Positions 1 to 43,525 of a stretch of DNA of 43,525 bases are shown in pieces. The notes under the pieces are model-generated. The model saw nothing but the letters and a program-made list of their open reading frames with translations. It had not been told where the DNA came from and ran no database searches. The position numbers and the translations under genes are program-made. The stretch spans positions 1 to 43,525 of the forward strand of contig JAQIBG010000432.1 of the NCBI GenBank assembly GCA_027859175.1. The letters run 5' to 3'. This DNA comes from Planctomycetota bacterium (GTDB lineage Bacteria > Planctomycetota > UBA11346). Each line of letters begins with the position of its first letter. The stretch's first letter is position 1.

Positions 1-40
1 ATCAGGGCCATGAAGTACAACACCACGGGAGGGACTTCAA

Positions 41-1003
41 ATGCCTGACACACAATGGTTTGCAGACTGCGGCTGGGGCGTTTTCTGCCACTACCTAGCC
101 AACCCGCCAAGCACCAAGACCAACACGCCACTCAGCGCCGAAGCATGGAACCAGCAGGTTGACGCCTTCGACGTAGACGGCCTTGCCCAGCAACTTGAGG
201 CCGTCAAGGCCCCCTACTTCTTCATTACCATCGGCCAAGGCTCGGGCCACTTCTGCGCCCCCAGCGACACCTACGACAAGCTTACCGGCATCACGCCAAG
301 CAAGTGTTCGCAACGCGATCTCGTTGCCGACCTCCACGCGGCACTGGCCCCGCGCGGCATCAAGTTGCTGGTGTATTCGGCGGCCGAGATTGGCTGGGGC
401 GATGCCGAGGCCCGCCCCGGGCTGAAGCTCACCCACCACCACAGCGACCCCGACAGCGGCGGCACCAAGATCTGGCGCCGTCATCGTCAGGTTGCGTTCA
501 TGAAAAATATCGAGGCCATCCACCGCGAGTGGTCAATCCGCTGGGGCAACAAAGTTGCCGGGTGGTGGATTGACGGCTGCTATGAAGAAGAATACCGATT
601 CCCAGACGACAAGGCGCCCAATTTCAAAACCTTCGCCGACTCCTTGCGCGCAGGCAATCGCGACGCCATCGTGTGCTTCAATACCGGCGTGCGCACCCCA
701 ATAAGCTGCACCACGCAATATGAAGATTACACCGCCGGTGAAATTGCCGACGCGCTACCCGAAAGCCCAGGCGCCTGGATTGACAAGCAAGGCCACAAGG
801 CGCGCTATCACGTGCTTAGCTATTTGGGTGACTACTGGTGCAAGGGCGCGCCGCGCTTCCCCACCGCACTGGTGACCGGCTACACCGAGCACGTCATGAG
901 CAAAGGCGGCGTGATGACCTGGGACGTACCGATCGCTCAAAACGGCCTGATTCCAGAGGCCTTTATCCAGCAACTCGCGCAGATCCGCAAGCCGCCTAGG
1001 TAA
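41..1003 (+). CDS. GH29-like alpha-L-fucosidase-family hydrolase, compact
   Basis: Probable glycoside hydrolase related to alpha-L-fucosidases (GH29). The N-terminus WFADCGWGVFCHYL resembles the GH29 opening (W..A.FG.F.HW), and WWIDGC at about residues 175-180 matches the position and form of the GH29 nucleophile motif, making Asp178 the candidate nucleophile. A GGGxFxxDxP-like tail (SKGGVMTWDVP) lies near the C-terminus. At 320 residues it is shorter than usual GH29 enzymes (about 450) because the C-terminal beta-sandwich is missing. No signal peptide is visible, so a cytoplasmic enzyme acting on imported oligosaccharide is likely. The ATG at 41 is preceded by GGGAGGG at a good distance. It converges with the FecR-like gene 14 bases away. 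Fold is fairly sure, substrate is not. Confidence 0.7.
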   Translation: MPDTQWFADCGWGVFCHYLANPPSTKTNTPLSAEAWNQQVDAFDVDGLAQQLEAVKAPYFFITIGQGSGHFCAPSDTYDKLTGITPSKCSQRDLVADLHAALAPRGIKLLVYSAAEIGWGDAEARPGLKLTHHHSDPDSGGTKIWRRHRQVAFMKNIEAIHREWSIRWGNKVAGWWIDGCYEEEYRFPDDKAPNFKTFADSLRAGNRDAIVCFNTGVRTPISCTTQYEDYTAGEIADALPESPGAWIDKQGHKARYHVLSYLGDYWCKGAPRFPTALVTGYTEHVMSKGGVMTWDVPIAQNGLIPEAFIQQLAQIRKPPR

Positions 1004-1017
1004 CACATAGCGCGAAG

Positions 1018-2367
1018 CTAAGGCAGGTTGGCAGCCTTGACGCCATTGATCCGGAGGCCATGCACGGTGATGGCGTCAAGCTCTGCTGGACCAACCCCCA
1101 AGTGCCAGATCTGCACCGTGGCCAGCGGATCGCGCCCGCCACGTGAGTCGACAAAAGCGCTCATCGGAATCTCCAAATGGCTCCGTAGGGCCTCTGGAAC
1201 CGGGGCCACGGCTTCAAGATTAGTGACCCACTCCCCCAACGAATTGACCACAACCAGCACCAGCGCGATATCACACGCGCGTTTGGCACTCAGGTCAATT
1301 TCCAGGCTACGGATCTGATTCAACGGAATGACCACACCCTGCCGATCATAGCGCACGCGGATCTCGTGATAGGGCTGGCCCACATCGGTCTCGGTATTGA
1401 TCGCTGGCCGCAAGCCATCGGCCACCGCGCGGCCAAACCATGGCGCATCTAAACCAATTTCGGTCACACCTGACAAAACAGCCTGATCGGCCGACCACAA
1501 TACTTCAATGGCCTCCACCGAGCCAGGCTCAGGCGCACCCAGTGCGGACTGCCCGGACGGCATCGCATCACTACGCCGCTCGCCACCAGCCTGCACCAAG
1601 TCCACCGCACCACCAGGCAACTGCCAAGCGACCTGACCCTCATCCACGGCCAAGGAGCTTGCGGCCGCCTCGACAGTCACCCGGAATCGAGTCCCCACCA
1701 CCCGCATCTCGGCGTGCGGAGTCGCAATCGTCATCGGCAACTCAGGCCGTTGCGGCTGGGCCACAATCGCCATCGATCCGAGCGCGACCCACTGGCGGTT
1801 ATCGGCCTGGAGCTGCCAACGACAGCCGGCCTGGAGCTGGATCAGGCTGCCATCACGCAAGGCGATCCGTGCTGGGCCATGCACCCAAGCACCCGCATCC
1901 AAATCTGATCCGGGGCGCACCACGGCATCGGGCGCCCCTTCAAGCAGCGTGGCCAGAAGCCGCGCCGTGCTCGGCGTCGGGTCCACAAGCACAGGCCGAG
2001 TCTGATCGCGCGACTGCATCGCCACCAGACCACCGATCAGCCCCAGCGTCGCCACCAGCAGCAAGCCAATCACAGCCGGATGAATGGCACGCCGACGCGG
2101 TGCTGGCTGCCGACGGTGGCCGGGCTGACGCGCAGACCGTTTGCGCGGCGCCCGTGGGTGCACGCCGGTGCCGGTGCTGGCAAGCACCGGCACCGCCTTA
2201 CTGCTATCACCCAGATAGGTCTCCAACAGCGCGCCATCAATCGCGATCAGCGCAGCCCAAGCTCGGCGTACGTCGACATCAGCTAACAATTCGCTGAGTT
2301 CGTCGGCCTCAGCCGTTGTCAATGCGCCATCGATCAAGCGCTCATACAGAGCCTCCAAGCGCTTCAT
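1018..2367 (-). CDS. FecR-like transmembrane sigma-factor regulator
   Basis: Membrane protein of the FecR type, the usual partner of the ECF sigma factor encoded just upstream. Residues 1-50 form a small helical cytoplasmic region (YERLIDGALTTAEADELSELL) of the kind that contacts sigma. A Pro/Arg-rich linker precedes a single membrane segment at about 98-117, and a periplasmic FecR domain follows at about 160-260 (MTIATPHAEMRVVGTRFRV, typical). The last 170 residues form an extra domain that I do not recognise, possibly a jelly roll. Its start codon overlaps the stop of the sigma gene (ATGA), so the two are translationally coupled. In known systems such proteins hold or activate sigma in response to an external signal; the signal here is unknown. 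Confidence 0.82.
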   Translation of the reverse strand: MKRLEALYERLIDGALTTAEADELSELLADVDVRRAWAALIAIDGALLETYLGDSSKAVPVLASTGTGVHPRAPRKRSARQPGHRRQPAPRRRAIHPAVIGLLLVATLGLIGGLVAMQSRDQTRPVLVDPTPSTARLLATLLEGAPDAVVRPGSDLDAGAWVHGPARIALRDGSLIQLQAGCRWQLQADNRQWVALGSMAIVAQPQRPELPMTIATPHAEMRVVGTRFRVTVEAAASSLAVDEGQVAWQLPGGAVDLVQAGGERRSDAMPSGQSALGAPEPGSVEAIEVLWSADQAVLSGVTEIGLDAPWFGRAVADGLRPAINTETDVGQPYHEIRVRYDRQGVVIPLNQIRSLEIDLSAKRACDIALVLVVVNSLGEWVTNLEAVAPVPEALRSHLEIPMSAFVDSRGGRDPLATVQIWHLGVGPAELDAITVHGLRINGVKAANLP

Positions 2368-2918
2368 TGCACCTGCTCCCGCCGGCGCTCAATGCAGTTC
2401 CGCAAGGCGGCACGAATCCGACTCAGACTCACCTGAATCGCGCCTGCCGTGGCATGAAGCCGTTCAGCGATCGCGTCAAGGCTCAGGCCCTGGTGGTAGC
2501 GCAGGCCAATTAACTCTTGGTGCCGCGGCTGGGCTCCCTCAAGGCAAGTTTGCAGATGATGCAAGTCTTCGTCACAGCGCAGATCTTGTTCCTGGAGGGC
2601 CTGCTCGATGCGCTCCTGCAACTCCTCTGGCAACACGGGGCGCTCGCGCCGATGCCGCTTACAAATTTTTGGCGCCACCTTTCGGGCAATCCCACGCACC
2701 CAAGCATCGAAATCGCGACTGCGATCAAAATCCTCAATTCGGCGCAACACGATCATGTAGCACTCTTGGAAGGCATCCTCAACCAAGTCCTGGGGCAGCC
2801 ATAAACGCAGAAAGCCAAGCAACTGTTGGCGCCGGGCAACGAAACGCCCCAACAGCGCGTGCCCACTGGCATCGTGGCCCAAGTCGGTGACATCCTCAGA
2901 ATCGGTTTCGCCGCCCAT
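2364..2918 (-). CDS. ECF RNA polymerase sigma factor (PVC-type)
   Basis: Extracytoplasmic-function sigma factor of the family common in Planctomycetota and Verrucomicrobiota. Region 2 is visible as FLRLWLPQDLVEDAFQECYMIVLRRIEDFD followed by FDAWVRGIARK. Region 4 is visible as the helix-turn-helix ELIGLRYHQGLSLDAIAERLHATAGAIQVSLSRIRAAL. The open frame extends 26 codons further upstream, but the ATG at 2918 (MGGETDSEDV) gives a normal 184-residue protein and the upstream extension (Cys/Trp/His-rich) is unlike the family. It overlaps the FecR-like gene by ATGA. The GH9 gene is transcribed away from it across about 200 bases and is the nearest candidate target. Confidence 0.88.
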   Translation of the reverse strand: MGGETDSEDVTDLGHDASGHALLGRFVARRQQLLGFLRLWLPQDLVEDAFQECYMIVLRRIEDFDRSRDFDAWVRGIARKVAPKICKRHRRERPVLPEELQERIEQALQEQDLRCDEDLHHLQTCLEGAQPRHQELIGLRYHQGLSLDAIAERLHATAGAIQVSLSRIRAALRNCIERRREQVQ

Positions 2919-3001
2919 GCCGGCTACCCTAACAAGCAGACACCAGTGATGGCAACGCCAATCATGTGAGTGAGCCACATCGCCACGACCTAGCAAGGCG
3001 G

Positions 3002-3086
3002 CTGTATGGTTCGAAGTGCTCGCGGCAAGGGCGCCGCTGAGTGAGCCACCGCGGGTGGCCCAAGCACCCAGTCTGTATGGTTTCGA
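3002..3086 (+). promoter_or_regulatory. Paired direct repeat upstream of GH9 gene
   Basis: CTGTATGGTTCGA at 3002-3014 recurs as CTGTATGGTTTCGA at 3073-3086, 71 bases apart, in the intergenic space between the sigma gene and the GH9 gene. The second copy lies about 33 bases before the GH9 start. They could be binding sites or alternative-sigma promoter elements for the neighbouring ECF factor. The pairing is seen; the role is a guess. Confidence 0.4.
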
Positions 3087-3119
3087 CTCCTGCCGGCAAT
3101 TGCCACTGGAGACAAGCCC

Positions 3120-6100
3120 ATGTGGACCCGCAGTTTTGCACTTCTGACCTTATGCTCCAGTCTAGCCCTGGCCCTTGATGCCAAGCCCCGCGTGATTGAA
3201 ATCGCGCCGGTCACACCTGACACCATCCGCGTAGTCGTGATTCACGGTGAAGCTGCCAGCGGCGCCCTGGAGCCCTATGTTCCGCAAGCAGACGACATCC
3301 TGGAGGTAAAGGGCAAGACCCGCGTGGTCTACGCCCCCGACTACCGCATTCGCGGTCACTTGACCAATCACGGAGCCCAGGTCCTGTTCCGGCCGGTCGA
3401 CGTACTAGCCAAAGACAACTGGGATGCCGACCGTCTATTTGCGACGTCAAACGTGGCACTGAGCTCAAGCAACGACAGTGCCTTCTCGAGCCCCCATCAG
3501 CCCAGCGCGATCGCGCGCAAGAGCAAGGTCCACCACTTTCGCATGAACGCACTCGGCGCCGACGCAAACTGGCCGCCGCCATTTTCCGAACGCCACACGG
3601 CCTATCTCACATTTTCCACGGCACTCACTCCAGGCAAAACCTATCGCCTAGACCTCAGCGCAGCCGGATGCGGCATCCACGATTATCTCCACCAACCCCA
3701 CAACGTTGTCACCGAATCCGTTCACGTCACCCACCTCGGCTTTCGCCCCGATGACCCATCCAAACACGCCTACCTGAGCTTATGGCTCGGCACCGGAGGC
3801 GCCTATGACTTCAATGACCAACAAGCCTTCGAGTTGATCGACCACAACACCGGCAGCACTGTCTTCAGCGGCCAGGCCAGCCAGGTCCGCGCCGTCGATG
3901 GGCAAGACGGCTTCGGCGAAGTTCACACTGGAACCGAGGTCTTAGTGTGCGACTTCTCCTCCTTTGACACCCCCGGTACCTATCGCCTCTATGTACCCGG
4001 CTACGGCTGCTCCTACCCCTTCCAGATCGATGACAATGCCACCTGGCAAGTGGCCGCGCGCAGCGCGATCCGTGGCCTCTACCACCATCGCTCTGGGATT
4101 GCCCTAACCGCCCCCTACGCCAGCTGGGAGCGGCCACGAAACTTTCACCCCGATGATGGTGTCGACATCTTCCAGTGCACCACCACCTGGGCCGTGGCGC
4201 CAAGCTCTGACGAACAAACCGAGATCCACGCCGCACTCAATGCCAGTAAAACCAGCAGTACAATCGAGGCCTGGGGTGGCTACCACGATGCCGGCGACTG
4301 GGATCGGCGCCCGCAACACCTCGGCATTCCACGCTTGCTGCTGCAACTGTACGACATCAACCCCGGCTATTGGCAGCAACAGGATCTCAATCTTCCGCCC
4401 GATGGCAGCTTACCAGACCTTCTCTGCGAAGCGGTGTGGCTGGTCGATTTTTACCAGCGAATGCAACGCAATGATGGCGGCGTGCGCGGCATGATTGAGC
4501 TCGACCAAGAAGGCACGCAATGGCCCGATGCCAGCTTCACCAATAGCCTGACCGTCTTGGCAACCGATGCCGACCCAATGACCAGCTACCTGTTCGCCTC
4601 CGTTGCCGCTCAAGCAGCTCGCGTCATTGCGCCCTTCGACAGTGCGCGCGCAGCCGGCTACCAAACCAGCGCCGAGAACGCGATGGCCTGGGCCGAAGCT
4701 TGGCTGGCAAACAATAACGGCGCCGCTCTGCATCACGGCTACCGCGATGCACGCAATGCCGCTGCGCTCGAACTGTATCGGCTAACTGGCGCCACAAACT
4801 GGCACCAACTATTTCTCCAGACCACGGCTTTCGATGGCAGCAAAGAGCTCAAGACCCAAGTTTGGGACAGCCACGATCAAGCCTTCAACGCCTTGGAATA
4901 TTGGCTGGCAGCTGATCGCAGCCGAGATCAACAGGTCCTCGCGAATGTGACCACCGCCATCACCGCCAGCGGCGAAGAGTGGCTAGGATTCCGAGCTTTA
5001 TTTGGCTTTGGCAACACACGAAATCCCTACGCCCCTCCCGGCTGGGGAAACATCACCCTGCCGGCCGCGATTCCACTGGTCGGCGCCCACCTCGTCACCG
5101 ACGATGAACGCTACCTATCGGGCTTGATCGAAAGCGTCCAATACAGCCTCGGCGCTAACCCCGACAACCGCAGCTATGTCACAGGATTGGGCCACAATCA
5201 GCCCGAACTGCCCCTGCATATGGACTCGCTAACCATGGGCACCGCGCCGCCTGAAGGCATCGTCCTCTACGGCCCCCATCCCGGTTACGAGTGGTCACAA
5301 TATTTATGGGAAGATGCCTACGTTCCCGCCATTAACTCGTGGCCAGTTGGCGAACGCTTTGCTCACCTCGGCGGCGGCGGCGTACAGAGTAATGAGTACA
5401 CCGTTATGCAAGGCATGGGGCCAGGTGCTTTCCTGTGGGGGTATCTCGCGGCCCAGGGGCGTGACACCACGCCGGCAAATCGGCCACCAAAGGCTGAGTT
5501 CAGCAGCAGCAGCGATGATCTACGCGTCCAACTCGATGCTTCTGCCTCGTCTGATCCAGATGGCGACACGCTTAGCTATACCTGGAATTATGGCGATGGC
5601 GGCAGCGCTAGCGGCAAGACGGCAGACCACACCTATGCAGCCGCTGGCAGCTATACCATCACGCTAAACGTCAGCGATGGCGCCCTCAGCCACACCACCA
5701 GCAAAACCGTCACCGTCTCAGCAGCCGCGGCGCCATTGCTGCCTGCGCTAAGCGACCCGGGCAATCTCAAGGCCGGCTTACGCTACCGCAGTTTTATCGG
5801 CACTTGGAGCGCCCTGCCTGACTTTGCAAGCCTGAGCGAACACAGCAGCGGCATTGCCACCACCCTGGGCTTGGACCAGCGCCCTGCTGATGATAATTTT
5901 GCCCTGAGCTTCGACGGCTCTCTGTTGGCCCCCGCAGACGGCGTCTATCAGTTTACCCTCAGCAGTGACGACGGTAGCCGCCTATTCATTGATGGCGAAC
6001 TGGTGATTAATCACGACGGCCTGCACGGCGCCGACAGCAAGACCGGCAGCATCGGCCTAGCACAAGGCCTGCATGCAATCTCGGTCGATTACTTCGAGAA

Positions 6101-6332
6101 GTCCGGCGGCCAAGCTCTGACCGTGCAGTGGACGCCCCCCGGCGGCACCGCTGTCAGCATTCCGGCCGCAGCGCTATCCCATCCGGATACCGGTGACCAA
6201 GCCTACCAAGCGGCGGACGGCCTGGTGGTTATGGAAGCAGAAGCGGCCACTGGTGGTGCCGCTGGCCGTGGCGCCTACACCGGCACCACGCTGCCAACCG
6301 GGAGCGGCGGCCATGCCAACGACGCGTCGTAG
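3120..6332 (+). CDS. Secreted GH9 endoglucanase-type protein with PKD and PA14 domains, C-terminally truncated
   Basis: Secreted multidomain glycoside hydrolase family 9 protein. Signal peptide at 1-19 (TLCSSLALALDA). An N-terminal Ig-like region typical of GH9 (PHNVVTESVHVTHLGFRPDD... FDTPGTYRLYVPG) covers about 190-310. The (alpha/alpha)6 catalytic domain runs from about 325 to 780 with the hallmark GGYHDAGDWD at about 385-394, whose aspartates act as base, and SNEYTVMQG at about 757-765, carrying the likely acid Glu. A PKD domain follows (about 787-865, DASASSDPDGDTLSYTWNYGDG), then PA14 (about 880-1010). The final segment VVMEAEAATGG starts like a CBM6-type carbohydrate-binding domain but stops after about 35 residues, inside repeat DNA. 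GGAG before the ATG supports the start. Likely substrate is cellulose or a mixed-linkage beta-glucan. Confidence 0.88.
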   Translation: MWTRSFALLTLCSSLALALDAKPRVIEIAPVTPDTIRVVVIHGEAASGALEPYVPQADDILEVKGKTRVVYAPDYRIRGHLTNHGAQVLFRPVDVLAKDNWDADRLFATSNVALSSSNDSAFSSPHQPSAIARKSKVHHFRMNALGADANWPPPFSERHTAYLTFSTALTPGKTYRLDLSAAGCGIHDYLHQPHNVVTESVHVTHLGFRPDDPSKHAYLSLWLGTGGAYDFNDQQAFELIDHNTGSTVFSGQASQVRAVDGQDGFGEVHTGTEVLVCDFSSFDTPGTYRLYVPGYGCSYPFQIDDNATWQVAARSAIRGLYHHRSGIALTAPYASWERPRNFHPDDGVDIFQCTTTWAVAPSSDEQTEIHAALNASKTSSTIEAWGGYHDAGDWDRRPQHLGIPRLLLQLYDINPGYWQQQDLNLPPDGSLPDLLCEAVWLVDFYQRMQRNDGGVRGMIELDQEGTQWPDASFTNSLTVLATDADPMTSYLFASVAAQAARVIAPFDSARAAGYQTSAENAMAWAEAWLANNNGAALHHGYRDARNAAALELYRLTGATNWHQLFLQTTAFDGSKELKTQVWDSHDQAFNALEYWLAADRSRDQQVLANVTTAITASGEEWLGFRALFGFGNTRNPYAPPGWGNITLPAAIPLVGAHLVTDDERYLSGLIESVQYSLGANPDNRSYVTGLGHNQPELPLHMDSLTMGTAPPEGIVLYGPHPGYEWSQYLWEDAYVPAINSWPVGERFAHLGGGGVQSNEYTVMQGMGPGAFLWGYLAAQGRDTTPANRPPKAEFSSSSDDLRVQLDASASSDPDGDTLSYTWNYGDGGSASGKTADHTYAAAGSYTITLNVSDGALSHTTSKTVTVSAAAAPLLPALSDPGNLKAGLRYRSFIGTWSALPDFASLSEHSSGIATTLGLDQRPADDNFALSFDGSLLAPADGVYQFTLSSDDGSRLFIDGELVINHDGLHGADSKTGSIGLAQGLHAISVDYFEKSGGQALTVQWTPPGGTAVSIPAAALSHPDTGDQAYQAADGLVVMEAEAATGGAAGRGAYTGTTLPTGSGGHANDAS

Positions 6333-6643
6333 GCGCATACCACGAACAAGGAACATCGCGGGCTAAAGCCCACGCCACGGGTTGGATGCCGGCAGGTGTT
6401 GGTTGCGGTTGGTGCTTAGCGTGGCGTGGGCTTTAGCCCGCGATCTTCCCGGTGCGCGCTTCGCGCGTTGGATGCCGGCAGGTGCTCGCGCGCGTCAGGC
6501 CCTGGCGTACCACGAACAAGGAACATCGCGGGCTAAAGCCCACGCCACGGGTTGGAGCCGGCAGGTGCTCGCGCGCGTCTGGCCCTGGCGTACCACGCCG
6601 CCGGTCGGGAGCGGCGACCGTGCCTACGACGCGCCGTAGGCGC
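6287..6643. repeat. Imperfect direct/inverted repeat array with GGGCTAAAGCCC palindromes
   Basis: A segment of about 60 bases (TACCACGAACAAGGAACATC...) at about 6338-6398 recurs almost exactly at 6509-6567; each carries GCGGGCTAAAGCCCACGCC. An inverted copy, GGCGTGGGCTTTAGCCCGC, lies at 6423-6441. A second unit, at 6287-6336 (...GGGAGCGGCGGCCATGCC...), recurs at about 6594-6643 with scattered changes and borders the array on both sides. GATGCCGGCAGGTG also repeats (6385-6398, 6471-6484). This resembles a REP/BIME-like or nested miniature element. The left outer unit encodes the last residues and stop codon of the GH9 protein. The rest of 6333-6674 holds no gene. Confidence 0.8.
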
Positions 6644-6674
6644 GCACCAGGAACCAGAAACCAAGAACCAACCC

Positions 6675-7382
6675 TCAACGCCCAGCAATCACGCTCGGAT
6701 CTTTGATCCCATACCAAGCCTGCTTCGGTGACAGCGATTCGTTATGGCCGTCACAGAAGTTATAATTGGCGCGTCCACGATGGCGAATCTCGGCATCGTG
6801 GTGATCGCGGAACTTGCCCTCAGCACCCAACGTGGTGATGCCTGCCCCCCAGGAACAGCCGAACACGACGCGATCAGACTGGTGCTTGACCGTCGCCTGA
6901 TGGAAGTCGGTATTGTTCCAACTCATCACCTGGATGAAATTGGTGGCGTCGCTGTTCGGACGATCCAGGTAATTGTTCATGCCAAAACCGGGTCGCCACC
7001 CCCAAGCACCACTCTTATCATTCACGAAATCTGGGCAGCCTTTGATGACCGTGCTGATATCGCCCTTCACAATGGCCAGGCGACCATCGCGATCAACGCG
7101 TTCGCGCTCTACATAGGGCGCAAGCTCCAGAAACCAGATCGTCGTCGGCCCCCACGCCGCCTCACATTGCGTATAGGTCTCGCGCCGGACATAGTAGCCG
7201 TCGTTGTCTTCCTGATACGCCAAGTGGGCCATTCCAATCTGGCGCAGATTTGAGTTACACTTGATCGCCCGCGCCGAAGCGCGCGCCATGTTCACCGCCG
7301 GAATCAACAGGCCTGCCAGCACAGCGATGATCGACACCACCACCAGCAATTCGATTAACGTAAACCCCTTGTCGCTCCGCAT
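6675..7382 (-). CDS. Type II pseudopilin/prepilin-like protein
   Basis: Prepilin-like secreted protein. [30 protein letters not shown] is a textbook class III leader: peptidase cleaves after Gly6, Phe7 is methylated, and Glu at +5 is kept. The globular part has [21 protein letters not shown] and the C-terminal [12 protein letters not shown] typical of the large PVC pseudopilin families. The frame opens at a GTG at 7397, but this lies inside the Shine-Dalgarno GTGAGGAG; the ATG at 7382 has the right spacing and is preferred over that at 7388. It is the last gene of the minus-strand operon that begins with the LacI gene at 14066, 36 bases after the FAD oxidoreductase. Role is inferred: secretion or surface structure tied to the neighbouring enzymes. 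Confidence 0.88.
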
Positions 7383-7418
7383 GGACATGCTCCTCACTAT
7401 AGATGCACAGACCTCAGA

Positions 7419-8723
7419 TTACAAGGCGCGTTGCGCCGCTACCGCTGCATCTTCGAGTGGCCAACTGCATTGATGCGGGTCAAGCCCGGCACGCGCGGCA
7501 TATGCCGCAAGCTGGCCGGCGCCTTCGCCCATGGCCACGGCATTGCCGGTAACCCGGTAACTCGCATGCGCGAAAAAGTCACCGGAGATGCACCGACCCG
7601 CCATCAGCAGGTTATCAACATCACAGGCAATCAGGCTGCGCATCGGTACATCATAGGGCTGGGCCTTGACCCCTTCCCCGCCCAAACCTTTCCCCTTGCT
7701 GGGATTGGTGCTGTGCACATCCACGCAGAAGGTGGCGCGACACACTGCGTCATCAAAACGCGCGCCGCGCACAAGATCGTCAGCACTGAGCATGTAGCGA
7801 CCATGAATGCGACGGCCTTCGCGAATGCCAATCTGGGCGCTGGTCGCCACCAGACAAATATCGTTCCACACGCCGCCACGGCTGCGCAAGGCATCAACGA
7901 TGCGGTTAACCTCATCGCGCCCAGCCAGGGTGGCCTGCGAGACATCATCAGCGCTAAAGCCACAGGCTTGGTACTGGTGGTTCGCCATCATCAAGAACAG
8001 GTCATCGTAAACATGAAACAGGCTGGGCCTGGCGTAGGAGGGATCGACCCCACCTGCGCAAATGTCATTGCGGAAGTTATCGGTGACCTCGGCATAGCGA
8101 CCAGCCTGACCACACAAATAGTCATGCCCGATGGCCGCAACATCAAGACCACCAACCAAGGCAATCATGCTCATCGGCTGAGCCTCGCCTGGGGCATCGG
8201 GGCGACCGTAGTCAAAACCACAGCCCGCCGCCGCAGCCAGGTCACCATCGCCAGTGCAGTCGATGTACACCGCGGCTCGCCACGCCTCCACGCCCGACTT
8301 TGAGGCCGTCAGCACCGCGTCAATTCGCTCGCCACTGCGCACCACCTCAACAACCCGCGTATGCAAGCGCACCCCAACCCCAGCCTCCTGACACATCTGC
8401 TCGAGGGCGTATTTGGTTTGCTCCACATCATACGCGCTCTTGGCGCCACCCGGCTCATTGGCGCGCGGCTTGGCGCTCATGCGCTGATGGATCTCGGCCA
8501 TCAAGCCCGTTTTGTTGTTGGCATCGATGACCCAGCACAGCAAGCCGCTGGTCCAAATACCACCCAGGCACCCAGCGCTTTCAATCACATGCACCGAGGC
8601 CCCGGCGCGTCCGGCTGCGATGGCTGCTGCCACCCCGGCCGGCCCGCCACCGCACACCAGTACATCGACTTCGCGAACAACAGGCACACTCCGTGCCGGA
8701 GCTTCAATACGTGTGGTCGTCAT
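7419..8723 (-). CDS. FAD-dependent oxidoreductase (FAD_oxidored family)
   Basis: Flavoprotein with an N-terminal Rossmann motif VLVCGGGPAGVAAAIAAGRAG (Gly25-Gly27, Gly30) followed by VHVIESAGCLGG, the usual ADP-binding arrangement. The mid-region AAVYIDCTGDGDLAAAAGC and the C-terminal NLLMAGRCISGDFFAHASYRVTGNAVAMGEGAGQLAA are diagnostic of the FAD_oxidored family, which accompanies sugar and polysaccharide loci in PVC bacteria. No signal peptide is seen, so it is probably cytoplasmic. Its ATG shares a base with the stop codon of the beta-helix gene (TAATG), so translation is coupled. Length, 434 residues, is normal. The substrate is unknown; oxidation of a sugar or sugar acid released by the operon's enzyme is a guess. 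Confidence 0.85.
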   Translation of the reverse strand: MTTTRIEAPARSVPVVREVDVLVCGGGPAGVAAAIAAGRAGASVHVIESAGCLGGIWTSGLLCWVIDANNKTGLMAEIHQRMSAKPRANEPGGAKSAYDVEQTKYALEQMCQEAGVGVRLHTRVVEVVRSGERIDAVLTASKSGVEAWRAAVYIDCTGDGDLAAAAGCGFDYGRPDAPGEAQPMSMIALVGGLDVAAIGHDYLCGQAGRYAEVTDNFRNDICAGGVDPSYARPSLFHVYDDLFLMMANHQYQACGFSADDVSQATLAGRDEVNRIVDALRSRGGVWNDICLVATSAQIGIREGRRIHGRYMLSADDLVRGARFDDAVCRATFCVDVHSTNPSKGKGLGGEGVKAQPYDVPMRSLIACDVDNLLMAGRCISGDFFAHASYRVTGNAVAMGEGAGQLAAYAARAGLDPHQCSWPLEDAAVAAQRAL

Positions 8724-11700
8724 TATTTCGCCTTTACGTCAACGGTGACCGAGCCACCCAATGTTCGATTCGCATAGCTGCCGTCTGGTGACACATAGAA
8801 CACCACGGCAATCCGTTCGTAGCCAGCCGGCATCTTCGCGGGGGCTTCGTAGGGCGTGGTCACCCCCGGCACAATCTTGGGCTTATGACCACTGCCACCA
8901 ACCCCAGGCTTGCGCTTGCCACCATTGAAGCCGTGCAGATCAACGCGCAGAATCTGCTGCTTGGCAATCGTCTCGGTGCCGAACACCACCTGGAAGTCGA
9001 TCGTATCACCTGGAGCCGCCTCCTTAGGCACCGACACCGAACCCCAGTCGAAGGCCTTGACGGTGCGCTCAGGGCCATCTTTGAAGACCTTGGCAGTCGT
9101 GCTCGCTTCAACTTCTTTCTCAACATCCTCCTCCGGCTCGGGCGGCGTGTAGCGGATCGGCCGTTGCCCGGTAACCGCCAGGTTCTCCAAGGCACCGGCA
9201 TCACGCTGTCCATTAGGAGCGTGACCGGCAAAGTCATGGAGTTGCGGGCCATTAAACTGCCAGGTCATCAACTCGTCGATATCAGTCTGTGCATCCGCCA
9301 GGGTGCCGCGCGCAACGCGCAGGTAGTCAAGCGCACCAGCGAAGCCGTCACCCACCACAAAGTCAGCGGTATTATCAAGCGACACGCTTGCTGCCGGCAT
9401 CTGACCCGAAGCATCACCCGTCACATCCTTGCCATCCACATACACGGTCACGCGGCCCGCAACGCGATCGATTTCGGCCAAGACGTGATGCCACACCCCA
9501 TCATCAACGCGCACCGTCGCCAGTTGCCGCAACTCACTACCACCACCAATCAGACGCACTGCCGGACGACCGCCGTCGATCACCAGTGCGTAACCACTCT
9601 CGGTGCCCAGCTTGCCGGCGAGCACACCGTCTGCCGATACCGTCAGCACGGCCTCAATTAGGAAGTTATTGGTGTCCATCCGTACCGTCTGACGCTTGCT
9701 GCCGTCAACCGTGGTTTTCTCGACCTCCTTGCCCTTCTTCTTCTCAAAGACCATATCCTTGACCAGTTGCTGTTGCGCCAAGCGCAGCACCCGCTTGCCA
9801 TCCAACTGAAGCGCACCGTCAACCCAATCCTCCAAGGGGCCGGCGCGGTAATCGTCGAGGGTATAGCCAGTGGCCACCAAATCGTTGCCAGGAATCGCGC
9901 CACCAAGCATTTGCCGTTGCCCGCCAAACAACTTTTGCATGTACACATCGTAGCCGAGCACGGTCTGCGGATCGGCCGGATGCTTGCGGAAATGCCACTC
10001 GCCAACCTGGCCGCTAAGCGACCAGGGCACGAACACCTGCACGCCGCGGTCAATCGCCGCCGAGGTGTCGGTCAGTCGGAAGTCGCGCTGCTCCGGATCG
10101 CGGGTAATCGGATCGTCGGTCACCCAGCCCATGCTCGAGGTGATATTATTGCCAGCCTCGGCGATCGCTGCCGCGAACTCATCCGGGGTCACATACTTGG
10201 CACCACGCCAGCGGCTGAACACAGCTTGCACACCGTTGCCGACTACGTTGTTGGAATAGGCGATTTCCGGTGCTTCAAGCAGGGTCCAGGAACTAATCGC
10301 CGAGAAGTGCATCCCTTCAAATACGTTGCCGAGTACATGCTGCTGCTCGCCATGGCGGCTCGAATGGCGCTGCCCATTACGAAAACAATACCCAGTATTG
10401 TGGAAGACCTGGTTCAGGCGGTTGCGGATCCCATTGATGAAGGCATCGCCAACAATGCCCTTGTAGGCATCATCACGGCGCTCACTCCAGCCAATGTTGT
10501 TGAACAGGTAGGCCTTGATGCCGTGGTCTTGATAGAAGGCTTCGTTCTTATGGTAGACTTTGCGGTGCGCGACGAATCCAACCGGGTTGGCCGAGATATT
10601 GTTATAGATGTAGGCCGGGCCATTGCCCCAGAACTCGATGCCGCCAAAGTCGGTCCGATAGATCAGGCTGTCGACCACCTTGTTGCTCCTGATTTGAATT
10701 CGAACTAAGGGCGTATCAGCGGCATTGCCACCCATCCAGGCCGCGGAGGGCCGACCACCAACCACGTTGATGCCCTGCCCGCCGGTGGTGTGGATCACAT
10801 TACCGGCGATATCGCACACTTCAGGGCCGCTTAGGTTGATACCATTACCAGAGCCCGAACTATGACTGCGCAGGCCGATGGTTTGAAAGCGATTGCGCAG
10901 GACATTCACCTCAGTGAGGCGCCCCTTGGGATGCGATTCCACACGCCGGTAGCTATAGCCACGTCCAAGGCTGATGCCGGTGGTGTCAATGCGTTCGAAT
11001 TCACTGTCGCGAATCGTGATGCCGCGCACCACATCCTCGGCGCCGGTGATTAGATTGGTGACCGCCCCACCGGTGGTGTCGATCACGCGCAGGTTGTAGA
11101 GCTCAATATCTTGACAGTTACCCAGCAGGCGAATCGCGCTGTTGACATCGCAGGGCTTCGGCGCGTTGTAATCCTCAACATCGGGTGACTTGCGCAGATC
11201 CTGCACATTGGCGCCGGTGAAGGTCAGGCCCCCCACTACGATGTGCTGCTGACCGTGGATATCCAAGATGATCTCGTGCACCGCCGCTTCGAGCACCACG
11301 CTTGCTGGATCGACTCCCTCGGGCAGCCACACCGACAAACGACGCTCGCCTTGGTCAAAGAACCATTCGCCGGGTTCGTCCAGAAAATGCGCCGAGTTCT
11401 CTAAAAAGAACGGCGTGTCCTTACGCGGATGCCGGGCCGGATGCTCCAGACGCACCTGGAAGCTCCCGTCAGCCGGGTTGAATCCCTTCAAAGGCGACGG
11501 GAACGGTCCGTAGATCGAGAACTCACCACTCTTGTTTGGATGGTCTGCCCACACCGTCACACCCTTGAGCGCATCACGATCGGCCCCCTTGAGATCATCG
11601 CTGCGCAGGGAGATCCACGGAAACTTGAACTTGGCTTCATCAATCCGAAACCACTGCGTAAAGTGGTCGTAGGGATGTTCAATCTGCCAGTTGGGCCAGC

Positions 11701-12397
11701 GTGCAAGGTTCATGCGCTGGCGCTCACCAGCCTCATTTAAGCGCCACACAGCACGCGGCACGCCGGCACCAGGCACCGTGACAGCCACAAGTTGGCCCTG
11801 CGCGGCCGCCGGGAAACCGGCCGCTTCTGCGTCGGCAGCGCTCACGGCTTGCCAGCCAGTCAAGGCCACCGAACCAGCAATAGTAGCCGGCCCCGTGCCC
11901 CATTGGGGATCGCTGCATAAGCGAATCGGCTCGCTGGTGGTTCCTGATTCATCGGCAATCAACTGGCCGCGATAAATCACGCCACCCTTGAACACGTAGG
12001 TCTGCACGCCCTCGGTAGCCGCAGCCACACCCGTGGCGGCTGCATCCCAGGGATGATGCTTCCAAGCGGTATCAACGCTGGTGCCGGCTTGGCTGTCGTC
12101 GCCGTGCTCAAAGTCTACATAGCGAAGCGACGGACCTGGCGTGTAGGCATAGGCCTCGGGCACCCACTGAATATCGGTGACCCCCTCGGTAACGATTGCC
12201 TCTGCAGCAAGCGGCGTTGGCCAGCTTGGCAAATCATCAGTGGGCCAGGCTACGGTTTCGGCAGCTCCCAAGCTTGGCACACAACAGCCTGCGGCGATCG
12301 CCAAGGCTATGGCCACAGTAGAGGTGAAGCTGAAGGCCACATCGCTGATACAGCGAGCGCCTTTGCGGCCATGGTGCAATGCGACAGTTGGGAACAT
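8723..12397 (-). CDS. Giant secreted right-handed beta-helix protein with LamG-like and DWGS C-terminal domains
   Basis: Secreted 1224-residue protein. The open frame starts at 12553, but the ATG at 12397 (MFPTVALHHG) follows AGGAG at 6 bases and is chosen; the longer N-terminus would read through the operator. A signal peptide lies at about 22-46 (FTSTVAIALAIAAG...GAAE). The start of the mature part (YVDFEHGDDSQAGTSVDTAWKHH, then GVIYRGQL) and the asparagine-rich segments at about 400-720 (IRDSEFERIDTTGISLGRGY, NVIHTTGGQGINVVGG) indicate parallel beta-helix coils as in polysaccharide lyases and epimerases. A LamG/concanavalin-like domain lies at about 900-1050 (DDGVWHHVLAEIDRVAGRVTVYVDGKDV). 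The last 110 residues form the domain that also makes up the next upstream gene product. Probably acts on a uronate or sulfated polysaccharide, but no catalytic residues were assigned. Confidence 0.8.
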   Translation of the reverse strand: MFPTVALHHGRKGARCISDVAFSFTSTVAIALAIAAGCCVPSLGAAETVAWPTDDLPSWPTPLAAEAIVTEGVTDIQWVPEAYAYTPGPSLRYVDFEHGDDSQAGTSVDTAWKHHPWDAAATGVAAATEGVQTYVFKGGVIYRGQLIADESGTTSEPIRLCSDPQWGTGPATIAGSVALTGWQAVSAADAEAAGFPAAAQGQLVAVTVPGAGVPRAVWRLNEAGERQRMNLARWPNWQIEHPYDHFTQWFRIDEAKFKFPWISLRSDDLKGADRDALKGVTVWADHPNKSGEFSIYGPFPSPLKGFNPADGSFQVRLEHPARHPRKDTPFFLENSAHFLDEPGEWFFDQGERRLSVWLPEGVDPASVVLEAAVHEIILDIHGQQHIVVGGLTFTGANVQDLRKSPDVEDYNAPKPCDVNSAIRLLGNCQDIELYNLRVIDTTGGAVTNLITGAEDVVRGITIRDSEFERIDTTGISLGRGYSYRRVESHPKGRLTEVNVLRNRFQTIGLRSHSSGSGNGINLSGPEVCDIAGNVIHTTGGQGINVVGGRPSAAWMGGNAADTPLVRIQIRSNKVVDSLIYRTDFGGIEFWGNGPAYIYNNISANPVGFVAHRKVYHKNEAFYQDHGIKAYLFNNIGWSERRDDAYKGIVGDAFINGIRNRLNQVFHNTGYCFRNGQRHSSRHGEQQHVLGNVFEGMHFSAISSWTLLEAPEIAYSNNVVGNGVQAVFSRWRGAKYVTPDEFAAAIAEAGNNITSSMGWVTDDPITRDPEQRDFRLTDTSAAIDRGVQVFVPWSLSGQVGEWHFRKHPADPQTVLGYDVYMQKLFGGQRQMLGGAIPGNDLVATGYTLDDYRAGPLEDWVDGALQLDGKRVLRLAQQQLVKDMVFEKKKGKEVEKTTVDGSKRQTVRMDTNNFLIEAVLTVSADGVLAGKLGTESGYALVIDGGRPAVRLIGGGSELRQLATVRVDDGVWHHVLAEIDRVAGRVTVYVDGKDVTGDASGQMPAASVSLDNTADFVVGDGFAGALDYLRVARGTLADAQTDIDELMTWQFNGPQLHDFAGHAPNGQRDAGALENLAVTGQRPIRYTPPEPEEDVEKEVEASTTAKVFKDGPERTVKAFDWGSVSVPKEAAPGDTIDFQVVFGTETIAKQQILRVDLHGFNGGKRKPGVGGSGHKPKIVPGVTTPYEAPAKMPAGYERIAVVFYVSPDGSYANRTLGGSVTVDVKAK

Positions 12398-12428
12398 GGG
12401 GTCTCCTGGTCGGGCGTACATGGCTTTG

Positions 12429-12454
12429 TGGCCACGTTGCCAGTTATCATTGTA
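12429..12454 (-). promoter_or_regulatory. Candidate LacI operator and -10 box for the beta-helix gene
   Basis: TGGCCACGTTGCCA at 12429-12442 is a 14-base palindrome (12 of 14 positions symmetrical, central CG). It is identical over 18 bases (TGGCCACGTTGCCAGTTA) to the site in front of the LacI gene at 14066. Read on the minus strand, a TACAAT -10-like box (12454-12449) ends 6 bases before it, so the operator would cover the transcription start. No convincing -35 box is seen. Confidence 0.6.
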
Positions 12455-12565
12455 TATCGTACTTGGGCGCGCGCTTGGTGTTGACTGGGATATGCACCGT
12501 TCGCGCTGCAGTGCCCATCCGTTCAGACAGACCCGAACGAATGGGTCACGCAAACACGTGGCCGA

Positions 12566-12967
12566 TTACTTGACCACAATCCGGCCGGTGCCGGTGACGC
12601 GCTTGCCGCTCCAACTGCCATCACCGAGATAGGTCACCAAGCTAATCGCGGTGATGCCGTCTTTGGCAGGAATAGTCCAATTGAAGGTATAGGTCTCCTG
12701 GTTTGCGTTGATCGTTTGCTTACCAACCGAACCAGCCACGCCGCCACGGTCACGCCCCTTATACCAATGGGGATCGATTCGGAGAATACCCCCCTTGGCG
12801 CGCTCAGCCTCGCTGAGGGTCACTACAATCTCAACCTGGTCTCCAACAGCAGCCGCTTCTGGGCTGACAATGCTACCCCAGTCGAGGGTCTTGGTGGTGA
12901 CGGCCGCCTGTTCAGCACCGGTCAGTACCACAGTGAAGGCCAAGATGGCCAAGAGTCGAACGAACAT
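12566..12967 (-). CDS. Small secreted protein made of one DWGS domain
   Basis: A 133-residue exported protein with signal peptide MFVRLLAILAFTVVLTGAEQ. The ATG at 12967 follows AGGGAG at good spacing; the longer frame from 13123 overlaps the LacI gene and is rejected. The mature part (TLDWGSIVSPEAAAVGDQVEIVVTL ... ILRIDPHWYKGRDRGGVAGS ... GRIVV) lines up with the last 110 residues of the beta-helix protein (AFDWGSVSVPKEAAPGDTIDFQVVF ... ILRVDLHGFNGGKRKPGVGGS ... GSVTVDV). It is thus a free-standing copy of a domain that is also fused to the enzyme. The beta-strand-rich pattern suggests an Ig-like or carbohydrate-binding fold. It sits 43 bases after the LacI gene. I do not recognise a named family. 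Confidence 0.8.
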   Translation of the reverse strand: MFVRLLAILAFTVVLTGAEQAAVTTKTLDWGSIVSPEAAAVGDQVEIVVTLSEAERAKGGILRIDPHWYKGRDRGGVAGSVGKQTINANQETYTFNWTIPAKDGITAISLVTYLGDGSWSGKRVTGTGRIVVK

Positions 12968-13010
12968 CAAAAACTCCCTTTCATGACGACGTCGCCATTT
13001 TGTGAGAAAA

Positions 13011-14066
13011 TTAGGGTGAAGCAGGGGCGCAACTGCACCCCCGAAAAAGCTCATAAGGCATAGCAAGCGGCGCCCGAGGCTCAGACGGATCCGCAATCTT
13101 GGCCAGCAACTCGTCAACCGCACGACGCCCCATATTCGCCGCGTCGGTCCAAAAGCGGCTCAGGCCAAGACCGGCAGGGTCTTGCAGGCCCTGATCCACA
13201 AACAGGATCGACAGGTCGTGCGGAACACGCAGGCCCAATGACAGGGCCGCCATCATTGCCACTGTCGCCGAGCCCGCATTATCGGCCAGAATCGCAGTTG
13301 GGCGCGGTTCGGAGTTCAGCCAATCACGACCATGAGCGATGCGATCATCGCCACCTTGTTCATGCGTGTGCGGGCGCATGTCGCGCTCCCACACGAGGCG
13401 CCGCCGCCGAGCCGCTTTCATCACATCCACGTAGCCCTGACGGCGATCACGCACGCTGTAGTGATGCGCACTCGCGAGCGTCGTGTGCGACCACAATGCA
13501 ATCCGACGATGTCCCAAGCCGAGTAAATACTCGGTCGCCCGGCGTGCGCCCTGATAATCATCGGGATGCACACAGTCTTCAGGCCGTTTGTTATTGAGCC
13601 AGATTGTGGGGATACGGAAGCGCGCGATCAATTCAGTTAGGGCCGGCGGTTCGTTGTGGGAATACCCCATCAACAAGCCATCAAGCATCTGCTCTCGCAA
13701 CAGGCCCGGCAGCACCTGCTGATCACCGAGCTGATCATCGCTGAGGCGCGCCACGGCCAAGTGCATGTCATGGAGCGCCAGTTGGTCGTGAATGCCCTGC
13801 AGCAAACCGGTCGCAACCGTACTGGTGCTGCGCCCGCGTGACAAAACCAAACCAACGGTGCCAAAACGGCCCTCGCGCATCGCGCGCGCAGCCTGGTTAG
13901 GACGATAGCCCAATTCGTGCGCTACAGCGCGAATCCGCTCAGCACGCTCCACCGCATCTCTACGCGCGCCCTTGCCCCCCTCGCCATTCAGCACCCGGCA
14001 AGCGGTGCGAATCGACACGCCGGCACGCTGCGCAATCTCGTCGAGGGTGGCCTTGGTGGTGGTCAT
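13011..14066 (-). CDS. LacI-family transcriptional regulator (operon repressor)
   Basis: LacI/GalR-type repressor. The N-terminal helix-turn-helix is clear (TLDEIAQRAGVSIRTACRVLNGEG), followed by the hinge helix ELGYRPNQAARAMREGRFGTVGLV. The effector domain is a periplasmic-binding-protein fold (MLDGLLMGYS, IPTIWLNNKRPEDCVHPDDYQGAR, PTAILADNAG). The frame opens at a GTG at 14096, but the ATG at 14066 (MTTTKATLDEIA) fits the family. It is the first gene of a five-gene minus-strand operon. A palindrome matching its own promoter spacer recurs before the beta-helix gene, so autoregulation plus control of the operon is likely. The ligand is unknown, presumably a sugar released by the operon's enzymes. 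Confidence 0.9.
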   Translation of the reverse strand: MTTTKATLDEIAQRAGVSIRTACRVLNGEGGKGARRDAVERAERIRAVAHELGYRPNQAARAMREGRFGTVGLVLSRGRSTSTVATGLLQGIHDQLALHDMHLAVARLSDDQLGDQQVLPGLLREQMLDGLLMGYSHNEPPALTELIARFRIPTIWLNNKRPEDCVHPDDYQGARRATEYLLGLGHRRIALWSHTTLASAHHYSVRDRRQGYVDVMKAARRRRLVWERDMRPHTHEQGGDDRIAHGRDWLNSEPRPTAILADNAGSATVAMMAALSLGLRVPHDLSILFVDQGLQDPAGLGLSRFWTDAANMGRRAVDELLAKIADPSEPRAPLAMPYELFRGCSCAPASP

Positions 14067-14104
14067 CGGCCTGTATTTTAGCCGCGATCGCAGCACGGTC
14101 CAGC

Positions 14105-14135
14105 ACTATATGGCCACGTTGCCAGTTAGTGCCAA
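14105..14135 (-). promoter_or_regulatory. Promoter with LacI-type operator in its spacer
   Basis: On the minus strand TTGGCA (14135-14130) is followed after 19 bases by TATAGT (14110-14105); a CATATA alternative gives 17 bases. The spacer contains the palindrome TGGCAACGTGGCCA (14124-14111), identical to the site before the beta-helix gene. Binding there would block the polymerase and repress the LacI operon. Confidence 0.65.
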
Positions 14136-14206
14136 GAAAGCTCACCCTCCCACGCGCTCCCCGCACCCATTTACCCGCAAGCCGGGTCAGCTTCGTCAAG
14201 TTCAGT

Positions 14207-15184
14207 TCAGCCCGGCTCAACCATCGACACCGGCAAGACCTCGGCCTTCTGGCTCGGACCACCTGCGATCCGGCGCATCAGCATTTCAACGCCACGCTGA
14301 CCGATACCCCGCATCGGCATGGTGACGGTAGGCAGATACGAGGCGCCGAACACATAGGGCCGCTCATTCACCAGCGTAATGATCAGATCGCTGCGCCCGT
14401 GCTGCATAGCCCACAGGCAGAGATCATGGGCTTCATTCTGGCAGTAGCAGAACACGCCATCCACATCGCTGCTCATCAAGCGAGCCCCCTCCGCCTCCCA
14501 CAGCTGCTGCTCGGTCTGCCGCTCCCCTGCCGGAGGAATAAACAAGGCAACGGGCTCACTACCCGCCGCAGCCAGAAAGCCTTCCATACGATCAACCATA
14601 CTATGGTGGCTCGCGGCAAAGCGGGTCACGTAGGCGATGTTGCGGCAGCCCCGATCGCGCAGGTAGTCATAGGCAATACGCCCAGCCATGACATCGTCTG
14701 GATACACCGAGTCGTACTCATGGCGACCGTTGAGAAACACTACTGGATAATGCCGTAAATTCTTGGCCACTTGATGATCAAATCCATCCGGTTGACCGTT
14801 GATCAACACGCCATCGGCATGGGTCTCGCGCATGATGGCTGGCAATTCGCCATCGCTCACCGCAGTGAGATGGCGAGCCAAGAGCTTGCAGTAGAGCAAG
14901 CGCTTGCAGTGCGCGTCAAGGGCATCGTGAATTCCGTCGATCATTTGACCGGAGATCCACAGTTCAGCCAAGTTGGAACCGGCAATCAAAGCCACGGTGT
15001 CAAAGACGCCGCTGCGCATCGCCGTCGGCAGGGCGCTGCCGCGATAACCAAGTTCCTCGGCAGCGGCCAGCACCTTATCCCGCGTCGCGCTGCCGAAGGT
15101 CCCCGCCTTGCCGCGCAACACATTGCTGACCGTCATCGCTGATACGCCCGCCTGTCGCGCCACATCCCGAACTGTTACCGCCAT
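14207..15184 (-). CDS. LacI-family transcriptional regulator
   Basis: LacI/GalR-type regulator, distinct from its neighbour. The DNA-binding part reads VTVRDVARQAGVSAMTVSNVLRGKAGTFGSATRDKVLAAAEELGYRGSALPTAMRSG, including the hinge. The effector domain includes HADGVLINGQPDGF and YPVVFLNGRHEYDSVYPDD. The ATG at 15184 (MAVTVRDVA) is chosen over the upstream start at 15220 because the helix-turn-helix normally begins within a few residues of the start. It is transcribed divergently from the pseudopilin at 15329. The shared intergenic space holds the perfect palindrome TTTACGCGTAAA, and a near copy precedes the GH2-like gene, so these two genes are its likely targets. Confidence 0.9.
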   Translation of the reverse strand: MAVTVRDVARQAGVSAMTVSNVLRGKAGTFGSATRDKVLAAAEELGYRGSALPTAMRSGVFDTVALIAGSNLAELWISGQMIDGIHDALDAHCKRLLYCKLLARHLTAVSDGELPAIMRETHADGVLINGQPDGFDHQVAKNLRHYPVVFLNGRHEYDSVYPDDVMAGRIAYDYLRDRGCRNIAYVTRFAASHHSMVDRMEGFLAAAGSEPVALFIPPAGERQTEQQLWEAEGARLMSSDVDGVFCYCQNEAHDLCLWAMQHGRSDLIITLVNERPYVFGASYLPTVTMPMRGIGQRGVEMLMRRIAGGPSQKAEVLPVSMVEPG

Positions 15185-15228
15185 ACCTGACCACCTTAGG
15201 TCAGTCAAAGACAGAAACAACTACCAGA

Positions 15229-15240
15229 TTTACGCGTAAA
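15229..15240. promoter_or_regulatory. Candidate LacI operator TTTACGCGTAAA
   Basis: A perfect 12-base palindrome with the central CG typical of LacI-family sites. It lies 45 bases before the LacI gene (minus) and 33 bases upstream of the -35 box of the pseudopilin promoter (plus). TTTACGCTTAAAGC at 16262 matches TTTACGCGTAAAGC here at 13 of 14 bases. Confidence 0.62.
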
Positions 15241-15272
15241 GCTTTATGGTTTACTGCACAGCCCAACGTGCC

Positions 15273-15301
15273 TTGCACCTTGTCCCCAGCTACCCTATAA
15301 T
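15273..15301 (+). promoter_or_regulatory. Sigma-70-type promoter of pseudopilin gene
   Basis: TTGCAC (15273-15278), exactly 17 bases, then a consensus TATAAT (15296-15301). It sits 28 bases before the pseudopilin start codon, giving a short leader that includes the GGAG ribosome site. One of the clearest promoters in the window. Confidence 0.75.
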
Positions 15302-15328
15302 CGCTACTGATCTCGCGGAGTCGTTACG

Positions 15329-16069
15329 ATGCCTAAGTTACCGAAGAATAAGCAGCGCAGCGGCTTCACCTTGATCGAACTCCTGGTGGTAGTGTCGATT
15401 CTGGCGATTCTGGTGGCCCTGCTGTTACCCGCCATTTCGATGGCCAAGCGCTCGGCCCGCAACCTGCAATGCCAATCCAACCTGCGGCAAATCGGCCTGG
15501 GCCTAGCCGGCTACTCACTCGACAATGACGGCTTCATCGTGCCCGTGGTTCGCGAAGACGGAACCAACGGCGTCACGTGGTACGTTGAGATCATGCCCTA
15601 TGTCGAATCCCAAATGGTTAGCCAACGCAACGACAAGAGCGGCGGCGTCTTCTACGGATGCCCTGAATGGCAGGGCCGCTACGGCAACAACGGGAGCTTT
15701 GCCAACACCAGCTTTGGCTATGGACTCAATGGCTACCCCGGACTTCCCGAGAACAACGCCTCCAGCAATTTCCGCCGCTATAACCCAGCCAACGGCCGCG
15801 GCGAATGGGGCAAAGCCGAACTGTTCCACGAACAGCAAATTACCTTCAATACCAACCGACTCTACGTAGCCGACTCCAACGACTGGCACTGTTACGGATT
15901 GCGCAGCAACGGCGTGGTCAACGAGCGCATTGAAGGTGGCTGGTCAAGCTACATCGGCGAGCGCCACGATAGCCGGATCAATGCCGTGTTCTTTGACGGC
16001 CACGTTGCCTCACCACACCTCGACGCAGCGCAGTTGGCAATCCTCAATCCACAACAAGCGCCGCCCTAA
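15329..16069 (+). CDS. Type II pseudopilin/prepilin-like protein
   Basis: Prepilin-like protein of 246 residues. The leader [12 protein letters not shown] is cleaved before [25 protein letters not shown]; Glu at +5 is present. The globular domain contains [46 protein letters not shown] and [11 protein letters not shown], and ends with NAVFFDGHV. These motifs match the pseudopilin at 29018-29722 closely ([34 protein letters not shown]), so the two are close paralogues beside different enzymes. It has its own promoter, diverges from a LacI gene and precedes the GH2-like gene, with a hairpin between. An involvement in export or surface display of that enzyme is inference. Confidence 0.9.
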
Positions 16070-16102
16070 ACACTGACCAGTCACCCGCTTGCCAAAGCCT
16101 GC

Positions 16103-16135
16103 CACACGGCGCACGCAACAGCGTGACGCCGTGTG
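16103..16135 (+). terminator. Strong hairpin after pseudopilin gene
   Basis: CACACGGCG-CACGC-AACA-GCGTG-A-CGCCGTGTG forms a stem of about 14 pairs with a four-base loop, 33 bases after the pseudopilin stop codon. There is no T-run, so termination may be partial. It probably separates pseudopilin from GH2 transcription. The remaining 16070-16295 holds the operator at 16262 and nothing else seen. Confidence 0.6.
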
Positions 16136-16261
16136 CGGTCGTGATGGCGACGCGCACAAGCAGCACCAATCAAGACTGGGCACCAAGCAAAGTCAGCCCA
16201 CGATGAACACCAGCCCTCGACAACGTAAAGTCCTGTAAAGCAGTACCGGTTATCAGACAAC

Positions 16262-16273
16262 TTTACGCTTAAA
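16262..16273 (+). promoter_or_regulatory. Candidate LacI operator TTTACGCTTAAA
   Basis: A near palindrome 22 bases before the GH2-like start codon, matching the perfect site at 15229 at 11 of 12 bases and continuing the match into AAAGC. Its place suggests it overlaps the start of transcription of the GH2-like gene. No clear -35/-10 pair was found. Confidence 0.58.
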
Positions 16274-16295
16274 GCACGGACTTTCTGGAGACCAC

Positions 16296-19200
16296 ATGCG
16301 CCTCGCCATCACAGCCCTGATTCTTCTCTCGACCTGCCCACTCCACGCCGCAGACCAAATAAGCATTCCCGGAGCCGACTTTGGCCCTGACGCCGCCGAG
16401 CATTGGCGCGGTGACTGGAAGCTGCATCGGCTCAGCAGTGAGGGCGAGTTGAGCTTCGTTGCGATGCAATCAAGCAACACCAAAGGCAACACGGTGCTCT
16501 CGACAAAGATCCCGGTGGATCCAGACTGGCAACGCCTGCGATTTACCATGCGGGTTCGCGTTCACGAACTCACTACTGGCAGCGAGGGGTGGCAGAACTT
16601 CCGCTTCAATCAGCGTTTTACCGACGCCCAAGGCAAGCACATCGGTGGCTATCAAGGCATTGCCCAGGTCAGCGAGGTGGGCGACTGGCAGGAGATCAGC
16701 GCCGAACGCGATGTCCCGCCTGACGCCACCCAATTAGACCTGTCCCCTGGCTTCTACTTTGCGACCGGCCGGGTTGATCTCGACCACGTCGCCATCACCG
16801 TCCTCACCACCCGACCCAAACCAGGCGATGCGGTCAGCAGCGCCACCTTGCAGACGCATTGGGATCAAACCCCTGCGGTCGACCTCAGCGTCCGGCGTGG
16901 CGAAATGGTCCTCAATGATTGTTGGCAGTTTTCACCCGCCGAAAGCGACACGCCCCCAAGTATTGGCTGGGGTCTGATCCGGGTTCCCGGTTCATGGGTC
17001 TCGCAAGGCTGGCCACCGGTACCCGCAACCGAACAGGCTCCAGGCAGCGGCCCGCAGTGGACGGGCCCCCTGAAGGACGTGTCGCGCATGTGGTACCGCC
17101 GCGAGATCACGCCGCCAGCCACCTGGGACGGCCGCCGCTTCGAGCTCGACCTCGAGCTCGTCAGCACCGACGCTCGCGTGTATATCGACGGCGCCCTGTG
17201 CGGTGAAATCCATTGGCCGGGCGGCGTCATCGCCCTCGACACACTCAAACCCGGCGTGGCCAACCGCCTTGACATCTTGGTGGTGGCCGCCGCTGAAGAG
17301 AAGCAGGTCGCCAACTATATGGACGGCAACGATGTCACCATGAGTGACGCCAAACTCGCGGCCAAGGGCATTATCGGCAACGTGATTGTACGCGCGGTGC
17401 CCCAAGGCGAGCGCATTACCAGCGTGTTCGTGCAAACCTCGGTTCAACACGGTCACCTTGACTTGGCCATCGACACCGCCGAAGTCAGCGGACCACGCCG
17501 CTTCGCCGCCCGCATGATCGACGCCACTGGCGCTACCGCCCGCAGCTTCACCGGCACCACCGAGGTCAGCAACAACCAGGCCAGCATCGGCTGGGCCTGG
17601 GACGACGCACACCTCTGGGATATCGACGACCCGCATCAATACCGCCTTGAACTCGACCTCCTCAATACCGACGGCACCGTCGCCGATACCTTCGTGCAGC
17701 GCTTCGGCTTCCGCGAGTTTCACATCAAGGGCAAAGATTTTTACCTCAACAATAAGCGCTTGCGGCTGCGCCCAGTGCTGGGGGGTCTTGGTGGCCCCCT
17801 GGTTCCACAACAGATCGACAACGCGATCGACGCAATTCTCGACCAGGGCTTCACCTTCAAGGAATTCTGGCCCGGCCGTTCGCTCGAACGCGGCTCCAAC
17901 TCACTCGAACAACAACGCGTGTTTGCCGAATCAGCTAGCAGCAAGGGCCTGCTGATCAGCGGTATCGCGCCGCACCTGGCCGACCTCCTGCGCGATAATG
18001 ACTGCTCAGATGCTGACCGCGCACAAGTCCGCGATCGCTTCGCGTACACCCTACGCCTGCTGCGCAATGAACCCTCGGTCGTGATGTGGGCCAATACCGG
18101 CAACTTCTTCCCCTATACCATGGACCAAGACCCACGCCTGATTGGCCGCTCTGACCACGGCGGTTACGGCGCCAAGCCCGGCCAGCGCCACGTCCTCGGC
18201 GCAGAAATGGTCGCCTCCATGGCCGCCACCGACCCAACTCGGCCGGTATTCACGCACCATGGCGGCAGCATCGGCTCCGTCCATACCCTCAATATGTACT
18301 TGTGCCTGATTCCGATTCAGGAACGCATCGAATGGCTCGAGGCCTACTATAACGAAGGCAACATGCCGTTCATGCCGGTAGAATTCGGCACCCCCTTACA
18401 CACCACATGGCACCGTGGCCGCGCTGGGTTCGCGAGTGCTATCACCAGCGAACCCCTGGTGAGTGAGTTTGCCGCGCGCGACCTCGGCCGCACCGCTTAC
18501 GCGATCGAACGCAAGGAATTGCGCGCAACGATTCGCACCAAGTTCTCCAAAGACCAAGTCTACGGCAACATGCACGGCTCAATCAATCAAGAGCCCGCAC
18601 TCCTAGCCCAAATTGCTGAACACAGCGCATTAACTTGGCGCCATTGGCGCACCTGGGGCATCACTGGCGGCATGATCCCCTGGGCCAACGGCCACGGCTG
18701 GCGCACCGCCGATGGCGACAAGCAGATTGAACTGAGGCCCTATGTGGTCGGTCAACGCGGTACCTACACCAGCACGCTCCGGCAGTCGAAGTTGTTCCCC
18801 TTCGGGCTTCCCGGTAAGGAACGGACCATCGCCGGCGACGCCCTGGTTGCCAACAACACCGCCACCCTGGCGTGGATTGCCGGGCGCGATGGCAACGATG
18901 AACGCGACCGCCGTGGGTTCAGCGACCGCAGCCATCACTATTCCGGCGGCGACACCCTCAGCAAACAACTGGTGTTCATCAACGACACCCGCCACAGCCA
19001 AACGGTCAGCTATCAGTGGCGCGTTGAACTGGCCGGTGCCGTCATCGCAACTGGAGAAGATCAACTTGAGATCGGCTCCGCTGACGACCGTCTGGTGGCA
19101 ATTGACGTACCCCTGCCAGTCACCAACGCGCGCAGCGACGGCACCATCAGCCTCACGGCCACCATCGGTAACGCCAAGCACGAGGATCAATTCGCGTTCC

Positions 19201-21032
19201 GCGTTTATCCCGCAGCAACACGCCCGGGAACCCGCCTCGCCGTCCTTGACGCCCTTGGCGACACCGCCGCCATGCTCACCAAGCTTGGCTACACCACTGA
19301 AACCTGGGACGGCACCCCAAGCACCCTGCCGCTTGTGATCGGGCGCCGCCAACTGAGCGAGCACGATGTTCCCGCTGGTCTCGAGGCCCACCTCGCCGCC
19401 GGCGGACGCGCCATCATCATGGCGCAAGATCCCGAATGGATGCGGCACGCATGGGGTCTGCGCGTGGCCCATCATCAAGCGCGACGCATGTTCCCAGTCG
19501 ATACCGATCACCCGATCTCGGCCGGGCTCGACGAGCGCGACCTCTGGCTCTGGAACGGCCATTCGCGCCTGCTCGATCCGCGCCCCAACTACAATGACAC
19601 CAAGGGCTGGGCCAAAACGCCTGCCGGTCAACCTTACGCTGGCTGGCGCTGGGGCACCCGTCACAGCCTCAGTTCGGCGGCCATCGAAAAGCCGCACCAC
19701 ACTGGCTGGCGCCCGATTTTCGAGTGTGAGTTCGATCTTGCGTACAGCCCTCTACTCGAGCTCGATCACTTGGGCGGCAAGTTGATGCTGTGCACGCTCG
19801 ATCTTGAAGACCACAGTGCCGATCCCGTGGCCGAACTCTTGACCCATCGCATCGTCACCCATCTCGCCACCGCGCCGATACAGCAGGCGCGCACCACGGT
19901 CCTCCTCGGTAGCGATGATGATGCTGCCCTCCTGCAATCGATGGGCCTGCAATTCACGCGCAGCAAAGACTTGCCCGCCACAGGTTTGGCGATCATCGGC
20001 GACACCAATGTCAACGACGCCGCCCTGCGCCGCTTCGTTAATGAGGGTGGGCACGCTGTGATTCTGGCCCGCAGCACCGCACAAGGCCTGCTCGGCATGC
20101 ACCTGCAGCGGAAAAACAGCATCGGCAGCCTCAACGATCCAAGCTGGCCTGAAGCAGCCGGCCTGTCGGCCTCCGATTTGCGCTGGCGCAACCGAGAAGC
20201 ATCCTGGCTCCTGAGCAAGGGCGCAGAGGGCACCGAACTTGGCGCTGACGGCCTCCTGGCGCGGCAAGTAATTGGCACCGGCGTGGCGATCCACATGCAA
20301 ACCGACCCTCGTCAGCTCCCGGCCGACACGCAAACCTACTTCCGCTATACCCGCTGGCGCCAGACCCGCGCCCTCGCGCAGATCCTGACCAACTGCGGCG
20401 CAAGCTTCGCCGGCAACGCTGCCCTGCTGACCCAGCGCGATCTCGACCGCGTCAGCCTGGCTGATCACCCATGGCAAGCGCGACAGACCTTGATTATCGA
20501 AGCTGCGCCGCGCCCGCAAGACGGCCACGCCGACCCCGGCGTCACCGAAGCCGCCCAGGCCGCAGTGGCCGAAGCAGTCGGTAGCCCTGGCTGGCAAAAC
20601 GTCACCCTGCCATCTGCGATGGAAGAGCTCGGCCCCAGTTGGGCCGGCAAAGATGGCGAAGCGGTGTTCCGTTGCAGCATCGAACTCAACGCTGAGCAGG
20701 CCGCCCAAGACCACGTTCTGGTACTGGGTAAGATCGACGACTTCGACACCGTGTTCGTGAACGGCACGGCGGTCGGCAGCACCAACAAGTCGACCAAGAG
20801 TTGGTGGGCCCACCCCCGAGAATACCGCGTCGCGGCCAGCGCTCTGAAACCCGGCGTCAACCAAATCGCGATCCGCGTGTTCGATAATTTCGGCGGCGGC
20901 GGCGTCACCGGCGGCGGTCGCGACTTCGCCCTGCTGCCGGCAGCCAAACCAGAGAGCGTCGGCCTCTACCACGCCGACTACCGCGAAGACTTCAAGCTCG
21001 GTGACGACCCGTACCGCTACTATCGCTGGTAA
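16296..21032 (+). CDS. Giant secreted GH2-like multidomain enzyme
   Basis: A 1578-residue secreted protein. Signal peptide at 1-19 (ALILLSTCPLHA). An N-terminal jelly-roll region covers about 25-165. A GH2-type sugar-binding domain lies at about 200-370 (WYRREITPP, RVYIDGALCGEIHWPGG), followed by the Ig-like domain with the FGFREFHIKGKDFYLNNKRL signature at about 470. The TIM barrel shows RNEPSVVMWANTGNFF at about 591-606, where GH2 enzymes have N-E with the acid/base Glu; here the position is Phe. MPVEFGTP near 694 keeps the candidate nucleophile. A GATase-like or trimerisation-like region spans about 970-1300. A galactose-binding-like domain at about 1430-1550 is shared with the next gene. 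GGAG precedes the ATG. A beta-galactosidase or glucuronidase-like role is possible, but the changed catalytic site makes this uncertain. Confidence 0.8.
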   Translation: MRLAITALILLSTCPLHAADQISIPGADFGPDAAEHWRGDWKLHRLSSEGELSFVAMQSSNTKGNTVLSTKIPVDPDWQRLRFTMRVRVHELTTGSEGWQNFRFNQRFTDAQGKHIGGYQGIAQVSEVGDWQEISAERDVPPDATQLDLSPGFYFATGRVDLDHVAITVLTTRPKPGDAVSSATLQTHWDQTPAVDLSVRRGEMVLNDCWQFSPAESDTPPSIGWGLIRVPGSWVSQGWPPVPATEQAPGSGPQWTGPLKDVSRMWYRREITPPATWDGRRFELDLELVSTDARVYIDGALCGEIHWPGGVIALDTLKPGVANRLDILVVAAAEEKQVANYMDGNDVTMSDAKLAAKGIIGNVIVRAVPQGERITSVFVQTSVQHGHLDLAIDTAEVSGPRRFAARMIDATGATARSFTGTTEVSNNQASIGWAWDDAHLWDIDDPHQYRLELDLLNTDGTVADTFVQRFGFREFHIKGKDFYLNNKRLRLRPVLGGLGGPLVPQQIDNAIDAILDQGFTFKEFWPGRSLERGSNSLEQQRVFAESASSKGLLISGIAPHLADLLRDNDCSDADRAQVRDRFAYTLRLLRNEPSVVMWANTGNFFPYTMDQDPRLIGRSDHGGYGAKPGQRHVLGAEMVASMAATDPTRPVFTHHGGSIGSVHTLNMYLCLIPIQERIEWLEAYYNEGNMPFMPVEFGTPLHTTWHRGRAGFASAITSEPLVSEFAARDLGRTAYAIERKELRATIRTKFSKDQVYGNMHGSINQEPALLAQIAEHSALTWRHWRTWGITGGMIPWANGHGWRTADGDKQIELRPYVVGQRGTYTSTLRQSKLFPFGLPGKERTIAGDALVANNTATLAWIAGRDGNDERDRRGFSDRSHHYSGGDTLSKQLVFINDTRHSQTVSYQWRVELAGAVIATGEDQLEIGSADDRLVAIDVPLPVTNARSDGTISLTATIGNAKHEDQFAFRVYPAATRPGTRLAVLDALGDTAAMLTKLGYTTETWDGTPSTLPLVIGRRQLSEHDVPAGLEAHLAAGGRAIIMAQDPEWMRHAWGLRVAHHQARRMFPVDTDHPISAGLDERDLWLWNGHSRLLDPRPNYNDTKGWAKTPAGQPYAGWRWGTRHSLSSAAIEKPHHTGWRPIFECEFDLAYSPLLELDHLGGKLMLCTLDLEDHSADPVAELLTHRIVTHLATAPIQQARTTVLLGSDDDAALLQSMGLQFTRSKDLPATGLAIIGDTNVNDAALRRFVNEGGHAVILARSTAQGLLGMHLQRKNSIGSLNDPSWPEAAGLSASDLRWRNREASWLLSKGAEGTELGADGLLARQVIGTGVAIHMQTDPRQLPADTQTYFRYTRWRQTRALAQILTNCGASFAGNAALLTQRDLDRVSLADHPWQARQTLIIEAAPRPQDGHADPGVTEAAQAAVAEAVGSPGWQNVTLPSAMEELGPSWAGKDGEAVFRCSIELNAEQAAQDHVLVLGKIDDFDTVFVNGTAVGSTNKSTKSWWAHPREYRVAASALKPGVNQIAIRVFDNFGGGGVTGGGRDFALLPAAKPESVGLYHADYREDFKLGDDPYRYYRW

Positions 21033-21072
21033 GCAAACGCAGCCCAAGTCATTCGGGAAACCGCTGACGATA

Positions 21073-21109
21073 ACTGACAAGGCAGGCCACTACGGCCTGC
21101 CTTGTCAGT
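21073..21109. terminator. Bidirectional terminator, 16-bp perfect stem
   Basis: ACTGACAAGGCAGGCC, a five-base loop ACTAC, then GGCCTGCCTTGTCAGT: a perfect 16-pair hairpin. It lies 41 bases after the GH2-like stop and 36 bases after the stop of the convergent pectate-lyase-like gene, so it can serve both. Confidence 0.82.
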
Positions 21110-21144
21110 GTACATCGCGCTCACTCAGCGCTCGCAAGCTCTCC

Positions 21145-23454
21145 TCAGGGCGTCATCTCACGCTGCTCGCGCTGCCACAAGAAGAGCGAGGGCACCGGTG
21201 GCACCGGGGCTGCGATGTCATTGGGCAACGGCACCGCCTCCATCTCGCGGGGCACACCAATCCACAACTCATTGGCCGTGCCACTCAGGCCGCCGCCGCC
21301 GAAGGCATCCCACACGCGGATCGCGATGGTGTTGCCCGTGGCCCGCAGCAGACCAGCCGGCACCGTGTAGGTGCGCGGAGCGCTCCAGGCGTCGGGGCCC
21401 GCGGTGGCGCCTACCTGCTGACCGTTAATCCACACCTCATCGTGGTCGTCAACCGCACCCAAAGACAGGCTTACTGCCGTCGCGAGTTGCTCAGCATCCA
21501 GGTCAAACTGGCGACGAATCACTACTTCACCATCGCGGTGATTGAAATCGAGCGGCTCACGATTGAACATACTCGGCATCGCCATCACCGGCCACTGAGT
21601 ATCGTCAACCCCCTCGCCCATGAGCGCGCGAGCAGCATCACTCAAGCCGGGGTCAGCATGACGCTTGCCGCCAGAAGGCGAGGGCGGCAAATCCTGAACA
21701 ACCTGCACCCGCCAGTCACCGACCAGCGCTACGGTTCCGGCAATCGTCGCCCCTGCGCGCGTCGGCACTGCGGCAATGCTCTCATTGCTACGGTTGACCT
21801 TCGGCTGGGCACCGGTGAACAGCGAGCCCTGCGGCGCACCATAGAAGCGGTTATTGATGAAACTGACCTCGGTGGGCTCGCCGTGCGGAAACAGCACCGC
21901 GCCGCTGAGCAATTCTGGCTGCGCATGGCCATATTGCTCAAGCGCCATCCACCGCTTACGCAGATGTGGCGCGCGCAGCACAAATACATTATCGCGCACC
22001 ACGCTGCCTTCGCTACCACGTCGGATAACCGCCGCAAAGCTCTGCTTCACATCAAAAACGTTATACACCACAAGGCTGTCGCGGGTCGCGCCACCACCGA
22101 GCATCAGGCCATCAAAATCGCTGAATATTTGGTTGTTATAGAAGCTCAGGCGCGGCCCAGCCGGGCAGTGCATATCGCCATCCAAACGCGGCGTATAGAT
22201 GCCATGACCATACGAACCACGCTTCTTCTCGTCAGCGGCGGCATCTGGGCCAACACCGCTATCCACGTGGCATTGTTCAAATAGCACCTCGTAGGGCCAG
22301 TTCAGATGGAAATTAATGTCGATATTTTCCAAGAAGCATTTGCGAAACACCAAGCCATTGGATGTCATCGAAATGCTCAAGTGGCGCAAGCGCGTCGCGC
22401 GCACGTTTTCGATCACGCCATCGCAAGCAAAGCCAAAGCCAAAGTAGGCCCGGGCACCACCGGCTGAACGCGACGAGTCCAGTACACAATCGCGCATCTC
22501 AAACTGCCAACAGCGGTCCCACGACACTGGATAGTTACCTATATTCAGCACCGTCACGCCGCTTGCCCAGCAGCCACGGGTGCGCGCAAAGCTCAGGCCA
22601 TGAATGCCCTTATCGGCAATCGACTGATCAATGGTCAGATCTTCCACCCCACTACCCTGGAGAAGGTTCGGCACATGCATCAACTTGGGCGTCTGATCAA
22701 GCGCCAGATCGAGCCGAATCGGCTGAGCCACCGTAATCGTAGCGCCATCAACCGCGGTCACCTCCAGATACTGCCAGCTATAGATAGACCCATAACTGCC
22801 GTCACCGGCCTGCTTCTGTAAGTTGGGCGCCAGCGTTGCTACCACGTCGCTCGGCGGCGTCGCCGCCAGCACCACCACGTCGCCCAGCTTGACTCTTCCG
22901 GCATCCTTCTCGCGCAGCACCATGCTGGTATCGCCGCGACTGATCGCCTCGGCCGGGTACACATCGTAATTGCGCCGAACCTTATCGCCCACCACTTCAA
23001 TCATGGTGACGGTTCGCGCCCCATCGCGCAGGTCTTGCCCCTGGAAGCGTGGAATCAACCGAGTCCGCTCGCGGTCCTCGCCGCGCAGGGCGACGCCGCC
23101 GCGAGTAATCCGAATTGGGCTATCGATCAGATAATCGCCCACCGGCAACAGCACCGCGCCGCCACCCTTGGCCACCGCCACCGCAATCGCGGCCTGAATT
23201 GCCGCCGAGTCGTCTTTGTCATCATTGGGCACCGCGCCGAAGTCAGTGGCCTTAGCCACCACCGGGAGCTCAGGGATGCCACCTGGGATGCCTGCGCGCG
23301 AGAAATCGGGGTAAACTTGGCCGTCGGGTCCAAGCAGGTCGGCAGCTGTGACCGTTTCGACCGCAGGCAGCAGCGCCGCACCGGCCAGGGCTGCCGCCAG
23401 CACCAGGACGCGTGGCGCGCTCACTCGAAGGCATTGCGTTGAAATCGGGTTCAT
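21145..23454 (-). CDS. Secreted pectate-lyase-3-fold beta-helix protein
   Basis: Secreted 769-residue protein. The ATG at 23454 (MNPISTQCLR) follows AGGAT and opens a signal peptide ending near LLPAVETVTAA; the longer frame from 23523 is rejected. ATDFGAVPNDDKDDSAAIQAAI at about 69-90 is the classic opening of the Pectate_lyase_3/GH28-like beta helix, followed by VLLPVGDYLIDSPIRI and GGVALRGEDRERTRLI. Further coils (LTIDQSIADKGIHGLSFART, NNQIFSDFDGLMLGGG) run to about 560. A C-terminal galactose-binding-like domain (about 640-740, DDHDEVWINGQQVG ... GNTIAIRVWDAFGGGG) resembles that of the GH2-like protein encoded opposite. Likely a polysaccharide lyase or hydrolase; the exact family is not assigned. 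Confidence 0.82.
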   Translation of the reverse strand: MNPISTQCLRVSAPRVLVLAAALAGAALLPAVETVTAADLLGPDGQVYPDFSRAGIPGGIPELPVVAKATDFGAVPNDDKDDSAAIQAAIAVAVAKGGGAVLLPVGDYLIDSPIRITRGGVALRGEDRERTRLIPRFQGQDLRDGARTVTMIEVVGDKVRRNYDVYPAEAISRGDTSMVLREKDAGRVKLGDVVVLAATPPSDVVATLAPNLQKQAGDGSYGSIYSWQYLEVTAVDGATITVAQPIRLDLALDQTPKLMHVPNLLQGSGVEDLTIDQSIADKGIHGLSFARTRGCWASGVTVLNIGNYPVSWDRCWQFEMRDCVLDSSRSAGGARAYFGFGFACDGVIENVRATRLRHLSISMTSNGLVFRKCFLENIDINFHLNWPYEVLFEQCHVDSGVGPDAAADEKKRGSYGHGIYTPRLDGDMHCPAGPRLSFYNNQIFSDFDGLMLGGGATRDSLVVYNVFDVKQSFAAVIRRGSEGSVVRDNVFVLRAPHLRKRWMALEQYGHAQPELLSGAVLFPHGEPTEVSFINNRFYGAPQGSLFTGAQPKVNRSNESIAAVPTRAGATIAGTVALVGDWRVQVVQDLPPSPSGGKRHADPGLSDAARALMGEGVDDTQWPVMAMPSMFNREPLDFNHRDGEVVIRRQFDLDAEQLATAVSLSLGAVDDHDEVWINGQQVGATAGPDAWSAPRTYTVPAGLLRATGNTIAIRVWDAFGGGGLSGTANELWIGVPREMEAVPLPNDIAAPVPPVPSLFLWQREQREMTP

Positions 23455-23547
23455 GATGGGTATCCTGTGTCTGTTTATAGGCCTGCGAAGCAGGATGGTG
23501 TTATGGCTGTACCCGACAGGCACAGAACCATGAATTGGTGGTCTTTA

Positions 23548-23750
23548 TTTTACCTGTAACACAATACGACGGAGAACGCGCGGCGTTGAATGAGCATCAA
23601 TGGACGATATCCATAATATATTCTAAGTTTTTTATATGAAACAATTTATGGATAATCATGCAGACCCTAACACCCCGCTAGGTTTACGAACAACCCGCCT
23701 GACGAGTATCAGAACGCCAAATTCCCCTGTACTTTAAAGTTACCTGTTAT
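23548..23750. promoter_or_regulatory. AT-rich divergent regulatory region with repeated TTACCTGT sites
   Basis: The roughly 440 bases between the divergent pectate-lyase-like and pseudopilin genes hold no gene and include an AT-rich patch. TTTACCTGTAA at 23549-23559 (palindromic TTAC-CT-GTAA) recurs as GTTACCTGTTA at 23740-23750. Between them TATCCATAA (23608-23616) and TTATGGATA (23646-23654) form an exact inverted repeat. TATAGT at 23748-23753 could be a -10 box for the pseudopilin. Probable operators of a regulator encoded elsewhere. Confidence 0.42.
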
Positions 23751-23893
23751 AGTATTCACGCAACAAACGCAGCCACCGCTCCAGAGCAACTGCTGACATG
23801 CACCAGCCTGTAGCTCAATACGGCACCGTGTGCCAGACCGCAAAGTCGGATAAGCGCCTCATTCAGTCTCAGACCAAACCACCAGGAAGCCTC

Positions 23894-24676
23894 ATGCAAC
23901 GACGCGCCTTTACCCTGATCGAACTTCTCGTGGTCGTCTCCATTATTGCCGTCTTGGCCGCACTCCTGCTACCTGCCGTGGGCATGGCTCGTGACGGCGC
24001 CCGCAGCGCGCAATGCTTCTCAAACCTGCGCCAACTCGGCCTCGGCATCATCAGCTATACCGACAGCTGGCATGGCATGCTGCCACCCGATCGCCGTTTC
24101 CTGCCTGGCAACTCTGAACTCACCTGGGATTCCCACCTCGTGGCCTCAGAATTGTATGATTTCAACAGCAACACCAGCGTCAGCAACGCCTTCAACTGGG
24201 CCGCACGCGGCAATCGCTCGCGCGGCGTATTTTCATGCCCATCAAGCCCTTCAAGCATCACAATCTGGCACAGCAACTCGGAATACGGCCTCAACTCCGT
24301 GCTGTGCCCGTACGTCAACTGGAACCCCAGCAACAGCACCAACCAACCCTATGGAGTCGAACGGGTCACCCAGATCGCAACCGTAGCTCGGTCAACCGAA
24401 ACCTACCTCATCGGCGATGCCACCAACATCCGCAATGAGAGCGGCACTATGAAGTACTATACCACCTCTGGCCTGCCCACAGGGCTGCTCAAGAACGACC
24501 CGCCGAGCCCAAGCAACGGCATCGACCTCCGCCACCGCGGCGGCGTCAATATCACCTTCGTTGACGGCCACGTTGAGCGTGTCAATAAAAAGGACCTCCC
24601 GATATCCGACGTCACCGGCGAGCACTGGAGCTACCACCCACAGCGCAGCCCCTGGGCCGCCCAGCCAATCGATTAA
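23894..24676 (+). CDS. Type II pseudopilin/prepilin-like protein
   Basis: Prepilin-like protein, 260 residues from the ATG at 23894, which has AGGAAG just upstream; the frame from 23798 adds 32 residues unlike a prepilin leader. The leader is very short: [30 protein letters not shown], with Ala instead of Gly at -1, which is tolerated by some prepilin peptidases. The globular part shows [33 protein letters not shown] and a C-terminal [19 protein letters not shown]. It is more distant from the pseudopilins at 15329 and 29018 than those are from each other. It diverges from the pectate-lyase-like gene and converges with the zinc-ribbon membrane protein gene. Confidence 0.9.
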
Positions 24677-24692
24677 AGCCCGGCCGCAGCGC

Positions 24693-25523
24693 CTACTCGC
24701 GCGGCTGCAGCAGAATCCCGGGGATATCCTGGCTCTTCTCTTCCTTTTTGCCGTCCGAGTTGACCTCTTGGGTCAGTCGCGAAAAGCGCATAGCGGTGGT
24801 CTGTTTGCATTTTTCGCAGCACAAGACTTCGGCTTTGACATGCGGATAGGCACGTCCCTTCTGCGGCGGCAAGGCCAACAACTCGGCATGGCTGACACTC
24901 TCCACAGGCCGAGTCAAAAACTCCGGATCAATCTTGAGACGGCATTCTTCGGCGGTCCCGCACCATTTCCCGCAGTCCTCGCAATACACCTCGCGCGAAA
25001 TCGCTGCTGCCGTAAATAGTGTCACGCCACCCACAATAATACCGGCCTCAACCAGCCACATCAGCCACAACACAAAGCCAGACGGGGTCGCGCCAAATAC
25101 CGCATACCAGCCTTCAGCAGCGATCTCACCAGCCACCCCCCACATCGCGCCAGGGCTCAGCAATATTTCTGCCTGAGCAACATGCTGCCCTCCAGAGGCA
25201 TAACGGTTGATCAAGGCGTGCTCAAACTCAGCCCAGCTGAAGTATAAGGCCACCAAGCCTGCGCCAAGACCAGCCAGCCATAAGAAGCGCTCACTCCGGC
25301 ACCGCGCAAAGCGAGCAATGAGCGCAAGTCCAAATCCGTTCACGAATACGTAACCAAGCAAAATCAGCACAGTCAGATAACCAACGATGGGCGAGTACAC
25401 CGCAATATACCCATAAATCAGACTGGTAACAAACAGCAAGGGCACACCCAGAACGGGCACCAACAAGGGCGCAGACCCCATTTTACCAGAATGCTGGTAC
25501 AGCAGCGGTGATTCTTCGGTCAT
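24693..25523 (-). CDS. Membrane protein with cytoplasmic zinc-ribbon-like Cys pairs
   Basis: A 276-residue protein of unknown function. The ATG at 25523 follows AGGAG at 8 bases; the upstream extension is rejected. About four hydrophobic segments are visible in the first two thirds (LLVPVLGVPLLFVTSLIYGY, PIVGYLTVLILLGYVFVNGFGLALI, FLWLAGLGAGLVALYF, FVLWLMWLVEAGIIVGGVTLF). The tail carries CEDCGKWC and, about 55 residues later, CCEKC, which together look like a metal-binding ribbon. The last 30 residues are charged (SDGKKEEKSQD). It is the only integral multi-pass membrane protein among the cassette genes. Its place between a pseudopilin and a GH39-like gene may be chance. Confidence 0.72.
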   Translation of the reverse strand: MTEESPLLYQHSGKMGSAPLLVPVLGVPLLFVTSLIYGYIAVYSPIVGYLTVLILLGYVFVNGFGLALIARFARCRSERFLWLAGLGAGLVALYFSWAEFEHALINRYASGGQHVAQAEILLSPGAMWGVAGEIAAEGWYAVFGATPSGFVLWLMWLVEAGIIVGGVTLFTAAAISREVYCEDCGKWCGTAEECRLKIDPEFLTRPVESVSHAELLALPPQKGRAYPHVKAEVLCCEKCKQTTAMRFSRLTQEVNSDGKKEEKSQDIPGILLQPRE

Positions 25524-25656
25524 GGTCGGGCTCCTGTGTTGCACCGAGCATGCAGGGTCAGCACCTGCCCGCGCTACTCGGCAGCACCGCCTGTGCGCGG
25601 CAGTATCAGTCACCGCCTACACCCCCAGTTACAGAACGGACAAGCCCCGCCGAATC

Positions 25657-25675
25657 ATGCATGTAATCCATGCAT
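25657..25675. promoter_or_regulatory. Inverted repeat ATGCATG-N5-CATGCAT
   Basis: A perfect 7-bp inverted repeat with a 5-base spacer, about 135 bases before the membrane protein gene and next to the hairpin after the GH39-like gene. It could be an operator for the membrane protein gene or part of the terminator region. Confidence 0.35.
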
Positions 25676-25676
25676 T

Positions 25677-25720
25677 GTGGGCGAGCACGAGCACCAGCAT
25701 CTGCGCGCGCGCTCGCCCAC
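25677..25720 (-). terminator. Hairpin after GH39-like gene
   Basis: GTGGGCGAGC (25677-25686) and GCTCGCCCAC (25711-25720) form a perfect 10-bp GC-rich stem with a 24-base loop, starting 28 bases past the stop codon of the GH39-like gene. No T-run. Confidence 0.5.
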
Positions 25721-25747
25721 CGTTGGCAGCATCAAAGCCACTTCCCT

Positions 25748-28700
25748 TCAGCGCGAAGACGTAGCGAGCGGCAGGGCTTCAGGAATCGCATAGCGCAAAT
25801 GACCACTCACTGGCAGGCGCCCATCCGCCCCCAACGGAACCCGGCGGCCAAAGAAGTCCAGGCAGACAGCCGAACCCAAAATGGCCGGCGCCGCGATATC
25901 CTCAGGCACAGCAGCCGTCGACCAGTAGGCCACCACCGGATGGCCGTCGGCCCGGTCAAATCGGAATACGTGCACGTCCTTGTCATCGGGGGCGAGGTCC
26001 TTGCCGAATTGGGCATTGCCCAACACGCGGTCCCAGGTCGCAATCATCGGGACGGTCACCAGCGGCCGACCGTCAAATCCAAACAGCAACGAAAAGTTTT
26101 GATGCCCTGGGTATTCCCTGGGAACGGCATTATAAAAATAATAGCGCTGCATACCAGACGCCTGACGTGCGATCAAGCCCTGCGCCAGGATCATTGCGTC
26201 GGCGAAACCAGCAACGCCATCAGCCAAATCCTTGATGCCCGATTCCGAGTCATAGATCGGCAGGTCCGCTCGTCCTAACTCGGGCAGCGTCCTCGCCAGA
26301 TAATCTTGGGTAAAGGAGAATGCCGCCAGCCCCTGCCCGGCGAAGTTGGCCCCGCCGTAGGCATGGTAGCTGATCGCGTCGCATGAATCAGCAATGCCAT
26401 GCCGCTGCATGCTGCGCACGGTAAACGAAGGATGCCCTGCACAGGCCCCGATGACTACTGTCGCGTCTGGGTCCCCCTGCTTGATGATCGGATACGCAAT
26501 CCGCACCAGATCGGCATAAATCTCTTCGAGACTCCGTGGATCGGTGGGTGCCTTTTGCATCCAATGCCCATTGGGCTCATTCCAAATCTCATAATAATCT
26601 ACCTGATCACCACAGGCGGCAACCACTGCGCGGATATACGCTGCCCAATCGGCCAGGTCATTCGGTGGAAACTTCTGTGCTGCATGCCAGCCTTGACGCA
26701 TGTTTTGCGGCGCGCTGGAGGCCCAGTCTGGCGTGCCACTGAGCACCAGCATCGGCTCGATGCCGGCCGCGCGGTACACCTCGAGGTCTGACACTGGAAA
26801 GGCAAAGGGATCGCCTTGGTTGGGCTGGGCCGTGGCCCAATCCGCATCCCACAAGCGGACGTGCTTGATTCCGAGCGAGGAGATCAGTTCGACCTGCTGG
26901 CGCGTATTCAGCCGACCAAGATGCGTCCCAAGAAAGCCATTGCGCTGCATGGTAGGGTCAGCCGGCAGGATCACTGCCAAGTCATCGCCCACGACCGCTA
27001 CCGTTTCCCCTTGGGCAACAGCACTGACATGAAACCAGCCTAGCGGCAAGGCATCCAGGGCCACATCCACCGTGTGCGGCCAGGGCCCAATCCCCTTCTG
27101 CACCGGCACCTGCAACACGCTGCTGCCCTGTTCATCGCATACGTCCAAGGTGAGGGTCGTTCCATCCGACAAGCCAGCGGTCACCACCTGAGCGAGCACC
27201 GGCTCACCGAGAACTGCAACCGCCTCGCACTGTGACGATCCCACCCCAAGCCTGATTCCAACTTCCGGCACCGCTGCTGTATCCACCGTTCCCTCGCAAA
27301 ACGCGACCGAACTGATCGTAGCAGCTGCATGCCCCCGATGACGCAAACGGAGACCGAAGTGCTCCTCGGGCCGCGCCACCATGCCCTGCTCCGGGGTCAG
27401 CAAACGGTAGACGTGCTCGGCCACACCATCGACAAAGGTCAGCGGAAACACCTCGGTGTCGACCGCGGCCATGCCAGGACGAATCAGAATGGCATCGATA
27501 TCACCGGCCTCAGCCGCACCCTGAACCCTGATCGTGTAGCTGCGCCCATACTGGCACACCAGCGGCGAGGCACTGGTCAACAAGGAGCGCTCGCCAGCAG
27601 GCAACTGCAATCCAGCGTCCCCAAGCGCAACCTGCAGATTGCGGGCCTGCGGCGCCGTTGCCCCAGCCTCTCGCTTCGGATAGCGCAAGGTCCAATTCAG
27701 GTCGTCCAGTTGGAAGGCGCCATTTCGCAGCAACTCACCGCGCTCGGGCGTGGTCACCGCGGGGAGCTCGAAGGTCGGCAGCTCGCTGATTGTGACCTCG
27801 CGTATCTGGAAACGCCCAACACCACTGAAGGTCAACTGGAGACGGTGCTCCCCGCCGCGCGCGCGAACCTGCACCGAGTGCACAGCCCAGTCTCGATGCA
27901 GCGGCCATTGAATCGGACGGAAATCGCGTGAGTCCATCCGGGCTCCGACTTGCTCAACTTGGCCAACAATACGCGCCATGATATCGAAGCGGTACACCAT
28001 TCCTGGCCGCATCGACACCTTGTCGCGCAGAAACAGCCGAGCGCGACTTTGCACATCCACCGATAGCACCGATCCCGCGGTCTGGTCTTCGAGGGCGAGA
28101 ATGCCCGTGGCATCACCCTTGAGCCTGTCGGTCCACACAGAATCCGCCGTTGTCGCTAAATCGGCGCTGGCCTGTGACACCAGCAGCCCCCGCGCCGGGC
28201 CCGCTTCAGGGGCGCGCATTACACCGTCGGCAGCACCACGCTGACCCGCCTGGGCCGCCGCTTCCTGGATCGCCGCACCCGCTGCCTTGGCCCCAGTAAA
28301 CACCGTCAAGTGTTTGAATTCGGCCTCGGTTGCGCCACGCACCGCCACGCCGACGTAGTCAATGCTGTCCAAAGGAATTTTCAGATCGCGCTCAACCGGA
28401 TCGCAGCCCGCAACCACCAAACTTACCCGCTTGGCGTCGCAATCGATGCGCATCGTGATATCGAACGGCTGATCCACATTCGGCAGAGCAAACCGCACGG
28501 CCGGGTTGTGTTGGTCTACCGCTTCCTTGTCCAGCCCGCTGTATTGGATAATTGAATTGCGCCCGATACCGGTCCACACCCCGCCAACAACCAAACTGTC
28601 GGGGCTCGCACTCGAGCCAAAGCTCACAAACATCAGACGATGACGACCCTCCACGTGCTGAGCCGACACCCGGATCGCAACAACCTTCTCAGGGGCAGCC

Positions 28701-28948
28701 AACTGCCGTCGCAACACGCACGGCGTCTTGGGAATCGCGCCAGGACCGGCAATCCGCATTCGCTCCTCACCCACCGTGGCAGATCCACCGTTGACCAGGA
28801 CATAATCCCCAATCACTTCGGTCACCACGCCATCAGCACCCCCGACAGCACCCTCGACAGCACCCTCGACAGCACCCAGGATATGGCCCGCAGGCAGTGC
28901 CCATACACACAGGACAAATATCATCGACAGGAGTTGATACCGCATCAT
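25748..28948 (-). CDS. Giant secreted clan GH-A enzyme, GH39-like
   Basis: A 1066-residue secreted protein. Signal peptide at 1-26 (MIFVLCVWALPAGHILG), followed by a low-complexity GAVEGAVEGAVGGADG stretch. Residues 40-215 look like a LamG/DUF1080-type sandwich, with further jelly-roll modules to about 600. The C-terminal TIM barrel at about 690-960 contains YYEIWNEPNGHW near 790, the acid/base motif of clan GH-A, and DLPIYDSESGIKD near 900 with the likely nucleophile Glu. The pattern (GIKHVRLWD at strand start, AISYHAYGG) is closest to GH39 xylosidase/iduronidase-like enzymes, though GH5-type relatives are possible. AAAGG precedes the double ATG. It follows a pseudopilin gene by 69 bases with no hairpin, so the two are probably one transcript. 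Confidence 0.82.
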   Translation of the reverse strand: MMRYQLLSMIFVLCVWALPAGHILGAVEGAVEGAVGGADGVVTEVIGDYVLVNGGSATVGEERMRIAGPGAIPKTPCVLRRQLAAPEKVVAIRVSAQHVEGRHRLMFVSFGSSASPDSLVVGGVWTGIGRNSIIQYSGLDKEAVDQHNPAVRFALPNVDQPFDITMRIDCDAKRVSLVVAGCDPVERDLKIPLDSIDYVGVAVRGATEAEFKHLTVFTGAKAAGAAIQEAAAQAGQRGAADGVMRAPEAGPARGLLVSQASADLATTADSVWTDRLKGDATGILALEDQTAGSVLSVDVQSRARLFLRDKVSMRPGMVYRFDIMARIVGQVEQVGARMDSRDFRPIQWPLHRDWAVHSVQVRARGGEHRLQLTFSGVGRFQIREVTISELPTFELPAVTTPERGELLRNGAFQLDDLNWTLRYPKREAGATAPQARNLQVALGDAGLQLPAGERSLLTSASPLVCQYGRSYTIRVQGAAEAGDIDAILIRPGMAAVDTEVFPLTFVDGVAEHVYRLLTPEQGMVARPEEHFGLRLRHRGHAAATISSVAFCEGTVDTAAVPEVGIRLGVGSSQCEAVAVLGEPVLAQVVTAGLSDGTTLTLDVCDEQGSSVLQVPVQKGIGPWPHTVDVALDALPLGWFHVSAVAQGETVAVVGDDLAVILPADPTMQRNGFLGTHLGRLNTRQQVELISSLGIKHVRLWDADWATAQPNQGDPFAFPVSDLEVYRAAGIEPMLVLSGTPDWASSAPQNMRQGWHAAQKFPPNDLADWAAYIRAVVAACGDQVDYYEIWNEPNGHWMQKAPTDPRSLEEIYADLVRIAYPIIKQGDPDATVVIGACAGHPSFTVRSMQRHGIADSCDAISYHAYGGANFAGQGLAAFSFTQDYLARTLPELGRADLPIYDSESGIKDLADGVAGFADAMILAQGLIARQASGMQRYYFYNAVPREYPGHQNFSLLFGFDGRPLVTVPMIATWDRVLGNAQFGKDLAPDDKDVHVFRFDRADGHPVVAYWSTAAVPEDIAAPAILGSAVCLDFFGRRVPLGADGRLPVSGHLRYAIPEALPLATSSR
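28834..28877 (-). repeat. 12-bp tandem repeat in GH39-like gene
   Basis: The unit CAGCACCCTCGA occurs three times and partly a fourth (28834-28845 with one change, 28846-28857, 28858-28869, 28870-28877). It encodes the GAVE repeat just after the signal peptide. Copy number can change without shifting the frame. Confidence 0.8.
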
Positions 28949-29017
28949 TGACCTTTCTCAAAAATTGCGAACACAAGGTGATTGTGCCGCTTGATGATTC
29001 CAGCAACCCGCAACCGG

Positions 29018-29722
29018 CTAGGGTGCAGACCGCTGTGCCGGGTCAGTCACTGCCATCCAGGCCTCTGGATACGGAACCGACTCAACGTGAGAATCGAAGA
29101 ACACTGCGTTGACTTTATTGCCGTGGCGCAGCCCTTCGCCAACCCAATTTTTATCGATCGACTGATAGACATACTTGCTATTGAGCAGACCAATGAGATG
29201 CCAGTCATTAGCGTCAGCAACCGCAATCCGATCGCTTTGGTGCGTCACCTGGGATTGGTGGAAAAACTGCGATGCCGGCCCCCAATTGTCTCGAAAGTTA
29301 CTGTCGTTGGGGTTGTCGGGCAGACCAGGCTCGGGGTTGATCCCATAGCCAAAACCGGTGCGAGCCAGCTGCCCCGATCCCAGCGTCCGACCGCGCCACG
29401 AAGGGCATCCGTAAAAGACCCCACCGCCGGCTTCACCAGGCTGAGTCAGGTTCGACTCCACGTATGGCATCACGAAATTGTGCCAGGTGCCCGAGAACGG
29501 GACATCTTCGGGAGCCACGGCGGCAACCATGAAACCATCGTTATCCATTGCATAGCCCTCCAGTCCCAATCCGATCTGACGCAGGCTAGACTGGCATTCT
29601 ATTTTGCGCGCCGCTTCACGCGCCATGTTGATCGCCGGCAACAGCAAGGCTGCCAGAATCGCAATGATGGTGATAACCACGAGGAGTTCGATCAAAGTGA
29701 ATCCGGCCTGATTGGTCTTCAT
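29018..29722 (-). CDS. Type II pseudopilin/prepilin-like protein
   Basis: Prepilin-like protein of 234 residues from the ATG at 29722, with GAGGGTG upstream; the longer frame from 29794 would run into the divergent regulatory region. Leader [32 protein letters not shown] has Gly at -1 and Glu at +5. The globular motifs [56 protein letters not shown] and [11 protein letters not shown] match the pseudopilin at 15329. It leads the GH39-like gene on the same strand and diverges from an AraC gene. As paralogues beside unrelated enzymes, these proteins look like a reusable partner, but what they contact is unknown. Confidence 0.9.
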
Positions 29723-29803
29723 GGTAGCACCCTCGCTCGTATCGGTCAGGTAGTGATGCGTCCCGCAGCGAGCGGTGGCACCATCATGGCACACATCCTA
29801 GCC

Positions 29804-29817
29804 CAAATGAACATTTG
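29804..29817. promoter_or_regulatory. Perfect inverted repeat between pseudopilin and AraC gene
   Basis: CAAATG-AA-CATTTG is a 6-2-6 inverted repeat centred in the short divergent intergenic space, about 82 bases before the pseudopilin start and 37 before the AraC start. Well placed to act as a shared control site, although AraC proteins more often bind direct repeats. Confidence 0.45.
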
Positions 29818-29853
29818 CGACAAGAGGACTCTCACAGTAAACATAGCACTATC

Positions 29854-30744
29854 ATGCTCGATGACCTGTCCGAGTTTTACCTGACCCTGACCCAGGAGGT
29901 GCCTGCACCATGCGGCGCCTGGCTCATGGCCTGCGGGCTCAATGCACCAACGAGTGCTGGATACTGTCAGCACGGCAACTTCCCGGCAGCCCGTGGACGT
30001 AGCATTTTTCAGTACACCTTGGAAGGACATGGTCACTTGCGCTTTCGCGGCATCGACTACCGGGTTGAGCCGGGCTTCGCCATGCTCCTACAACCTCCCG
30101 ACAGCTACACCTACCAGGCCATAGACGGGCAAGCTTGGCGCTTCGTGTTCCTAACCCTGGGCGGCAAAGATGCCGCCCGCCATTGGCGCACTGCCAACGA
30201 TCGCCACGGGCCGCTATTAGCATTGGCAGATACAGGACCACTGCTCAGCCAAGTCCAGACAATCGTGCTCGATCGTCTCCACCAAACCAGCCCACCAGAC
30301 GCTTGGCGCGATGCCATAGATGCCTACGCGCTCTGCACAGCCTTGACGCGCGAACTTGCCAAGCTTGAAGGCGACACCGTGACGCCGCTCCAGCAGCACC
30401 TACGCCGAGCGGCTGATTACGCGCAACGCAACCTGTCTGGCCCCTGCGACGTAGACACCCTCGCCGCCGCAGCAGGCATGAGCAAAGCCCATTTCTCGCG
30501 ACGCTTCCGCGGTCACTACGGCACTGCGCCCGGTGAATACGTGCTGCGCTTACGCCTTGAACATGCATGCGAGCTCCTGGTCACCACACATCGCACCGTG
30601 CGCACAATTGCCGCAGCCTGCGGATTCGATGACCCCAACTACTTTGCCCGCATCTTCCGGAAACGCATTGGATCAGCCCCACTAGCTTGGCGCAGCGCAA
30701 GCCGCACGCGTCACACCAGCGAGCAGAACCGACGCCAACCGTAA
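29854..30744 (+). CDS. AraC-family transcriptional regulator
   Basis: AraC/XylS-type regulator of 296 residues. The N-terminal cupin-like sensor contains GRSIFQYTLEGHGHLRFRGIDYRVEPGFAMLLQPPDSYTYQ. The C-terminal double helix-turn-helix is complete: DVDTLAAAAGMSKAHFSRRFRGHYGTAPGEYVLRLRLEHACELL, then TVRTIAAACGFDDPNYFARIFRKRIGSAPLAWR. The frame opens at TTG 29815; the ATG at 29854 is preferred, although no clear ribosome site is visible. It diverges from the pseudopilin-GH39-like pair, which it probably activates on sensing a sugar. Confidence 0.88.
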   Translation: MLDDLSEFYLTLTQEVPAPCGAWLMACGLNAPTSAGYCQHGNFPAARGRSIFQYTLEGHGHLRFRGIDYRVEPGFAMLLQPPDSYTYQAIDGQAWRFVFLTLGGKDAARHWRTANDRHGPLLALADTGPLLSQVQTIVLDRLHQTSPPDAWRDAIDAYALCTALTRELAKLEGDTVTPLQQHLRRAADYAQRNLSGPCDVDTLAAAAGMSKAHFSRRFRGHYGTAPGEYVLRLRLEHACELLVTTHRTVRTIAAACGFDDPNYFARIFRKRIGSAPLAWRSASRTRHTSEQNRRQP

Positions 30745-30806
30745 ATGCCTCTCGCCGAATGGGTTATTTGCGATCAAGGAACCTTGTCTCCATTCCACTT
30801 GCAGAG

Positions 30807-31658
30807 CTAGCGCCAGCTTTGCCCGCGGGCCCGACGGTAGGCACTGGGGGCGATCCCAACCGCGCGCCTGAACACGTGACTGAAGTGATTGTAGCTGGCA
30901 AAGCCAACCGCCCCGGCGATCTGCGCGATCGACTGCTGGGTACTCAGCAACAAGCCTTTGGCCCGCTCCACGCGCAGATTCGTCAACACCGTTCCGACTG
31001 AGGCCCCCTGCTCACGGCGGAACAAGCGCGCCAAATGAGCCGGCGAGCAATGCGCGGCGGCGGCAATCTCATCACGGGTAATCATCTGATCGAGATGCCG
31101 TTGCATAAATGCGAGAGCCGCCGTCACCTGGTGGACCTCAGCGCTTCGGTTCAGCGCTGGCCGCTGCGGCTCATGGCCACCACCCTGAATCTGCACCAAG
31201 CCAAGCAGCAAACGCACCACCAAGGCCTCGCGCAAGAATTCACGCTGCGGTATGTCGACCTCACGGAGGGTCGCAATCAAGGCGGCAATGTCAGGGTCAA
31301 GGGCCGCCGACACGCGCAGCACCTTGGCATAGAGCGAACTGAGCTCGAGACCGGGATTACGAAAGGTCACCCAGAAGTACCCTGGTGGGCGCACGCGAGC
31401 GCCATCGGCAGCCGCGACGGCACGCGGCCCGCGCAACACCCCAGGCGGATACACCACGCCACAGCCGGCCTCCAAGCGCAGCACCGCGTCGTCATAACGC
31501 TGCTCAATCTCGCCATACACCACGTGATACCACTGGAAGTCATCGCGCCGATGCGGGTCGGTGGTGTAGTCGGGGTCGCGCTCGATGAAGCTGGCCGCGG
31601 CTATGTCGATCGGTCCTGACATCGGCTTCAAGGCTACCGCAGCGCCCACCTTAAGCAT
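30807..31658 (-). CDS. AraC-family transcriptional regulator
   Basis: AraC-type regulator. The sensor half (FQWYHVVYGEIEQRYDDAVLRLEAGCGVVYPPGVLRG) is a cupin fold. The C-terminus has two helix-turn-helix units (TRDEIAAAAHCSPAHLARLFRREQGASVGTVLTNLRVERAKGLLL and SIAQIAGAVGFASYNHFSHVFRRAVGIAPSAYRR). The start is uncertain: ATGs at 31658 and 31622 both fit and neither has a strong ribosome site; the frame opens at 31673. It diverges from the isomerase-oxidoreductase gene, its likely target, and converges with the other AraC gene 62 bases away, so two AraC genes lie tail to tail. Confidence 0.85.
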   Translation of the reverse strand: MLKVGAAVALKPMSGPIDIAAASFIERDPDYTTDPHRRDDFQWYHVVYGEIEQRYDDAVLRLEAGCGVVYPPGVLRGPRAVAAADGARVRPPGYFWVTFRNPGLELSSLYAKVLRVSAALDPDIAALIATLREVDIPQREFLREALVVRLLLGLVQIQGGGHEPQRPALNRSAEVHQVTAALAFMQRHLDQMITRDEIAAAAHCSPAHLARLFRREQGASVGTVLTNLRVERAKGLLLSTQQSIAQIAGAVGFASYNHFSHVFRRAVGIAPSAYRRARGQSWR

Positions 31659-31771
31659 GCGCAATCCGGCCACATGATCGGATAACGTACATTTTGGCGC
31701 GTAGCGTGCTAGCCGGCCAAGCCCCGCGCCGTTATGATCAGCCTCGGATTGTACGCATCCGGGAGGACACC

Positions 31772-33691
31772 ATGCACCTATCCATCTTCAGCGACGAACT
31801 TCACGACGGCGACACCGTCCGCACCCTCGACACCCTGGTCTCATGGGGCCTGGAATACGTCGACTTCCGGGGCGGCGTATTCGGCAAACCCATCGACGCC
31901 CTCAGCGCAGCTGAATTGCGCCAACTCCGCAGCCTGCTCAAAGAACGCGGCCTGCGCACTGCCGCGCTGCAAAGCTCGCTGGCCAAAGTGCACCTGCCCG
32001 ACGCCGCCCGGCGCGCCGATGAAGCAACCAAACTGGAAGGCCTGATTCGCGCCGCCGAAGCACTCGACTGCCCGCTGGTCCGAAGCTTTAATTTTTGGCA
32101 ACCCGGCCCCGAGCAACGAGGCGCCCTAGCACAACAGCCCGATCAACGGCAACTCGTACTCGACGCCTTCGGCCCCCTGGCCGAGCGCGCGCACCAGGCC
32201 GGCCTCGTGCTGGCGTTCGAAAACTGCGGTCAATCAACTGCTGAAGTCCACGCCCTGCTCGACGCCTTGGCGATTGAAGCCTGGGGCCTAGCCTGGGACC
32301 CCTACAACGAATGGGCCGGCAGCCCCGAGCGCGAGCGCGACGAAGTCGCCTACCTGCTTAAACACGCCGCGCGCAGCCGCATGCTGCACGTTAAGGCCCA
32401 CGGTATTTTACCTGAACTCGGCGAAACGCCCCTGCCTTGGAATCGGCTGATCGCGACCTATCTGGCCAGCGGCGGCACTGGCCCGGTGAGCGTGGAAACC
32501 CACAACCGCGCCGACTCACCCCTGAGCCACGTCGAAGCCAGCCAGCGCTGCGTCAATGCCACGCGCGAAGCCTGGCCCACCGACACCCCGTCGGACCCAC
32601 GCGAGGCAGCCAAGCCACGCATGGTGCCGGTCGTGGCCCGCGATTGGGCCAGCAATCCGCTGCGCCTCGTGGTGGTTGGCCTCGGCATGGGCCGCAATCG
32701 CGCGCGCATGATTGCCGAAACTACCGGCTGTCAGTTATATGGCGTGTGCGATCTGCAGGAAGACCGTGCCCGCACGGTTGGCGCCGAACGCGATGTCACC
32801 TGGACCACCACCGTCGATACCTTTTTGACCGACCCCCAAGTCGAGGCGGTATTCGTGGTCACCGAAACCGGCCGCCACCTCGATGTCGCCGAACAGGCCC
32901 TGAAGGCCGGCAAACACGTCATCACCACCAAACCAATGGAGGCCTCGCTCGAACGCTGCAATCAGATGATCGCCGCCGCCGATCAGGCCGAGCGCGCCCT
33001 CGCGGTCGACTTTTCACGCCGCTACGCGCGCAACCTGGGCGAGCTCAAGGCAGCCCTTGATGAGAACTGGTTTGGACGCGTGCTCTCGGTCCACAGTCAT
33101 CTTAAAATCTGGCGCGATGAAGGCTACTTCGCCCGCAACGAGGCCTGGCACGGCACCTGGGCCCTCGATGGTGGCGGCACTTTCTCCAATCAGTGCATTC
33201 ACCACATTGATGAACTGGTGCACTGCTTTGGCTTACCCGAGCGCGTGCGATGCTTGGCCCGAACGCAAGCCAAGCCGATCGAAGCCGAAGACTACGCCAG
33301 CGCCAGTTGGGAATACGCCGACGGCCTGATCGTTGAGATTTCCTCGACCACCTCGTGGCGCGCGTCGAGTTGGTATCATCGCCTGGAGGTGTGCGGCAGC
33401 GAGGCCGATTACATCAGTCACAGCGGCGGGCCAGAGACCGCGGCCACGCGGTGGTGGAAAGACGGATCGTGGAGCGACCAAGCCCCGCTACCCGCGGCCA
33501 GCACCTGGCTCAACAGCGCCGACAATTTGGCTGCACACCTCAGGTCTGGCGCCCCACTCGCCTGCGACGGTCGTGACGGCGCCCGCTCACGCCAAGTCCT
33601 CGATGCGATGTACACCTCGGCCCGCAACGACGGCGCGTGGACCGCGATCGATGCCGCCGGCACGGTACTGGCCCAAGGCACGCTGGTGTAA
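31772..33691 (+). CDS. Fused sugar isomerase/epimerase and Gfo/Idh/MocA oxidoreductase
   Basis: A 639-residue two-domain cytoplasmic enzyme. Residues 1-285 form a xylose-isomerase-like TIM barrel (AP-endonuclease-2 family) with candidate metal ligands in FENCGQ (about 149), WDPYNEW (175), HVKAHG (206) and VETHNR (241). Residues about 297-639 form a Gfo/Idh/MocA dehydrogenase: LRLVVVGLGMGRNRARMI binds NAD(P), HVITTKPMEASL stands where EKP is usual, and DGGGTFSNQCIHHIDELVHCFG holds the catalytic His region. GGGAGG six bases before the ATG at 31772 fixes the start. The two activities are normally separate proteins in one pathway, so the fusion suggests consecutive isomerisation and oxidation/reduction of one sugar. 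A hairpin follows. Confidence 0.85.
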   Translation: MHLSIFSDELHDGDTVRTLDTLVSWGLEYVDFRGGVFGKPIDALSAAELRQLRSLLKERGLRTAALQSSLAKVHLPDAARRADEATKLEGLIRAAEALDCPLVRSFNFWQPGPEQRGALAQQPDQRQLVLDAFGPLAERAHQAGLVLAFENCGQSTAEVHALLDALAIEAWGLAWDPYNEWAGSPERERDEVAYLLKHAARSRMLHVKAHGILPELGETPLPWNRLIATYLASGGTGPVSVETHNRADSPLSHVEASQRCVNATREAWPTDTPSDPREAAKPRMVPVVARDWASNPLRLVVVGLGMGRNRARMIAETTGCQLYGVCDLQEDRARTVGAERDVTWTTTVDTFLTDPQVEAVFVVTETGRHLDVAEQALKAGKHVITTKPMEASLERCNQMIAAADQAERALAVDFSRRYARNLGELKAALDENWFGRVLSVHSHLKIWRDEGYFARNEAWHGTWALDGGGTFSNQCIHHIDELVHCFGLPERVRCLARTQAKPIEAEDYASASWEYADGLIVEISSTTSWRASSWYHRLEVCGSEADYISHSGGPETAATRWWKDGSWSDQAPLPAASTWLNSADNLAAHLRSGAPLACDGRDGARSRQVLDAMYTSARNDGAWTAIDAAGTVLAQGTLV

Positions 33692-33708
33692 GCATCAACA
33701 AGGTGCGA

Positions 33709-33748
33709 GTCCTGGCACGCTGATCCGCGCGGATCAGCGTGCCAGGAC
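33709..33748 (+). terminator. 40-base perfect palindrome after isomerase-oxidoreductase gene
   Basis: GTCCTGGCACGCTGATCCGC is followed immediately by its exact reverse complement. It starts 18 bases after the stop codon and lacks a T-run. It most likely folds as a long hairpin and ends transcription between this gene and the next. Confidence 0.68.
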
Positions 33749-33793
33749 GCCACTAGTTCTGGCGAGATCTGCGGTCGCTGGTACGACCATCGC

Positions 33794-36700
33794 ATGCGCA
33801 TTGTCGTCTTGCTCGCACTCGGCCTGGTGCTCACCGCAGCCGAGCCCACCCCATCGCAGGTTCTGGCCGCCCATGGCGCCCTCCTCGCAGGGCCCGTCGC
33901 TGAAGGCAGCTTCGACGACGCCACGATAGCTGCGGCGCTGCACCACCAGGCTTTCGGCCTGGATGCGCCCCGCGTTGACCTGGACCCGCGCCTGCTGCAG
34001 CCGCTGATGGAGGCCGTGCGTGATGGCGAAGAACTCACACCTGAGCTGTTGTCGGTGCTCAACCTGCCGTGGTTCGAATACTCACTCGCGATCCTGCATG
34101 AACCGCCCGCACTGGCCGATGCCGCCACCCTGTACCGCAAACAATTCATGCATCGTGAAGAAGCGCTCAATCGCGCGCGCGTCGTTGGCCTGACCCAGTG
34201 CTGGCTGCACGCCCCGTTTGGTCGGGCCAAGGCACGGTGGTCGTCAATCCTGAGTAGCATGATCACCGCCTGCCAACAGCAGTCGCAGCCAAACTTGATG
34301 TCACAGCATGCCTTCGCTGCCACCATGATCGGATCGCAAAATGGCATCAAACACCTCCTGCAACAATGCGACCTCAATGGCGCCAGCCCCGAGGCCCGCA
34401 GGGCAACCCTAAGCCAGTTCTGCACCATGAGCGCCTGGATGAGGGCCTACATTCCGGCCGACACCTTCGCCTGTCTCAGATTCGATAAACACACGACCAG
34501 CGCTGAGCTTGCGGCCATCATCGAAATACTGAGCCGGTCACCTGACGGCGTTTATCACAGTTTCCGCGAAACCCTGCTCCACTGCGCCACCTTATCGCGC
34601 GCTGCGCCGCCGCCCGCTCTCATTGAGGCCGCCCAACGCTCTGGCATTGCCGCGCTTCTGCTGGCTCACATGCGGCCACAAGCCGATGACCTCAAGCGTG
34701 TCGTCGCTTGGCTCCTAACACCACCCAAACGACTCGGGGCCGATTGGCTCTCCGGTGCCGCCACACGCCGGAACTGGCCCGTCGACACTGAGGCTGGCCT
34801 TGGCGTCATCGCCCCGGAAGACTGGCGGGATCTCTGGATGCAACCAGCGTGGCAGATACATCGCCACATCCTTGCGTCTGAACTTGAAGCCAGCTGGGCC
34901 AAATTCCCGAGCGCGATGCGGTGCCTGCTACTGGTAGCCTGCGATTCAGCCTTCGATCTCCCCTCTCCCATTCTGGAGCAGGCCAGCACCGATGCCGACC
35001 CGCGCGTTCGCATGCTCGCCGCTGATGCCATCGTTCGGCGCGACCTCACGACCCATGAAGCCTGGCTCAACGCACTCATCGCACTCAGCACTGACGACCG
35101 GCAAGCCTGCTGGGTGCTCATCCACCACATGATTGAACGCTGCGCTGGACTGCCTCCCGATGAGGCCTTACCGCTTCTACGCACCGTGCTCGCCATGATC
35201 CCACAGGGCGGCGAACCTTGGGGCGAGTGGTGGGCCCTGGAAACACTTACCAGCATCGCTGCGCGTCATCCGCAAGCCGACATTGGCGCTGAAGTCAAGA
35301 CCGCCATCGCCGACCGGTGTCGCAATGAAGGCAAAAGTCGCTGGAGCGGCAACCTGGTCAACCATGCGGCCGCCGCCCTCGATTGGGTCACAGCGGTAGA
35401 CGATCGCACAGATACCCTCGCCCACTTCGCCCCCCTGCATCCACTGCTCCACGCCGACCTACTGGCGCGCTGGGGGCAAGCCCAGGAGGCCCTCGAACGT
35501 ATTTCCGAACTCGAAGACGATCAAAAGCGCAATCTCCCCCGCGCACTGCTGGCAGCGCAAATGGCCCTCAATTTCGAAGCCGCACTCGACGGACCCTGGA
35601 ACCGACACCTCTGGCAACCCTGGCGCGGCAGTGACCAAGCCCCATGGAGCCGCCCACCGCAGGGCTTCGCTGACCCACCCAATGGCCGCACCGGGATCCA
35701 CGAAGTCATCAGCGCGAGACTGAGCGGGGCCCGCGTCTCAATAGACTGGCCACAACTCCACCAACTGACCGATCCACACAAAGCCGTGCTCGCGCTGGCA
35801 GATGCCAAGCAGTTGGAACAGCGTGACGGCCCCAAGATTCGCGACGCTCTCCTGCGTGACGGACAAGATTTTCACTGGGCTTGGACCGGCCCCGAATTGG
35901 TTGCCGTTCTGCGCACCCTGAACAAGCCAGCACACGATGCACCGAACTCCCTGCCAAATCGCATGATCGACGCTGAAACCCTGTTTCAAGACTGCCAATG
36001 GGCCGCTGCGGCTGAACAATTTGCCATCATTGCCAATAATTTTCCACCCCATGAATTAACTCTCAATCGCTGCGCCCTAGCCCACATTCTCAGTGACACC
36101 CCCCAGCCCATCGCCACCCGAGCACCGATCCTTGCCACCAGCAACGAAGGTCGATCATGCCTGGAATCAGTGGCACGCTGGCTCGCGGCGCGCGGAAGGG
36201 TCACCGAAGCCAAAGACTGGCTGTCACATATCCCGGCCGCGGCTTGGCAACCGAGCGCGCTCAAGATACGCATCGCGCTGGCCCATGGTAACCGCGCTGA
36301 AGCACTGGCAGCCTTCACCCGCGCCATGGCCAAAGCCGATGACATTCCCGAACGCGCCTGGGTAGACACCTTCAACGGCCTCATCGAGTCCATTGATGAC
36401 CCCACCGTCCGAGAATGGGCCGGTGCCGCACGCGTCGACCCCGACCAGCAACTCGCCCAGGTCACAGACTGGCTTGGGCGCACCCAATCTGCCGCGCTGC
36501 GCCGGCGCCTAGTCGCCGAACGCAGCCTGATCCACACTGCTCTCGGCGACATGCAGGCCGCCATGGATGGCTGGGTCACCCTCAGTGCTGACGATGATTG
36601 GTGGGGCACACTCGCCAAACAGGCCATCGCAGCCCAACTCAACACCGCCCCCAGCCGCATGCTGCTGGCCCCCAACCAAGACCGCGCCATCGACCTGGGT

Positions 36701-37006
36701 GCGTATGTGCCCCCGTGGACCCCTGGCATCGGCCTGACACTCGACCCCGTCAAGGGCGCCCCCTTGGCGCGACAAGAACAGGCCATGCTGGTGGGCCCAG
36801 ACGGCCATCCCTTCACGCGGCCACGGCCACGCTTGCTCGGGCCGTATGCGGGCAATCTCTGGACCTGCGCCGGCTGGCGGCCCGCGCTTGAACCCGGCGC
36901 GTATCTAATCCTGGCCAAGATTGACAGCCAGAGCGAACAACGCGGCTTCGTCGTCCTCCCCATTGAGAAGCCGACCCGTCCGCCGGAACCAATCGAAAAG
37001 GAATAG
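33794..37006 (+). CDS. Large secreted helical protein of unknown function
   Basis: A 1070-residue protein that I do not recognise. Signal peptide MRIVVLLALGLVLTAAEP. The body is mostly amphipathic helices, with stretches resembling HEAT repeats (ASTDADPRVRMLAADAIVRRDL) and TPR-like pairs (ALERISELEDDQKRNLPRALLAAQMALN, DAETLFQDCQWAAAAEQFAIIANNFPP, ALAHGNRAEALAAFTRAMAKADD). The last 120 residues are different: proline-rich and probably beta-stranded (PYAGNLWTCAGWRPALEPGAYLILAKIDSQ), perhaps an Ig-like end domain. No catalytic motif is visible. No convincing ribosome site precedes the ATG. A scaffold for protein-protein contacts is a reasonable guess. It ends at a hairpin at 37107. Confidence 0.7.
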   Translation: MRIVVLLALGLVLTAAEPTPSQVLAAHGALLAGPVAEGSFDDATIAAALHHQAFGLDAPRVDLDPRLLQPLMEAVRDGEELTPELLSVLNLPWFEYSLAILHEPPALADAATLYRKQFMHREEALNRARVVGLTQCWLHAPFGRAKARWSSILSSMITACQQQSQPNLMSQHAFAATMIGSQNGIKHLLQQCDLNGASPEARRATLSQFCTMSAWMRAYIPADTFACLRFDKHTTSAELAAIIEILSRSPDGVYHSFRETLLHCATLSRAAPPPALIEAAQRSGIAALLLAHMRPQADDLKRVVAWLLTPPKRLGADWLSGAATRRNWPVDTEAGLGVIAPEDWRDLWMQPAWQIHRHILASELEASWAKFPSAMRCLLLVACDSAFDLPSPILEQASTDADPRVRMLAADAIVRRDLTTHEAWLNALIALSTDDRQACWVLIHHMIERCAGLPPDEALPLLRTVLAMIPQGGEPWGEWWALETLTSIAARHPQADIGAEVKTAIADRCRNEGKSRWSGNLVNHAAAALDWVTAVDDRTDTLAHFAPLHPLLHADLLARWGQAQEALERISELEDDQKRNLPRALLAAQMALNFEAALDGPWNRHLWQPWRGSDQAPWSRPPQGFADPPNGRTGIHEVISARLSGARVSIDWPQLHQLTDPHKAVLALADAKQLEQRDGPKIRDALLRDGQDFHWAWTGPELVAVLRTLNKPAHDAPNSLPNRMIDAETLFQDCQWAAAAEQFAIIANNFPPHELTLNRCALAHILSDTPQPIATRAPILATSNEGRSCLESVARWLAARGRVTEAKDWLSHIPAAAWQPSALKIRIALAHGNRAEALAAFTRAMAKADDIPERAWVDTFNGLIESIDDPTVREWAGAARVDPDQQLAQVTDWLGRTQSAALRRRLVAERSLIHTALGDMQAAMDGWVTLSADDDWWGTLAKQAIAAQLNTAPSRMLLAPNQDRAIDLGAYVPPWTPGIGLTLDPVKGAPLARQEQAMLVGPDGHPFTRPRPRLLGPYAGNLWTCAGWRPALEPGAYLILAKIDSQSEQRGFVVLPIEKPTRPPEPIEKE

Positions 37007-37104
37007 GGTAGCCGGCATAGACATAGAGATTGACCTACGCGGCGACCCCCAGGTGATGCCGAGACCAAGCGCCGAGCCGGAGGCCCGAGTGCCTGACAGT
37101 CAAG

Positions 37105-37133
37105 AACCCCAGTCGATTGACTGGGGCTCTTTC
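37105..37133 (+). terminator. Intrinsic terminator after the 1070-residue ORF
   Basis: CCCCAGTC-GATT-GACTGGGG, an 8-bp perfect stem with tetraloop, followed by CTCTTTCGTT. It lies about 100 bases past the stop codon. GGCCCGAGTGCC occurs as a direct repeat on both sides (37082 and 37174). Confidence 0.7.
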
Positions 37134-37196
37134 GTTCGGTGCTCGCTGCGCTCCGCTCCGAGGTGGGAGCATGGGCCCGAGTGCCAGAGCAGACGG

Positions 37197-37285
37197 ATCA
37201 CGGTAGGAACGGCCCTTGCGGGCCGCCCCCCGTACAGATCCGGACGTGCGGAACTACCGCATCCGGCTCCTCGCTCGGGTCATAC
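37197..37285 (-). mobile_element. Group II intron 3' remnant (domains V and VI)
   Basis: Read on the minus strand, GAGCCGGATGCGGTAG...CCGCACGTCCGGATC (37269-37237) has the length and shape of group II intron domain V, including the AGC triad at the stem base and a short capped hairpin. It is followed by GGGGGGCGGCCC-GCAA-GGGCCG and CCTACCGTGAT, as expected for domain VI and the 3' splice end near 37197. No reverse transcriptase frame is present upstream (37290-37650), so this is a fragment or badly degraded copy. Identification rests on recall of the domain V consensus. Confidence 0.62.
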
Positions 37286-37553
37286 GCGCTCGCCCACTGA
37301 CAAGCCGTGAACTATCATCATGCAATACACCGTTTTATCGAGTTCAGTGCCCCGTTGATGTGCATTCCGATCGTTCGCCCCTTGCGCCAGACCCTTTCCT
37401 CCATCCACTCCGCCGCGACCGACGCCCGAAGGCTGAGGTCGCCTTGTTGAGCGACAGCCACCCAGCGGTTGGCTGGATCCCGTGCGGCTGTGGACCGAAC
37501 AGCATCCAGCCTAGGCCTAGTCGCGGCCTGGTGCGGCGACGCTGGCGCCGTGA

Positions 37554-37576
37554 AATGAAGCAATCACCGCTTCATT
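37554..37576 (-). terminator. Small hairpin AATGAAGC-N7-GCTTCATT
   Basis: A perfect 8-bp inverted repeat with a 7-base loop, about 80 bases past the end of the small minus-strand ORF at 37658. Between 37290 and 37657 I see no gene that can be supported; the frames there are short and have no recognisable motif. Confidence 0.35.
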
Positions 37577-37657
37577 GACCTGAAACTTAGCGCCCCTGAT
37601 GGCGACAACACTGCTGGCGCGTCGGCACCGGGCGCAAGGGTCCACGAGCCGCGCTCG

Positions 37658-37951
37658 CTACGGCTTCATTGCGAAGTCCTCAAAGCCGCTCTCGACGCTG
37701 TTACCGTCGGCATCACGTAGCCGCACCCCCACGCGCCAGCCTTCTCCCTCCGGAACGGTGACCGTCCAGGTCCATGCTTCGTCTGACAAGGTGCCGGTGG
37801 TCCAATTGGTGGGAGCGTCAAGCTGCAAGGCCGCCGCGATCTCGACCGGAGTTTGGTAGCCGGGTTTCGCGATGACGACCGCCTTCACTGTCAGCTCTGC
37901 ACCGGGCAACACGGAGCCGACCCGTGCAATCTGCACGGTGTATCCTGGCAT
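37658..37951 (-). pseudogene. Fragment of a secreted beta-sandwich protein
   Basis: A 97-residue frame whose sequence (GSVLPGAELTVKAVVIAKPGYQTPVEIAAALQL ... WTWTVTVPEGEGWRVGVRLRDADGNSVESGFEDFAM) has the strand pattern of an Ig-like domain. It loosely recalls the small DWGS-domain protein at 12566, but lacks the signal peptide and the DWGS start. No ribosome site precedes the ATG. In this eroded zone it is best read as the C-terminal remnant of a larger secreted protein. A real small gene cannot be excluded. Confidence 0.4.
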
Positions 37952-38109
37952 GGCGCACTCACCAAGCCCGACCGCGGAACTCGGATCGGTCTGTGCTTGT
38001 CCACCACCATCACCTTGGGTACCGCCGGGTCACCACGAACGACCACGGGGAAACCGCATGGGGTCAACGCCCCATAGAAACCCTTTCTGCGTCGCTGTAT
38101 AGTGTGCAC

Positions 38110-38268
38110 ATGAACATCTTACTCATTGTTATCCTCGTCCTTCTCCTCTTCGGTGGTGGTGGCGGCTTCTATTTCGGTGGACCTATCATCGGCGGTGGAA
38201 TCCTCGGCCTCGTTGTGCTGGTGGCCGTGGTCATGTTCTTTATGGGCGCATTTCGCACCAAAACCTGA
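38110..38268 (+). CDS. Small DUF3309-like membrane protein
   Basis: A 52-residue protein: MNILLIVILVLLLFGGGGGFYFGGP, then GGGILGLVVLVAVVMFFMGAF and a basic tail RTKT. Two hydrophobic segments joined by a glycine-rich loop match the DUF3309-like small membrane proteins found in many bacteria, whose function is unknown. The ORF track frame begins further upstream (37924), but the ATG at 38110 gives the protein-like part. There is no Shine-Dalgarno; a TATAGT box at 38098-38103 ends six bases before the ATG, so a leaderless transcript is possible. A strong hairpin follows. Confidence 0.62.
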   Translation: MNILLIVILVLLLFGGGGGFYFGGPIIGGGILGLVVLVAVVMFFMGAFRTKT

Positions 38269-38285
38269 TCGGATCGGATGGGATA

Positions 38286-38340
38286 GCCCGCCTGTTCCGG
38301 ACAAAGGTCATCTGCCTTGTGTCCGTCTGGCGGGCACCTT
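38286..38340 (+). terminator. Two-tier hairpin after the small membrane protein gene
   Basis: Outer arms GCCCGCC (38286-38292) and GGCGGGC (38329-38335) enclose inner arms CGGACAAAGG and CCTTGTGTCCG. ACCTTTCGC follows. It begins 17 bases after the stop codon. Confidence 0.65.
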
Positions 38341-38499
38341 TCGCTGATCAGCTAGGTCTGATAGCCTGCCGTGTGGGGCGCAAAAAGTCATGCCGCCTCC
38401 CGGCGGTGCGAACTGAGCGTATTCCCCACGAATCCACGACGAACAAGGGCCCCGTCGGTGCCTGAACTTCGGCCGTGGAGCGGCGCTGGCATCCTGGGT

Positions 38500-38890
38500 C
38501 CCGGTAGTCCGTCCGTGATAATAGTGGTCAACGTGCTCGGGCAGGGTGCGCCGGAGCGTATCCGTTGAGAACGCAATGATGGATCGTCCAACCTCTCGGC
38601 GGGCGGTGCCGATAAAGCGTTCGATGGAGGCGCCGCACGTGGGGCTTTGGGGTGGAGTAATTGCGATCTCGCACCCGATTGACCGGAAGCACTCCTTGGC
38701 CGAATCCTGGAAGCACTCCTTGGCCGAATCGGTGAAGAGTAGGGTCGCGGTCCATGATCACCCAAGTGGTTTCGGCGACGACATCATCCTCGTAGGCGGT
38801 GCGGTTCCGGCAGCACCTTGTGACCTATTCGCCGTTGGCATCATCGGTCACGCCCATGAGGCGGACCTCGAGTAAAGTCAGCACAGAGAA
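38500..38890 (-). pseudogene. Broken IS transposase (integrase core, rve)
   Basis: Reading the minus strand in two frames gives GVTDDANGE-stop-VT, then VIMDRDP, then after a one-base shift FTDSAKECFRSIGCEIAITPP, SIERFIGTARREVGRSIIAFSTDTLRRTLPEHVDHYYHGR. This is the second half of a DDE integrase core as in IS3/IS481-type transposases (D-R-D, the TPP...AER helix with the catalytic Glu, HYN.HRPH end). Damage includes a TAG where Trp is expected, a +1 shift and a 24-base tandem duplication. Flanks of 38341-38499 and 38891-39108 hold no other gene I can support and may be further degraded IS sequence. No terminal inverted repeats were found. Confidence 0.68.
38687..38730. repeat. 24-bp tandem duplication inside transposase remnant
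   Basis: AAGCACTCCTTGGCCGAATC at 38687-38706 is repeated at 38711-38730 with a 4-base spacer, giving a 24-base period. In the transposase frame it duplicates DSAKECF. Confidence 0.85.
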
Positions 38891-39108
38891 GTTCTCGGGG
38901 CACCATCTGTCTCCAGGACAGGGTCAGACCGCGATGGGGCCTGGCAAGGTCGGAGGCTGAGGGCGGCCAGACTTTCTTGACCCCACAGGTTCGGCGCGAT
39001 CGCGAGGAGCATGTCGGCCTCTTCTTCGAAGTAGACCTCGGTGTCGGCATACCAAGTCATGCGCTCCGCGGCCTGCCGCGCGCACCGCAAGCAAACCCGC
39101 TCAGCAGG

Positions 39109-39624
39109 CTAATCGCCGTTTACCTGCGCCCTTGGACGAATGCGGCCCAAAGCTTTAAACAAGCAGTATCCCTGCAGATACAAGCCCAAACCGAGAAATA
39201 GCAGCATGAAATTGTGACCAAATCCCCAGGGCCGGCGATCCCCCCGCAGACCCGGCGGTAGACCAACGGATGGCACCCATGTCGCATAGCGCACCGATGG
39301 CGCGATAGCATCATCGGCAGTCTCTGGGCTCGGATTCCCATAAGCGACTCCCGAATAAGCGGCGCCGTTGACCTCATAGCGGTACTGAACCTTGACCACA
39401 CGCCTATGAGTAGTCCGCCCCCGAGTCGAAGCCGAACCATACTCGGCCTCGCTCAACTCCGCAGCAATCACCGGCGCCGTGGCATCCGGCAGCACCACGA
39501 GCGCAACACTGCGCCAGTTCCCCAATGCCCCAAACATCCAAAGGATAAGCAGCGGCAGAGCGATGAAGGCCGCCGCCATAACTTGATACTGCCACAGCGG
39601 TGGCGTCAGGGGCGATGTGCTCAT
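39109..39624 (-). CDS. DUF3592-like two-pass membrane protein
   Basis: A 171-residue protein with an N-terminal membrane segment (VMAAAFIALPLLILWMFGAL), an external beta-rich domain containing VKVQYRYEVNGAAYSGVAYGN, and a C-terminal segment (FMLLFLGLGLYLQGYCLFKAL). The Y-x-Y-x-V-N-G-x-x-Y-x-G pattern between two membrane helices is the signature of DUF3592 proteins, whose role is unknown. The ATG at 39624 (MSTSPLTPP) is preferred to the one at 39654; neither has a clear ribosome site. It is not obviously linked to the sugar genes. Confidence 0.68.
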   Translation of the reverse strand: MSTSPLTPPLWQYQVMAAAFIALPLLILWMFGALGNWRSVALVVLPDATAPVIAAELSEAEYGSASTRGRTTHRRVVKVQYRYEVNGAAYSGVAYGNPSPETADDAIAPSVRYATWVPSVGLPPGLRGDRRPWGFGHNFMLLFLGLGLYLQGYCLFKALGRIRPRAQVNGD

Positions 39625-39696
39625 GACGCAAAGATAGGCATGGGCATGGCGCAACCAACTGCTGAGCCCATTCCAAGGAAATCCTCGCTGGCGGGA

Positions 39697-40093
39697 TTAA
39701 CGAATCACATGCTCCGCTAAGATGGAGCCGCTCTTCATGGACCCCGTGGCCGTTGTGATACTCAGCGTGCCACTCAAGTCGCCACCGTTCTTCTTATTAT
39801 TGAGCGTCATCGACATGGTGAGGCGATCGCCACGCGCGTTGGTGATATCGATGGCATAAATCGGTCGTCGATTCGATTTGGTGCCACCCGACAGCGTCAG
39901 CTCAACCGGCGAGTCAAAGCCATTCTGCCTGAACCAAGGCGAACTCATCTTGCCATCGGCAAACGCTGCATTGATGACGCCAACCTTGTTGCCGCCAATC
40001 GTCAACTCGATAGCGGCTTCCCGACCCATGAAAGTGTAGTCACCCTTGGCAGCGGCGCAGCAACACCACACACAGCAAGGCTACCGTGCGCAC
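39697..40093 (-). CDS. Small secreted protein of unknown function, probable frameshift in signal peptide
   Basis: The body (GDYTFMGREAAIELTIGGNKVGVINAAF ... LTMSMTLNNKKNGGDLSGTLSITTATGSMKSGSI) is a coherent beta-rich domain without a known family. Its frame is open only back to a TAG at 40083, and the residues there (PCCVWCCCAAA) do not look natural. One frame over, a GTG at 40093 gives VRTVALLCVVLL, a good signal-peptide core. Removing one base in the CTGCGCCGCTGCC stretch (about 40050-40060) would join them. Either this is a recent frameshift or sequence error, or the protein starts internally at MGREAAIEL. It lies after the third LacI gene on the same strand. Confidence 0.5.
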
Positions 40094-40145
40094 ATGCCGC
40101 CACCATGCCCCGTGTACCAACGGCCCTGTTGTTCGGATACCGTCC

Positions 40146-41165
40146 TCATGATTCATCCTCCGCGTGCGCAGGAGCGCGCCGTCTCAAGCTTGTGCCTGGT
40201 CTGACTGTGAGCTCAAAAGGGATAGCCTGACTCGCAAACGAGCGCCCGGTCTTGATTTTGCGCAGGAGCGCCCTGACGCCTTCGCGCCCCATGTGGGCGT
40301 CCGGCGTCCGCATGACCCAATGCGGCGATTGAAAATAAATGTGCGAAGCCGAGGTAAAGAATCCGATTGGGCACCCTCGATACCACGGTGCGGTCACCAC
40401 ACTTTCTTCAAGACCACCATAACAGATCACCGCCTCAGGTTTGAAGTCTTCCAAGCAGCGGTTGATGTAGTCGTGGATGCCGAGCTCATCGCCAACGCGA
40501 GACGGGGCCACCACCAGCGGCTTGCGCTTGGCGTCATGCATCGCGCCGAGATACCCAGCCAAGCGATCATCCACGCTATAATGCCGTGACGCAGCTGGAA
40601 TATCCTGACCAACATAGGCGATACGTCGTAGCCCTTGCTCCAAGAAACACTGGGTCAATTTCCGGGCGGCACCCAGGTCGTCGGGATAGATGCAGTCACG
40701 CGGCAGCTTGGTATTGAGAAATACCGACGGCACGCGCTCAGCAGCACAGCGATCAACAAAGAGTTGCGGGGCGCCGGTGGTAAACCAAGTCAGCAGACCA
40801 TCAACGCAGCGTTGCTTGAAAATCTCGGCTTGCCCCTCGCCATCAACCGAGCGCGGCACCTGGGTCACCGTCAACTGCATGTCAACCTCATTGAGCACCG
40901 CCATGACCTCACCGAGGAGATGCCGCGAGATGCCCTGGCCCCATCCGCCGTAGTCGATTAGCAGCGAAATCGCATTGAAGCGCCCGCGCACGATAGACCG
41001 AGCAGCGGCGTTCGGCTTGTACCCCATCTCCGCCGCCAGTTCACGAATCTGCGCGGCCCGCGCCTGCATCGACGGGCGGTTTTCCTTATACTTGCCATTG
41101 AGCACCTGGGACACGGTGGCCGGTGACACGCCAGCCCGCTGCGCGATATCAGCGATTTTAACCAC
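40146..41165 (-). CDS. LacI-family transcriptional regulator
   Basis: LacI/GalR repressor. The helix-turn-helix KIADIAQRAGVSPATVSQVLNGKY and hinge EMGYKPNAAARSIVRGRF are complete, and the effector domain shows CVDGLLTWFTTG, VPSVFLNTKLPRDCIYPDDLGAAR and HYSVDDRLAGYLGAM. The track starts at ATG 41171, but GAGGGGGG touches that ATG; the GTG at 41165 (two codons in) has proper spacing and may be the true start. It follows the pectate-lyase-fold gene on the same strand after 67 bases, which contain a palindrome. It shares local motifs with the LacI protein at 13011 (NTKLPRDCIYPDD versus NNKRPEDCVHPDD; HYSVDDR versus HYSVRDR), so the two are paralogues. Confidence 0.9.
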   Translation of the reverse strand: MVKIADIAQRAGVSPATVSQVLNGKYKENRPSMQARAAQIRELAAEMGYKPNAAARSIVRGRFNAISLLIDYGGWGQGISRHLLGEVMAVLNEVDMQLTVTQVPRSVDGEGQAEIFKQRCVDGLLTWFTTGAPQLFVDRCAAERVPSVFLNTKLPRDCIYPDDLGAARKLTQCFLEQGLRRIAYVGQDIPAASRHYSVDDRLAGYLGAMHDAKRKPLVVAPSRVGDELGIHDYINRCLEDFKPEAVICYGGLEESVVTAPWYRGCPIGFFTSASHIYFQSPHWVMRTPDAHMGREGVRALLRKIKTGRSFASQAIPFELTVRPGTSLRRRAPAHAEDES

Positions 41166-41217
41166 AAGCATCCCCCCTCACTAGCGTCGCTGGCATTGGA
41201 TCAGTGTCAGGTCGCGC

Positions 41218-41229
41218 TCAAGCGCTTAA
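41218..41229. promoter_or_regulatory. Candidate LacI-type operator TCAAGCGCTTAA
   Basis: A 12-base near palindrome with the AAGCGCTT core seen in several LacI/GalR-family sites, about 50 bases before the LacI gene and just after the stop of the preceding gene. Possible autoregulation, although it differs from the TCTAAATCGTTTTAGA site at the upstream promoter. Confidence 0.45.
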
Positions 41230-41238
41230 CCTAAGGCC

Positions 41239-43248
41239 CTATCTTGTAGGCGTGGTCACGTAGAGCGGCATATTGAGAACCCGGCCGTACTTGAACTCGC
41301 GCATTTCCTTGGGCATCTCCTTTTCAAGCACCTCGCGCACGGCGTCGCCGTTCTGCTCCAAAACCTGCACGAAATGGCGACGGTTACCGCGATCTTTGCC
41401 ATGTGCGGTTGCCGACCAGGTCAGTGCGGCTATCGAATCAATCAGCCGATACAAGGGTACCTGGCCGTTCTTGAATCCCTGGGCCGGATAGTGGAAACCA
41501 CCAAGTACTTCAACGGTCGCCTTGTCGCGCGCCGATAGGAAGGTGAAGCCACCCTCGGTCTTCGCACCAAGGATCCACCCCGTACCCCCGTTAAAATTGA
41601 CCTGCGCCAGTTCATTGCGATCGCCACCTCCGATGCCTTCGGTGTTAATCGATCGTCCGTAGTACTCCTGCGGGTGGGAAAACTGGAACGGCGCACCACA
41701 GGTATCCATCACGAACATGCGTCCAGACTTTGGACCATTGGTATAGCCGCCAGAGAGGGTGTGCTGGATCACGAAGTCACCAGCAGCAGCATGTTTGAAC
41801 GCCCAACGTGGCGTATGCCGCTTGGATTTATCCGGCACGATGACGTGCAGGTGTTCGATCGTCACCGATGCCTGATCACCATCAAAAACGAAAGTCGGCT
41901 CGCCAGCCATCACGTCAGGATCGATCGCGACCAAACTCCGCATCCCCACGATATGCCGCAGCTTGCCACGCAGGTGCACGGTTTTGTCAATGCGATACGA
42001 ACCACCCAAGGTCTTCGGGAAGTAGATCGTGCGCGCGCCACTATCGATCGCCGCCTGAATGGCGTCCGAACAGTCGGTGGTGCCGTCTTCTAGCGCACCG
42101 AAGGCAGCAACGCTGACCCAGTCGGCGGTTGCGTCATAGCTCATCGCGGGGTGCTCAGCCACGGGCAGGCGCGGCAGCGGTGCCACCGGGTTGGCCTTAT
42201 CGCTCTGCCCAGCCGCGGTCATGATCGGGAAAGTGGTGTACATTGCGCTCGTCTCGAGCGGCAACTGAGCGCCAGAGCGGTCCGTGAGCGCATGGCCATA
42301 CCCACGGCACACCACGTCGCGCAGGTACAGCATGCCGTCTTGCTCAAGCACCGCGCTGCCGTCTGCGGCGGCGGAACCACCCTCCAGAATGGAATCCACC
42401 AGCACGATCATATTGCTATCTTCGCGCCCCTCTTTGACCTCATTGGCGTTGATGATGGCGGGCACATCGTTGCGACTGAAAATATGACGCATCCACAGGC
42501 AGTTGAAGGCGTTGTACACACCAGCAAGCGACTGCTGCTCAAGAAGGATGTTTTCGAACACCGGCCCAAACATCGCGTTCTTGGAGTAGATCCCATAACG
42601 GAAGCCACGAATGTGCATGTTGCGATGAATCTGCGGGCCAGGGTCAGCCCAATTCAGCAGCAGACCAGCATAGGCCTTGCCGTCATCACAGCTAATCGAC
42701 AACTCGGTGGTCGCGCCGTAGTTGCTGGCCTTATAGCGCAAACCAGCGGCGCCCGGATTATTGGCACCAATTGCGATTGTCAGGTTTTGGACGTAGTTGC
42801 CAAAAGCTTGGTTGTTGTTGTTACCGCCACCGATCTCCAGCAGCGGAACCACGCTTTCAGCGTCACTGAAGGCCGCGCTCGCCGCTTGCAACCGGATCGT
42901 GGTCTGTGAGCGCTGCTCGCCTATGAGTGCAAAGAAGCGCCCCTCCACCTTCAGCGGTTCGCTGATCAGGTAGGTTCCACGCGGTAGATACACGAAAGGC
43001 CGGAAAAACTTATACTCGCCCGATTTCGTGATGGCCGCCTTGATGGCGGCGGTGTCATCAGTGGTGCCGTCGCCCGTGGCGCCGAAGTCTTTCACGTTGA
43101 TCACGCCCGCATCGGCCGGCGGGCTAAATACGTACTCAGCCTTGGCCTGCTCCAGGATGGCACCTTCGAGGTCGGCGCCAGCAAGCTGACCAGCACCCCC
43201 CACCAAGATGACGGAAAGGACGCAGAGTCCGGCGATGTGTCTGCTCAT
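41239..43248 (-). CDS. Secreted tandem pectate-lyase-3-fold protein
   Basis: A 669-residue secreted protein with signal peptide MSRHIAGLCVLSVILVGGAGQLAGA. Two Pectate_lyase_3 modules are visible: VINVKDFGATGDGTTDDTAAIKAAI at 49-73 with FVYLPRGTYLISEPLKVEG, and WVSVAAFGALEDGTTDCSDAIQAAIDSG at about 376-403 with IYFPKTLGGSYRIDKTVHLRG. Each opens a right-handed beta helix; the duplicated arrangement is that of exo-acting beta-1,3-glucanases (GH55-like) and some phage and polysaccharide depolymerases. AAAGG precedes the ATG. Its promoter carries a LacI-type operator at the transcription start and the LacI gene follows, so it is likely induced by its own product. Confidence 0.82.
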   Translation of the reverse strand: MSRHIAGLCVLSVILVGGAGQLAGADLEGAILEQAKAEYVFSPPADAGVINVKDFGATGDGTTDDTAAIKAAITKSGEYKFFRPFVYLPRGTYLISEPLKVEGRFFALIGEQRSQTTIRLQAASAAFSDAESVVPLLEIGGGNNNNQAFGNYVQNLTIAIGANNPGAAGLRYKASNYGATTELSISCDDGKAYAGLLLNWADPGPQIHRNMHIRGFRYGIYSKNAMFGPVFENILLEQQSLAGVYNAFNCLWMRHIFSRNDVPAIINANEVKEGREDSNMIVLVDSILEGGSAAADGSAVLEQDGMLYLRDVVCRGYGHALTDRSGAQLPLETSAMYTTFPIMTAAGQSDKANPVAPLPRLPVAEHPAMSYDATADWVSVAAFGALEDGTTDCSDAIQAAIDSGARTIYFPKTLGGSYRIDKTVHLRGKLRHIVGMRSLVAIDPDVMAGEPTFVFDGDQASVTIEHLHVIVPDKSKRHTPRWAFKHAAAGDFVIQHTLSGGYTNGPKSGRMFVMDTCGAPFQFSHPQEYYGRSINTEGIGGGDRNELAQVNFNGGTGWILGAKTEGGFTFLSARDKATVEVLGGFHYPAQGFKNGQVPLYRLIDSIAALTWSATAHGKDRGNRRHFVQVLEQNGDAVREVLEKEMPKEMREFKYGRVLNMPLYVTTPTR

Positions 43249-43262
43249 AGGTACGGACCTTT

Positions 43263-43308
43263 TCTAAATCGTTTTAGATAATATAACGACCACTACGCCA
43301 AGAGTCAA
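43263..43308 (-). promoter_or_regulatory. Consensus promoter overlapped by LacI operator
   Basis: On the minus strand TTGACT (43308-43303), 17 bases, TATATT (43285-43280), then the near-perfect palindrome TCTAAAACGATTTAGA (43278-43263), which covers the expected transcription start. The start codon of the pectate-lyase-fold gene is 15 bases beyond. The rest of 43279-43455 shows no gene. Confidence 0.75.
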
Positions 43309-43455
43309 GATGCATGGCCCCTGAGACAGCCCGACGCCACTCAAATTCGCACCAAATCAGAACTTTACCAATAAGCCTCGAACGCAGACGACACCACGCC
43401 GTATACCCTGCCTCACCTGCACCACAGCCCTGTGCACGTGATGGAGACAACCCGC

Positions 43456-43525
43456 ATGCACCACCACCCCGCCAGGCATGCCTTGGCCAGCGCCTGCCTC
43501 GCCCTCCTCCTGGCCCAAGCCTCCC
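43456..43525 (+). CDS. 5' end of a secreted protein gene (cut by window end)
   Basis: MHHHPARHALASACLALLLAQAS is a typical signal peptide: basic start, hydrophobic core, small residues. GGAGACAACC before the ATG at 43456 matches the leader of the GH9 gene (GGAGACAAGCC), which supports this start over the in-frame ATG at 43441. Diverges from the pectate-lyase-fold gene. The mature protein is outside the window, so its function cannot be given. Confidence 0.6.
   Translation, partial: MHHHPARHALASACLALLLAQAS

Follow-up and report, generated by a model that had tools for sequence, protein, structure and literature searches.

Repeat-encoded C-terminus and stop codon of a GH9 glycoside hydrolase gene, with apparent loss of most of a domain, in a Planctomycetota bacterium

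REP and ERIC elements are already known to provide C-termini and TAG stops to bacterial genes (PMC3733652, PMC2759123). REPs sit after genes and between convergent ORFs, and their ends often supply a TAG stop (Di Nocera et al., 2013, PMC3733652). ERIC/RU-1 of enterobacteria is a 127-bp intergenic palindrome found in 3´-end fusions where the normal stop is gone and the C-terminus comes from the repeat, as in the ECA3499 amidase (Delihas, 2007, PMC2759123). Here we describe a GH9 gene of an uncultured Planctomycetota lineage whose last 45 coding bases and TAG are repeat DNA, which encodes the 15 residues TTLPTGSGGHANDAS. The window, that is, the whole stretch of 43,525 nt that was analysed, is all of contig G000:C10 in a MAG of 5.6 Mb and 495 contigs (87.7% complete). 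Two repeat families, denoted A and B, are present at the 3´ end of the gene, where the following features were mapped.

3120..6332, plus strand: GH9 glycoside hydrolase gene, 1070 aa (ORF list), with CelD_N (aa 198-295), GH9 (aa 312-742), PKD (aa 788-866) and PA14 (aa 920-1015) domains (Pfam, all above the curated cut-offs)
6198..6284, plus strand: probable remnant of a GH115_C-like (PF17829) domain, aa 1027-1055, with ~140 residues missing (profile and blastp)
6285..6354, plus strand: right half of repeat A (model 67-128; profile match 6286-6347, 25.8 bits, E 1.7e-6 in the loci searched), 81% identical to 6592-6661
6330..6332, plus strand: GH9 stop TAG, within the variable loop of the right-hand hairpin of repeat A, where most copies have GCGCCGNAGGCGC
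6355..6445, no strand assigned: inverted pair of B palindromes, REPIN-like, stem ~25 bp, loop ~40 nt (fold -64.5 kcal/mol, z -7.8; B sites 6358-6379 on plus, 6420-6441 on minus)
6446..6515, plus strand: left half of repeat A (model 3-72), 55.0 bits
6528..6549, plus strand: third B palindrome, inside the repeated 52-nt block 6505-6556 (direct-repeat and B-site searches)
6548..6655, plus strand: repeat A, model 21-129 with the right tip GCGCGCACCAGGAACC, 78.2 bits
6675..7397, minus strand: convergent gene for a type-IV-pilin-like N_methyl/DUF1559 protein (PF07963 and PF07596, Pfam; gene call)

The assignment of the enzyme to GH9 follows from a Pfam match to PF00759 over the cut-off (E 4.2e-27, aa 312-742), and its sequence is that of a predicted secreted, cellulose-type enzyme. 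Because the GH9, PKD and PA14 parts are intact, the truncated protein is probably still made and secreted, minus its last module. The closest GH9 relative is 51% identical over residues 12-782 and has neither PKD nor PA14, and no full-length GH9-PKD-PA14-CBM homologue was found in 58 related genomes or in a collection of genome contigs.

The first-pass annotation had noted that a repeat supplies the C-terminus and stop of the protein, and this is the case, with the frame 3120-6332 ending in an A fragment that contains the TAG. Its nested direct and inverted repeats were also recovered, as direct pairs of 41-70 nt and inverted pairs of 45-56 nt. The longest direct pair (6285-6354 and 6592-6661, 70 nt, 81% identity) has the end of the GH9 gene inside it, while two others are 98% identical (6335-6386 and 6505-6556, 52 nt; 6474-6514 and 6557-6597, 41 nt) and, together with the inverted pairs, occupy 6324-6597. 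The mosaic downstream, with a B doublet, a second A copy and duplications at 83-nt and 170-nt spacing, indicates a site prone to rearrangement. A 129-nt profile of repeat A, derived from 17 canonical copies at other places in the genome, has matches to three segments here, which argues that the array is no chance product. The window contains two further, simpler repeats. One, a 12-bp tandem repeat of 3.7 copies (28834-28877), lies where the minus-strand gene 25748-28948 begins and yields EGAV repeats just past a signal-peptide-like start; the other is a 24-bp tandem repeat of ~2 copies at 38685-38737.

Other copies of the array units, which the first reading had suggested looking for, are present in the genome and fall into the two families. 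Using 6285-6661 as the genome query gave 47 matches, mostly to one unit. Element A is a 129-bp palindrome with tips GGTTCCTGGTGCGCGC...GCGCGCACCAGGAACC; its tip has 102 exact matches in the genome (49 + 53) and none in the 58 relatives, in which the full A consensus gave matches of about 24-32 nt only, and A was found in no other named genome. Being short, dispersed and intergenic, with 16-bp inverted tips, A qualifies as an ERIC/MITE-like element. The heptamer GGTTCCT usually flanks A, with 0-5 extra copies per side, and the number is often unequal on the two sides of one copy (e.g. L007:1481-1609 and L064:6732-6860). At the provisional ends of ~48 A copies, direct flank repeats showed no excess beyond the heptamers and no target-site duplication was detected. 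The one copy that was folded is stable (z -4.4 on one strand, -4.8 on the other), but a single pair alone had changed on both sides, which gives no evidence of a selected RNA, and Rfam returned only matches far below the gathering score. The search for intrinsic terminators gave no more than two sites resembling the consensus, both of them minus-strand and located at B palindromes.

The position of A relative to genes was examined in 62 sampled copies, mostly picked by similarity to the window's own copies, with genes called by a home-made codon-usage (codon log-odds) script trained on the window. None of the 54 near-full-length copies overlaps a called gene, and the two overlaps in the sample both involve fragments; this runs against the proposal, made from the window's sequence, that the repeat is being recruited as coding sequence. 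For genes adjoining the near-full copies, the median distance is 25 nt to a 3´ end (n=71, 43 within 30 nt) and 100 nt to a 5´ end (n=30, one within 30 nt). Convergent flanks are found at 21 of 47 pairs with A as against 16 of 121 pairs without it (Fisher p 4e-5), and divergent pairs are depleted around A (p 0.02). A therefore has a habit of sitting near gene ends, and in the window the stop of the convergent pilin-like gene is 19 nt from the end of repeat A.

Units of the GGGCTAAAGCCC type form a second, REP-like family B, separate from A, with the palindrome GCGGGCT[A/G]AAGCCC and a constant flank, ACGCCACG. The 22-nt unit has 59 sites within one mismatch in the genome and none in relatives, and GCGGGCTAAAGCCC with up to one mismatch has 65 genome sites against 3 for the reversed control. 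B has the attributes of a REP, namely a palindrome of 20-40 nt in many copies, many of them in inverted pairs; it falls outside the GTAG/CGTC REP superfamilies, the conserved flank being ACGCCACG. Regular arrays of B palindromes at ~117 bp spacing were also seen (G000:C179:14-260 and C373:12619-12874; L139 and L137). With respect to the REP-associated tyrosine transposase suggested at the outset, three RAYT-like Y1_Tnp genes do exist in the genome (L059, L060 and L061, on G000:C270, C22 and C153), but no link to A or B was found: the 2.3-3.5 kb stretches read around them hold neither an A copy nor a B palindrome, so that the arrangement of a RAYT gene flanked by the same repeats, as in REPIN/RAYT systems, is not seen. 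A and B are confined to one genome among the 59 searched and are possible markers for this species.

The sequence that follows PA14 in the GH9 protein is DQAYQAADGLVVMEAEAATGGAAGRGAYTG, after which comes the repeat-encoded TTLPTGSGGHANDAS. The first-pass annotation took VVMEAEA as the opening of a CBM6-like domain; a domain does appear to start approximately there, but the CBM6 label fares less well, since CBM_6 (PF03422) gave no Pfam match in the tail at E up to 10 and the starts of GH115_C-like domains are closer, as in L150 (AADGLLAVEAEAAHQRLPGGRGHAW against AADGLVVMEAEAATGGAAGRGAY in GH9). With a home-made profile built from 10 GH115_C-like domains of the same bacterial family, residues 1027-1055 match positions 4-34 of 176, and the 58-aa tail scores 12.2 bits compared with 9.1 for the best of 2000 shuffles. 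The remnant is short and its score weak, 5.2 bits for the GH115_C-like domain alone when the whole protein is scanned. Against a small database, blastp of the tail aligned 35 aa with a GH115_C-like domain at 51% (E 0.022), and Pfam found no match in the 44-aa tail, which stays below the PF17829 cut-off. These comparisons weakly suggest that the tail is GH115_C-like, short of membership in GH115_C, and that the lost module is better read as GH115_C-like (PF17829) than as CBM6. VVMEAE was also searched in 23 genomes of the family and 392 of the phylum, and in the 29 loci that were read no match was linked to PA14.

As had been proposed, the domain appears cut. The domain-like match stops at base 6284 (residue 1055), homology to A runs from 6285 on, and the rest of the domain is absent downstream of GH9 in all frames. 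Relocation of the remainder was considered and set aside, none being found elsewhere in the genome, where GH115_C-like domains occur only on contigs C106 and C119. The best of these (L144/L146, G000:C106:1730-2231) is split over two frames by a frameshift, either real or a sequencing error.

We consider it probable, though well short of certain, that the GH9 gene lost most of a C-terminal GH115_C-like domain by a deletion that joined the middle of the domain to the middle of A. The ancestral gene would have had the domain after PA14, followed by an intergenic A and the convergent pilin-like gene. The deletion would have fused codon 1055, ~30 residues into the domain, to the middle of A, at the cost of ~140 residues, of the stop that the gene had before and of that A copy's left half, and the remaining right half, being in frame, would have contributed 15 codons and the TAG. 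The rest of the mosaic may have arisen, then or earlier, from B palindromes and from tandem duplications of short segments (98% identical). We prefer the deletion because a single event then accounts for the junction, for the half of A that is missing and for the absent part of the domain, and a deletion from the domain into A is plausible given that the usual place of A is directly behind a stop codon. The sequences themselves show which repeat is present, that it encodes the tail and stop, that A across the genome keeps to gene ends and that the domain's remainder is absent; a full domain at an earlier stage, its deletion and the succession of steps are what we infer, the ancestral architecture in particular, as no GH9-PKD-PA14-GH115_C orthologue was found among the 58 related genomes.

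A second gene of this genome speaks for a different course of events, in which the GH9 gene never had a full domain after PA14, ended at about residue 1040-1055, and gained the 15-residue tail by running into the repeat upon loss of its stop. In a URO-D-like frame at L005 826-1377 (contig G000:C393), heptamers together with the left half of another A copy encode the last ~28 residues and the stop. Of its 183 residues, the Pfam match takes in none beyond 144, alignment with homologues of the family reaches residue ~155, and from ~150 to 181 the protein agrees with same-frame translations of many A copies. This resembles the loss of a stop with no domain lost. GH9 and this gene are the only two found to end in A; the long open frames over full A copies that were inspected look antisense or have A at their start, not at their end. 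Many PA14 proteins of the family end right after PA14, which also fits stop loss in GH9. However, the residues after PA14 resemble a domain start, and read-through alone does not account for an A copy cut mid-element with its left half absent. Stop loss thus strikes us as an unlikely origin for the GH9 tail.

Direct insertion of a mobile A, or of an A/B composite, into the coding sequence of the domain was the original proposal for the loss of the module. Both families are dispersed and multi-copy, and the genome carries Y1_Tnp genes, but insertion of a whole element is a poor fit: neither the left half of A, with its tip at the junction, nor the remainder of the domain is present. With none of the 54 full A copies inside called genes, and no direct target-site duplication detected, we regard insertion as improbable. 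It is more doubtful still that repeat copies were mis-joined to GH9 during assembly; some contigs of this 495-contig MAG do break near A copies (e.g. L012 and L014), yet the internal repeats span no more than 41-70 nt, with 81-98% identity, and the intergenic surroundings follow the arrangement usual for A. A selected function of the repeat-encoded tail has the open frame in its favour and nothing further, and is hardly credible given that the GH9 and L005 tails differ, derive from different halves of A, and are the only two cases among 62 copies.

A broader proposal is decidedly a long shot: A would be a miniature element of a new kind, its tips growing and shrinking by GGTTCCT heptamers (0-5 per side), that settles just past stops, and deletions into it would time and again shorten or lengthen the C-termini of secreted enzymes encoded next to it. 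If this were true, this species would be losing protein modules through A. On the narrower reading, this uncultured lineage illustrates a route by which intergenic palindromes can become protein C-termini when the flanking gene is trimmed or its stop is lost, and it serves as a warning that, where annotation places the end of a gene of this sort, the DNA is that of a repeat.

Collectively, A and B are new elements of known kinds, and the GH9 fusion one more instance of a known phenomenon, here with probable domain loss. Like the GTAG- and CGTC-tagged REPs, they are dispersed palindromes after genes with units paired in inverted orientation, and the layout of A matches that described for REPs in other bacteria; they differ in that A is 129 bp and in that B has the flank ACGCCACG/CGTGGCGT with no terminal GTAG or CGTC tag (PMC3733652). 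The inverted B doublets with hairpin potential, and the presence of Y1_Tnp genes, recall the REPINs and their RAYT transposases (Bertels and Rainey, 2011, PMC3116915), whereas the three Y1_Tnp genes here are without B or A in the stretches read. Rickettsia palindromic elements, cited in both PMC2759123 and PMC3733652, are likewise palindromic repeats that are translated into protein; they are inserted within genes, while here a fragment forms the gene end only. ERIC/RU-1 resembles A in kind, as an intergenic palindromic element of near size that makes gene-end fusions, and the L005 case is like that of RU-1 in the ECA3499 amidase (PMC2759123). A differs from ERIC/RU-1 in that its tips carry 0-5 extra GGTTCCT heptamers per side and in that, at the GH9 gene, a domain has apparently been lost as well.
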